Below, piece by piece: positions 1 to 64,000 of a stretch of 64,000 bases of DNA; position 1 is the stretch's first letter; every line of letters starts with the position of its first letter. Under the pieces are notes generated by a model, which worked only from the letters and a program-made list of their open reading frames with translations, made no database searches and was not told the origin of the DNA. This DNA comes from Mytilisepta virgata (lineage: Eukaryota; Mollusca; Bivalvia; Mytilida; Mytilidae): contig CM051512.1 in assembly GCA_028015205.1 (NCBI GenBank), forward strand, positions 10,538,255 through 10,602,254, written 5' to 3'. The translations under genes were made by a program, and so were the position numbers.

Positions 1-1785
1 CATTACACACACTTTTAGATTTACTTAATAACATTTGGGAAACTGGTGACTTGCCATCTATGTGGAAGCTGGCTACAGTTGTCCCTATTCCAAAACCTGG
101 AAAAGATCATTTTGAACCGTCGAATTATCGACCAATAGCCATCACAAGTGGCGTGTGTAAGACGATGGAACGGATGATCAACGACCGTCTTGTTTGGTTC
201 TTAGAGACAAATAGTCTCCTGTCCAATATACAGTGTGGGATCCGACAGGGTAGAAGCACGTTAGATCATCTTGTTCGCTTTGAGTTACAATTGTCTTTAA
301 ATAAAATTGAAAAATGGGCTACGGAAAACGGTTTTAAATTTTCCAACTCTAAAACCCTATGTATGCAATTTGTAATAAACCGACCCCCAACTGACACTAT
401 TATTCTCCAATTAAAGTGGTCAAAACAAACCAAATTCCCTGGACTCCTGTTTGACAGTAAACTTACCTTTCTACCCAATATCAAAATGCTTAAAGCGAAA
501 TGCCTGAAAGCATTGGATATTTTAAAAGTTGTTTCCAGCACTGACTGGGGTGCTGATAAAACTATTTTATTAAATTTATATCGATCTTTAGTTAGATAAA
601 AACTTGATTATGGTTCCATTATATATGGATCTGCTGGCAAATCCTATATAAAAATTTTAGATACTGTACATCACCAAGGCCTAAGTTTGGCCTTGGGGGC
701 GTTCAGAACTTCTCCCGTAGAAAGTTTATAGTCTCTTCATAACCGTAGAATAAAACTTGGTCTACAATATTTAACAAAGCTGAAAGCCTATCCTTAAATC
801 CTGCCTAGGACTGTGTTTTCAACCCTCTCTATGAGGATGTATTTGAACAGCATGAAAACAAAATCCCACACATATCTGGGTGTAACATCAACCTTGATGA
901 AATAGCTGCTATTGATGTACCTAAATCGTCCCCTTGGCTTGTACCCAAACCCAAATTAATTTTTGACCTCAGAAAACATAAAAAGTCTGAGACTTATCCC
1001 ATTGAAATTCAGCAACAGTATGCTGAAATTAAATCACATTTTCAAAGGTTTGATAGAGTTTATACTGATAAATCAAAAGACGGGGATAGAGTAGCTGCTG
1101 CTGCTGTCTATGGGCAAAGAGCAGCAACCCTCCGTCTTCCATCTTCCAGTTCTATATTTACAGCTGAAGCAAGAGCTATTATTCTTGCCCTGAAATTCGT
1201 TAGATCTTCTGATAAACAACATTTTCTAATTTGTTCAGATTCTCTTTCATGTTTATTGGCTATAGAAAGTCAAAAGTAAAAAAGCCCGTTAATTTCACAC
1301 ATTATTGAATTCTATAAAAGGCTTGTCCATATGGGTAAACAAATAATCTTTTTCTGGATACCAAGTCATATTGGTATAAGAGGAAACACAGTTGTAGATA
1401 GGATTGCAAAGGATGCTTTAGACGACCCCATTACTAATGTGTCAGTGCCATATACTAATTTTAAACCTTTGATTTTTAAGTATATTTTACGTCTGTGCCA
1501 GTCCCAGTGGGATCTACTCACAGACAATAAATTACATTTTATTGAGCCAATTGTTGCAAGAATGTTTGTTTCTCTGGAAAAAGCCGAAGAGATCAAGTTG
1601 TGTTAACTAGATGTCGCATTGGCCACACCAGGAGGATTCACTCTTTTATTTTAGAGAGTGAGTCGCCCCCTGAGTGTATACCTTGCCAATGTCGACATAG
1701 TATTAGACATCTTTTAATTTACTGTGTAGATAAATCCGACATAATGTGTCGGTACTACACAGTCAACAATATAAAGATTTATTAA
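1..1785 (+). pseudogene. Non-LTR retrotransposon remnant (RT and RNase H pieces)
   Basis: Decayed element, 5' truncated at the window edge. Residues such as WKLATVVPIPKPGKD, NYRPIAITSG and GIRQGRSTLDHL (51-265) are reverse-transcriptase N-terminal motifs. The frame then jumps directly to the thumb-side KIEKWATENGFKFSNSKT. Downstream, 1040-1430 encodes an RNase H domain in pieces (VYTDKSKDG, AEARAIILALKF, WIPSHIGIRGN) with an in-frame stop near 1277. RNase H after RT suggests the I group of LINEs. Stops and the internal deletion make it inactive. Confidence 0.85.
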
Positions 1786-2099
1786 CAAAGGTTGTTGGCA
1801 ACCGTATTTTACAATATTTGAAGGACGTGGGACTATATTCGAGAATATAGTCTGTCTCACTGTATTCCTGATTATAGGCCTTAACCAGAATTTTAATTTG
1901 TTATATGTTCTGACCGATTTTATTTCACTGTTTGTATTTATGTGATAGCGTTTCCGTGATATTGTAAAATGTTTTGTAACGTTTTGTCTGATTTTTATTT
2001 ATTGTTTATACAGCCATATCTTACTTGTAAATAGTCTATTGGTTTTAGATGTTGTGTTAAACTTTAACCTCTTCCATTCAAATTGGTTTCCCATAGGTA

Positions 2100-3424
2100 C
2101 AATGTTAAACAAATTTAGAGTGTGGTGGCCAACTTAGTTGACATTCAAGGTTCTCAAACACAATTCTGAACGAGGACCATTGCTGTCATCAGTCTGGTTC
2201 AAAATGGCCAAGTTTATGGTATGATGATCTGCAAATTAAGTTTTCCCATATATTAAATGTTAATATTTATGTTAAACTGAGTTCGGCTATGGCAACCATT
2301 TTGGTTGACATTCCTGGTCATCGGACATTCTTCTGAAAGACCACCATCTAAGGTCCATTGCTGCCAAGTTCTGGTCACAATTATCGCAGTGGTTTCAGAC
2401 AAGAAGATTATTTAATGAATCTTTCCAATGGGTCCTATGTTAAACTAAGTTCAGCTGTGGCGGCCATCTTTGTTGACATTCCCGGTCATCGGACAAATTC
2501 TGAAAGGGGACCACCTATGAACCATTTCTGTTTGGTTCCAATTTGGCCAAGTTGTTTCAGACCAGAAGATTTTTTAATGAATTTCCCATATGGTCCTATG
2601 TTAAACTAAGTTCGGCTGTGACGACCATCTTGGATGATCGTCTGGGTGATTGGACACAATTCTGAAAGAGGTCCATCTAGAGACCATTGCTGCCAAGTCT
2701 GGTTCCAATTGGCCTTGTAGTTACATAGATGTTTGAAATTCTTCCCCCTTTTTCTATTTTTAGTCACAGCAGCCATGTCGGTTGGAAGTCGGTGATACCG
2801 GACACAATTTGGAAAGGGGTCACCCAAGGACCATTCCACCAAAGTTTCGTCGTAATTGAGAAGATCTTTAAAGGAAAGTTTACGCCGGACGCTTTCTTTA
2901 AAGGGCAAAAACTCCTATAATGGGTCAATTAATGATTTTTGTCATTTGCATTATTTGTAGATCTTACTTTGTTTAACATTTTTGCTGTTTACAGTTTATA
3001 TTTATCTATAATAATATTCAAGATAATAACCTAAAACTGCAAAATTCTCGTAACATTAACAATTCAGGGGCAATAACCCAACACAGGGTTCACTGATTCG
3101 TTTGAAAAGTTTATGGCATGTAGATCTTGACCATATGAACATTTTTACCCCGTCAGTTTTGCTCTAAATGCTTTAGTTTTTGAGATATAAGTCAAAAACT
3201 GCGGTTTACCCTTATGTTCTATTTTTAGCAATGTCGACCATGTTGGTTGGCAGGCGGGATCCTCGGACATATTTTTAAAACTAGATACCCTAATGATGCA
3301 TGTGGCCAAGTTTGGTTCCATTTTGCCCAGTAGTTTCGGAGAAGATTTTTGTAAAATTTAACGGACGACGGACGCCAAGTGATGAGAATAGTTCACTTGA
3401 CCCTTTGGGTCAGATGAGCTAAAA
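2100..3424 (-). repeat. Dispersed bivalve-type repeat block (copy A)
   Basis: Several degenerate repeats of a roughly 130-150-bp unit (recognisable by CCATTGCTGCCAAGTCTGG and CAATTGGCCAAG) end at a GAC-rich tract (3361-3376) and a hairpin, AGTTCACTTGACCC...GGGTCAGATGAGCT (3390-3420). Related blocks occur at 4610-5490, 8080-8540, 14600-15047 and, inverted, 57948-59130. No coding capacity; ORFs here are artefacts. Confidence 0.75.
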
Positions 3425-4609
3425 AAGGAATTGAATTCCATATTTATGTGATGTGAAAGCAAAGTCAAAGTATGTATGAGTTATATTTTCTAGGAATTTA
3501 ATTGGTACTCGAAAATATATTTGATGTTAATCATATGATCAACCTTATTGCAAATCCAATGACTGGAAAGGAGAACAAATATCAAGTATTATTTGAAATA
3601 TTGACAGTTAATCTCGTTGGATAAGAACTATTGAGAATAATCTGAAAAGTAATGGTTTCGGGGATATATGCCAGAAGCAGGAAAATTTCAATCCAAGATA
3701 GCTAAATGTAACTTAAATGTAACTTGATCAGTTTGAAATACAATGAAAAAATGAAATTATTTTGAAAAGGTAAAAAATGAATTTAAACACTCTTCTTTCT
3801 ACATGTTTTCATGTCATATATCATATACAAAAATTACTATGTGTGTACCTTTGCTATGCTTTGGCGAAAAGTGATGAAAGAATCTAGAATTTTTACAAAA
3901 AAAGGAATTCGCCTCTTCTATGGATTTCCCTGCTTCCATAGTTATCGCTTCTATATTCTTTTCTAATTATCAAAAAAAACTAAGCTGCAATTCTTGAGAA
4001 ATAAATGTAAATAATTAGCATAATTATAATCGAGAAAATCACAAATAGCAAAGAGCAAATTCAAGTCCTGATTTGTTGTAAAATGTTCAAAAATGACAAA
4101 CAACAAGAATGTATACATGGTATAGTACCTTCTATTAAAAGCACACTAAAAGTGAAAGACGAAAAATTCAAACTAATATATTAAAAATCTTTTGCAACAT
4201 CAGAATAAAGACTGACCTCAAAATGTTAAAAATGCTTAAAATCCATGTCCAAATAATTTGTTTATGCTTTCAAAACAATTATTGTCTTGTAAATTCCAAA
4301 AATGGCGAACAAATCAATATTGGCGGAAACGTTACCAGCGCATGCTTGCGAATATCTACGTAAAGGTTTACCTTTAAACCTTTCAAATAAGAAAAGAATT
4401 ATTTTTATATTAAATGACAACAGATATAGATCTACCATGGTAAACAAATTAAACAAAAGCCTCCAGTTATATTGTTTCAAACATAAAATTCAAAATACAT
4501 TTCAGAATATAATTAGAGGCTCTCAAGAGCCTGTATCGCTCACCTGAATTTAACTTGTCCAACATCAGCAGGATTGAAAATATGAGTGTAGCAGTTATCT
4601 TTGCTGGTT

Positions 4610-6070
4610 TTCCCATAGGTAAAATGTTAAACAAAAGTAGAGTGTGGTGGCCATCTTAGTTGACATTCCTGGTCATCGGACATTCTTCTGAAAGACGACC
4701 ATCTAAGGTCCATTGCTGCCAAGTCTGGTCCCAATTATCGCAGTGGTTTCAGACAAGAAGATTATTTGATGAATCTTCCCAATGGGTCCTATGTTAAACT
4801 ATGTTCAGCTGTGGCAGCCATCTTTGTTGACATTCCCGGTCATCGGACAAATTCTGAAAGGGGACCACCTATGAACCATTTCTGTTTGGTTCCAATTGGC
4901 CAAGTTGTTTCAGACCAGAATATTTTTAAATGAATTTCCCATAGGGTCCCACGTTAAACTAAGTTCGGCTGTGACGACCATCTTAGATGATCGTCTGGGT
5001 GATTGGACACAATTCTGAAAGAGCACCATCTAGAAACCATTGCTGCCAAGTCTGGTTCCAATTGGCCTTGTAGTTACATAGAAGATTTTTGAAATTCATC
5101 CCCCCTTTTTCTATTTTTAGTCACAGCAGCTATGTCGGTTGGAAGTCGGTAATGCCGGACACAATGTTGGAAAGGGGTCACCCAAGGACCATTGCACCAA
5201 AGTTTCGTCACAATTGGCGCATTGGTTTTCAGAGAAGATCTTTAAAGGAAAGTTTATGCCGGACGCCGTCTTTAAAAGAAAGTTTATGCCGGACGCCGTC
5301 TTTAAAAGAAAGTTTATGCCGGACGCCGTCTTTAAAGGGCAAAAACTCCTATAATGGGTCAATTAATGATTTTTGTCATTTGACTTGTTTTTGGATCTTA
5401 CTTGCATGTGGCCAAGTTTGGTTCTATTTGGCCCAGTACTTTCGGAGAAGATTTTTGTAAAATTTAACGGACGCCTGACGCCAAGTGATGAGAATTGAAT
5501 TCCATATTTATGTGATGTGAAAGCAAGGTCAAAGTATGAATGAGTTATATTTTCTAGGAATTTAATTGTTACTTGAAAATATATTTGAAGCAAACCATAT
5601 GATCAACCTACAGATCCAGTGAAAACAAAGCATCAAGTATTATTTGAAATATTGACAGTTAATCTCGTTGGATAAAAACAATTCAGAATAATCTGAAAAG
5701 TAATGGTTTCGGGGATATATGCCAGAAGCAGGGAAATTTCCAAAATAGCTAAAATGTAACTTAAATGTAACTTGATTTGGAAAAGTGAAATTGTTTTGAA
5801 AAGATAAATTTAAACACTCTCCTTTTTTCGTGTTTTCATGTCATATATCATATACAAAAATATTTATCTGTGTCCCTTTCCTTTGGTGAAAAGCGATTAA
5901 AGAATCCTGAATCTTAACAAAAAAGGAACTCGCCTCTTCATTGTATTTATTTTTATAGACCTTCCTACTTCTGTAGTTATCGCTTCTGTATTCTTTTCTA
6001 GTTTTCAAAAAGGTTAAGTTGCAATTCTGGAGAAAAAATGTAAGTAAATAGCATAACTATAATCGAGGTC
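4610..6070 (+). repeat. Tandem segmental duplicate of 2.1-4.06 kb region
   Basis: The order of sequence from the repeat block through AAAGCAAGGTCAAAGTATGA and TAATGGTTTCGGGGATATAT matches 2100-4060, with indels. Copy B has an extra triplication of a 30-bp segment containing AAGTTTATGCCGGACGCCGT (about 5240-5335) where copy A has one. The right flank lost the terminal hairpin seen in copy A. Confidence 0.75.
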
Positions 6071-6845
6071 AAAAGTTTCTTTTGATTTATCATTTAAATA
6101 TATACGTCAAAAACGTTTCAAAATAACATCAAAATAAAAGATTAAGATTTGAACAGTCACAGCAATCAAAATCAACCATGCCTCTGGTGGCCATGTTATT
6201 CATCCATCTGGAACCAAAGGTGGAACTGTGATTGAGGTCCTTAAACATCAAATTGGATAACAGGAAAGGTCAACAATGACGTACCAATTAATCAAAGTAA
6301 CCCAACTGAGAGAACTCCAGACAATTTTAACATAATTTTAAGAGTACAAAACACAAACTTGAACACAAGAGTCAGGATAGTCTGACTTGGTACAGACATC
6401 GAACATTGGTGGGGTCAAAACTTTCCTGTCAATTTTAGTTAAAATCTGTCCATTAGTTCCTGACCAAAAGACAAAAAAAATTCAATGGAAACTTTGAACA
6501 GCCGCAGCCACGGTCTGATCTGATGAATCTCAACCAAAAGTTGTAGAGCCTAGGCTATTGTTGTCATCAATCCTGCCAAGTTTCAAAACATTTCATGTCT
6601 GCACGTCTAAGAGTCTGGTGGTAAAATATTAGAATTTATACATATTTGATATTTTCTGGGTGTATTAGTGCTATTATAATATTATTTCATCAATTTAATA
6701 AAACATTGCCATAATTTGTGGTTTGTAAGTTGTACTTACACAGATTGGCAAACATTTTTGTTTACTGTCGTGGCAGCGGCACATTTAAATAGAGTCTGCT
6801 AGAGTCTGGTGGCAAAATATCAGAATATATACATGTTTTATGTTT

Positions 6846-7480
6846 TACCAGTATTTAGCAAAATTCAAAAATAATAGAAATACTAAGGGTTCATTCCTTG
6901 TATTGCACATGGTAGATCTCCTTAGCTGAAATTTAGCTTCCTATTTCGATATTCAATTTGTTGGTTATGAGTACTTCTTCTTTAAAATAAGTTTGGATTT
7001 TGGTCTTCCAAATGTTTCGGTTTTAATGCTGCTGATGAGAGGTAACTCCTTGAAATGCGTCGTATACAGCATAGTATAAATTTACTATATCTAATATTAG
7101 TATCTTTGGATTGTTATTTTGAAACTCCTGGGACGATGCCTCTGCATGGTGGTCCCTAGGTCCCCGAGGGTATTCGCCAACCCAGTCGTCAGATTTGTCT
7201 GACATGATTATTCATTGATTTGTTACAGAAATTGCCAGTATTTAGCAAAATTCAAAAATAATAGAAATACTAAGGGTTCATTCCTTGTATTGCACATGGT
7301 AGATCTCCTTAGCTGAAATTTGGCTTCATATTTCGGTATTTTTGGTTATGTGTACTTCTTCTTTAAAATAAGTTTGGTTTTTGGTCTTCCAAATGCTACT
7401 GATGAGAGGTAACTCCTTGAAATGCGCGGTTTACAGCATAGTATAAATGTACTATATGTAATATCAGTATCTTTGGATTG
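6846..7480. repeat. Direct repeat pair of about 250 bp
   Basis: 6846-7110 and 7230-7480 share long stretches such as AGTATTTAGCAAAATTCAAA and CATGGTAGATCTCCTTAGCT, with moderate divergence. No gene is seen in either. Confidence 0.7.
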
Positions 7481-7490
7481 TTATTGTAAA

Positions 7491-7786
7491 TAGGTAAAGG
7501 TAAAGGTAAGTTTTATTTAACGTCGGTGTGTACAAGTCAACAATCAACATAAGCTCTGTAGAGCTTTTTTACCGACGGCGAGATGAACGACCGTTTGGTA
7601 GATATCGTGTTCTCGCATGGTCGCCAGGCTTGTTGTGGAGGAAAGCCCGATATACCAGACCAGAAATCGGTGAAACCCCCAAGCTAAGGTAGGTGCCTGG
7701 AAACCTTGACACATGTGAGGTTCAAACCCACAGTGGTGTCGACCTCGTGGTTTAAAGTCCAGCGCCTACTAGGCCACCTTGCCCCT
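7491..7786 (-). mobile_element. tRNA-derived SINE, family 3
   Basis: Read on the minus strand it starts with GGTGGCCTAGTAGGCGCTGG (A-box-like) and has GGGTTTGAACCTCAC (B-box-like). It ends at the left in a GGTAAA repeat (7491-7510). Only one clear copy in the window. Confidence 0.6.
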
Positions 7787-8079
7787 CATACGACCAATAA
7801 ACCATAAATTATGACAAATTTTTATTTTCTGAGAAAATAGGTCTTGAACGTATGAAGTAATGTCATATTTCACCTTGAAATTTTATTTTTATTCATGCAG
7901 GAAAGAGCAAAACTAGGACCATCTAATGCATTCATTTATTGCAAATTTTTCATGTATAGGAATTTTAAATTTTCAATAATGAGAATGTGTTTCAAAGGTA
8001 TGTGGTGTTGTAGTCGTATTGTTATTACAGTATCTCTTCCAACTATGGTATCTTTTCGATTTGTGGATAAATCTCTCAA

Positions 8080-8540
8080 AGAAGACTGCCTAAGGGCCAT
8101 TCCTGCCAAGTTTTTATTCCATATTGCTTCGTGGCTTTGCAGTTTCAGACGAGCAGAATGTTGAGTGAACTTTTTCACATAGGGTCCAATATTAAGCTAA
8201 GTTTGCATATGGAGGCCATCTTGGATGACGGTCCAAATCATTGGATACAAATCTGATTAAGGACCATCATGGGGCCATTGCTGGCAAAGTGGGTTCCAAT
8301 TGGCTCGCTTATATCAGAAATTGATTTTAAGTTAATTTTCTCATAGATTACTATGTTAAACTATGTTCATTTATGATGGCCATCTTGAATGACAGACAGG
8401 GACATCAGATATAATTCTGAAGAAGGACTATTGCTACAAGGGTTTGTTTTAATTGGCCAGGTGGTTTCAGAGGACAAGAATTTTAAAGGAGAGCTTATTA
8501 CGATGCTGCTTACATGAGCCTTTTGACCATGTGATCTAAA
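8080..8540 (-). repeat. Diverged copy of the dispersed CCATTGCTGCCAAG repeat
   Basis: Fragments such as GGGCCATTGCTGGCAAAGTG, GGTTCCAATTGGC and GGTGGTTTCAGAGGACAAG match the repeat blocks at 2.1-5.5 kb but are more decayed. No terminal hairpin is visible. Confidence 0.6.
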
Positions 8541-8599
8541 AACCTAAAAAGAATGTGGACCTTGCAACAACCTTCTACATGATTTCTAGATGCAATGGT

Positions 8600-11500
8600 A
8601 ATACATCCCTATCTGGAAAGAAATAAAATTAAAACAAAATTTTTAGCAATATAACATTTTATTATTACTATAATGCACATCAAATTTGTTATTAAGCTCA
8701 AAGCTAATAAATAAAACAACAGATCAACAACAAGTAGCCAAATAATTCCATTAAAAACTGGTCCACAAAAATATCCTGTAAAAGATTTAATTAACATAAA
8801 TATTTTAAGTGTTTAATATAAAAATACAAAATCAATAGTTCTTTATATTTCTCGTCTTTCTATGTGGATTTCCTTCCAAAAATCACTTTTTAGTGTCCTT
8901 TTACCTCAATAAAATTCAAGTCAAATTTTAAGATAAATAAAATAAATAGAAAATTTTAAATATCAGTAGTAGTAACAATGCAAATCACTGATAAATCAAA
9001 TTAGGCCACAGCAAATTGATTTTTTAGTCCTTATGATTTCGCCACTTCAACTTTCAGACTTTAATAAACAAATATTTTGCAGCTTCATTTTGTAAAAAAT
9101 TCTATTATTTAACCCAAATTCTTCATTTTTCAAGAAATTAGAAATAAAAAGATTTCACTTGCTCTTAAAATTTAGTACATTTTTTCAATATTTTAGTTAC
9201 AAAAACCTTGTGCTGCATGTAAATTTGATTTTTGCCTAAAGAAAACTAGTCCTGAAGAAAAAAAAATTAAATTGAAATTTTGCTCACTCACACCTTTTTT
9301 TGTCATTAGCAATAAAAAAAAATAAAAATCAATTTTGTGTGGCCTAATGTTGTTGGAAATAAACTGACTGTTTTAACATTAATATTGGTTCAAACCCAAA
9401 ACAATTTCATATGCAGCTCTCATACAATCTGATGAAGTTTGGCAACATAACAATATAGATATTTTTTAATTAATCTTACTGCAGACATACATTTTGGATC
9501 TTGGATGTCTAAAAGCAGAAGTTCATGGGTAAAAGTACAGCACATGTACTTAAAAAAACAAACCAAAAATAGAGATCAGTTAAACTAAACACCTCTCTTT
9601 ACATGTTATAATGATGTAACAGATATAGAATATTTGAGAACACTGTCTCCAGTGGAATTCAACTTTAAAAACAATTTGAACTATAAGCTGAGATTCCTCC
9701 CATGTCAATTTTTGTATATGCTTAAATATTAAAAAGTATGACTTTTTATAGGTCAATTGGTGCAAGATTCTACAATATACATGTGATTTATAAAAAAAAT
9801 GTATTGAAGAGATATTTTTAGGTTTACGACAGGATTTTCAAAATTGATAAACTTAAAAAGGAGCAATTAAGGACACAAAAGAGACTTTAAATTCTAAACA
9901 AAATTGTCCCCTGAAGTGTATTACATCACATATGTATCAAGTTTTTAAATTAAGTTCACATACCTCTGAAAATTAATGATTAAACTATATGGTGAATTAT
10001 CTAAAAATAAAATACACAGTGCTTCAAGCTATCTAATAAACATGATAAAATATTAATCTCAGCACACATATAAACTTACAAACTCTTTGAATACTAAGTG
10101 AGTTTTAACTTTCATGGGCCTGAGCAGAAGGACATTTTGGACTCATTATATATTTACTACTTTGCAGCTTCTTGAAAATAATATTATGATGATCTATTGT
10201 GCCAATTGTCCTCACCAAAAAAGATTTTGTCCATGACATAAAATTACAAAAACATACCCTGCATGTTCACATTTGGCAATAATAAAAACATACAAGTCTA
10301 AGGAGACAATATATTATTTTTTATTGGGATTGCCAGGGATTTTAGAAAAGAAAATACAAATATCCTTTGCTTCTGTTTTTGAAGCATCAAGTTGTCCTAA
10401 AAACAAAGATACTTGAATTACCCATTATGTGCTCATACTATCAAAACTATTCAAAGTACCTACACCGAGGTATATAAGGAATTGTCAAACAAAAATTTAT
10501 TTCACCATGAATACTGATTTTGAAACTCCTTCTGAACAGATTTTTTTATGGTGGATTATTTTAAAATCCTAATCACCCCTTCCAGAATTAAAATTGCTGT
10601 TCAATAAGATGAACGCTAAGATCAAGAAAACATGAGTATTATAATGACGTATATATTTATATCACTATTTTAACAAAATGCATTCAACAAGTGTACATGT
10701 TAACAGCCCTTTTCAGAAAATCATTTAATTTCCAACCCAACACGTCATCTCTAAAGGAGTAGGGTCATATTTCCAATATTTGTTCCCCTCATATTCGTTA
10801 ATATTCATCAACTTTTTATCCTAATCAATTTTATTCAATGTGTTTTTATGTTAACAAACAAAACATTTATGCTTAATCATTTATAAGTTCATTTTCTACT
10901 GTCAAAGGTCTAGTAATGAGACATTTTGAGTAATTTACAAAGCATTTTGTATGATTGTTTTGGAATATTGCCAAGAATGACACTCAGAACAAAATTCTTT
11001 CCACTGTCACATTGAAAAAAAAAAACGTATCACAAAATACCAAAATAAATTGATGCACTGTATGGCCGTTTCGTTGACTGACAACTCATCAGCAGTGAAA
11101 GAGATATAAAAAAGAACTTGCAATAAAACTTTTTGGTTAATCTTAGAGACATAAATTTGGCAAACTTGTGTTGAAAATTTCTCACAAAGAAATATTCAGG
11201 TATATAGAAAAAATTTTTACTACTCTAACTTATTTGTTACTTATTATTAGCAAATCTTAAGAGAACATTTTAAAGGCTACACCCTGAGAGATTTATTTAG
11301 ATGACTTTTTGAAATTGGCGAGGGAGTGAAATGAATGTGGAGTAAAATGGCTCTAATTCTTTATATTAGTTTTCAGATACAACTGCTCCTCTACCTGGGA
11401 AATAAACTGTTTCTTCAACTGGGCAATATAATGAGGAGCAAAGTGCATAAAAAATAATAAATAAAACTGATTTTTAAACAATTTTTGAATAAAGCAATGT

Positions 11501-12377
11501 CTTGCAAAAAGATTGAAAGCCAGCTGTGTAATTTTTCAGATAACTGAAAAATGTTTAATAAATCAAATTCTTGAATACAACAAAAAACATATACCTTGTA
11601 CTGAAATGAAATATTTAAAGCATGGCATGACACGACAACAATATTTTGGCGCATTGTATGCTAACAATTAAACATTAAATCTTTTTGCCATTATATAAAA
11701 ATACATAAAAAATAAAAATTCGAGTTTTGAAATATTTGCAATTGATTTGTTGCTAATTAAAAAAGTTATAATTTACAACCCTTTAGGTCACAGTAAATAC
11801 ATTCCTAGATTTTTATACATGTATTTTTAAAAAAGGGAGCATTTTCTCTATAATCTGTTTCTTTTTGAAAAATGATAAAAAGATTATAAATAAATTGAAA
11901 TCATTTATAATATTACCTTACAAAAAGTAATGTATTAAATATACGTAAAATGATGCATTTCTGATTTTCAAGGAAAAACATGAAGAAGTTCCAAATGTAA
12001 ATATGCTTTCCAAAGCATAAGAGACATACATGTAAAACAATTGGGAATGGGAGCATCAGTACATTGTATATCAGTATAGTCTGGTATGAAAATCTAGGAT
12101 TTATTTTTATTCTGTCTTATAATTCTACGTACTGCATTTAGGTTTTTTTTCTGTTTAACATTTCATATGGTATCACCACAGTTTTATTGAACTAAATGTT
12201 ATAAACATCTATGTGCAAACAAATTTTTAAAAAAAATGCAGACTATGCATTAGAATAAGAAACAACATACATTTAATTTTTAAAAAATCCTGAAAATATA
12301 AGTAAGCACCATATCACAGGAACAAACTGATACTGTAACAGTGTATTCAATAAGCAATAAATAAAAGCCCACAAGTT
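8600..12377 (-). other. Repeat-poor AT-rich stretch, possible long ANKIB1 3'UTR
   Basis: This 3.8-kb stretch downstream of the ANKIB1 stop contains no supportable ORF and, unlike the rest of the window, no recognised SINE or MITE. Several minus-strand AATAAA signals occur (seen as TTTATT on plus), for example around 12183-12188 and 8658-8663. A long 3'UTR ending near 8640 is possible, but I cannot show where the transcript stops. Confidence 0.35.
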
Positions 12378-13708
12378 CTATACAAATGTTGAATTTTCAT
12401 CACATTGATTCTCTTCCATTCCTGAACTGTTCTGGATATTAATTTCATTCTCATGATCATGTGATTCAGTTAAATTTGAAACTATATTTTCTTGTTGATT
12501 TGATTCCTGATATGACTTTGTTGGTTGTGAGGCACTAGGGATGATGTTATCATACTCAACTATACCCTGATCTGGTGCAGACTCTACAATTTCTATCTGC
12601 GGATCTAATGGAAAGTTTTTCAACATTTGTGCATTAAGGAAATTTGATACAACTGTTTCGGCTTCAGTCATGTCATGATCAAAATCAATATCACTACAAA
12701 AAGCAGACGCACCAGCCAACTCATCCTGATCACATGAATGTTTTATTTCAGAATCATATCCACTTTTTACAGACATATCCAAGTCCAATGAATGTTTTTC
12801 ATCATTACTCTTTTCTTCTAATGGTGGAGGAAAGCTTAAAGAATTTGATTCAATTTTTCCAATGGCCTCTGTTTTGTCCTGTTTCAGAGTCATTTCTTCT
12901 GATGTTTCTTCTGCATCATCTGAATTTTTGTACTGATAGTCTTCACAACCATGCAAAGAAAGATCTTTCATAAATTTCTCTAATGAAGCTTGTAAGTCAA
13001 AATTGTCCTCTTCTTCATTTTTAGGTGGAACAGGTCTAGAATCAATTGAAAAATCGTCCTGAATTTCTCCACCAACAACTATGTGTTCTTTGTCTTCTGG
13101 ATAAGGCCAAGACATACTTAATTTGTCGTGTTGCCCTCTTCTTTGTTCATTAATTTCAGACATACATATATTTTTGTTCTTAACAAGAAATTTGTCATGA
13201 TTGTTTGATTTTGTGTTTAAAATATCACATTTGGTAGAAAAGTTTTTAGTTTTATCATTATCACCAAAGTCAATGTTAGACACAGAGAGATCTTTTATGA
13301 TACCAAATGATTCACAAATACTGGGTTTTATAATGTCACTTTGAGCACCATTAAAATCTGTGATTGTTAAGTCAACGCTAGGCCCTGGAACTGGTATATT
13401 TCCATGATCATGGCTTAAACCAACTGCACCTTCTAGTCCAGCAAAATCTAATCCGTGATCGTCAGATGTACCCTGAAGAATTCCATCAGTTTTACTATTT
13501 TGTTCATTTGAATGTGATGAAAATTCTGGTCCTAAGTCAAGGTCACCTATTCCTGTGTCTGCCAACAATTTCTGAACAGTACGACAATCTATACAATCAC
13601 TATGTTGTGCGTCATCTACGGTTCTGTTCGGAACACCTTGTACAATATCTCCTAATTCTCTAGATCTTATTTCCTTGGTCTTTTTCCCAGGCAATTTATC
13701 ATTTGATG
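12378..13708 (-). CDS. ANKIB1: ANKIB1 exon 21: long acidic C-terminal tail
   Basis: Single open exon of 1,331 nt from the acceptor CATTAATAG to TAG at 12380-12378, encoding about residues 872-1314. It is hydrophilic and rich in Asp, Glu, Ser, Asn and Gln, with no transmembrane or obvious folded domain; it is probably disordered. A short acidic hydrophobic segment ([21 protein letters not shown]) could form a helix. Length and composition differ from the vertebrate tail, as expected for a fast-evolving region. An apparent earlier start at 13694 is not real because the exon continues to the acceptor. Confidence 0.9.
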
Positions 13709-16700
13709 CTATTAATGAAAAGAAAATATGTCGGAATAGTATGTAAAGTTAAATGGATGGATGGATGAATTATTGCTTAAGGTCCAGTGGCAACCAGGTG
13801 CATATCAGGACAAGAACATGTTGATACGTCAATGAATACAATCCCTGCTTTGTACTAGACCAACAAGTTGAGCCAGATTTTTAATGTGCTAGCTCATGAT
13901 TATACCGACTCCGAGCCAACCAGTCGATCTTTGCTCCTCTTGGCAGAGAAGCAGCAAATACCAATTTTAATGTCTTTTGTTTGACCCCAACCTTCCACAC
14001 TCAAGGCAAGCACACGAGAATGCTACCACGAGACCCACTAAGGCAGTTCATAAAGTTCACCTGTTATTTTTTGTGTATATCTTGCATCAATGATTAATTT
14101 TGCTATTTTTGCATTTTTTAGCCTTAATATTGACTTGTGCAGCTACAATATAGAGTCCTGAACCCCACATATATATGATTGCTATGGAATTTTTCAATGG
14201 CATTGATTCTTGACCTTTCTTTTAGACTTGTACAGGTAAATTATAGGGTCCTTAACCCAAATATATATGGTTACTAGGGACTTTGTTATTGGTTGCTATA
14301 AATTTTTTCAATGATCTTGACCCTTGAGCCTCCATATTGTACAGCTATATTATAGGTCATAAATCTAAATATATATGGTTGATAGGGACTTTTTCATGGG
14401 TTGTTTTGGGCTTTTTCAATGACCTTGACCTTTTTTTTTTACTTGTACAGGTAAATTATAGGGTCCTTAATCTAAATATGTATGGTTGCTGTGAACTTTG
14501 TCATCAGTTGCTATGGACTTTTTCAGTGCCCTTGACACTTAACCCTCCATTTTACTTGTAGAGCTACCTTTTAGTTTATTTTATAGTATGCTGAACCTGT
14601 TTGCTGTTAACAGTTTGTATTTATCTATAATGATATTCAAGTTAATAGCCGAAAACTGCAAAAATAACAATTCAGTGGTAATAACCCAAAAATGGGTTGA
14701 CCGATTCGTCTGAAAATTTCAGGGCAGGTAGATCTTGACCTCATAAACCTTTCTACTTCTTGTCAGTTTTGCTCTAAATGCCTTAGTTTTTGAGATATAA
14801 GCCAAAAACTGCAGTTTACCCCCCTATGTTCTATTTTTAGCCATGGCAGCCATGTTTCTCGATGGTTAAGAAAATAAAACACAAACTTAATACTAGATAC
14901 CCTAAGCATCATTGCATTTGGTCCCAATTGGTCCAGTGGTTTCAGAGAAGATCTTTAAAGAAATTTTATGCTGTACGAGGATGGATGATGGACAACAGAT
15001 GCCAAATGATGGCAAAAGCTCACATGGCCTTTTAGGCCAGGTGAGCTAAAAAAGGAATGTCTGTGTTTACCTTCAAAGAAACTGTGGCGGCAATCTACCT
15101 AATAAGAACCATATTCATTGGCAAGTAAACCTAGCACAATTTCTTTTCATTAAGATTGGCCTTGATCACATCTTGCCAGTTGTTGGGATGTGATCACTAG
15201 TACATAAATTATGATTAAGTACGTATACCTAGACGACTCAAATTTTCTGAACGGGTGCCTTCAATTAAACTTTTGGTTCAATGGCATAACTTTATTTACT
15301 CATAATTTCTATTTTCTAATCTTTTTTCTTTTAAATCACAATTCTTTTAACATACAGATATGAAAAGTGAACTATATCTTGAAATTAAAATAACTTAAGG
15401 TGAAAACTTATATTATATCTATCACTATATAAAATACATGTATATTGAAAATATCTGCTCAGACTGACTGCAAGGTTTTTCTCTGTAGATAAAGGCCTCA
15501 CTGTAATGTCAAGATGAATAACAGCAATAAAAACCATGTTCCTTTGTTTGGACTTTTGTCACATGCATCTGAGTATTTTGTGACAAGAAATATCCTTTTT
15601 GCAAATATCATTTTTACCATATTCAAATAAAATGCTCCGCTGGGCGCAGCTAGATACGACCGCAGATGTCGAACCCTGAATAGTTGGGGCAATTATGAAC
15701 ACAACATTCAAGCTTGATACAATACTGAATTTGGATTGTGAATAAATATTTGACACAAAGCATATGTTTCTGACACAGAATGAATGTTGTCTAAGAACTT
15801 AAAAATTTTTAATTTACCTATTCAAACCATATCAGTATTATTTGTTTTTATATATAAATCAGAAATAACCAATTTAAAATTTAAAATTGGGCACACATAT
15901 CAATTTCTTGCTATTGCGAAATACTGTGCAATTGAAGATTTCTTGCTATTGCGCAATACTGTGCAATTGAAAATTTCTTGAAATATTTGACACATAATGG
16001 GTTTCTGACACAGAATAACTGAAATCAAAGAACTAAGAATTGGTCATATGATTTGAATTTATATTCAATTTTTTGCTTCTTGTGCAATACAATATGCTGT
16101 GGAGAATTGCCCCCCCCCCAAAAAAAAAAAAAAAATAATTTACCCCTTTTTTAGCTTTAATTTTAGACCCCGATTTGGACCAACTTGAAAACTGGGCCCA
16201 TAATAAAAAACTAAGTACATGTTTAGATTCTGATAGCATATCAAAGAACCCCAAGAATTCAATTTTTGTTAAAATCAAACTAAGTTTAATTTTGGACCCT
16301 TTGGACCTTAATGTAGACCAATTTGAAAACGGGACCAAAAATTAAGAATCTAGATGCACGGTTAGATTCGGCATATCAAAGAACCCCAATAGTTCAATTT
16401 TCGATGAAATCAAACAAAGTTTAATTTTGGACCCCGATTTGAACCAACTTGAAAACTGGGCCTATAATAAAAAAAACTAAGTACATGTTTAGATTCAGCA
16501 TATCAAAGAACCCAAAGAATTCAATTTTTGTTAAAATCAAACTAAGTTTAATTTTGGACCCGTTGGACCTTAATGTAGACCAATTTGAAAACGGGACCAA
16601 AAATTAAGAATCTAAATGCATGGTTAGATTCGGCATATCAAAGAACCCCAATAGTTCAATTTTCGATGAAATCAAACAAAGTTTAATTTTGGATCCTTTT

Positions 16701-19700
16701 GGCCCCTAATTCCTAAACTGTTGGGACCAAAACTCCAAAAATCAATCCCAACCTTCCTTTTGTGGTCATAAACCTTGTGTTTAAATTTCATAGATTTCTA
16801 TTTACTTATACTAAAGTTATTGTGCAAAAACCAAGAAAAATGCTTATTTGGGCCCTTTTTTAGCCCCTAATTCCTAAACTGTTGGGACCAAAACTCCCAA
16901 AAACAATCCCAACCTTCCTTTTGTGGTCATAAAACTTGTGTTAAAATTTCATAGATTTCTATTTACTTATACTAGAGTTATTGTGAGGAAACCAAGAAAA
17001 ATGCTTATTGGGCCCTTTTTTAGCCCCTAATTCTTAAACTGTTGGGACCAAAACTCCCAAAATCAATCTCAACCTTCCTTTTGTGGTCATAAACCTTGTG
17101 TTTAAATTTCATAGATTTCTATTAACTTATACTAAAGTTATAGTGCGAAAACCAAATGTCTTCGGACGACGACGTCGACGACGGACGACAACGACGCCGA
17201 CGACGCCAACGTCATACCAATATACGACCGCAAAAATTGTGCTGGTCGTATAAAAACCAAAAAACAATAAAATTTATTGTAACCCCCCCTTTTTTGGCTA
17301 AAAAAAAATTGAAATTTTCTTTTTAATTTATGAAATATGAAATGAGAAAAAAATTGCCCCCTCCCCAATTTCTCATTTACTCCCCCCTAAATTTTGTTTT
17401 CAAATCCCCCCCCCCCATTTCTTTATACTTTGCAACCATAACAGCCCATTTAAATACACCATAACATATTAAAATAGAAAATGACATCATAGTCATGGAT
17501 GGCAAATTTTAAATATACATAATTTAAAAGCAGTTTAGATGAGATAAACAAAAAAGCTTCATCAGCACATTTTATATTGGCAAATTTCCAATGAAGTTCA
17601 TTAAACTAAAGTTATTGGCAAATTTCCAATGGAATTTGTTAATAATAAAGTTTTGATAACAGGGCACACATATCAATTTCTTGCTATTGCACAATACTGT
17701 GCAATTGAAGATTTCTTGCTATTGCGCAATACTGTGCAATTGAAAATTTCTTGAAATATTTGACACATAATAGGTTTCTGACACAGAATAACTGAAATCA
17801 AAGAACTTAGAATTGGTCATATGATTTCAACTTATATTCAATTTTTTGCTTCTTGTGCAATACAATATGCTGTGGAGGATTGCCCCCCCCCCCCAAAAAA
17901 AAAAATTACCCCTTTTGTAGCTTTTGTGCAATACACTATGAAGTTGCACATTGACCCCCCCTCCCAAAAAAAACCCAAAAAACAATTAAATTTATTGTAA
18001 CCCCCCCCCCCACCCTTTTTTTGCTAAAAATAATTTGAAATTTTCTTTTTAATTTATGAAATATGAAATGAGAAAAAAATTGCCCCCTCCCCAATTTCTC
18101 ATTTACTCCCCCTAAATTTTGTTTTCAAATCCCCCCTCCCATTTCTTTATACTTTGCAACCATAACAGCCCATTTAAATACACCATAAATGTATTAAAAT
18201 AGAAAATGACATCATAGTCATGGATCAAACAAAATTTTAATTTTGGACCCCGATTTGGACCAACTTGAAAACTGGGCCCATAATAAAAAAACTAAGTACA
18301 TGTTTAGATTCAGCATATCAAAGAACCCCAAGAATTCAATTTTTGTTAAAATCAAACTAAGTTTATTTTTGGACCCTTTGGACCTTAATGAAGACCATTT
18401 TGAAAACGGGACCAAAAATTAAGAATCTAAATACATGGTTAGATTCGGCATATCAAAGAACCCCAATAGTTCAATTTTCGATGAAATCAAACAAAGTTTA
18501 ATTTTGGACCCTTTTGGCCCCTAATTCTTAAACTGTTGGGACCAAAACTCCCAAAATCAATCCCAACCTTCATTTTGTGGTCATAAACCTTGTGTTTAAA
18601 TTTCATAGATTTCTATTTACTTATACTAAAGTTATTGTGCAAAAACCAAGAAAAATGCTTATTTGGGCCCTTTTTTAGCCCCTAATTCCTAAACTGTTGG
18701 GACCAAAACTCCCAAAAACAATCCCAACCTTCCTTTTGTGGTCATAAACCTTGTGTTAAAATTTCATAGATTTCTATTTACTTATACTAGAGTTATTGCG
18801 CGAAAACCAAGAAAAATGCTTATTGGGCCCTTTTTTGGAACCTAATTCTTAAACTGTTGGGACCAAAACTCCCAAATCAATCCCAACCTTCCTTTTGTGG
18901 TCATAAACCTTGTGTTTAAATTTCATAGATTTCTATTAACTTATACTAAAGTTACAGTGCGAAAACCAAATGTCTTCGGTCGACGACGACACGGACGGAC
19001 GACGACGACGCCGACGACGCCAACGTCATACCTATATACGACCGCAAAAATTTTGCGGTCGTATAAAGAGCAGAAAAATGGATAATTTGCTAAATTTACC
19101 TGAAGGTTCATCTGGTGACTGTCCTTCTCCTATTATAACACTCTCTCTACTGTAAAAAATTTATAAATATATTTACAAATTAAAAATGTTTCTTAACAAA
19201 TCCTTAAAAAATTACTATTCATCTTCCTGTAAATATAATATTTTATAGTCTAATTTTAACTGCAATTTCTCAAAATTTTCATTGGTCAGTTTTGAAATTT
19301 CCTAAAAAAAAAAGAAGAAAATTTAGAAATATAAATTCGAAATTTTTTAATTGAAAATTTCAATATTTTTCAGAAATTAAATTGCTTAAAATCATCATCT
19401 AACCACAAAGTTCCATAAATAATTGTTTTGTAGGATTTAAAAAGAAATCAATATAAAATAACTACATATTTTACAGAAGTTTGTTAAACTTTATCAAGTC
19501 TGGTACTAGGTGGCATAACATATGAAGAATGTGGATTACTGTAAGGTAAGCTGATGTAATCAAGGTGGTAAGGTGGGACTGGAGAATGTGGATTACTGTA
19601 AGGTAAGCTGATGTAATCAAGGTGGTAAGGTGGGACTGGAGAATGTGGATTACTGTAAGGTAAGCTGATGTAATCAAGGTGGTAAGGTGGGACTGGAGAA

Positions 19701-22700
19701 TGTGGATTACTGTAAGGTAAGCTAATGTAATCAAGGTGGTAAGGTGGGACTGGAGAATGTGGATTACTGTAAGGTAAGCTGATGTAATCAAGGTGGTAAG
19801 GTGGGACTGGAGTTAGCTGTCATAATCAAAAGAAGATAAACCATACCTTTGTTGTTCGTACAGAATGCCTTGTTCCTGTAGATAAATCAGTCTAGACATC
19901 TCTAATGCCCTCAGTAAATCCATCTGTTCATCAATCACTATTTCTTGTTCTGTATTTTCTAATAATGAATAAAGCAGATATCAATATATTATATTTGTAC
20001 AGATTGTATCAAAACTGTTGAACTGAAGGGTTAGATACAAATGTCTCTTACATCATTTTTATTTTTGAAGAGGAAACAAGAGTTGAACATTGGTAATGAC
20101 ATCAGAAAAGTTCCTTATTCTTGCACCAACAAAAATTGTTTGGTTCCAGTTCTACACCGTTTTCAGCACATTTGGCCATTTCGCGGCGGCCAGTTTTTAT
20201 TGGTGGAGGAAGCCGGAGTACCCGGAGAGAACCATCAGCTTTCGGTAGGAAAATTGGCAATCTGTCAATTAAGATCAGAGTCAAATACACCCCGCCACAG
20301 GTGAGATTCGAACTAACAACCTCAGCGTTGACAGGCTAGTGATCATTAGTAGTCATGACGAACTACCTAGACCACTCGGCCACTGAGGATTCACAAAAAT
20401 ATGAGGAAAAACTCATATTTGGGTTTACAATGAACACTGTTCATCTGACAACCAAGTTAACCTGAACGCTTCCAAATGAGAAAGAGTCTGTTATCTACCT
20501 TGACCAAGTTACTCAAGGAAAATAACAAATTAACCTCCAGTTTGCACTTAGCAATTTATCTATTTTGTTCCTGAAAATAGTTGTTTAAATGTTTAAGACA
20601 AAAACAGAAGCAAACTTCAAACAACCTGCCATGTTGTTGACAAAAAAATGCAACACATAACCTGGATTCAGAGCATCTCAGAAATGATTTTTACAATACA
20701 TTTTTTTGTTTCATCGTCTTTTTTTTAATATCTATAACTAGAACTTTTAAAGTCTAGAAAGAGTATATGTTTTCTAAAATATATTCATTTCATTTAAATA
20801 TTTAAAATTCATTCCTTTGAAAAATGCGAATATGCATTTCCATTCCGACCTCATTTCGGATTTATTTTGGAAGGTAAATTTCCAGGTAGGAAAAAATCAA
20901 TAACATTTACTTAAAAATCACTTTTTGATGGTTAAAATGGTTTAGAAAGATGAAATAAACGCTTGATTAGGACTGAAAGTAATTAACTAATGATTATAAC
21001 AATTAACTGTAACAACGATCATAACTTTGACAATTTTGAAAGTATCAAAAAATAAGGTTTATGGAAAAAAAAAATTTGATTTTCCTTGAACCAAGGTCTT
21101 GAAAGTTGCTTCATGTTGGTCAATATGGAAAAGTACATATATGAGGCTTTTAATAATACTGTTTTTAATATTATTATGTTTTATCATATACTTAGTACTA
21201 AATAAACATGATAAAGGAAAATTGTATATACGATACTGAAAGAACATTGTCAGCTGTATTTTCTACTGTGATGATATTGATATCATCACCCCTTCATCAT
21301 ACCCTTTAAAATGATATTCGTCATGTGACTAGAAAGATAAACTGAAAATTCTTCATCACGGTTTAAATATATGATAAAGCGTATAAAAGATGTCAAAATC
21401 CATATCACATGCCGTATCACCACTCAATCAATATCATCAATCGGGCTGGTATTGAAATCTAAAGCATGTGATAAAGATTTTGCCATGTATTATTCTCTAT
21501 CATAGTATATCCTTTGATTTTCACTTAAAAATGGGTATTTTTTTGAAGATGTCCCAGTAAAAAGGTTATCTACATTTCTTGGAGTTTGTGACTTGATCCT
21601 TGGAATAAATACTGATAATTTTACAATTCAAAACAAAAGATATTCAAAAATACAACAGGATACAATAGAATACTGACCTTGTTCTTCAGAAGTCTGTATT
21701 TGATCTGCTTGCATGCAGGCTCTGCTGCAGTACTCTTGCCAGTCTCCTGTCCTCGGATTCTTCACACGAGTCCTACTACAACCTTTCTTCAGACATGTTC
21801 CTACAAGAAAATATATCTAAATTGTTGGTTGCTGTTTTGGGGAAATAATAATACAACTGAACAAAAAGAGTAAAGTAAGTTATATTTATCTAATAATCAC
21901 AGAAACCCACAATTACATACCTAAAATTCCTGCAATTTTGAGTGAGTTTTCTCTGCAACAGTAAAAGTAAAAATCCTCAATAAGAAATCTGGCCTTTATT
22001 TAATGGTCCATAACAGATAAACAAAATCTTTTCTAAGCAACTGATCAAGTGGTACTTCAATTACACTCAGAGACCAAGTGTGCAGAGGGATTAATAGTAG
22101 GGCAAACAATACGATCCCTATATACCTGTACCCTTCCATATAAAGTATATAGCCAATTAGTCCATTAAACAAATCAGATTATCCCCAAGTATTGTAATAT
22201 TTTAGAATGGTTACAATCACTACATCTGAATAACTGAAAAGTACAATGTATGTTCTTGTAACCTATAACTTCAAATTTTTCTGTTTTATTCAGAACAACT
22301 TTCTCAGAGTTACCACCCACCGCATACTGTTCTCCAATTTATAAGGGGGCCTCGGTGGCCAAGTGGTCTAGGTAGTTCGTCATGACTATTAATGATCACT
22401 AGCCTGTCAACGCTGAGGTTGTGAGTTCGAATTTCACCTGTGGCGGGGTGTGTTCGACTCCGATCTTAATTGACTAGGATTGCGAATTTTCCTACCGAAG
22501 GTCGGTGGTTCTCTCTGGGTACTCCAGCTTCCTTCACCAACAAAAACTGGCCGTTGCGAAATAGCCAAATGTGCTGAAAATGGCGTAAAACCCCAACTAA
22601 ACAAACAAAACCAATTTATAAACTGTAAATTTGGAAATTTTCGCATGCACTTAAGATTGCGGTTCTTCTATAACAGGAAATATTATAAGGTTCAATTATT

Positions 22701-25700
22701 GCGATCTCCGTCTGTGTGAAAAAAAGTTTTATTATTGCGATTGTAGATCGGGTAAAAATTTAAAATGGAAGTTTTATTAATCTTATCGTTTAAATTAATG
22801 GTTTCAAAAATATTACAATATTATTTTATTAATTATGAAACGTTTACAATGATATATATAATAACTATCCAAACAATAACTATACAACTGAGTATCTGCC
22901 AATTACCCTGTCTCCGTATGTCAGCAATCAATGACCAGAAACTTACCTGTGTAAATGTAAACAAAGGGAGACAAATCTAGAATAAATCGGACATGATAAA
23001 ATGCATTAAAAATGTGAGCTTTAAATACTGCAATCCTCAACCAATCGCAATTTTCGCAATAATAAAAACATCGCAATAATTTCCATATTTACAGTAATTT
23101 ATTAAGTTTATATAGTCAGCCGTTCAACACAATGATTTTTATACATTTTGATCCCTATAATTTACCGTGGAGCTTTATTATTGTTGTGACTTCAGAGTCG
23201 CTATCATCACTGTCTGGCCAATCTAACATGGCCGTTACATTGGTATGACGTCCCGAGGCATCTTTGATCCATGGATTGGATGGATCGACATCCTGAATGG
23301 AGGCTAACACGGCAGATCTTAATTCATCCTAAAAGAATACCAGTACATTTATAATATTTATTTTAAGTCACAATAAAGACAACATTAACATTCTTTTCCC
23401 TTAAGTTTTATAATACATGTATTTGCCAAATTAATTCCTTGAATTTGTAGATACTGCAGACTAAAATCATACGTAACTTGAAATAATGAATTTTACAAAA
23501 TTACCAAAACATTGATCAATGGAAAGAAAATGACATGTAAAAAAGTTATTGTATACACAGAAATACAATTACAATAAATATTTTCATGGCTTATGATAAA
23601 AATGTTCAACACTATATTCTTTACAAATTATCTGCAAGATTTTTTTTTATTCTTTTTCCACAACACTACTTCTGTAAGGCAAGAATGCAATAATTTGTAA
23701 CAATAAACGGTAAGGTGGAAGTATTTCCCAAGCACAAATTCTTGAAATCGCATACTAGCGAACAAGTGAGCTGATAGTTTCTGATAAAAAATATTCACAC
23801 AATTGTGTCTACCACATAAACCTTTATGGAATTTTTATTCATAACTAAAAATATTGATATATGCTAATAATTTATACAGTAAAAGGAAATTACATCTTCA
23901 AAGTCCATGCTGTACTTCCTTCTCTTCTGTTTCCGGAGTCCTGGTGGTGTTTCAGGGGGAACCAGTCCCTTAGCAACAGCTGACAGGAACTCCTGCCTTT
24001 TACGTTGTACGATCTGGGCTTGCTCTATGATACGTTTCCGTGGGGTACGTAAATAAAGTCTGTTTACCATTTGTGACAGGATTTCAGTACATTCTTCCAA
24101 TTCAGTCTACAATAAACATTAGCGTTTATTTCCAATATTTTAGTTGACAACTCAAAACTTACCAGAGAATGTCTGATTCCTTGTTCCGCCACAGTACTTT
24201 AAAAATTAAACAGGCAAATTCATAAAAGATACTCTGTTTTTGATTTTAACAGTTACTTTTCTTTTTACAATGATAATAATGGAAATGTGTGAATGCTGGA
24301 CTTTCACAGATGTATTTTGATTTAGGTTATAATATGCAAATTCCTCTTAATGTTTGTGGAAAAAGGTCAATTCAATTGTGATACTGTCCCCTTTGTAATT
24401 ATACAATTCTATCTACCTCACTCATTTTTACTGAATTTTTGATGAGGACCAAATTATTTATTTCAAGGTCTATGTCAAACCTTTCAAACAGGGATACTGT
24501 TGACATATCAAACTAACCAACAGAAGACCCCTTATCTCATGTTCCTTCTAATGGAATATTATCTCACAGACACATACCCCATATCCTAACATTTTCATAT
24601 CTCATATTAAAATTTTATATTACGACTCAAAATTTACCTGCATAAACTCAAAGACAATTTTTTTATAGCCTGGTCCGTCTAGATAATATCCGTACACGTA
24701 TGAACATTTCAGTACTCTTCTGGCTTTTAGGAGCTGATGAACTGCATCCTCGACAAACCTCGTCTCAGCATTAGCTGTTACTATGTCTGTTACAGCCTCT
24801 GCTAACTTCATCATCTTATTTTTGGTTGTACTTAATAAGGGTTCCTCTAACTGAAACACAGTTAAAGCTCCCTGATATTTTTACCATTTTCTAGACTAAG
24901 TGCATATTTATTTCATCACACGAGTCTACGTTAAAAGTATTTTCCATTTTTTAGCTGGCAACATTTTGAATTAATGGATGGATAAATTATTGTTTAACGT
25001 CCAGTGGCAACCAGGTGCATATCAGGACGAGAACATGTTGATATGATAATGAATATGATCCCTGCTTTGTACTAGACCAACACGCTAAATCAGAATTTTA
25101 AAGTGCTAGCTCACGAGGTATCTGTCCACAGGAAGACATATCACCTCACTCAGACACATTATACTGACTCTGCGCTGACCAGTCTTTGCTCTTACTCTTA
25201 GATGCCGCGTGCTTGGCAGTGAAGCAGCAAATACCAATTTTAATGTATTTGGTTTGACCCGGCCGGGGATTGAACCCGCCGCCTGCCACACTTGGGGCGA
25301 GCACACTACCACAAGATCACCAAGGCTGTTTTTTTAATTAATACACATTCACACATGGGAAGATATCACATATAAAATCAGTTATATTGTTTCTCATCTA
25401 TCCAGGTTTTGTGTAAAGAGATTAGATGTGACAAATTAATTACAGTTGTGGATTATAACAATATGATTTAAGTAGATTAAACAAATAAATACAATATCTG
25501 GAAATGAATATGCATAGTTTCAAGGAAATATTTGCATAAACCTTAATATGGTTTTGAAATATAATTTATAAACTGACTCATCAATATGGTTTTTATTCAA
25601 TATCACACAAATAAACCAGCTTATGTCCATCATGGACTTCCCTCAGCATACGTATCAAAACACCCAACACCATAATCCTCCAAAAATAACCCTAAAAATC

Positions 25701-28700
25701 AAACTTTCAACCTGTAAATCCTAGTAGGTACCACTGGCGGATGTATTATGATGTACTGTAAATTCAGAAATTATTGCGTGCATTTATTATTGCGATTTTG
25801 TCATTTAAGACCAAAATGCGATTTTTAATTTTTGTGAAATTGAGAAAAATCCTGCTTCATTTATATAAAAAATTCCAAAATACGAGTTTAAATTATTGCG
25901 ATTACAAATCAGTCGCATTTTTCGCAATAATAAAAAAATCACAATAATTTCCGAATTTACAGTATATGGATTAGTATTTTCTGACTATAATATACTAACT
26001 TTGTAGCTATTTTCATGGTTTTTAAACCTGGAGTAGTAATGTACAAATTTGTTTAATTCTTGCATGTGAGTGTTATGATCTTCTGCCTACAAAAAAAAGA
26101 AATGTGTTTTTTAATGCAATGAAGTATTTCTGATTATAATCAACCTACCATATCATCTATAATTATGAAAATATTGTCCACATATTCAAAACAAAATGTG
26201 TATATATATATAAATTACACTCTTCTATCTCATGCATAGCTCTGTCCTTAGATGGTTTTGGCTTTACCCCATTTAGTATTTTTTCAATTTGGTCTTCAAC
26301 CTTTTGGATTGTTGTTTTGGTTTTCAACATTTTAGGCCCTGAGCACAACTGTTGAGTCGTAAATCAACGAAATGTACATAACTTGTGCATCAAAATTGAT
26401 ATCAAAGGATTATATAATAAGCAAGCTTTAAGGTATTGAACATGAAGAAATATCTCACATCTAACAGAGATTTCATTATAACCCCTAGAACCTGTTTAGG
26501 GAACTGTGTCACAAACAGTAAACTAGCAGTAAAATGTCATGACAAAATAATCTGTATTTCCTCATCACAACACATGTCATATTCTGTTACTAAACAGGCT
26601 TTCAACTGGCCCTTATTTTCATATTTTTCCTCCCTTTTTTTGGACACCCCTTATTTTCATAATTTTTTAGTTCAAATTCTAAAATTGCCCTATATTTCTA
26701 TTAAATTTCCTACTTTTTGCAAAAATTGATGTATTATTCCTTTCTTATAACATGTTTTTGTAGTAAAATGTCATTAATGATCTATATTATTGTAAACCAA
26801 TAGTAGTTTTAGTATTTGCAGATACTGATAAAGATCTACCAGAGATTGGTTGTAGTCATGAATGCATATAATCAGCATTTACTTGATGTGTTGATGACTA
26901 TGACCCTGTTATCTCTGGTAAAGATCTAATTATTACATCAGTAATTATGATTTTTGTAGGTAAGTTATGCTTATTAAGCTCTACAAATTCCCTTATATTT
27001 CATAAAATATCTCCCTAAAATTGCTGTTTGTTTTCATAAAAAGTATTTTAACGTTGAAAGCCTGTTACTAGTGACAAACACCATATATATTCGATAATAG
27101 TTAAAATATAATTTTGCTGCAACTGTAGCTTACCTCATTTTGTGCCTTGTTGGCCTTCTCCGAGATTACCTTAACCGCTTCATATCGGTTACATTTAAAA
27201 TAGCCACCAGTACTGGAATTATGTCTCTTCCAGGGGTCTAAACACACCCAACAGAAGTCATATTTACACTGAAATAAAATATAAATAACACAAAAAAATT
27301 TCAAAACAACTTCTACTCAGTAATGGACAATTAAAATTAACAGAAAGATTTTTATCCATAATCATGCCTTAAAAAAAATGTCTTTACTTATCACGATCCA
27401 GGGGTTATTTTCATGTCAGTAAACCAAAAAAATAACAGGTTTTTTTCAATAATTTCAAACTAACTATTATACCTTGTTTTGGTATAGGTGTGTGATAACT
27501 TAAATTGTTTATGGCATTCACATTCTTGGTCAATATGGATGAAAAACCTACAAAGTTTATTAGGCCTTAGGATACACAAGTATCTGCCTACCCTGACAAG
27601 TTTTTATCACATTGATTTGCTGATGCTGTGAAACGCTGCAACATAAGTATTCAGATACAAAGACGCCATTGCACAACGCAAGTTATACTATGCCTATCCC
27701 TATGGCTATATCGACCTGCTGAGGCCTTCAGAATTTCCCGTATTTCGGCACTCTGACGTCGTAAAGAGTTGACCCGACCCTAATATGAGCTGACCTGAAT
27801 ATATCAGCGACATCATAATGTTTGACCAAACGTTGACCCGAATATATCAGGAAAACATCTGGTTATAGGCGGATGGCCATTGAAAAGTAAGAAATTCCAT
27901 TAAGATTGCTAGTTAACAATACGATAAATTTATCATAAAGTTTTCTTCAAACAAATATTGTAAAATATAAGCCGCTCGACACAATATGAAGCTTTTTGGC
28001 TCGTTCGCTACGCTCACTCGCCGAAAAAGCTTCAGATTGTGTCTCGTGGCTGATATTTTACGATATATGTGTGCAGAAAACCTGATAATATGTACATGTC
28101 ATTATATCTTGTGGGAAACTTTACTATGATTTTACTGACATCTGTGACGTTGAAATGAAAATATCCTTATTTTATCACAGATGTAGAATTAATTTGAAGC
28201 AGGTTATATTAGAATGAGATGATTAGGTCATTTGTAATCTTTTATTATTTAAATTAAAACATCAGTTAAACAATAATTACTTGGTCATATTTTATACCTA
28301 CCTTTGAACATTTCATATGATTACAACCTTCATTTTTCTGTATAGGAGATTTACAGTTTGGACATGATTTAGAGTTAGTAACCAACCACAAACAGTTGGC
28401 TGCATTCTCTGTCTCTACCTCTGTACTATTCACTGAAAACAAAATATACACAATCATAATAAGTTTACGACACAACATGGTCTGTTGGAGAATTTACTAC
28501 AGGTACGACTTTTGTAAAACTGTTTCAAGTGAAGATAAACTGAATATAGAGAAGTTTGAATGCTTACAAGTATGGGTAAAACCTGTTTATAAACAAAAAA
28601 CAAAATGGATAACAGGAAAGCTTAACAATGACATACAAATCGATCAAAGCAACCCAACTGACAGAACGCAGTAATAACATAAAAGAGTACAAAATACAAA

Positions 28701-31700
28701 CATGAACACAACAGAGTCAGTATAGTCTGACTTGGTACAAACACTGAACAGTGGTGGGATTAAACCAGTTTTATGGGAACCCACACCCCCCTTATCTATG
28801 CTAAAACTCTGGTGCACAAAACACACTATAAAAACCAATACAGTATTATTACGAACAAGGTGACTGCTTGCTAGAATTAGAGTGGACAGTACATAATTTA
28901 GATTGCAGGGTCAGTTATCCCTACCACTTTTCAGTTTCTGTATCAATTAGATTGTTATAGGTTTAACATTGCAACTTTTTAGTTAAGCTAATCAATATCA
29001 CATTCAGACATTCTATATGTATATGGTAAAGTTTGGACCATAAACCAGGAATTAAAAAATACAACACAAAAATTATCTAATTTCATGAGAGAGAACTTCA
29101 TATAATAACAAAAAGCTGTCGGAGTAACAAGAAGACAGGATTTTCCATCATGACTGTTGGGAGATGTTTGCTCGCCAGATTGTGTTTTACCGTTAAAAGG
29201 GAGACAACTCACATTCCTCAGGTTTAACCTCTCCTATCTTGTTGTACCATTTTTTCCAGTTTTCACAACTGGCAGGTTCATGTGCTTCCCCCAGACATTC
29301 CCTACAGAATAAATGATTATTATAAAGCAGTCAAATCATACTATTGAATGATACAGGTAATGTCTCATTTTTATGACAAAAAAAAAAGAAAAGTTTTTTA
29401 TCTAAATAATGACTTTTTTGCCTATAGTCTAAGAAATTTTCTAGACAATGAAGCCATTAAACTTTTCAATTCAATTCAAACACCTGGAAATTTAAATGAC
29501 AGTATTCATTTTAATTTATCTTTAGAGCTATTGCAAAATATTTTTTATCTTTTGTTTGTACATGCATACTGATGAAATCACTTATACACCACACACAAAC
29601 ACACAAAATAATAAAAACTCTCAAACATATTCTAGATCATTTCACTTTCAAGATGTGCAAGTATTACAAAACAATTTACTGCAGATGAGTAGAATTCTGT
29701 TACGTCGTATTTGACTTTTTGAGTTTATTGATTTCAAAGAGCTACCGACCAGCAAAATAGATGACCTTTCCCACAATCCACTGCTTTGGACGTATCACTA
29801 GGTAGTTTGGTATGATTTTCAGGCATCTTTACAGCTTGTCCACAACCGGGAAACGGGCACCATTTAATGTTAGGATTGCTTTCAACAAAGGCCTAAAATG
29901 TATATGAAGATTATAAATTATTTTAGGGAGTTGAGATCATTTCATTTAAATTTTTTTTTAAGATGGTAAATTCAACATTTGAAATTATAAAACTACCAGC
30001 TGGTATTATAAGCAATCATTTTATTAGTATTAGACAAACAGTATTTTAACTTGTAGAAGAAATTATCCACATTGGTATTAACTTGTCGATATCGCCTGGC
30101 CATATCTCTGCATAATACTTTTACAGGAAACTTACCTTGATATCAAACTGTAGATATCGCCTGGCCATATCTCGGCATACTACACTCTCTATAACTTCTA
30201 CAGTAACTAGCTTCATACAGTCAAATGCAGGGCATGTGATATTGTGGGCATCTCCTTCTTGGATTTTCAAATCCAAATACCTATAAAAAAAAATTTGTAT
30301 CTATCTATTTTTATCTTTCTAATTTTATAAGTACAGTTTGATAAAAACATATATTTGTTATTGGTTAACTTCAACAAACCCTACAGAGATGTTGTCAAAA
30401 AGGGGTTATCAAAACCTACATGTATATTTAAAGGAATATAATAAATTTCTCCTATTCTTGACTATTTATCGGTCGGATAAAAATACATAATATCTTTAAC
30501 CACTTCCAGGTGATTAAATTTCTACGTGGGAATTACCGCCCTTTTTTCTACAGTTATTGGAACGATAAACTAGAGAAGTCCCGAAATGACGTCAATGTAA
30601 ACAAACTACATAGCAACGATGTTTTCTTGAGGTTTTTGTCGAAAATCATAGGAGAAACAGATTCTCCTTCAATTTACTCGTGAGTTATGAAATTTCTCCA
30701 CCCTCAATAGTTAAATTTTAGATTTTAACACGCTCGCTAAAGGCTCGCGTGTTGAAAATCAAAAATTTAACTATCTCGGGTGGAGAAATTCCATAACTCA
30801 CTCGTACCTGAAGAAGAATCTATATATAAACTTGTACTTTTTCTTTTAATAAATCTTCAATAATTTTTAAAATCATTACCTTGAAAACACTAAAGAATTT
30901 TCTTAAAAATATCTATATTTTTTCTTAAATATTCAACATACATGTAGTTATATATCTCAAAATCCCTAGAAATCAAAGGTTTTGCAAGTTCTGCAATGAG
31001 ATTGAGGATGAAAAACACTTCTTTCTCAAATGCCCTAAATATAACTCCACTAGGAAGAATTATTTTGAATTTATGAAAAACATTCCTGAGTGGGATGATA
31101 CTGATATAAATGACACAATAAAACTTAAAATAATAATAAACCCAAATTAAAAATACAGTTTCCTTTATTAGACAGTCATTAGAACTGAGGACGGGAGACC
31201 CAAAACTTTAATTTTGACTGATGTTTTAATGTTATATTGATTAATTTGATGTATGTTTGATTTATTTGTTTTGTTTGTCACAAATTATATATTTGATTTC
31301 TATGACAATAAAATATCTGATTGATTGATATAATTATATGTATACTAACTGTCTCCAACACTCTTTACAGAACTGATGTAAGCAGGCCATCTGTACTGGG
31401 TCTTCATTGGTAATAAATATCTGGGTACATATGGCACACTGTAAAAGAACATATAGCACACTGTAAAAGAATATATAGCACACTGTTAAAGAACATATAG
31501 CACACTGTAAAAGAACATATGTATAGCACACTGTAAAAGAACATAAGATATCAATCATTCTCACATACACTTGACTCTCTTTATCTCAAAGTTGAAGGGA
31601 CCAACAAAAATAGTTTGAGATAACAGGAGTTTGAGATATCAGGAGGAAATATAGTGCAAAGTTGATTCTGGGGACCAAAACATTACTTTGAGATATCAGA

Positions 31701-34700
31701 AGTTTTGAGATAGAAGAGTTTGAGATAATGATGAGAATCAACTGTATATAGTAGTAATACGTTTGATTTTGCATGGCAGATATGTTTCCAATATTTCCCC
31801 TCAAAATGTGATAAGATTATGACATGGTATTTTGCATATTGGCCCCGGTATTAGCCCTCGGCCCCTATTGGCAATCAGGCTCAATATGGGTGTCTTGTGC
31901 TTACACCTGGGCCAATATGGAAAATCCCATGTAATAATCTGTCATTATCAACTAAATTTTCGAAAGAAAAAAAATTGTTATTAGTTTGTTGAGGCAGAAT
32001 ACATGTACATGTTCTTGACAGCAGTAATATAAATATTTATCAATTGATTGATTCTAGAGGCAGCAGTATATAAAAACAGATCAAAAGACAGTATAAGAGA
32101 AATGTTTGTACAGACAATTATACATACATCTACTTCATGTCGACTTGCAAGACTCGGTTCTAGCGATGATAAAGACTGCTGTACGTGGGGTCTGTCTGAA
32201 AACACTGAAGGTGGTGGTGTTACTCCAGATTTCTCACAACAGGCTTTGGCATCTGTCATCCAGGCTTCTAGTAAAATCTCTCTTGACCACTCTGAGAAAA
32301 AATGTTGAATGACTTCAGTAAAATCAATATTTTAATATTCTGTTTATCAATCTAATTATGTTTTATTTTTTCCCTATTTTTTCCAATTTGTTGGTGTTGA
32401 TCCTTATTAATATCAGAGAAAGTCTTGATTTTTTTTTTATTAACTTTAGCTTCATCTGTGAAGATTTTATACAATATAATGTGAACTTTTGTTTGCTTTA
32501 TGGAAATCTTGCCTTAAAATACCTCTGCCATTACATATAGGGAGTCTATTGAAAATGTCATAATGAAAAAGAAGTAACCCATACATGTAACAATTGAATA
32601 ATACCATAAGTCAGTGAACAAATATTTTATTGCTGTTCCTCAACCTGATAAAGTTTTTGTAACACCTTCAATGATAAGCCACAAGCCAATACCTTAAAAT
32701 GGGTCAAGATGTCAACATTGCATCATTACAGTGATCAGTAGAATAGAGAATGGAAACGGGGAATGTGTCAAAGAGACAACAACCCGACCAAAGAGCAGAA
32801 AACAGCTCAAGGCTACCAATGAGTCTTCATCGCAGCATGAAAATCCTGCACCAAGAGGCGGGCTTCAGCCCTAAACAATAATGCATATTAGTTTAGTGAA
32901 ATGGATGGCACGCTAATCTCCGAAACATACAAACGAACCAAAATTAAAAAACACACATGACTAACAAAGACTTGAAGTTCCTGACTTGGGACAGGCGTAA
33001 AAATGCTACTTGTCATTTATCGACAACCACCACATATGTTCATCTTAGTAATTTAACATACAGTGGAGTTAATCAACAAATCATAATAAATTATTGTCAA
33101 AGTATTCATGCAAAAATGGTCATCGGTCTAGTAAATACAATCCTCTTTGATGAGATAAATTGTCTTGAAAGATTATTTCTTAATGTGAGAGGGGGGGCCT
33201 CGGTGGCCGAGTGGTCTAGGTAGTTCGTCATGACTACTACTAGCCTGTCAACACTGAGGTTGTGAGTTCGAATCTCACCTGTGGCGGGGTGTGTTCGACT
33301 CCGATCTAAATTGACAAGGATTGCCAATTTTCCTACCTAAGGTCAGTGGTTCTCTCTGGGTACTCCGGCTTCCTCCACCAATTAAAACTGGCCGCCGTGA
33401 AATAGCCAAATGGGCTGAAAACGGCGTAAAACCCCAACTAAACAAACAAAAATAATGTGAGAGGGCAGTCACAAAATATAGGTTTAATTGAATTTGCTTT
33501 CACAATAAACTGTTCTCCCCTCTTTCAAACATTATGCTTACCATGATTTCTAAGTAAAGCTTCTGCTGTAAAAAGTGGTACACTGAGCATGTCTGCTGTT
33601 TCCACTAGCAACTGATCTTTGGCTTCCTGCAAATCCTGGGCTCTTAATCCATTATACTCCTATTAAAAAAAATATTCTTTGAATCCAATTTTACTGAAAG
33701 ATACCAAAATTTGTCAATTGAGAAAAAATACATTATTTGCATTTGAAATTGAAAACGATCTGTTTCATCCTGAAATTATCTGTAGCCAATAGGACGTACT
33801 CTTACAAAAGAGATCTAACAGAACTGATATTCTTTTTAAAAATTTGAAAATTGATCATTCAAGCAATCAGGTTTTAACATAATTATTAACCAGATAACAC
33901 AATTAAGATAATTTGATAACAATACATTTGTATAAAGAATATCTGCGAAATATTTATACTATAATGTATGTCCTGTTTGTTATTTTTTCGTCAGATTTTT
34001 ATCTCAAATTTATAAATATGACTATTCTGAGACCCCTAGTTCCATTACATTATATATACATCTGTGTTTTAAATCATCCTTTTAAAGCATTTCTACCTAA
34101 TAATTGTCAGCACCAGAGCACCTGGCAAAACAGCAAAAAAGAATCCAATCTCTTACATCTACCTTGACATGAAAGTATAAATATTTTTAGACTTGCCACA
34201 AGTCTCTGTGTAATATTTCCCATTTATAATTACTTTTTTTTGTTACAAAATGCACCTCTTCTATCCATACCTATTTAGTATCAAACAGTGTATACAATTC
34301 CCTATGTTCATACACTGATAGTAAATATTAAAGTATGGATAGAGAAGTGCCTATTTCATATAAATAATTAATGTAAAAATTAAAAATTACATAGGGACTT
34401 GTAGCAAGTCTAAAATAATTTCAGAGAGTTAAAAAAAACAATAATATCTATATACATGTATAGACACATCTATTTACCTCAGAATCTGGCAGTATAAACA
34501 TGTCTTCCTCATTTTCTTCAGGTCCATCAGCCTATAGTGTAAATAAAGAAATCACTGTAACTATACTCGCTATTATCAAAACAGCTTTTGTATTTGTTTA
34601 TAGTGAGAACATTTTTTCTCTGGCAATGAAAATCAGTATCTGCGGCAGGAAATCTATGAGAGAAAAATTATCATTTACAGTATCTGGTTACTAAATTTAT

Positions 34701-36698
34701 AGTGTACTATTTCTGGACTAACATAAATTAAAAATGTTCATGACCAAACATTTGGCAAACCAAACATTACCAACATTGTAGGCAATCAAATATGCATAAA
34801 TCCAGGTATGGGTAACTTTGCCTGAGAAGCAATAATTTTGCCAACAAGGAAATAAAAGTTGGAAATGGGTACATTTAACTGAATTAAATAAATAAACCTT
34901 AATGGAAAAATGCAGATTGCAAAAAGCCAACTTCTGCTAAAACACAGAATAAAGTCAATAATTCTTTTAAAATTTACTCCATTTTATATTTAAACAAAAT
35001 ACAAACCCAATTACTTACAGAGAAAACCATTTTAGATTCTAAATATAAAGCAATATCGGCATGTCCGCCTTTCTCAGCACTGTCACAAGGTGTCTGATTA
35101 TCTTTGTTTTCTAGGAACAGTGGTGCCCCATGTGTAACGAGCATCTGAAAAGATCAATAATTTTATAAATTTTTTTGAGAAGCATGTCGGTGAATGTACA
35201 AAAGGTTCCAATTCCAGTTATTAAAATTGATTGTTATTACATGTATGTTATGCAGAGGTTATCTGTAAAAACCTGAGACCAGGAAGACTAAAAACACTTG
35301 TTTTTCCTTAATTTTTATAAAAAATGCAAAAAATGATAGGTATCTAACAAATCTTGGCCTTTTCAGCATGTAACATTAAACGGATATAAAATATGGCCTT
35401 AGCAAAAAAAAAAAAAAACTGTTCAGGACAAACCATGTCTGTTTTTGTAACTTACTTCCACACATTGTTTGAGTCCTGACTGGGCTGCATAGTGCAGTGC
35501 TGTGTTCAAATCCTGCAATTAAAAATACAATATCTTCAACTCAATTCAAACAATTTTATATATTTAATATTTAATGTTTACAGTGGTGTCTGTTTTCATT
35601 ATATTTAATTTTGTTGTTATATCAATTCAGTCGAAAATGAATGCTCTCAATACATCTTTGTTTTAAAGATAATTAAATTCAGGTCATTCATTAAATTTGT
35701 CCTGGAGAAATTTAAAGTTATTAATTAGACTAATTGGAAACAGGAAATTTATGAAAGGTTAAATTTCATAATATTAGCAGTAATTCACACATTTTAGGAC
35801 CTAAAAAGGAAGTCTCACTCCTAAAATATGATACCTCATCCAGTGCTCCCATATTGACCCTCTCTGTCTCATTGTCTTCTAACTTAGCACCACGCCATTT
35901 AATCAATATATCTAGACATTCAGCTCGACGTCTCATGACAGGATATACTTGGGAGTGTTCTGCCTTCTCCATACACACACAGTGTAGACATGTGTGTTTG
36001 TGTCCATTTGTTTTGTTAGGATTTCCATTGTGTTCTGTTAGAAATATCCTACAAAGAATAAATTTGTTGATCAATTGTTGTTCAATGTCACAACATCATC
36101 TTATTTACAACGAGCAATGCCATGTACCTGGAGTATGCATATTTCAAAAAAAGGGAGAATGTATATAAATTCTTGACACAAAATCAGTACAAATATATAT
36201 GACTGAAGTCCAAACAAAGGCACAGCCTTTTTACTGGTGCTTTTCACGTGAGAGTACATGTTGTTTTTTTATGACATGTACAATGTATGTCTGGGGCTCT
36301 GTCGATTGGATGGCTTCAACTAATTGGTACATGTACATGTATGTCATTGTTAATTTGTCGACCTTTCCTGTTACCCATTTTTGCTGTTTATGTATCTGAA
36401 CATTTCAAATACATTATGTATTTCAAAATTTTTAAAAAATCGAAGTTTCCCATGAAGAAATCAGTTTTTGAATCATGTTTGACCAACAGTTTCCACTTTT
36501 AACAACTCACCTTAACAAACTTTTCATTGCAAACTTCGAAGCATAATGCAGAGGCGTCTCATGGTTGTGTGAGTCACCATATGATGAGTTTGGGTCTAGC
36601 ACCTTACGCAACTCACTACTGTTATTGTACTGGTTGAGTGCAGCGTACTCATCCCCATTACTCAGATGTTTACGGAACTTGGAGGAAGAACTCCCCAT
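12378..36698 (-). CDS. ANKIB1: ANKIB1-type RBR E3 ubiquitin ligase (21 coding exons, complete)
   Basis: Ankyrin-repeat and IBR-domain ubiquitin ligase of the Ariadne class. Known family role: RING1 binds the E2~ubiquitin and a RING2 cysteine takes the ubiquitin before passing it to substrate. Coding exons in transcript order: 36698-36511, 36048-35835, 35512-35456, 35144-35019, 34531-34478, 33659-33542, 32291-32128, 31438-31350, 30280-30136, 29892-29750, 29301-29213, 28432-28302, 27268-27134, 26086-26000, 24850-24638, 24106-23894, 23328-23166, 21800-21678, 19958-19847, 19149-19100, 13708-12378. All junctions are GT-AG, every phase matches, and the sum is 3,945 nt (1,314 aa plus TAG). Human ANKIB1 is about 1,090 aa, so the tail here is longer. 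The start ATG at 36698 opens [10 protein letters not shown], a potential N-myristoylation start like the vertebrate protein. Donors of exons 8 (GTTAGT) and 10 (GTCGGT) are weak and were chosen by phase and homology. Confidence 0.93.
13751..14046 (-). mobile_element. tRNA-derived SINE, family 2, copy in ANKIB1 intron 20
   Basis: Begins at the left with the (GGAT)n tail and AATTATTGCTTAAGGTCCAG. It contains CCCTGCTTTGTACTAGACCA and AGCAAATACCAATTTTAATG, and ends in a degraded tRNA-like head (GACCCACTAAGG). Four other copies are present: 24972-25329, 43931-44271, 51607-51896 and 54703-55062. Confidence 0.75.
14600..15047 (-). repeat. Dispersed repeat with terminal hairpin
   Basis: Related to the 2.1-3.4 kb block. 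It ends with a near-perfect hairpin, AGCTCACATGGCC/GGCCAGGTGAGCT (15017-15047), next to a GAC-rich tract (14980-14993). Just upstream, 14130-14570 carries a separate degenerate repeat of about 100-120 bp (TTGACCTTTTTT...ACTTGTACAGGTAAATTATA). All of this lies in ANKIB1 intron 20. Confidence 0.7.
15888..19065. repeat. Duplicated repeat cluster in ANKIB1 intron 20
   Basis: Three modules occur twice in shuffled order. P (CACACATATCAATTTCTTGC...) is at 15888-16130 and 17664-17940. R (GGACCCCGATTTGGACCAAC... ending in the CGACGACG tract and hairpin) is at about 16130-17252 and 18226-19065. Q (ATTTATTGTAACCCCCC...) is at about 17253-17505 and 17960-18225. A third, decayed P fragment is at about 15734-15790. 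Short ORFs here are not genes. Confidence 0.75.
19035..19065. repeat. Perfect 15-bp-arm hairpin ending repeat R
   Basis: TATACGACCGCAAAA and its exact reverse complement are separated by one base. The older copy at 17221-17252 has an imperfect version. A CGACGACG-rich tract (GTC-rich on the other strand) lies immediately to the left. Confidence 0.9.
19100..19958 (-). CDS. ANKIB1: ANKIB1 exons 19-20: ubiquitin-interacting motif
   Basis: Exons 19847-19958 and 19100-19149 encode about residues 818-871. [15 protein letters not shown] fits a UIM core (L-x-x-A-L-x-x-S at L832, A835, L836, S839) preceded by acidic residues. Vertebrate ANKIB1 also has a UIM in its C-terminal half. Exon 20 is tiny (50 nt) and was placed by its acceptor, its donor and phase agreement. 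The intron between the two exons contains a 57-bp minisatellite. Confidence 0.78.
19531..19812. repeat. 57-bp minisatellite, five copies
   Basis: The unit starting GTGGATTACTGTAAGGTAAG begins at 19531, 19588, 19645, 19702 and 19759. Copies are nearly identical. The unit length is a multiple of three, so a minus-strand reading frame stays open through the array, but I see no evidence that it is coding. It lies in ANKIB1 intron 19. Confidence 0.92.
20153..20388 (-). mobile_element. tRNA-derived SINE, family 1
   Basis: On the minus strand a Ser/Leu-tRNA-like head (GGCCGAGTGGTCTAGG type A box, GTTCGAATCTCACC type B box) is followed by a conserved body ending CGGCGTAAAACC. Other copies are 22345-22610 (+), 33194-33452 (+), 41520-41667 (-, head missing), 46030-46296 (-) and a decayed one at 50096-50290 (-). 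It resembles the V-SINE-type elements of molluscs, but I cannot assign a name. Confidence 0.8.
21678..23328 (-). CDS. ANKIB1: ANKIB1 exons 17-18: linker and small Cys motif
   Basis: Exons 23166-23328 and 21678-21800 encode residues 723 to about 817. Exon 17 gives [20 protein letters not shown] and an acidic [11 protein letters not shown]. Exon 18 holds a compact C-x4-C-x16-C-x3-C motif (C779, C784, C801, C805) in [11 protein letters not shown] and EYCSRACMQ. The spacing suggests a small zinc-binding knuckle. I do not recall this element in vertebrate ANKIB1. Splice phases (1 in, 1 out) fit the neighbours, which supports it as a real exon. Confidence 0.78.
22345..22610 (+). mobile_element. tRNA-derived SINE, family 1
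   Basis: A full-length copy from the tRNA-like head (CCTCGGTGGCCAAGTGGTC) to the AAACAAAC tail, in ANKIB1 intron 17. Confidence 0.8.
22621..23095. mobile_element. Probable MITE with CTGTAAATT ends
   Basis: The left end CTGTAAATTTGGAAATTTTC and the right end (reverse complement CTGTAAATATGGAAATTATT) are inverted repeats related to the smaller element at 25754-25964, including TTATTGCGA motifs inside. The target duplication is not clear. Confidence 0.55.
23894..26086 (-). CDS. ANKIB1: ANKIB1 exons 14-16: Ariadne domain
   Basis: Exons 26000-26086, 24638-24850 and 23894-24106 encode residues 552-722. They form the helical Ariadne domain, which in the family folds back on RING2 and autoinhibits it. 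Landmarks are [47 protein letters not shown] and [14 protein letters not shown], all collinear with vertebrate ANKIB1. The segment ends with a basic run ([10 protein letters not shown]), a possible nuclear-localisation-like patch, before MDFED. Confidence 0.9.
24972..25329 (-). mobile_element. tRNA-derived SINE, family 2, full length
   Basis: The most complete family-2 copy. The minus-strand head includes GGTGGTCTTGTGGTAGTGTG and GGGTTCAATCCCCGGC (A- and B-box-like), with the ATCCATCCATT tail at the left end. In ANKIB1 intron 14. Confidence 0.8.
25754..25964. mobile_element. Tc1/mariner-like MITE (211 bp)
   Basis: Inverted ends of more than 30 bp start TACTGTAAATTC at both sides, with matching TTATTATTGCGA inside. 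If the flanking TA is a duplication, the element is CTGTAAATT...AATTTACAG between TA dinucleotides, as for mariner insertions. In ANKIB1 intron 14. Confidence 0.72.
27134..28432 (-). CDS. ANKIB1: ANKIB1 exons 12-13: catalytic RING2 (Rcat)
   Basis: Exons 28302-28432 and 27134-27268 encode about residues 463-551. The Rcat sequence reads [19 protein letters not shown], then [11 protein letters not shown], then [16 protein letters not shown]. The predicted active-site cysteine is C499 in EGCNHM, by analogy with other RBR ligases. Zinc-ligand cysteines C486, C489, C504, C507, C512 and C515 are present, so nothing in this domain looks degenerate. Confidence 0.93.
27955..28068. repeat. Long imperfect palindrome with GC-rich loop
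   Basis: Arms of about 45 bp (GTAAAATATAAGCC, GACACAATATGAAGCTTTTT and their complements) flank a loop, CTCGTTCGCTACGCTCACTC. Same design as the palindromes near 30.7, 48.3 and 54.5 kb. In ANKIB1 intron 12. Confidence 0.85.
29213..29892 (-). CDS. ANKIB1: ANKIB1 exons 10-11: IBR domain
   Basis: Exons 29750-29892 and 29213-29301 encode residues 386 to about 462. The IBR zinc ligands run through IKWCPFPGC (C397, C402), [19 protein letters not shown] (C425, C432, C435, H440) and C445. [17 protein letters not shown] is almost identical to the vertebrate protein. The exon 10 donor is the weak GTCGGT; it is required because exon 11 starts G-GAA-TGT and needs TG to make Trp. Confidence 0.9.
30088..30112 (-). 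repeat. Partial duplicate of ANKIB1 exon 9 in adjacent intron
   Basis: ATATCGCCTGGCCATATCTC at about 30090-30109 repeats the sequence at about 30155-30174 inside exon 9, about 65 bp away. It carries no separate donor or acceptor and is not predicted to be an exon. Confidence 0.75.
30136..31438 (-). CDS. ANKIB1: ANKIB1 exons 8-9: RING1 domain
   Basis: Exons 31350-31438 and 30136-30280 encode residues 308-385. RING1 ligands by my count are C308, C311, C326, H328, C331, C334, C353 and C358 (C3HC4 order), in [20 protein letters not shown] and [12 protein letters not shown]1 of RBR ligases recruits the charged E2. Exon 8 must end at CA before GTTAGT so that CAG is completed in exon 9; this restores the [10 protein letters not shown] segment. 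The exon 8 acceptor is the first of five near-identical tandem acceptors, treated separately. Confidence 0.92.
30440..30840. repeat. Palindrome-bearing repeat, copy 1
   Basis: Matches 54270-54650 over most of its length. The right half (30660-30820) is an imperfect palindrome with TTTCTCCACCCTCAATAGTT paired to AACTATCTCGGGTGGAGAAA, around a loop containing CTCGCTAAAGGCTCGC. In ANKIB1 intron 8. Confidence 0.8.
30977..31330 (+). pseudogene. 3' end of a non-LTR retrotransposon
   Basis: Encodes [20 protein letters not shown] and then [13 protein letters not shown] up to a stop near 31150. The CC-H-C cluster is typical of the extreme C-terminus of Jockey/CR1-type RT proteins. A 3' UTR and an ATTGATTGAT tail follow to about 31330. 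In ANKIB1 intron 8. Confidence 0.72.
31439..31545 (-). repeat. Tandem 22-26 bp repeat carrying multiple splice acceptors
   Basis: Read on the minus strand, a unit of about 22 bp (core TTCTTTTACAGTGTGCTATA) is repeated so that five pyrimidine-tract-plus-AG acceptors precede exon 8. Candidate exon starts are 31438, 31460, 31482, 31504 and 31530 (spacings 22, 22, 22 and 26). The repeat unit includes the first codons of exon 8 (TGTGCyATATG), so it appears to have arisen by duplication across the intron-exon boundary. Confidence 0.9.
32128..34531 (-). CDS. ANKIB1: ANKIB1 exons 5-7: acidic linker and UBA-like domain
   Basis: Exons 34478-34531, 33542-33659 and 32128-32291 encode residues 196-307. 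An acidic stretch ([17 protein letters not shown]) leads into a helical segment with [23 protein letters not shown] and EILLEAWM, which corresponds to the UBA-like domain found before the RBR in Ariadne-class ligases. After it, [11 protein letters not shown] closely follows the vertebrate ANKIB1 linker. Exon 5 is only 54 nt. Confidence 0.88.
32738..32885 (+). repeat. Dispersed repeat (GGGGAATGTGTCAAAGAGAC family)
   Basis: Shares GGGGAATGTGTCAAAGAGAC, ACAGCTCAAGGCTACCAATG and GGCTTCAGCC with 48818-48970. No coding signal. In ANKIB1 intron 6. Confidence 0.75.
33194..33452 (+). mobile_element. tRNA-derived SINE, family 1, with 13-bp target duplication
   Basis: Flanked by TAATGTGAGAGGG at 33181-33193 and 33453-33465, a clear retroposition footprint. 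The head has GTGGCCGAGTGGTCTAGG and GAGTTCGAATCTCACC. In ANKIB1 intron 6. Confidence 0.9.
34186..34414. mobile_element. Fold-back MITE-like element (229 bp)
   Basis: Outer arms TTTAGACTTGCCACAAGTC and the complement of GACTTGTAGCAAGTCTAAA pair with few mismatches. Inner arms (CTCTTCTATCCATAC / GTATGGATAGAGAAG) also pair. A TA flanks each GACTTG...CAAGTC end. In ANKIB1 intron 5. Confidence 0.72.
35019..36698 (-). CDS. ANKIB1: ANKIB1 exons 1-4: N-terminus and ankyrin repeats
   Basis: Exons 36511-36698, 35835-36048, 35456-35512 and 35019-35144 encode residues 1-195. After the glycine-2 start come ankyrin signatures: [16 protein letters not shown] near residues 48-63, [15 protein letters not shown] after it, [15 protein letters not shown] at about 139-153, and a repeat ending [21 protein letters not shown]. 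They align in order with the ankyrin region of vertebrate ANKIB1. A 5'UTR acceptor (TATATTTTCAG) lies just upstream at about 36730, so at least one non-coding exon must lie further upstream. A short upstream ATG-ACT-TGA reading frame sits between that acceptor and the start codon. Confidence 0.92.
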
Positions 36699-36729
36699 TT
36701 TCAAGTCATTTTGGCGACAATATATTAGT

Positions 36730-38719
36730 CTGAAAATATAAATAAATATTTCTGAAGATGGCTTAATCCTATCATTATCGCATTGGTTATTTTAAAATTA
36801 CATTTAGGCTTTCAGCATGCATTTATAGTGGCTAGTAAAAAATTTATGTACTAAAAAAAAACACTCATTCTTTTTAAACTCCAATATATACTACATCTTC
36901 AGTGATCGGGATATGGTTTCACAAAACTTTTCAAATTCATAATTTCCAGAAACCGTGATTTTTTTCCTGACATTTTGAATTTCCAAAAATCTAATTTATC
37001 AGTACTTTATATGAGAAAATTGCACTTTGACCAAATATTCAAGTATGAGATGTTTTATGAAACCAGGGTCTGATCATTCAATATTTGAAATAAGGCTTTG
37101 AAATCCAAACTGTATTTAATCTATTAATTTATGCCATGGCACAGTATACAATCACAATTTCACTACAATAAACGCCTCCACCATCAAGTAATGATTTTTC
37201 AAAATTATTTAACTCAGATATCAGATCTTTAAATGTTTAGTCATGTTTAAACAAGTGTTAAATGATCAATGCAATTAATGATTTTAATTAGAAAATCCTT
37301 CTCGTTTGTCATGATATAATTATATTTACAATTATAATAATTTGTCATTTTAATAATTACATTTAAACAGAAAATCAATTTAAATTAATACCGAATAACA
37401 GAAATCAATTTACATACATTATATTTTTTATTATTTAACTAAGTATTCCTTGATACTAATTTTGATGCACAAGATGTGCACATTTGTCAGTTAAGTGGAG
37501 ACTCATTAGGAGAAGTGAATGTACATCATGAATCTAGGTTGAAAGTGAAATTCAAATCCCAAAAAGACAAAAAAAGGTAAAGGCAATACCATCTAAGCTT
37601 TTCATGCGGAAAATATTCCATCCCTAGTTTTCACAAAATTGAACATTTTTTGCATCAGTAAATTCTGTGATTTGAAATTTCACATTCTCATAAATGATTT
37701 CCCCTGTGTTATATATATTGGTGTAATAGATCAGGACTAAATCCCTACTGACCCCAGTCTCGAAAGGTTAAATACTGAAATATATATAGGTACATGTAAG
37801 AGTCCCTGAAATGCAACAAAGCCAAGCTAGAGATACAGAAAATCTTGTTAAAAAAGCCACATAATTTTTCAACATACATGTATAGTTATGGGTACAACAG
37901 CATTGCATGATATAATAAGCGAGCAAAGCTGGCTATTTAAGATACAGATGTCAATCATATTATCCCCACTACTCTGCCGGCTAAAAAGTTACAGCAACTT
38001 GGTGGCAGCCATGCGAATTCTCGTTCAGCCGTTGTCTTCCGGCTTTATTACATGTGAATAAAGACTATCTTGAACAAAACAAGTTACCTATACCTGGACT
38101 CACATCAACTTTTTAAACATTCAATGTCAACAAAGTAAAAATAAGTATGAAAAACTTCACTTGGAATCTGAGAACATGAAAAAATATGCAGACGCAAGTG
38201 TCACGTTTTTTCCTGCCATTTTTACCCGTTCACCCGGGTCCATTTGCCCTCTTTTAAATAAATAAAATAGAATGACTTCAAATTGTGAACATATATTATA
38301 TAAAAAAAAATTCAAGACAACTAATTATCAATTATCGATCGAGTTAATTACTAATTAGATATTTGATGTTTAACTGTTAAATGAGAAATGACATATTTAT
38401 TGTTTCCTATTCATGATGGTATCAGGTCAGTATTAATACAATAAACAATACTTGACTTGTAAATTTAGTAATTTTTTGTCCTGGTTTTACTCTTTAAAAA
38501 ATTCAGAACATTTCTTCCTAAAGGAACCTTAAGCTTATCATGACAAAAATTATAGTCCTGGAATACTAGATCTAATGTCATATATAACATGGTGTCTGTT
38601 CCGACTATATGAAATAAAAACTTTTTTTTTAGATGTACCCTTTTCATTATATTCAGAATCAACATTGCCTCAAAATAACAGAACATCTAACAGTAGGGCG
38701 ATCAGGTATCAGTGTGAAC
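36730..38719. other. Intergenic or 5' intron of ANKIB1, no gene seen
   Basis: AT-rich, with no supportable ORF or repeat. A relatively GC-rich patch around 37975-38045 contains an ETS-like CCGGAAG on the minus strand (at about 38036-38042) and is one candidate for the ANKIB1 first exon or promoter, on weak evidence. Confidence 0.3.
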
Positions 38720-38723
38720 ATAT

Positions 38724-39245
38724 TGTAACAGTAGAGCATGCTTTTTCTCCAAAAATTACATACCGCACCAACCAGGGATCGAACCCTGAACCTTTGGTTC
38801 AGTAGTCCATCGCTCTACCAATTGAGCTAAAGGAGTACTCCACTAGCACTGCTAATGGAGGGTGGTTATAAACCTGTTACAGTTCTATGACTTCTATATT
38901 AATCAAGCCTGTTACACTTCCCCCATCTCAAGAGTCGTCATATGACGATCTCCAACTTCAACCAATTTACCAACTAGCCTTTTTTGACAACCGTGGGTTT
39001 TTTGTTGGGCACCAATGTAACGTTACAGTAGAGCATGATTTGTCTCCCAAAATTACCTAGCGCATCCTGGGACCTTTGGTTCAGTAGTCCACAGCTCTAC
39101 CAACTGAGCTAAAAGAATACCCCACTAATTAAGCCAATGGAGGGTGGTTATAAGCCTGTTACGGTTCTATAACTTCTATTATTAACCAAGGGAAACCTGT
39201 TACAGTTCTATAACTTCTATTATTAACCAAGGGAAGATTGTTACA
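38724..39245 (-). mobile_element. Older copy of the same miniature LTR element
   Basis: Inverted relative to the trimer. LTRs are at 38724-38916 (193 bp) and 39016-39245 (230 bp, lengthened by a local duplication of about 40 bp containing CTGTTACAGTTCTATAACTT). The interior is 38917-39015 (99 bp). In element sense the primer site reads TGGTGCCCAAC and the tract before the downstream LTR is GAGATGGGGGAAG. ATAT flanks both ends (38720-38723, 39246-39249). Divergence between LTRs shows it is older than the trimer. Confidence 0.82.
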
Positions 39246-39249
39246 ATAT

Positions 39250-39986
39250 TAACGATCATAACAAACAAAAATTGTTGGGCGAAATTAGTTTCCTGGCACA
39301 AAAACACGTCAATGTAAATTTATACATGCATATAGACTCAAGACCTACATCTATGGCAAGGTTGACAAATGCTTGGCTGCTTTCAGTGCAGACTGCAGTC
39401 CCAGGTGGTAAATCATGAAATATTCATTTATGTCGGTTTTTGGGATACAAGAAATATGGGAAAATAGCTAAGTTAAATCTTCATCTTATCGTTACCAAAT
39501 GACATACTGTTTATTCCATTTCCGTTGATGAATTACGTAATCTTCTTTGTTTGTGTTTGTTGACAGATTCTGGCAGCTTTTGTCAACATTACGTGTGCTC
39601 GTTTGGTGTCCACGATCCAAGAATCATTCCTATAAGCATAATTAAGTAACTTATCTTTGAATACTGTTGCGAATAGACAAATAAAAGATATTTACTGACT
39701 GATCTGATTTATTATTAAAAACTGCATTACACCGATTTATTATTTTGTTGTGTTATTTTGATCGAACAAATTCTACAAATCAAACAGACTTTTACCGGAA
39801 GTGTATATTAAACTGATTTATTCCGGACACCATTCCGAAAAATGGATCTCTTTTGTGCTGGATGAAAAAGCTTATTTTTATCCGTCACACTGAAAAATAA
39901 GCTTCATAGGTCTGTGTACAACATTAACTGATTAAAAACATTGAACAAAAAATTATAGCTCTTATGGTAGTATAAAAAGCTTGATG
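39250..39986. promoter_or_regulatory. Candidate promoter region between the two genes
   Basis: A repeat-free strip holding a palindromic bZIP-like ATTACGTAAT (39532-39541) and an ETS-like ACCGGAAGTG (39794-39803). It sits between divergent genes whose first exons are not seen. No TATA box or transcription start can be fixed from sequence alone. Confidence 0.25.
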
Positions 39987-39990
39987 CAGT

Positions 39991-40796
39991 TGTAACGGGC
40001 TTCCCTTGATTAATATAGAGGTTATAGAACCGTAACAGGTTTATAACCACCCTCCATTAGCTGCGCTAGTGGAGTACTCCTTTAGCTCAGTTGGTAGAGC
40101 GGTGGACTACTGAACCAAAGGTTCCGGGTTCGATCCCCGGTTGGTGCGGTAGGAAATTTTGGGAGACAAATCATGCTCTACTGTTACATTGGCGCCCAAC
40201 TAAAAAACCCACGGTTGTCAAAAAGGGCTAGTTGGCAAAAGGGTTGAAGTTCGATATCGTCATCGTAGGACGATGACTCTTGAGGTGGGGGAAGTGTAAC
40301 GGGCTTCCCTTGATTAATATAGAGGTTATAGAACCGTAACAGGTTTATAACCACCCTCCATTAGCTGCGCTAGTGGAGTACTCCTTTAGCTCAGTTGGTA
40401 GAGCGGTGGACTACTGAACCAAAGGTTCCGGGTTCGATCCCCGGTTGGTGCGGTAGGAAATTTTGGGAGACAAATCATGCTCTACTGTTACATTGGCGCC
40501 CAACTAAAAAACCCACGGTTGTCAAAAAGGGCTAGTTGGCAAAAGGGTTGAAGTTCGATATCGTCATCGTAGGACGATGACTCTTGAGGTGGGGGAAGTG
40601 TAACGGGCTTCCCTTGATTAATATAGAGGTTATAGAACCGTAACAGGTTTATAACCACCCTCCATTAGCTGCGCTAGTGGAGTACTCCTTTAGCTCAGTT
40701 GGTAGAGCGGTGGACTACTGAACCAAAGGTTCCGGGTTCGATCCCCGGTTGGTGCGGTAGGAAATTTTGGGAGTCAAATCATGCTCTACTGTTACA
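39991..40796 (+). mobile_element. Miniature LTR retroelement, trimeric (LTR-int-LTR-int-LTR)
   Basis: Three LTRs of 198 bp (39991-40188, 40295-40492, 40599-40796) are separated by two 106-bp interiors. LTRs start TGTAAC and end GTTACA. Right after each of the first two LTRs is TGGCGCCCAAC, which matches 11 nt complementary to the 3' end of Lys-tRNA (primer-binding site). Each interior ends in the polypurine tract GAGGTGGGGGAAG directly before the next LTR. CAGT flanks the whole array on both sides (39987-39990, 40797-40800), a 4-bp target duplication. LTR1 and LTR2 look identical, and LTR3 has an A-to-T change near its end. No coding capacity: this is a TRIM-type non-autonomous element. Confidence 0.88.
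40076..40147 (+). other. tRNA-like sequence inside LTR (A and B boxes)
   Basis: Contains a perfect internal Pol III A box, TAGCTCAGTTGG (40083-40094), and B box, GGTTCGATCCC (40127-40137), with a paired T arm. The would-be acceptor arms (ACTCCTT and TTGGTGC) pair poorly and the anticodon stem is mismatched, so it is not called as a working tRNA. The same sequence recurs at 40380-40451 and 40684-40755, and in the older copy on the minus strand around 38760-38835 and 39060-39120. Confidence 0.8.
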
Positions 40797-41147
40797 CAGT
40801 AAATCAACATAGATATTGCCCATTAATGAGCTGTACAATCATGTGGAATTTTAAAAAGACAATTGATTTCATATTGATTACATTAATTAGTTTAACAAAG
40901 AAATAAAGAAGCATATAAAAAACACAAACAGTACATCAACATATACATGTATGTTAAAAAAGTTCAAAACGTAAAAATTGATTTGAAATCTTTAATCTAC
41001 AGCAAATTAAAATATAAATATAATTTGGTATGGAGTTCAGGGCCTGTACCATAAAAGTTGAGAATATTCTTAAGCCTGAGAATATTCTTAAATATCAGAA
41101 TACTCGAATGTGATTGGCTGAGAATGGGAATTTGAGTAAAATTTTCT

Positions 41148-41515
41148 TTGCTCAGCAAAAATAGTTCGCGCCCAGGCCTGGAATTTTTGATGACAGAAAA
41201 AATAAACAGGGACAGGAACTGTATATGTTATATGATCCCTGAGTGGGTTAATAAATTAAGAACTTACAGACTATTTAAAGATAATATTTCCTTAGAAAAA
41301 TATTTACAAATATTAAATGAGGATGAAAGGCGAGTACTTACTAAATTCTGAGTAAGTGCTCACAATCTAGAAATCGAAAAAGGAAGATGCATGCATTAGG
41401 AGTAAAAAAAAAGAAGATAGAATTTGTAAATTTTTTACACTGCGGTTGAAGAGGAAAATCCATTTTCTTCTTCAGTGTCCTGTTTTAGAAAACAAGAGAA
41501 CCCAAAGTATCAATA
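41148..41515 (+). pseudogene. Non-LTR retrotransposon C-terminal fragment
   Basis: TYRLFKDNISLEKYLQILNE, then RRVLTKF, then after a stop VSAHNLEIEKGR, and a broken Cys-rich tail correspond to the C-terminal end of Jockey/CR1-like RT proteins. Stops and frameshifts show decay. A SINE remnant (41520-41667) abuts it. Confidence 0.7.
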
Positions 41516-41519
41516 ATAT

Positions 41520-41667
41520 TGTTTGTTTGTTTGTTTAGTTGGGGTTTAACGCCGTTTTCAGCGCATTTGGCTATTTCGCGGCGGCCAGTTCTTATTGGTG
41601 GAGGAAGCCGGAGTACCCGGAGAGAACCACCGACCTTCGGTAGGAAAATTGGCAATCCTTGTCAATT
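41520..41667 (-). mobile_element. SINE family 1, truncated (tRNA head missing)
   Basis: Retains the GTTTGTTTGTTTAGTTGGGG tail and the body through GGCAATCCTTGTCAATT, then stops before the tRNA-like part. Confidence 0.8.
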
Positions 41668-43117
41668 AATCAATGAATAAAAATTTCAGTAATCTGTCAA
41701 ATAAATCCAAATTGATATGATTGATGTCATCAGTAGATAATTTTATAATTAAGACTAGTTCAATTCCATGTTCTTTATTTAAAGAAAAAGATTTAGCTCT
41801 CAAAAGAAATTAAGATTGAATTAAAAAAATTTAAAAAAAATAAATACTAAAATATTAATAATGTAATAAAATACTGATCAAAGAAATACTATGTATACTA
41901 TAACTGTACTGGTAGTTCTCTCATACCAATAAAATAAAAATAGTCCATGTATTATTACACCATCTACAAGTAATTTCTTGAAAATATGTATGATTAATTA
42001 TTAATTTTTTATTACTGGATTTATTCATTTGTAATATTGTCCTAATGTCCTTGCTGTAAAACCAATCGAACCAATCAATATGAAATCAAATGTATGTACA
42101 ATATTGGGCATCATGATTGATTAACAATAATTTTTTTTTTATTGTATTGTATTGTACTATATGTCCAGAAGAGGACAAATATACCTAAGGTGCAAACCAA
42201 AAAATGCAATCCATTAGACAGACAAACCCGGGAAGACAAATGAACTACCACAAGCACAACGAATAAACACAGAACACTAAACAACAATGAACAACACGAA
42301 CTCCTATAAAAACCAGGAATGATCTCAGGTGCCCAGGAAGGGTAAGGAGTTCCTGCTCCATATACGGCACCTGTCGTGAAGTTCAACAAAGTCAATCCGG
42401 TGGTAGTCACAAATCGGTGGAGGACAGTGGGAACAGGTCCAGCATCATCTTATGATATTGGAACACTTTAACGGTCAATCAATTTGTGATGCAACCGTAA
42501 AATTTCCTAAGTGATGACATCAACTTATCCTTTATAAAACCCTGGTTAAGAAGCTTTTGTGACAGCAGTAATCCTCTTTGTCGAAAGTCATGGTACCTAT
42601 AAACGAATGCCCTGGAACATCGGATAAGCTGAAGCGGACTTTGATTTATCTGTAGTATACTTAATTTGAAACGCAGAAATGTGTGCACAGAATCAACTAT
42701 CTGCACTTGTTACCCTTATTAGGGTATAGTAACTGGTTGTTACAAGGTTACATATAATTATACATAATCACCATTTGTCTGGCATAGAAGTTGTAACAGC
42801 ATGCTAATAGACGTTTGCGTGTATTAATCAGATTAGCTATAAATCATGAATAAAATATTATTACATGGAAAAGGAATACTAAATATAATTTTTAAGTTGA
42901 AAAACATTAATACATTTTTACTTATATACAAAAATTTTATCTCTACCTGATGACATCCCTACCAAAAGTGAAAGTGAAAGTAGAAGAATTGATTGCTTGA
43001 ATTTCCATTGCAAATTACTGATTTTGAATTATAATCGATCATTGGGACATCACTAACATCCACATATGTAATGATGTATGAAATTGTTGAGACATATCAT
43101 ACCATCGTTTATTGTAA

Positions 43118-43381
43118 GGGAGCAACCATTTGATTTTTAGGATGGGGGGGGGCTAGGATCAAATGTTTAATCCTGCCTAATTTTTGTCGAAAATTTGGTC
43201 CTGGATTTTTTTTCAGCTGTTTTGTAACCTAAATTTTTATTTTCATTTAAACCCCAAGAATTCCTGATTTACTCAGGTCCTGCATTGTTTTTTCACACCT
43301 GAAGTGATCTTGCCTTTTTATTTTGTCAACTTTCTGGTCCTGCAGGTCCCCATCCCCTATACAAATCAAATGGTTGCTCCC
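43118..43381. mobile_element. PIF/Harbinger-like MITE with TAA target duplication
   Basis: Ends GGGAGCAACCATTTGAT and ATCAAATGGTTGCTCCC are inverted repeats, with TAA immediately outside both (43115-43117, 43382-43384). TWA target sites are typical of Harbinger transposition. No coding capacity. Confidence 0.82.
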
Positions 43382-43885
43382 TAAAGTAATTTGCTGTTCA
43401 GAGAGAGTTTAACTTTGTAACTATTCCTGTGTTATTGTTAAAAAAAGAATAAATATATAATACTTATTTATTATAATTACACCTCTTGTATTTCTTGTCC
43501 ATTGAAATGTGTGTGTCAAAATTTACCCGAGGCCCCCCTCCCCCTATAAATATCAAATGGTTGCTCCCTAAAGTAATCTGCCGTTCAGAGAGAGTTTAAT
43601 TTTGTAACTATTCCTGTGTTATTGTTAAAAAAAGAATAAATATATAATACTTATTTATTATAATTACACCTCTTGTATTTCTTGTCTATTGAAATGTGTG
43701 TGTCAAAATTTACCCGAGGCCCCCCTCCCCCTATAAAAATCAAATGGTTGCTCCCTAAAGTAATCTGCCGTTCAGAGAGAGTTTAACTTTGTAACTATTC
43801 CTGTGTTATTGTTAAAAAAAGAATAAATATATAATACTTATTTATTATAATTACACCTCTTGTATTACTTGTCCAATAAAATGTG
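43372..43885 (+). repeat. 187-bp tandem array derived from MITE right end
   Basis: GGTTGCTCCCTAAAGTAAT starts at 43372, 43559 and 43746 (exact 187-bp period), covering the MITE right terminus plus downstream flank. The third copy is incomplete. Units are almost identical. Confidence 0.92.
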
Positions 43886-43930
43886 TATGCAACTGGTGGG
43901 ACAATATGAACCTCTGTCTCCATATACATA

Positions 43931-44271
43931 TGAACCGCCTCGATGGCAGAAGGTTGCAGGTTTGATCCCCTTCGGGGTCAAACCAAAGACATTAAAATTG
44001 GTATTTGCTGCTTCTCCGCTCGTACTGTAGGAGTAAGAGCAAAGATCGACTGGTCGGCTTAGAGTCAGTACAATGTGTCCGAGTGGGGTGATATGTCTTC
44101 TTGCGGACAGTTACCTCGTGAGCTAGCACATTAAAAATCCCGTTAGCGTGTCGATCTAGTACAAAGCAGGGATCATATTCATTGTCATATCAATATGTTC
44201 TTGTCTTGATATGTACCTGGTTGTCACTGGACGTTAAACAGTATTCATCCATCCATCCATCCATCCATCTA
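43931..44271 (+). mobile_element. tRNA-derived SINE, family 2
   Basis: From the B-box-like GCAGGTTTGATCCCC through ACATTAAAATTGGTATTTGC to a (CCAT)n tail. The best-preserved plus-strand copy. Confidence 0.8.
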
Positions 44272-44921
44272 CATATGTATAGGATTTGATTTCACTTGGA
44301 ATTCCTGGTTTTTCACCACGCTCAATGTAATAATTGGATGTATTTAACTTATTGTATAAAAATAAAGTTTATTTACATGAAATGCTTCAAATAAATGAGT
44401 ACATTTTTTGTAGTACATTCAGAGTAATAATAACAAAAATATTGTGTTATCCATGTGATACACCAAAATACATGTACATGCATGTCCCAAGGTTAGAACA
44501 CATATTCCTTCAGCATGTTCAGGATGTTGATTATGCTTTCTCAAATTGGAACATATTTTGGCATATTACATGCATAACACAATATTTATACAAATACATG
44601 TACTTAACTTTTTTGCTAAGTTTAGTTTAGTTATGCAAATTCAAATTATTCATGTAACTTCATTACAAATATATGATAATTCTGGTCATGTGACTCTGAT
44701 TCCACACATTAAGTTAGTACATTTGTCATTTCTTTTAATTATAATTAATTTGTTTCCAGAATTTTTGTCTTTACAAATAATTATGAAGACATGGAAATTT
44801 TTTCAGTTGAGGACAAATATATTTTAAAAGGTCCCACAAAGAGAAGCTTGATACCCAGTGATGTGTAGGACCTTACTAAGAAAAGATATATAGAAACCTC
44901 TGCTTTTAGTATAGAATAGTG

Positions 44922-45939
44922 ATGGCATTGAGAGATTCCTCAAAGTTTGAGTGTAGTGGAAAGATTAAGTGTACAGAAAATAGATTAACTGTGAAAGATT
45001 CTGAATGGAAGTATACAGATATTGGAAAAATAATGGTCTTTCTAGTCAATGGAATATGGAATTTACATGTACTGTATAATACAGAATATAGGAAAGCAAC
45101 AAAGAAAACTTTTGAGGTTGGTATTTTGATTCTATACAGTTCTCGCTTTTTATCACAGATTGCCTGATATCTCATACAGCAGATATCTAGGTTTCAAGAT
45201 ATAATTTTGAAACTTTTATCAAAGAGCAGATATCTGTAGGTTTCAAGATATAATTTTGCACAATACATGTACAAAATTGTATTTACTTGAATAATTTTAT
45301 GTAACTTTGATAATCTGATATCTTGAAAATCCTTTTATCACATATTTCTAACTGTTCAGAAATATAGGTCAGTTTCCAGTTTTAGCCCCCCAAACTTTTC
45401 TGACTTTAATATATATTATGATAATTTTTTGTGTAAAACATTACTACGGGTAGTTATTTATTGAATTTTTCAATCCTCGGACAATATAAAATCTACATCA
45501 AATTAATTTTTGGGTGAAGTTTTTCATTGCGAGATCCATGGTTGATTATAGCGTTTTCAAAGATATTTTACTAAGATTTAGTATCAAGTCAGTTGAAAAA
45601 CCAGCAAATAACAACTCTAGAATTTCTGTTAGATAAAACACTTACTGCATATAATTAGCTATTTTAATTAACAGTATATTAATATGGAAAAATACATATG
45701 TTTATAAACATGTAGTCATATTTGTATCGGATTTTAACCCTTCTTGTGGAATATTTGTACATTTCAGCTACAACCCGGAGTCCTGAAGAATGTTTTATGT
45801 ACATCCTATCTGATCATAGAATTATGTCCACGTCTAAAACCTTCACTTACCATACATTTAAAGCCAGTCACAATAGAAGATGTAGGAAATCTTCATAAAC
45901 TACATAAAAAGCTATTGGGTATACAGTCATCTTTTGATG
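44922..45939 (+). CDS. TRIM-like gene exons 1-2: PH-like (RanBD/WH1-like) segment
   Basis: Exons 44922-45116 and 45768-45939 give residues 1-122. SGKIKC, LTVKDSEWKYTDIGKIMVFL, WNLHVLYNT, a strand-rich block ending LTIHLKPV, and a closing helix (TIEDVGNLHKLHKKLLG) follow the strand pattern and the W-x-x-x-x-x-G landmark of Ran-binding or WH1-type PH-like domains. This is a pattern judgement by eye, not a profile hit. Acceptors are CTGCTTTTAG before 44910 and CATTTCAG before 45768; the exon 2 donor is GTAGGT. Confidence 0.6.
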
Positions 45940-48900
45940 GTAGGTTAAAGGTTAATATACACAGTATGATTATCTACAGAGCCCAAGATAATTTTTTGGA
46001 ATCTGGGGGTAAATATTTCCAGGTTTTTATTGTTTGTTTGTTTAGTTTGGGTTTTACACAGTTTTCAGCACATTTTGCTATTTCATGGCGGCCAGTTTTT
46101 ATTGATGGAGGAAGCTGGAGTACCTGTAGAGAACCACCGACCTTTGGTAGGGGAATTGGCAATCCTTGTCAATTAAGATCAGAGTAGAACATACCCTGCC
46201 ACCGATGAGATTCGAACTCACAACCTCAGTGTTGACAGGCTAGTGATCATTAGTAGTCATGGCGAACTACCTAGACCACTCGACCACCGAGGCCTCTCCA
46301 GGTTTTTAAGTAAGATGAGTATTTAACCTCCAAACAGCAGGACAAATGGGTAGAATGAAAACCAAAAGAGTAAAATCCATCTTACGTATTACCAAATTGT
46401 ATCATTAACATTTAGTCAAAATGAATGCAGTTTTCATGTGTAGTTGTTTCAGACTGAGCATTACTTTGACGCTCAGAAAATATTTATCAAGCATATATGC
46501 TAATTTTTAATGCGTAAATGATGGTGGTTATCTGGGGCTCTGAATCTACAAGATTTTTCATCATTTTGGACAATTTTGTGTAAAAGATAAATTATATTAA
46601 AAATTTATTATAAATCAATTAGGATTTTATATTGATTGTTCATCTTGTCCTCTGTACATTTAAAATTAAATTGACATCATAAGGAAAATGGTATTGTATG
46701 ACTGCTTTAGGAATGCATCATGATGTCATCATTTGGAACAAAGAAACACATGTATATAAAATTCTTACGCAAACAAAAACATTTATAAATGGTAAATTTT
46801 TCGTACATTTTATTGTTTGTATACAAAACTAAAGCACTTACCTGCTATTGACAGAAATATTTTTACAGCAAATTTTGACCATCTGACATAAATTTATATT
46901 AATGATTTATCAAGTACTTTTCATTTTCATCATGGATAAGTTTATTTTTAAAGTGATGATTAAATATTTAAATAGATTTCCCAGCTTTCATTGCACCACA
47001 TATTTGTTTTTGAAATAATTAACAAATCTACTTTTAGTTCCATACACATGTATGTTTGAATGAAAATTAAAAAAAAAACCTTAAATCTATATTCAGTTTC
47101 TAATATATCAACACTAGCCCAAAATTGATAGTTAAAACTTCCAATTCCAAAAATGTAAAATTTGCCAAAACTAACGATTATCTCCCTTGTGCACAGTTAA
47201 GTCCTAATATGGTTTTGGACCTACCTTATTGAAGCGTTGTGAATGGACGAAATATGCACAAATTGGTATCAAAGAGTTTATTTGTCTTTAGATCACCATA
47301 TAATTAACTATAACCCATGCATACTATATAAATGTAATATGTGTGGTTTCAGTTTTAACCAAACAGTTATTTTCTATTTTAGATGGACAACAAATAAATA
47401 AAGACAAACCTGGACAACAAATAAATAAAGACAAACCTGGACAACAAATAAATAAAGAGAAACCTGGAGTAAGTGAAATACATGATTTATGTACATGTAG
47501 TTTTGTTTTCTCAAAGTTATAGGTAATTTTGTTATCTCAAAGTTGTAGGTAATTTTGTTATCTCATAGTTATAGGTAATTTTGTTATTTCAAAGTTATAG
47601 GTAATTTTGTTATCTCAAAGTTATAGGTAATTTTGTTATTTCAGAGTTGTAGGTAATTTTGTTATCTCATAGTTATAGGTAATTTTGTTATTTCAAAGTT
47701 ATAGATAATTTTGTTATCTCAAAATTATAGGTAATTTTGTTATTTCAAAGTTATAGGTAATTTTGTTATTTCAAAGTTGTAGGTAATTTTGTTATCTCAT
47801 AGTTATAGGTAATTTTGTGATCTCAGAGTTATAGGTAATTTTGTTATCTCAGAGTTGTAGGTAATTTTGTTATCTCAAAATTATAGGTAATTTTGTTATC
47901 TCAAAGTTATAGGTAATTTTGTTATCTCAAAATTATAGGTAATTTTGTTATCTCAAAATTATAGGTAATTTTGTTATCTCAAAGTTATAGATAATTTTGA
48001 GTTATAAAAAGTAAATAAAGTATTTTCTCGGGATAAACAAATAAATTTGAGATATCAGAAATTTCAAGATAAAAGATGTTGGTTCACTATCTCTGTTTCA
48101 GAGATGTTCTTTATGTAGACTCCTACATTAGAAAAGACTGGATTATGTAATGAGACCTTCCTCACATGACATGGTACATATGTAATCTTTTAATAAAAAT
48201 GTGACACTGAATTATTAATATACACCAAACAGTGCTTAAAATATTTTTACCCAAAAGAAGAATTTTAATTGTAAAATTCATATATATACAATACATAGTC
48301 ATTGTTGGAAAATATATAATTTATTTGGAGCTTTATAAACATGAGAAAAGGCGAGCTTTAACGAGTCTTTTTACCATGTTTCGCAGCGAGCCCAAATAAT
48401 TTTATATTTCCGACAATGATTTTGTATTGTCTTTATCCTGCAATCAACTTTAGATGCGTAAAATGATTTAAACTTGCCTTTGAAGTTGAAATCCAGCTGC
48501 AGTGAAAATGTGGGAAGCGCCACGGTGTAATCTGGTACATTTATTACGCTCCTTGCATTCTTCATGTAAGCATGTACCAGTAGATTTTATAAGGTTATTG
48601 ACCTTTTACTACTAAAGTTTATTCTGCACCTGTTATTAGACCGGAAATGGCTTGATAATTCATTGCAGAATAAATATTTTTATTTACAGTCAAGCCAAGG
48701 AAATGGGGTAAGATGTAAATTTTGTGGATATCTGTGTGAAAAAGGCATGACAATTTGTCAGCGATGTGCACGTCCACTTCAGAATGACAGTAATACAAAA
48801 GTAACAGGTAAACATTAGAATAGAGAATGGAAATGGGGAATGTGTCAAAGAGACAACAATCCAACCAAAGAACATAAAACAGCTTAAGGCTACCAATGTG

Positions 48901-51900
48901 TCTTCAACACATGTTCAATGCAGTGAGAAAATGCAGCACCCGGAGGTAGGCTTCAGCTGGCCCCTAAACAATTGTATGTTATCAGTATAATATGACATTG
49001 AACCTCAGATGCAATAACTATCACTTGGGTTTCTCATAATACTTCTTCAATAGTCTGTTCAAAGGATATGAAAATGTTTGTGTAAGAAGTGAGCGTTTAT
49101 GAGACAACAACATCTCATAGCACTGAACAAGTAAAAAACATAAATACATGTAGGAGTTGTTGTGAAGTTGTCAACAAGGAGTACTTTCCCACAACCCAAG
49201 AGAAACAAGGCGATATTTAAGCTTTACTATCTCACAAATTTTCCTTTAATATAAAGTGATATAAAAGAAAATCTTAATGAGTTTATTATCAAGATACTAA
49301 AGTTAACTGTATAGTAATATATAATAAAAAAAATTTGATTGCAGTTTTTATTTGGTGTTTTACACCATCTTTCTGTACAGTTGATGAGAATAATTACTTG
49401 TTATTGATAATGGGAGCTTCAGTTCCTCCTCAAGTAACATCAAAGTTTAAGCACCTTGATATAAGTTGGTTTAAAGTTACAACTCCTTGCTCCAAGCCAA
49501 GCAAGTAACAATTAATAGTTATTATGAAATTCCTATAAGACCTTGCCATCTTGGCCATTGATGACACGTTATATCATAAAACAAAATCGTTTAAGATGCA
49601 AGCACGTTTTAGTTTAATGCACCTTACCTACTGTCTGTTGATCTATGTGACAGGTTCTGGAACTACCAGCAGTTCATCAGCCAATAAGATTGATTTGTCC
49701 ATTGTAAAGACTGAACCTACTGATGAAGCTTCAAGTAATTCACAACAGGCTGGGAACAGTATAAAGATTAATAAGAAATCTTTCAGTTGTGCTGATAAGA
49801 ATGGTTTGAAGAGTGGTACCTATTATAATGTGAAAGCTCCAAATGGGTTCAATAGTAGAATGTTATTTGATGGTGAAAACTTAATAGACCCTCAAGAAGA
49901 TGGTGACAAAAAGTATTCTTCAATTGACAAGAAGTTAGTGAAAAGTGAAAATGGTGATGATTTGATTCCTGGAATGACATATATGGTAACTGGACCATCT
50001 GGATTGAAAAAGAAAATGATATTTAATGGCAAAGAGTTTGTGGAACATCCAGACGAAACATCAGGTATTCTTATTGGCTTTGTTTATCTAAAGTTTTAGG
50101 CCACTTTCAGCCAAGTTGGCTATATCATGGTTGTCAGTTTTTATTGATGGAGGAAAGTGGAGATAACACCTGACCTAAGGCAGAAAGAGTGGCGTTCCAT
50201 GTCAGTTAAGAGTTAAGATCAGACTTTAATGTACCTCATCAAGAGCTGGATTTTAACTCACAGCCTCGTTGTTGACAGGCTTGTGATTATTACCAGGTAT
50301 TTTTCATACACCACAAATCGACACAAATTAACACAACAAGCGGCTGACCCCACTGACCTCTTTCTAATTTTTAAACTATTGATTATGTCTGGTTTTCATT
50401 TCAGAAAGAATATTTGGACTATGGTTAATGTAACATTAATAAAACCTGAAATAAATGCTGTCACTTTTTGAAAAAGGCATCTGATCTTTGCATTGATGAA
50501 GCAACTGAAAGGTAAAAACTTTATTATACTCCTGCTCTAAAGTAGAGGGGGGTATAATGTTTTACCCTTTTGGTTCTGTCCGTCAGTCCGTAACAAAGTT
50601 TTCGTCACACTTTTCTCTGCAACTACGGTACTCATCCCAGCTACTTGATATTTTGTCACAAGCCTTCTATAGGTACGCCATATTGTAGGATATGTTTTCT
50701 GACCAAGGCGACATCAACTTCCTGTTTGACGACCATAACCAAAATCCGGGGTATCACTAGTGAGCAATGGCTCAAAGTACATCTTGTTCATTTATGTGTT
50801 TGTGTCATTTCAGTTGCAAAAAATCAAGTAAATAATGGAGAAAAGACAGAAAACAAGAAACTGGCAAATCACTCTACAAATAGTGGGAAAAATAATAACT
50901 TAACAAGGTAAGTTAGAAAGTACTTGTATGTTATGTTCAGCATTAAAACATAAGAAATGTTACCAGTTAAAGTTTTTATCAGTGAAGTTACCACACCTTT
51001 AGTTAAAAATTGAGAAAAAACAGAAAACACCATTCAAAACAGACAACTTTGAAAACAAAATTGATAGGCAAACATTAGTTTTAAGGGCATAAATTTGATG
51101 ATAAAGTTGTAAAAAAAACTTTTGTTTTGTTTTGAATGTATAGGTTTTTAAATAACTGGTTACAAAGCAATGTTCAATATATTTTAAAAAAAAACTAAGT
51201 ATGTTGCGAAATACCTCATGCGACAATAGATAACAAGAAAAATAAATGGAAATGGTGAGCTGTCAAAAGGGGCATAAAACGACTAAAATGTAAGAAATAC
51301 ACAAGTCGAGCAAAACCAAATATAAAATCGTAAAAAAAAAAACAAACTAAAAAGTTAAAAATACATTTATTAGTATGTATTAATATATTTAGTTCTGGTA
51401 ATACTTCACAATTGACAAAGGATGAAAGCAAAGATGGCAACAATAAAAGAAAATTTCCCTCAAAAGATTCTGATGGGAAATCAAAGAAACAGAAGACAAA
51501 TGACGTAAGTTTGAATTTACTGTACATTAGAATACCCAGTGTATCAACAAAAACTACCGTAGGGGGGCTTGAGTAATCAAAATATATTAGTAGGACAATA
51601 GTTTGGAAAGGATGGATGGATGGATGAATTGTTGTTTAACATCCAGTGGTAACCGTTAAGTGCATATCAGGATGAGAACATGTTTATATGACATGAATAT
51701 GAACCCTGCTTTGTACTAGACCGATACGCTAAGCCGAAGTTTTAATGTGCTAGATCACGAGATAACTGTCTGCAGGACACATTATACTGACTTCGAGCCG
51801 ACCAGTCCTTTGCTCTTATTCCTTGATACTGCGTGCTTGGAGGAAAAGCAGGAAATACCAATTTTAATGTCTTTGGTTTGACCCAGCCGGGGATCAACAT

Positions 51901-54900
51901 TTCAGTTTATTGTTTTTGATTTCTATATTTTCTCTCATTTACTCTAATCAAAATAACCTACCGTACAGTTATTATTGTGATTTCAGGGAAAAGATTCCTC
52001 AGGCTCCAAATCTGGATTATCGACTAAACAGACTGAATGTTTAGATGAAGCTTTTGAGAAATTAGATAAAATTTTTGTAAACTTTTCTCAGAATATCAAT
52101 AAAACTAAATTATCTAAGCATAGAAAAGGAGATGACAGCAGTCAAACACAAGAAGCTGCAGGTACAAGTAAACAGCAAACCAGCAAAGCAGGAAACAGCC
52201 AGTCACAAGATTCTGCAGTGAGTACAGGTGGAACCAAAAAATCACAAGGAGCTGCTGGAAATAGTCAACAGCAAACCAGTAATGGAGGAACCAGTCAGAA
52301 GAAACAAAACAGTGAAGGTATAATGAAAAACATGTAAATTAAAACGTAAGGTTTAAGGAGTATGTTTTAATAAAACAACTCATTTAAAAGTCAAATGGGA
52401 CCAAAGAAATTGCTCTTTATGAGCACGTCCTCTTTATATACATGTAGAGATTAATTTTACAAGATTTATTCATAACAGGGACATTTTCTCTTTATGGACA
52501 GTGATTTGCGATATAGAGGTGCCCATTAGCTTTTAATGTATCTTTAAATTATTTTACTAGCAATAACTAGAAAAGTATTGTTTCTCTTTCATACTTTGAA
52601 TGTCAACTTAAAAAAAAATATCCATTATTCTGTTAACTAATAAGACTTCTCTTAATTTCCTTTAACCCTTCTGATGCACTGTGAATTCATTTTGTATTGC
52701 TTACCACAACTGTTGGTTGAATGTGCAATATTTTGCCAATAGATTAATATACATGTATTATCAAATATCTTTTTTTGCTCATTAGACATTTCTTGTGTGC
52801 ATTTAAAATTGTGATTCTTTATTAACTTGTGGTATTGTGATAATTTGTAGGAATGATGTGATAGATGTATACAATTTAGGTACAATTATAAACATTTTTT
52901 TTGCAATATTCAACCATTTTTTAAAAACAAAAACCATATAAATGTTTAAATTGCAATAGGTTGTAATAATCATAATTTTAAAAACAAAATAAAACCACGA
53001 TGCAGAATTCATATGAAATTGTATCTATTTATTTATTTGCAGATGATAAAATTAAAATAATGGATTACTCTAGTGACTGGGATATGAAGAGGACCCCCAC
53101 AGGTTTTTCTTTATCTAAGACATCTGTACAGAAATATAAACCTTGCCCTAAAAAAGAAAAAGATAACACATCTAAAAAGGAAACCAGTACTGGAACAGGT
53201 CCATCAGCATCATTTCCCTCGCAGATGGTTTCAAAAACACCTTTGTCAGGAATGAGAAGGACATCTTTTGCTTCAACAAGCAGACCTCAACCACAGACAA
53301 ATTCATCAACTCCTCTGGGACCAATCATAACATCATCTAGTGCTCCTCAATTGCAAAGTCACTCAAGAATGACAGAATTAAGAAGAAACAGACAGGCTTT
53401 CAGGGATTGGTATGAACAAAAGTTCAAAAGATCATATGGAGGACCTTCCTTAAAGATTAGGGGACAGATTTCTTCACTGTCAGCTTCAACAGGAAGAGCA
53501 GATAAAGGAAAGGAAGTGAAATCAGATAAAAATGGATCTACTTCAGCTACACCACAATTAACAAATTCATCGTCAAATGTATCAAATGATCAAAATCATT
53601 ATCGAAACAATTCCACACCTTCCATTGGTTTGTCAAGGTCGCATATCAAGGGGGCATTTCAGTTGAGATTGAGGGGAGCAATGATATCATCAGTCGGAAA
53701 AAATACTAACACATCTTTTAGGGGTAATAATTATAATTACACCCCTCCTGTTACATTTCCAAGACCTTCAGTTGGTAGAGGAAGTTACCTGAGATATCAA
53801 ACACCAGGAAACTCTTCTAATATAGCATCAAATGGATCACGATTCCCTATCATTGGTAGGGCCAGACCAGGTTTTCGAAACATAGTTCACAACACTTCCA
53901 CATCATTAACACCATTATCAACATCAGCGAGTACAACACAAAAAAATATTAAAGAAGAATCTGATACTTCACGTCAATCTCTTTCAACGACGACAACAGG
54001 CCTTACAACGTCAGTCCCAACATCAAATTATATACCAATATTGCCAATTGATTCTTCACTAAGTGAATTGTTCAGTAATAACACAAGTTCTTCTGTTTCA
54101 CAAGAAGCTATCGGTAATCGCAATACGAATACCAGTACGTCTCAGCCTTCAACATCAGCATCGACATCTTTAGAACTATCTTCCAGAACTGATCATTGTC
54201 ACAACAAAGAGAGTAAGTAGAGTTTATATTAGGATGAATTTAAATTTTTGAATATGAATGCAAATACTTTATTTCTCCTATTCTTGATGTGTTTAATTGG
54301 TGGGATAAAAATACATAATATTTTTAACCACTTCCCGGTGATTAAATTTCTGCATTGGAATTCTCGCCATTTTTTCTAGTTATTGGAACAATGAACTAGA
54401 GAAGTCCCAAAATGACATCCATGTAAACAAACTACATGACAACAACATTTTCTTGATGTTTTTGTCGAAAATCATAGGAGAAACAGATTCTCATTAAATT
54501 TACTCATGAGTTATGCAATTTCTCCACCTCAATAGTTAAATTTTAGATTTTAACACACTCGCTAATGGCTCGGGTGTTAAAAATCGAAAATTTAACTATC
54601 TCCGGGTGGAGAAATTACTCACTCGTGCCTGAAGGAGAATCTATATTTATCCAATTCTTGAGGACATTTTTCATAGGTTGATTATACTTTGTAAATATAA
54701 GTGTTTGCAAGTTCGATCCAGGCTGGGACAAACCAAAGACATTATAAAATGAGTATTTGCTGCTTCTCCACCAAGCACTTGTCATCTAGGAGTAAGGGCA
54801 AAGGACTGGTCGGCTTGGAGTCAGGGTAATGTGTCCAGGTGATATGTGTTTCCGAGATACGGTTACCTTGTGAACTAGGACATATGTGTTGCCAGGATAC

Positions 54901-57900
54901 TGTTACCTTGTGAACTAGGACATGAAAAATCCGGCTCAGTGTGTCAGTCTAGTACAGAGCAAGATTCAATATGCATATCATACCAACATGTTCTCATCCT
55001 GATATGCATTAAAAAACTGCCATTGGACATTAAACAATAATTTATCCATCCATCAATCTATTACAACTTGTACATTAATCTATAATTTGTGTTTATTTGC
55101 AATAATGAATTGATGTAATTATTTCTTAATTTACAGTATTGAAATTAAAATGAAGGAAAATTTGAAAGTGCCATTTTTCCATTGGAATAAATTTACAATT
55201 GTTTGTAGATCAGTATTTGACAACAATATCAAAATTTCAAAGTTTTTTTTTCATTTTTTAGATGAGCCTTACAACAAAATGGAGGAGGAATTGACTTGTC
55301 CTGTTTGCCTTGATCTTTTTACTGACCCAGTTATACTAATATGTTGTCACACTTTGTGTAGGAAATGTGCTGAAGGTATACTGGAATCTAGAATTGGGTC
55401 AAATCTGACAGGTAAGTCATGGTTGGAAGACAAATTTATTAGGTTTTCATCTATCGACCCTTTGTCTACATTTACCCCCATTTGTCAGGGCTCGACAATA
55501 ACGCTTGTCCGATTGTCCGGTACCAGCTGAAAATTCCGTCGGACAATCAACTTTGACTTGGTACTTGTCCGATGGGACAAGTAAAAAAATTCTGAAAGAA
55601 GGACTTAGAAATAAAAATATTCATCGGAAACCTTCCAATTTTTAATTTGAAATTCATGTTATGGTAGCGAGAATTATCAGTAAACCTTACATGCATAAAG
55701 ATGACAAAATTATTTTTTATTTTCGATTTCACTTTCGAGGGAGAAATATATACCGGGGAATGAATTTCACTTTTCTTCTATTTAATGTGAATCACGTAAA
55801 CGTTTTATTAGGCGGAATAAATATGAATGTAATTGCGTGTTATTGATTTGGGGAAATTAGCCTATCCCATTTTTTTTCTAGGGGTCATTAAGGGTTTTTT
55901 ACTAATTTATGTGTAATTTTTAAAATTTTTGTCCGATTTTTATGATTTTTGGTTTTTAACGTTCCTTGATGAAATTGGAAAAATAAAATAAGTTTGTTTT
56001 TCACCATCTCTTATTGTTTTAGATATAAAAGGGGCCAATAAAGTGACACAGCTTAATTTTCAAAACCTTTTTATTTCTTATCTGATTTTGATTATTTTTT
56101 TTTAAAGTTGATCTGATATGAAATGTAATAAAAGTTACTCAGGGCATTTTTGTGTTACTTTTGTCGATGCATAGATGAAATATATTAAAGGGGCCAAAAT
56201 TAGCCATTTTGCAGGACACCTAAAATTTTCATTTATCAGATTTTAATGGGGATAATTTCTTTTGAGGCATCTTGATAAGTGCTTCCAGTAATATGTAACA
56301 TATTTCTTCTATGTTTTATGGTTTTTGAGATATAAGGGGCCAAAAAGATATGTGGCTTCATAATATATTTTTTTTTATATCCAATTCTTATGGGGATTTC
56401 TCTTTTAATTCACCTTGATAAGTGTTTTCATTAGTATGCCAACAAATTTTTCTGTCTTTTATTTTTTCCAAGATACAATGTGTCAAAGTTGAGATTGTAT
56501 CATGCTGCGCTTAACCAATCTCTTTATTTTTATCTTTTGACATTGCCATGGTTTTACCAGTTAACTTAAAGTTATAACAAATAGCTGCAACAAAAATTTA
56601 TTTAAATGTATTTTTAGTGGATTTGGAAACAAGCTATACCAATATTATGCTAATCCCTCTTCACTTGGATGGTGCAAGAACAGCCTCTTTAATGGCATTT
56701 TAGCCTACTTTTTTTTTTTTTGAAATCTACAGGGGAGTCTTAAACATGCTAAGAGTGTTGTTCTCCCATAACACGGGACAACAATTTTTCGTCCAATAAA
56801 AACAAAGAATAAACAACAAAACTGATGACAGGAAAGGTCCACGATGCCACACAAATCAATCAACTCCATTCAACAGACAGAACCCCAGATATGTTTATTT
56901 TGCCTAAAATTTGCAATAATGAGTCATTATTGTTTTTCAGGAATAGAGTGTCCGTCGTGCAGGAAAGTTCTGAAAATATCTAAAGAAAAAATGAATCTTT
57001 TGCCACAAAATCTTGTATTGAGGAATATGATTACACATTTCCAAGAATTGTCACGTCAAAAAAATCAACAGTCTGAAAACAAATGTACCCAGTTTTGTAG
57101 CGACCATCCCACAGAATATGTCTCTGTTTTCTGTAACCAGTGTAAGGTACCAGTTTGTCACCTGTGTTTGTGTGATGGTGATGGAAAGCATGTTGGACAT
57201 AAAGTTCTAGCAAGAGATACTGCATGTAAACAGATAAAGGTAAAGTGACAAGATGAAAAGAAACAGAGGGCAAAAAGTTTTAATTAAAAAAACAATTTCA
57301 TTAGTGAATGAAAAACTTTTATTTCGTTGAAATAAGTGACGTTATAATGGTTGTGGTTAAAATTTATCTCTGTTGTCAAAAAAATAACATTTTTGATTTC
57401 ATTTTTAACCTAATTTTTCAACATTAAAAATCTAAATTTTAGTTTGGTAATACATGAATACACTTGGCAGGCAGGTGGCTCCAAACAGTGATGAATGAAA
57501 ATTCTGTTTGACCTTCAGACTCATGAATTTGATTATCCATTATACATCGTTTTAAGATGAAAACAGTTTTTAATATTCATACTTTTTAACAATACTGGAT
57601 ATTTCTCACATTTTCCCTTGAAGTACAATTTCTTGTATCAGATAATATTTATTATGTGTCCAGGTGCAAACTGAGGCAAGACATTTAGTGTGTCCACTGT
57701 TGTTTATCTGTTAATATTTGTAATATTATTATAGGAGACATTTAAATCAAAGAAGGAGTCCTTAGAAACTCTCTCCACAACTATGAAGGAGCGATGCCAA
57801 AAAATGAAGGATTTATTTCTGGAAGTCAAGGTAATGGGCTATCTATAATCAATAACTATTATCTCTTACAATATCTGACATCTTTTTGGCTTATAGGTGT

Positions 57901-60160
57901 TATTTAAAAAAAAAAAGGGATTCATAAAATTAGATGAATGTCTTTTTTAGTTCACCTGGCATATAAGATGTGAGCTATTGCCATCACTTTGCATCTGTGT
58001 CCGTCGTCATACATGTAGGTTGTCGTCCAACGCAAACTTTCCTTTAAAGATCATCTCATCTTAAACCACTGGGCTAATTGGGACCAAACTTTGGTGGAAT
58101 GGTCCTTGGGTGGCCGCTTTCCAAAAATATGTCTGGCATCCCCAACTCCCAACCGACATGGCTGCTGTTACTAAAAATAGACAAAAGTGGGGATGAATTT
58201 AAAAAATCTTCTATGAAACTTACATGGCCAATTGGAACCAGACTTGTTAACAATGGTCCCTATGCTGTTCACTTTCAAAATTATGTCTGATAACACGGAC
58301 TGTTAACCAAGATGGCCACCGTAGCTGAACTTAGTTCAACATAGGAGGCTGTAGGAAATTCATTGAAAAATCTTCTTCTCTGAAACTACTTGACCAATTG
58401 GGACCAGACTTGGCAGCAATGGTCCTCTTTAAGAATTGTGTTTGATGACCCGGACTGTAAACCAAGATTGCCACCACATCCGAACTTAGTTTAACATGGG
58501 ACCCTATGGGAAAATTCATTTAAAAATCTTTTTGTCTGAAACCACAGGGGTAATTGAAACCAGACTTGGCAGCAATGGTCCTTATATGGTCCTCTTTCAG
58601 AAATAAATCTGAATACCCAGACTGTCAACCAAGATGGCTGCCACAGCTGACTATAGGACCCTATGGGAAATTTGTTTTTAAAATCTTCTTGTCTGAAACC
58701 ACTGGGGCAATTGAAACCACACTTAACAGCAATGGTCTTTAGATGGCCTTCTTTCAGACTTGTGTTTGATGACTATGGCCCAGTTGTTCAACTTATTTAA
58801 CTGAGGTTAAATCATGTAGAAAATCACTATGTTTAACCTGTGGTTAAATTTAACCCTTGGTTAAATGAGTTGAACAACCAAGATGGATGCCACAGCTGAA
58901 CTTGGTTAAACATAGAACCCTATGGGAAAGTTTTTAAAAGAATCTTCTTGTCTGAAACCACTTGACCAATTTGAATCTGACGTAGCAGAGATTAATGGCC
59001 ACCACAACCAAACTTAGTTTAACATAGGACCCTATGGGAGAACCAGCCAAATTGACTGCTTCACATAAATTTTAGTCCTGCTCAGTGTGGACAAGTTAAA
59101 TCCAGGTGAGCGATACAGGCTCTAGAGCACCTCTAGTTGTTGTTTTAATATGTAATTTGATTTTAAAGAGAGAGGTTTTAGCACAAGAACTAAGAAAACC
59201 ATTAATGTCATAAATACTGTAAAGCAGAACACATAAAAAACTGTTGTTTAAGTAAATTCAAGAAATACCAAAGGGATATTCGAAGGAGAGGAAAATCTAA
59301 ACAACTGAAAAACTCTGAAGAACAGCGAAGACAAGACCAAAACCATACAAACACTACACTTTAAAACTAACAACATATGACCCCACCAAAAGACCAGGGA
59401 TAGACTCCGGTGCTCCGGAAGAGTAAGCAGTCTTTGCTTTCTGCAGGACACCCACCATGCTGCCCATGCCAAATGTGGTATGCGGAAGGGACAACATCCA
59501 TTTTCATTTGGGAAACATTTTTTTTCATACCTGTCTACAACAGAACAGGTCCATTTTCATTAGGAAACAGTTTTTTCATACCTGTCTCAAATGGAACAGG
59601 TCCATTATCATTTGTCAACAGGTTTAATGTGAGGATAAGGGTACCAGGAGATCATACAATGCTACTAGTATAATATGAAAAACAAATATTTGACACAGTA
59701 AGTAGGCCAGTTGCACTGTTTATTTGCCCAGTAAGTAGGTTAAGTAGGTTAGTTGCACTATTTATTTGGCCAGTAAGTAGACCTGTTGCAGGGTGATTAA
59801 GCTAATTAAGGGGATTGGAAAACAAGTTACAAATTTATATTAATCCATTTTTATTTGAAATTACATGTAATAGGGGGTTCATACCAAGTCCTGTCAGGAA
59901 ATAGAACACCAGTACAGAGAAATGGTAGCTAAATTATTTGACCATAAAAATAAAGTACTCCAGAAAATAAACTCAACGAAAACAGAATGTTATTCCAAAG
60001 TAAAATCACAGTTAACTACAGACATGGATACATACAGAGAAGTTGATGGAATGGTGGAATCGCTGCAGAAAGTTTTAGACAAGGAGGATTTCAAAGAAGT
60101 ATTAACACATTCTACAGAAATAAATCCTCTAACAGATCAGATTCAAGAAATTGATGAAAG
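44922..60160 (+). CDS. TRIM-like RING/B-box protein with long novel N-terminus (partial, 13 exons)
   Basis: Predicted coding exons: 44922-45116, 45768-45939, 47383-47468, 48690-48807, 49654-50064, 50814-50907, 51393-51504, 51987-52317, 53043-54212, 55262-55411, 56941-57239, 57735-57830, 59874-60160. All have GT-AG borders and consistent phases, giving 3,521 nt (1,173 codons plus 2 nt), with the 3' end beyond the window. Order of parts: PH-like segment (about 1-122), 9-residue repeats, zinc ribbon (160-177), duplicated module (about 239-324), basic and Ser/Gln-rich linker, a 390-residue disordered exon, RING (909-953), B-box 2 (999-1033) and helical region (1047-1173). TRIM proteins normally begin at the RING, so exons 1-9 may instead be a separate gene ending at the TAG at 54218-54220 if the exon 9 donor is skipped. 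ATG 44922 may not be the true start, because the reading frame is open back to the acceptor at 44909. Confidence 0.68.
46030..46296 (-). mobile_element. tRNA-derived SINE, family 1, with 12-bp target duplication
   Basis: Flanked by TCCAGGTTTTTA at 46018-46029 and 46297-46308. Inserted in intron 2 of the TRIM-like gene, about 90 bp after exon 2. It makes the exon 2 frame look longer than it is. Confidence 0.88.
47383..47468 (+). CDS. TRIM-like gene exon 3: three 9-residue repeats
   Basis: An 86-nt exon made almost wholly of a 27-bp unit repeated three times, encoding GQQINKDKP, GQQINKDKP and GQQINKEKP. Phase 1 in and phase 0 out match the flanking exons. The near identity of the units suggests recent expansion and probable length polymorphism. 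Confidence 0.65.
47511..48005. repeat. 26-bp minisatellite, about 19 copies
   Basis: The unit GTTATAGGTAATTTTGTTAT plus CTCAAA is repeated with small variants. It lies in intron 3 of the TRIM-like gene, 43 bp after the exon 3 donor. Confidence 0.92.
48299..48420. repeat. Long imperfect palindrome
   Basis: Outer arms TCATTGTTGGAAAATATATA and its complement near 48400-48420, inner arms AAACATG...CATGTTT, and a loop containing GCGAGC. Intron 3 of the TRIM-like gene. Confidence 0.8.
48690..48807 (+). CDS. TRIM-like gene exon 4: zinc ribbon
   Basis: Encodes residues 152-190 with C160-x2-C163 and C174-x2-C177 in VRCKFCGYLCEKGMTICQRC, followed by ARPL. The C-x2-C-G-x9-C-x2-C-x2-P-L pattern is that of double-zinc-ribbon or RanBP2-like small zinc fingers. 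Acceptor TATTTACAG and donor GTAAAC are clear. Confidence 0.72.
48818..48970 (+). repeat. Dispersed repeat (GGGGAATGTGTCAAAGAGAC family), copy 2
   Basis: Begins 11 bp after the exon 4 donor of the TRIM-like gene and matches 32738-32885. Confidence 0.75.
49654..50064 (+). CDS. TRIM-like gene exon 5: duplicated ~45-residue module
   Basis: Encodes residues 191-327. A SUMO-consensus site, IVKTEP (K209), lies near the start. Two copies of a module follow: NGLKSGTYYNVKAPNGF, then MLFDGENLIDP; and DDLIPGMTYMVTGPSGL, then MIFNGKEFVEHP. The shared pattern is L-x-x-G-x-x-Y-x-V-x-x-P-x-G...M-x-F-x-G...P. I do not recognise the family. The apparent ATG at 49551 belongs to the intron. Confidence 0.7.
50096..50290 (-). 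mobile_element. SINE family 1, decayed
   Basis: Recognisable from TTTTATTGATGGAGGAAAG and GTTGTTGACAGGCTTGTGAT but with many substitutions. In intron 5 of the TRIM-like gene. Confidence 0.55.
50517..50800 (+). repeat. Hairpin-headed repeat
   Basis: Begins with hairpin ATTATAC...GTATAAT (50523-50558), followed by TCTGTCCGTCAGTCCG (50575-50590) and a body without ORF, in intron 5 of the TRIM-like gene. Confidence 0.65.
50814..52317 (+). CDS. TRIM-like gene exons 6-8: basic, Gln/Ser-rich linker
   Basis: Exons 50814-50907, 51393-51504 and 51987-52317 cover residues 328 to about 506. They include a bipartite basic patch (KRKFPSKDSDGKSKKQK) that looks like a nuclear localisation signal. A predicted amphipathic helix follows (CLDEAFEKLDKIFVNFSQNI), then loosely repeated QQTS/GGTS/SQ sequence. 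Donors are GTAAGT, GTAAGT and GTATAA. The linker looks disordered apart from the helix. Confidence 0.65.
51607..51896 (-). mobile_element. tRNA-derived SINE, family 2
   Basis: (GGAT)n tail at the left, body with CCCTGCTTTGTACTAGACC, cut off in the head at GACCCAGCCGGGGATCAAC. Intron 7 of the TRIM-like gene. Confidence 0.75.
53043..54212 (+). CDS. TRIM-like gene exon 9: long Ser/Thr/Asn-rich disordered exon
   Basis: A 1,170-nt exon coding about residues 507-896. The composition is Ser, Thr, Asn and Pro rich with scattered basic segments such as TELRRNRQAFRDWYEQKFKR, a plausible helical binding element, and glycine-arginine patches (GRGSYLRY, GRARPGFRN). A second SUMO-like motif, NIKEES, lies near 53950. 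It ends at a strong donor (AGA|GTAAGT); reading through instead meets TAG at 54218-54220, so an alternative short protein is possible. Confidence 0.72.
54270..54650. repeat. Palindrome-bearing repeat, copy 2
   Basis: Homologous to 30440-30840; the palindrome spans 54485-54640. Immediately follows exon 9 of the TRIM-like gene. Confidence 0.8.
54703..55062 (+). mobile_element. tRNA-derived SINE, family 2
   Basis: From GCAAGTTCGATCCAGGCTGG to the ATCCATCCATC tail. Contains a small internal duplication (TACCTTGTGAACTAGGACAT twice, around 54863 and 54904). Intron 9 of the TRIM-like gene. Confidence 0.75.
55262..57239 (+). CDS. TRIM-like gene exons 10-11: RING and B-box 2
   Basis: Exons 55262-55411 and 56941-57239. 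The RING sequence is CPVCLDLFTDPVILICCHTL, then CRKC, completed in exon 11 by ECPSC (ligands C909, C912, C924, H926, C929, C932, C950, C953). B-box 2 follows: CSDH, FCNQC, CHLC and HVGH (C999, H1002, C1011, C1014, C1019, C1022, H1030, H1033). This is a bona fide tripartite-motif front end, expected to be a ubiquitin ligase. M903, six residues before the first RING cysteine, could be an alternative natural start. The intron between them (55412-56940) is repeat-rich. Confidence 0.87.
55488..56800. other. Repeat-like intron 10 of TRIM-like gene
   Basis: Contains a TTGTCCGATTGTCCGG-rich stretch (55488-55590) and a loosely repeated unit of about 180 bp (TTTTATGGTTTTTGAGATATAAGGGGCC type, about 55990-56480). 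No ORF worth calling. Confidence 0.5.
57735..60160 (+). CDS. TRIM-like gene exons 12-13: coiled-coil region
   Basis: Exons 57735-57830 and 59874-60160, residues 1047-1173. Lys/Glu-rich helical sequence (ETFKSKKESLETLSTTMKER, then EIEHQYREMVAKLFDHKNKV) is typical of the TRIM coiled coil that follows the B-box. Exon 13 ends in phase 2 at the donor GTACAT. No convincing next exon is visible before 64000, so the C-terminal domain that would place this TRIM in a subclass is missing. Confidence 0.75.
57948..59130 (+). repeat. Hairpin-headed dispersed repeat block, inverted copy
   Basis: Starts with hairpin TAGTTCAC...GTGAGCTA (57948-57977), then TGTGTCCGTCGTC. Seven or so degenerate units follow (ACCAGACTTGGCAGCAATGG, TAGGACCCTATGGGAAA). 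Same family as 2.1-3.4 kb on the other strand. Intron 12 of the TRIM-like gene. Confidence 0.75.
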
Positions 60161-60591
60161 GTACATTATTATAGAATTTCTTTGTATTAATTCAAAAGTG
60201 CATATTTTTCATAAACCAAGGCCTCCACTCTATATAAGGTAGAAACTACAGTATTAAGATATATGTAGTAGGATACATACAAACAGGGCCCTCACGAGAT
60301 GGTACAATTTTAACAGTTTCAAATCTTTCATTTAGGAGTAAAATAATTTGATTATTACGATTTTAAAAATGTGAATAAAAATAACTAATTTAAAAAAAAA
60401 ATGTTAAAAACTTAAAATATAAATGATCTGAACCTACAATGTATAAACAACAACGTTTTAGTCCGGTATTTTCTAAAAATATTGTTTATATTATATATTC
60501 TCATTTGAAATTACATATAACTGAAGTAAAATTTTCAATGAATAGAGCATCTCTGCACACAGACTACTTTTTATCCAAAAATATATATTTT

Positions 60592-60660
60592 TATGCCCGA
60601 GTGTGGCAGGGGCATATAGATTTACCCTTGTCCGTCTGTCCGTATGTCCCGATTTGCGTT
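60592..60660 (+). repeat. Hairpin-headed repeat start
   Basis: TATGCCC...GGGGCATA hairpin (60592-60616), then TTGTCCGTCTGTCCGTATG (60629-60647). The body continues into 60775-61790, where a unit of about 130 bp (CTTCATCAGTGGATGTGCCT) recurs. Confidence 0.65.
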
Positions 60661-60880
60661 TAGCTCCATTTCTCAGAAACCTATAGTGATATATCAATGA
60701 TATTTCACCACTACAGTCCTCTTGTATAGTACAACGCAGTTCAGGAACACTTGGGTTGCTATAACCTACATTTCATGCTTCAGTGACTTTGGTTAAGTTT
60801 TGCATTTATGTTCATTTCTTTGGAACTAAGCATAATGTATAAATGAAACTTCATCAGTGGCTGTGCCTTGGATAGTAATG

Positions 60881-61487
60881 ACAGGGATGAAAGTTTTCCG
60901 CGGATCCGCTTTTTCTGATGCCGATTTGGTCATTTTTGAAATACATTGTACGTGTAAATCCGTTGAGAAAATTTTGGGGGGGGGGGGTGATGTCTTAATC
61001 TCACCCTTACTTGGTGATTCCTAGTGTTGTTTGTTTTTATTTCGGTCATCATATCGCTCAGAGAAAAGATCAGTAAAATCGGTCTGATTATTTGGGTGAT
61101 TGGTGACGGTTTCTTGTGTTTCAGCGATTGAAAAGTAAACAATGAACTGGTTCCGTGTATGCACATACTGTTAGTAGGTAAATCATGTATCGTAAACCAG
61201 TATGAACTCAGTGAACTGGTTACCAAACTATTGTGTTGCCAATCCGGTCCTCAACCCTCAACAGTTGACATTCGGTATCAGTTCATTGCATACGTGATCG
61301 ACCTTGACAAAGAAATGAAATTATCCTCAAATTGTTTTCAAAATATCAAAATGCATGGTATGGAAAATGATGAAACACTATGTTCAGGACATGTCAGAAA
61401 CAAGCCTAAAATCTTCAAATCTCAAATCCCCCAAATCCCGGCCTAAAATTTTCCTCTTTTTTCATCAAACATCACTTTTATCCCTGT
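60881..61487. mobile_element. 607-bp TIR element with AATG target duplication
   Basis: Ends ACAGGGATGAAAGT and ACTTTTATCCCTGT are inverted repeats. AATG flanks both sides (60877-60880, 61488-61491). It interrupts a repeat whose intact copies are nearby. It includes a 95-codon frame at 61159-61446 with no recognised function. Confidence 0.7.
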
Positions 61488-62639
61488 AATGAGCAGTCAT
61501 ACAATAATTGGGGCATTATGACGTACATTTTTTGCTTGAGTGACTCTGGTTAAGTTGTACGTTTAGGTTAATTTCTTTGGAACTAGGCATAGTGTATCAA
61601 TGAAACTTCATCAGTGGATGTGCCTTTGGTAGTACTAAGCCGTCATACAATAATTGGGTCATGATGACCTACATTTTATGCGCGAGCGACTCTGGTTAAC
61701 TTTTGCATTAAGGTTCATTTCTTTGGAATTAAGCATAGTTTCAATGAAACTTCATCAGTGGATGTGCCTTGAGTAGTTCTGAGCAGTCATACAAAAATTG
61801 GGTCATTATGAATTTAAATTTAAGATTTCACTAAATGGATCTAATATTACGGCAAAATATTGTACCTTGTGAAATGACTTTTTATAGAGCAAATTATTGC
61901 AGATCAATCAGCTATTTCAATTTTTTCTGAGTCTATAGCCAGCTTATATGGTTTTACAAAAATTGAAATATTTGATAAAATTAGATATATATATTTATTT
62001 ATTTGTATTTTTACGATATTTTAATCTTTGTTATTAACAGAATCTTAATTTCATTTTATGGAATTAATTACTAAAATTTTATTTATTTATTTATCTATTT
62101 CATAATGCTGTCATGCTGTTTTAGTATAATGATAAAGAGCATGTTGCTATATTTTAAGGAATTAATATTGCATAAAATATGTCTTGAAACGTTAGAGTTC
62201 TTATGTAAATCATCAAAAACAGGATATACGAAATGATAGGTATTACATGTAATACATAATGAGAAAATAAAAAACTTAATTCTTGTACTAACATTTTTTA
62301 AAATTGAATTCGTGCTAACACCAAATGGAATTATGTATCCCATATCGGCAAATACAAACGAACATCGGATTGCATTGCATTTCACTAAAAAAAAATTTTG
62401 TGTCTATTTAAATTAACTTTTAAATTGCCTAGCCATTTAATAAGTTAAACTGTTCTTCTTTACTTTACTTAAGTTTTTTTTTTTTGTTTCTCCTGCGACG
62501 AAAAATCCCGGAGGCGAGATATAGGTATTACTTTTTGGTAGCGGCAGTGACAGCGTAAACTTTTGTAAAACTTTAATAACTTTGCACATGTAATACCTAC
62601 AATTAAGATTTATGGTCCACAAGGTAGCTTATCGTATAA

Positions 62640-63560
62640 GGTTTGCCACAGTATACTTGTCTTGTGACCCTGACCTCATTTTCATGGTTCACTGACCAAG
62701 TTTCGTGGTTAAATCCATCATTCCATTAATACCTAGGTCAACCATATTTGGTCTATAGATAGTTCTTAGTGGGTGCATGCCAGTCTGACACTGGCTTGGG
62801 ACCTTAACCTCAATTTCATGCTCGAGTGACTTTGTCAATTTTTCGTGGTTAAATCCATTTCTCAGAAACTTTAATACTTAGACCCACTGTATTTGGTCAA
62901 TAGATAGTTCTTGGTGAGTACATGTCAGTCTGACACCTGTCTTTTGACCTTGACCTCAATTTCATGCTTGAGTGACCTGCGACACATTTTCGTGGTTAAG
63001 TCCATTTCTCAGAAACTGTAATACCTGGCCAACCACAACTGGTCTATAACAGATAGTTCTTGGTGGGTACATGCCATTCTGACACCTGGCTTGGGACCTT
63101 GACCTCAATTTCATGCCTGAGTAACTTTTTCACTTTTTCATGGTTAAGTCCATTTCTCAGCGACAAGAATACCTAGACCCAACATATTTAATCACTAGAT
63201 AGTTCTTGGTGGGTACATGTCAGTCTGACACCTGGTTTGGGACCTTGACCTCAATTTCATGCTTGAGTGACTTTCATCCAAATTTCTTGATTAAGTCCTT
63301 TTTTAAGGAACTGTAATACCCAGACCCATCCGTGTTTGGTCTATAGATAGTTCTTAGTGGGTAAATGCATGTCTGACACCTGTCTCTGGACCTTGACCTC
63401 AATTGCATGCTTGAATGACTTTGTCACATTTTCGAGATTAGGTCCATTTCTCAGCAACTTTAATACCTAGACCCACCATATTTGGTTAAAAGATAGTTCT
63501 TAGTTGATACATGTCGGTATGACACCTGCTTTGGACCTTGACCTCAATTTCTTTTAACAC
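62640..63560. repeat. ~147-bp degenerate tandem array
   Basis: TAGTTCTTGGTGGGTACATG landmarks recur at 62762, 62907, 63056, 63202, 63350 and 63496 (mean spacing 146.8). Between them lie GACCTTGACCTCAATTTCATG and TTAAGTCCATTTCTCAG. No coding capacity. Confidence 0.85.
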
Positions 63561-64000
63561 ATTTTCCTTTGACTTGGAAAATGTCGGGTATCAGATAATC
63601 ATTATTCTGTGTCCATGTGCATACTCAGGCGAGACATGTAGTGTGTCCACTCTTGTTATTTGAGTAATTTATTAATATCTAAGACTTGTATCCATGAGTT
63701 TTTCCTTTAACATACCATGCATATATTATCATTGGAAAATGTTATAATTTTTTTAAATTTTCCTTAAATTTTAAAAAGTGGGGGTTTTGGTACATAATCA
63801 GTTAATCGATATCGAGATTCACTGTTGGTTTCGGTATTACACCTGGGGCATAATAAAGATCGATTGGGGCACACTGAAAATAGAATTGGGAGTAATGAAG
63901 ACGGCTTTGGGCCTAATGAAAATTGGAGCATAATGATAATGGATTAGGGCATACTGAAAATGGATAAGGGCATACTGTATTTAGGGCATACTGAAAGTGG

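Follow-up and report, generated by a model that had tools for sequence, protein, structure and literature searches.

The feature at 39991 to 40796 of the window (the whole 64,000-nt stretch of Mytilisepta virgata DNA that we analyzed) is very probably an inserted Helenus-type TRIM with three LTRs and two interiors, an element that carries a tRNA-like Pol III promoter in its LTR and multiplies by the cycle proposed below. The element is a Helenus, an assignment made by the described features of that group. The genome holds its own footprints of both the RNA start and the helper, in the form of inserted dimers and of a chimera that ties Helenus to a young Gypsy family. We provide evidence for these RNA-start footprints, for multiple routes to arrays, and for a Helenus-Gypsy chimera, all of them new here; three-LTR arrays themselves were already known.

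The array consists of three direct LTR copies of 198 bp each at a spacing of 304, with two 106-bp interiors, all within one 4-bp target site duplication (TSD), CAGT, at 39987 to 39990 on the left and 40797 to 40800 on the right. The LTRs, with the ends TGTAAC...GTTACA, lie on the plus strand at 39991 to 40188, 40295 to 40492 (the middle LTR), and 40599 to 40796. LTR1 and LTR2 are identical; a single substitution in LTR3 (position 176, A to T) is the sole difference within the array. The interiors, at 40189 to 40294 and 40493 to 40598, are identical as well, and each holds a PBS of the tRNA-Lys type, TGGCGCCCAAC (40190 to 40200 and 40494 to 40504), and a polypurine tract, GGTGGGGGAAG (40284 to 40294 and 40588 to 40598), the first of which directly precedes LTR2 at 40295. 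The original prediction had described the 198-bp LTRs with TG...CA ends, the CAGT around the whole three-LTR array, the identical interiors within a single TSD, and the polypurine tract right before the next LTR, all as we find them; it had also placed TGGCGCCCAAC right after the LTR, and the site is there but starts one base (a T) later. The two-LTR unit is about 502 bp long and non-coding, and no ORF of at least 90 aa (stop to stop) lies inside 39991 to 40796. A perfect stem, GTCATCGT-AGG-ACGATGAC, occupies 40244 to 40274 of the interior and is possibly an RNA signal; in a minus-strand copy elsewhere in the window (38724 to 39245), the stem is shorter and its self-complementarity is kept.

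Helenus elements are TRIMs that contain tRNA sequence and are known from animals, fungi, and plants, with 51 families in pteriomorph bivalves and tRNA-Lys primer sites among them (Kojima 2024, PMC10886601). A tRNA-like TRIM in an animal, foreseen as a parallel solution to the plant one, is therefore the right identity and not a new one. Like the published families, this element has, in its LTR, sequence derived from a tRNA that includes A and B boxes, and it has a PBS and a polypurine tract between two LTRs, the 4-bp TSDs of animal Helenus, and a length (502 bp) within the range of 311 to 1263 bp with no protein encoded; Gypsy, the supposed helper of animal Helenus, is matched here by one chimera, and tandem arrays are known in zebrafish LTR-11_DR (PMC10886601). 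RNA-start footprints, inserted strong-stop dimers, and a Helenus-Gypsy chimera do not appear in the accessible portion of Kojima 2024 (PMC10886601). The Cassandra TRIMs of plants also have a Pol III promoter and terminator in the LTR and form tandem arrays, but with 5S rRNA sequence in place of tRNA (PMC7215508). Rfam finds no 5S rRNA in the window LTR; tRNA is the only match at the gathering threshold, and searching at E up to 0.1 adds a weak subthreshold YrlA match and no 5S. Tandemly arrayed plant TRIMs share the L3I2 arrays with one TSD (in maize, 63 of 93 arrays) and include an inverted pair flanked by a TSD, but have 5-bp TSDs and no tRNA promoter (Gao et al. 2016, PMC4717578). Template-switch complexes likewise have three LTRs, a TSD, and outer LTRs that are alike, but belong to large autonomous plant elements (Sabot and Schulman 2007, PMC1950507). 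The biv-TRIM of bivalves is of similar size and forms tandem arrays and solo repeats, but its interior is 77 to 80 bp (106 bp in the window), its polypurine tract is GGGGAGA (GGTGGGGGAAG in the window), it has no clear PBS, and its conserved block TGATCCCAAAGGAC is absent by eye from the window interior (Satovic et al. 2019, PMC6934838).

The genome searched comprises 1,034,323,453 bases (1.03 Gb) in 109 contigs. A DNA search returned at least 84 matches (40 of 1,990 candidates scored), with a 99% copy spread over many contigs, and the 24-base LTR-PBS junction occurs at 367 genome sites at up to 2 mismatches (control, 0). Among the sites listed, we read 95 loci (L001 to L046 in part and L057 to L124), covering 100 exact LTR-PBS junctions; these, together with other high-scoring copies, yielded 89 complete two-LTR elements. 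The most similar copies are over-represented among those read, and the 89 are partly non-independent: L017 and L038, which have the same flanks, are perhaps alleles. The 4-bp TSD is perfect in 73 of the 89 and has one mismatch in 12, two in 2, three in 1, and four in 1; at most one mismatch is thus found in 85 of 89, against 1 of 89 when each left flank is paired with the right flank of the next element. The genome search, TSD list, and array count that the original prediction had proposed as a check therefore recover a family with consistent LTR ends and TSDs and with nine L3I2 arrays, and the unit is mainly dispersed instead of occurring solely as a plain tandem satellite. Of the 95 loci, five are L3I2 arrays (L001, which is the window array, L031, L032, L033, and L046), and another five (L034, L075, L078, L092, and L121) are inverted pairs joined head to head. 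The smallest element seen, L117 (C10:42362029-42363729, about 515 to 936), consists of two LTRs and a 26-bp interior. Exact Helenus patterns have 0 matches in public collections of viral contigs and prokaryote genome contigs; the public plasmid collection gave a single match type, tRNA-sized and in Collinsella, which is no relative.

This one genome shows TRIM L3I2 arrays forming by more than one route. The succession of polypurine tract, LTR, and PBS with exact ends occurs at 11 genome sites (control, 0), of which three are broken (L048, L051, and L052) and eight are intact L3I2 arrays; the TSD is perfect in seven of these and has one mismatch in L056. L033, found by spacing, is a ninth with a perfect TSD. 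The nine complete arrays lie in different flanks, and eight have perfect TSDs. If crossing-over took place within one insertion, the middle LTR should take its left part from LTR3 and its right part from LTR1. If multimeric cDNA was inserted, the outer LTRs should be alike, the middle LTR could differ from them, and the tRNA should have renewed the first PBS; the criterion is that of Sabot and Schulman (2007, PMC1950507).

Two arrays of the nine, and perhaps a third, look to have integrated as multimeric cDNA. The outer LTRs of L054 share A21, C26, and an inserted A, all three without counterpart in the middle LTR, and the inserted A is unseen in the other 110 of 112 LTRs. Those of L046 share A9, which is present in no other LTR, and its middle LTR has six further private changes; site 121, however, groups LTR1 with LTR2, contrary to the multimer pattern. 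The LTRs of L032 are all identical, and its interiors differ solely just past the PBS, where the tRNA-Lys match is 15 bases in the first and 12 in the second. The pattern of L046 and L054 could also result from gene conversion, or from recombination with a cDNA circle. One array, L053, looks to have been made by LTR-LTR crossing-over: its middle LTR is the expected mosaic, with the base of LTR3 at 141 and that of LTR1 at 185, and its interiors are identical. L033 (C3:28402300-28403600, TSD CTTG), whose LTR1 is from another subfamily than LTR2 and LTR3, fits neither model, and diagnostic sites are absent from the window array, L031, L055, and L056.

The original prediction had left the window array between integration as a multimer and LTR-LTR recombination; other arrays bear the marks of each, and the window array has no diagnostic site. 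We give an even chance to its having arisen from a two-LTR insertion already in place, when LTRs of its sister or homologous copies crossed over unequally. The single TSD, the identical interiors, the identity of LTR1 with LTR2, and the one change in LTR3 agree with this origin, for which L053 provides a precedent, but they also allow a multimer insertion, as L046, L054, and L032 suggest elsewhere. The scales are level too for insertion as multimeric cDNA, whether template switching or a transcript reading through another array gave rise to it: the variants shared by the outer LTRs of L054 and L046 and absent from their middle LTRs speak for this route, and the want of any diagnostic site in the window array speaks against it. 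Within the cycle that we propose, faulty strand transfers would produce multimers in direct orientation and dimers joined head to head, both inserted intact, and LTR-LTR crossing-over would add further arrays.

The RNA of this element would begin at LTR position 81, 12 bases before the A box. In LTR1 of the window, the start would fall at the palindrome GGAGTACTCC (40071 to 40080; LTR positions 81 to 90), and a hairpin, CTCCATTAGCTGCGCTAGTGGAG (40052 to 40074), marks the end of the putative U3 and is unchanged in 102 of 112 full-length LTRs. Four copies are 5'-truncated, in that the first LTR starts beyond position 20 next to an unrelated flank: L098 and L118 start at 81, L085 at 82, and L084 at 165. 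This set excludes L087, L097, and L052 (internal LTR deletions), L033 (a subfamily deletion), and L060, L064, L086, and L104, whose matches start at 3 to 17, a start that may reflect divergence. All five head-to-head pairs among the 95 loci turn at or near GGAGTACTCC. The exact 26-base turn occurs at 16 genome places (control, 0), and at 33 when up to 2 mismatches are allowed, some of these being mutated ordinary LTRs. Both ends were examined in ten dimers (4 from the 95 loci and 6 further ones of the 16 turns), and 9 of the 10 have perfect TSDs. L034 (ACTG), L075 (CATG), L092 (ATTG), and L121 (ATAC) have U5 ends outward on both sides; five of the six further dimers are flanked by AAAG, CGTG, TTTC, CAAT, or GCTG, and the left end of the dimer L127 is not recognizable. 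Four of those five span 239 to 343 bp, near the length of two 118-bp R-U5 pieces plus short repeats at the turn.

On a simple reading, the cDNA ends at LTR position 81 mark the RNA 5' end; two of them would anneal by way of the palindrome and be extended, after which the integrase would use the two U5 ends of the product to insert it. A start 12 bases upstream of the A box is within the usual range for tRNA genes. The palindrome at position 81 could cause turn-backs without an RNA end there, but a turn due to the hairpin alone is less favored because plain truncations also start at 81 to 82. We think it somewhat probable that minus-strand strong-stop DNAs, each an R-U5 piece of 118 bp, become joined in pairs where the RNA 5' end is palindromic and that Gypsy integrase inserts the resulting ~240-bp palindromes with 4-bp TSDs. 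If true, inserted strong-stop dimers supply the genome with short MITE-like elements, built as inverted repeats, that derive from a retroelement, and they also record in the genome where transcription starts at a tRNA-type promoter within an LTR. The titles and abstract openings returned by a literature search hold nothing on inserted strong-stop palindromes of TRIMs, which leaves their absence from the literature unproven.

Rfam calls a tRNA three times in the array, once per LTR (40076 to 40148, 40380 to 40452, and 40684 to 40756), at 41.3 bits against a gathering score of 29. ARAGORN calls no tRNA gene in these LTRs, and the Rfam alignment leaves a large part of the acceptor stem without pairing; we therefore regard the sequence as a tRNA-like promoter and not a tRNA gene, and a functional tRNA from the LTR appears unlikely. 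The A box, TAGCTCAGTTGG (40083 to 40094 in LTR1), agrees with the A box consensus. The B box, GGTTCGATCCC (40127 to 40137), departs at one base from the consensus GGTTCGANTCC, so that of the perfect A and B boxes originally described, the A box stands and the B box is one base off. From the position of the RNA-start footprint, we infer that the Helenus LTR is transcribed by Pol III. The single TTTT of the unit (40157 to 40160 in LTR1), a possible leaky Pol III terminator, lies 30 bases past the B box start and before the PBS, so that a full-length RNA must pass TTTT once. It is present in 112 of 112 full-length LTRs read, an invariance that is weak evidence of function given that LTR columns vary by 1.1% on average, and shuffled sequence also contains about one TTTT for each unit (mean, 0.99). 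Some transcripts would pass the TTTT of the 5' LTR and end at that of the next, giving R-U5-interior-U3-R, where R would span LTR positions 81 to 170. L064 and L065, considered as copies ending at TTTT, both carry an internal deletion on reading and were rejected.

Transcription by Pol II, in which an ordinary LTR transcript is mobilized and the tRNA-like sequence is a passenger from a SINE insertion, is an unlikely account of the element. It would suit the A and B box columns, which are conserved no better than the rest of the LTR (112 LTRs; 161 of 197 circular shifts as low or lower); box conservation thus offers no sign that the boxes are under selection, in a test that is weak because the sample is made of young copies. 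It would also suit a TTTT ahead of the PBS, which should shorten many Pol III transcripts: T4 terminated 65% of the transcripts of a B2 SINE, and at a tRNA gene the share was about 95% (PMC8466645). Against Pol II stand the putative RNA start 12 bases ahead of the A box, a distance like that in tRNA genes, the commonest form of the A box in 95 of 112 LTRs and of the B box in 104 of 112, and the finding of Kojima 2024 that distantly separated Helenus families keep the boxes (PMC10886601).

Under the Pol III cycle that we favor, tRNA-Lys would prime at TGGCGCCCAAC, as occasional tRNA sequence copied beyond the PBS indicates. We read 132 PBS sites, a few places being counted twice (e.g., L078 and L126). 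The match to the tRNA-Lys complement is 11 bases at 121 of them, 12 at 4, 15 at 1 (L032), 16 at 1 (L117), and 18 at 4, the longest being two in L053 plus L078/L126, which are one place. In the PBS of L030, base 4 is mismatched, after which the match to tRNA-Lys extends to base 15. The extra primer-matching bases at five separate loci are explained by tRNA copied during plus-strand synthesis. In L117 (TSD ATAG), copied GTGGG runs directly into the polypurine tract, a junction that fits mis-transfer through the GTGGG common to the tRNA copy and the polypurine tract. The 22-base 3' end of tRNA-Lys occurs at 5 places on C13 (37262747-37409192), within 147 kb. A candidate tRNA-Lys gene at one C13 locus (L136) is a 5'-truncated piece preceded by an A-run, on which ARAGORN and Rfam make no call, and was rejected.

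The RNA would be carried within a Gypsy particle, whose reverse transcriptase and integrase would make the DNA and insert it with 4-bp TSDs, as one chimera indicates. At L078, Helenus R-U5 and an 18-base PBS continue into the 3' end of an ORF. The DNA on the ORF side has 8 copies (93 to 100% over the whole query, that locus included), and 7 of the 8 have an LTR piece 5 to 12 kb upstream. The chimera as a whole (L078, L125, and L126) is bounded at one side by the Helenus U5 end and at the opposite side by an LTR end of Gypsy, with GTAT flanking both. A single TSD around a chimera of Helenus and a ~10-kb Gypsy implies shared reverse transcription and integration. A copy of the partner on C8 (TSD ATTA) has an LTR of ~1.47 kb that is 99.7% like that of L126. 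Its pol piece encodes RVT_1 and RT_RNaseH, with Integrase_H2C2 and rve in another frame, and the best solved-structure match of the first pol piece is Ty3, which together identify the partner as a Gypsy element; the 3' end of pol alone has no Pfam or PDB match. The U5 end of the C8 copy is ACTGCTACA, against ACTGTTACA in Helenus. Its leader begins TTTTTGGCGCCC and has 8 PBS bases (TGGCGCCC) in common with Helenus, with no other clear similarity. The case for Gypsy as helper is one chimera, one event.

That the window array is a simple tandem satellite or an assembly artefact, as its nearly identical units might suggest, is exceedingly improbable, given dispersed copies with TSDs, a 99% copy in many contigs, and arrays that, where read, are three LTRs long in differing flanks, eight of nine with perfect TSDs. 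A SINE, in which target-primed insertion would leave variable-length TSDs and a 3' tail, was rejected on the fixed 4-bp TSDs and LTR ends.

The original prediction missed a second, older Helenus copy of the same family on the minus strand (39245 to 38724). This copy, an LTR-interior-LTR unit of 522 bp, is flanked by ATAT at 38720 to 38723 and 39246 to 39249. In its 5' LTR, 41 bp are duplicated and the B box is gone; its 3' LTR retains the A box, the B box, and a T5. BLAST finds no further LTR copies in the 64,000-nt window, the remaining matches being weak ones between the LTR and its reverse complement. At 33197 to 33286, an Rfam tRNA match of 32.2 bits heads an apparent SINE, in which the tRNA match is followed by a block with GGTTCTCTCTGGGTACTCCGGCTTCCTCC that resembles a bivalve SINE core. 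Two neighboring open stretches at 809 to 1603, the second with a weak RNase H match below the Pfam cutoff, are probably a decayed retrotransposon. Exons for a RING and a B-box zinc finger at 55114 to 57245 probably belong to a TRIM-type E3 ligase gene.
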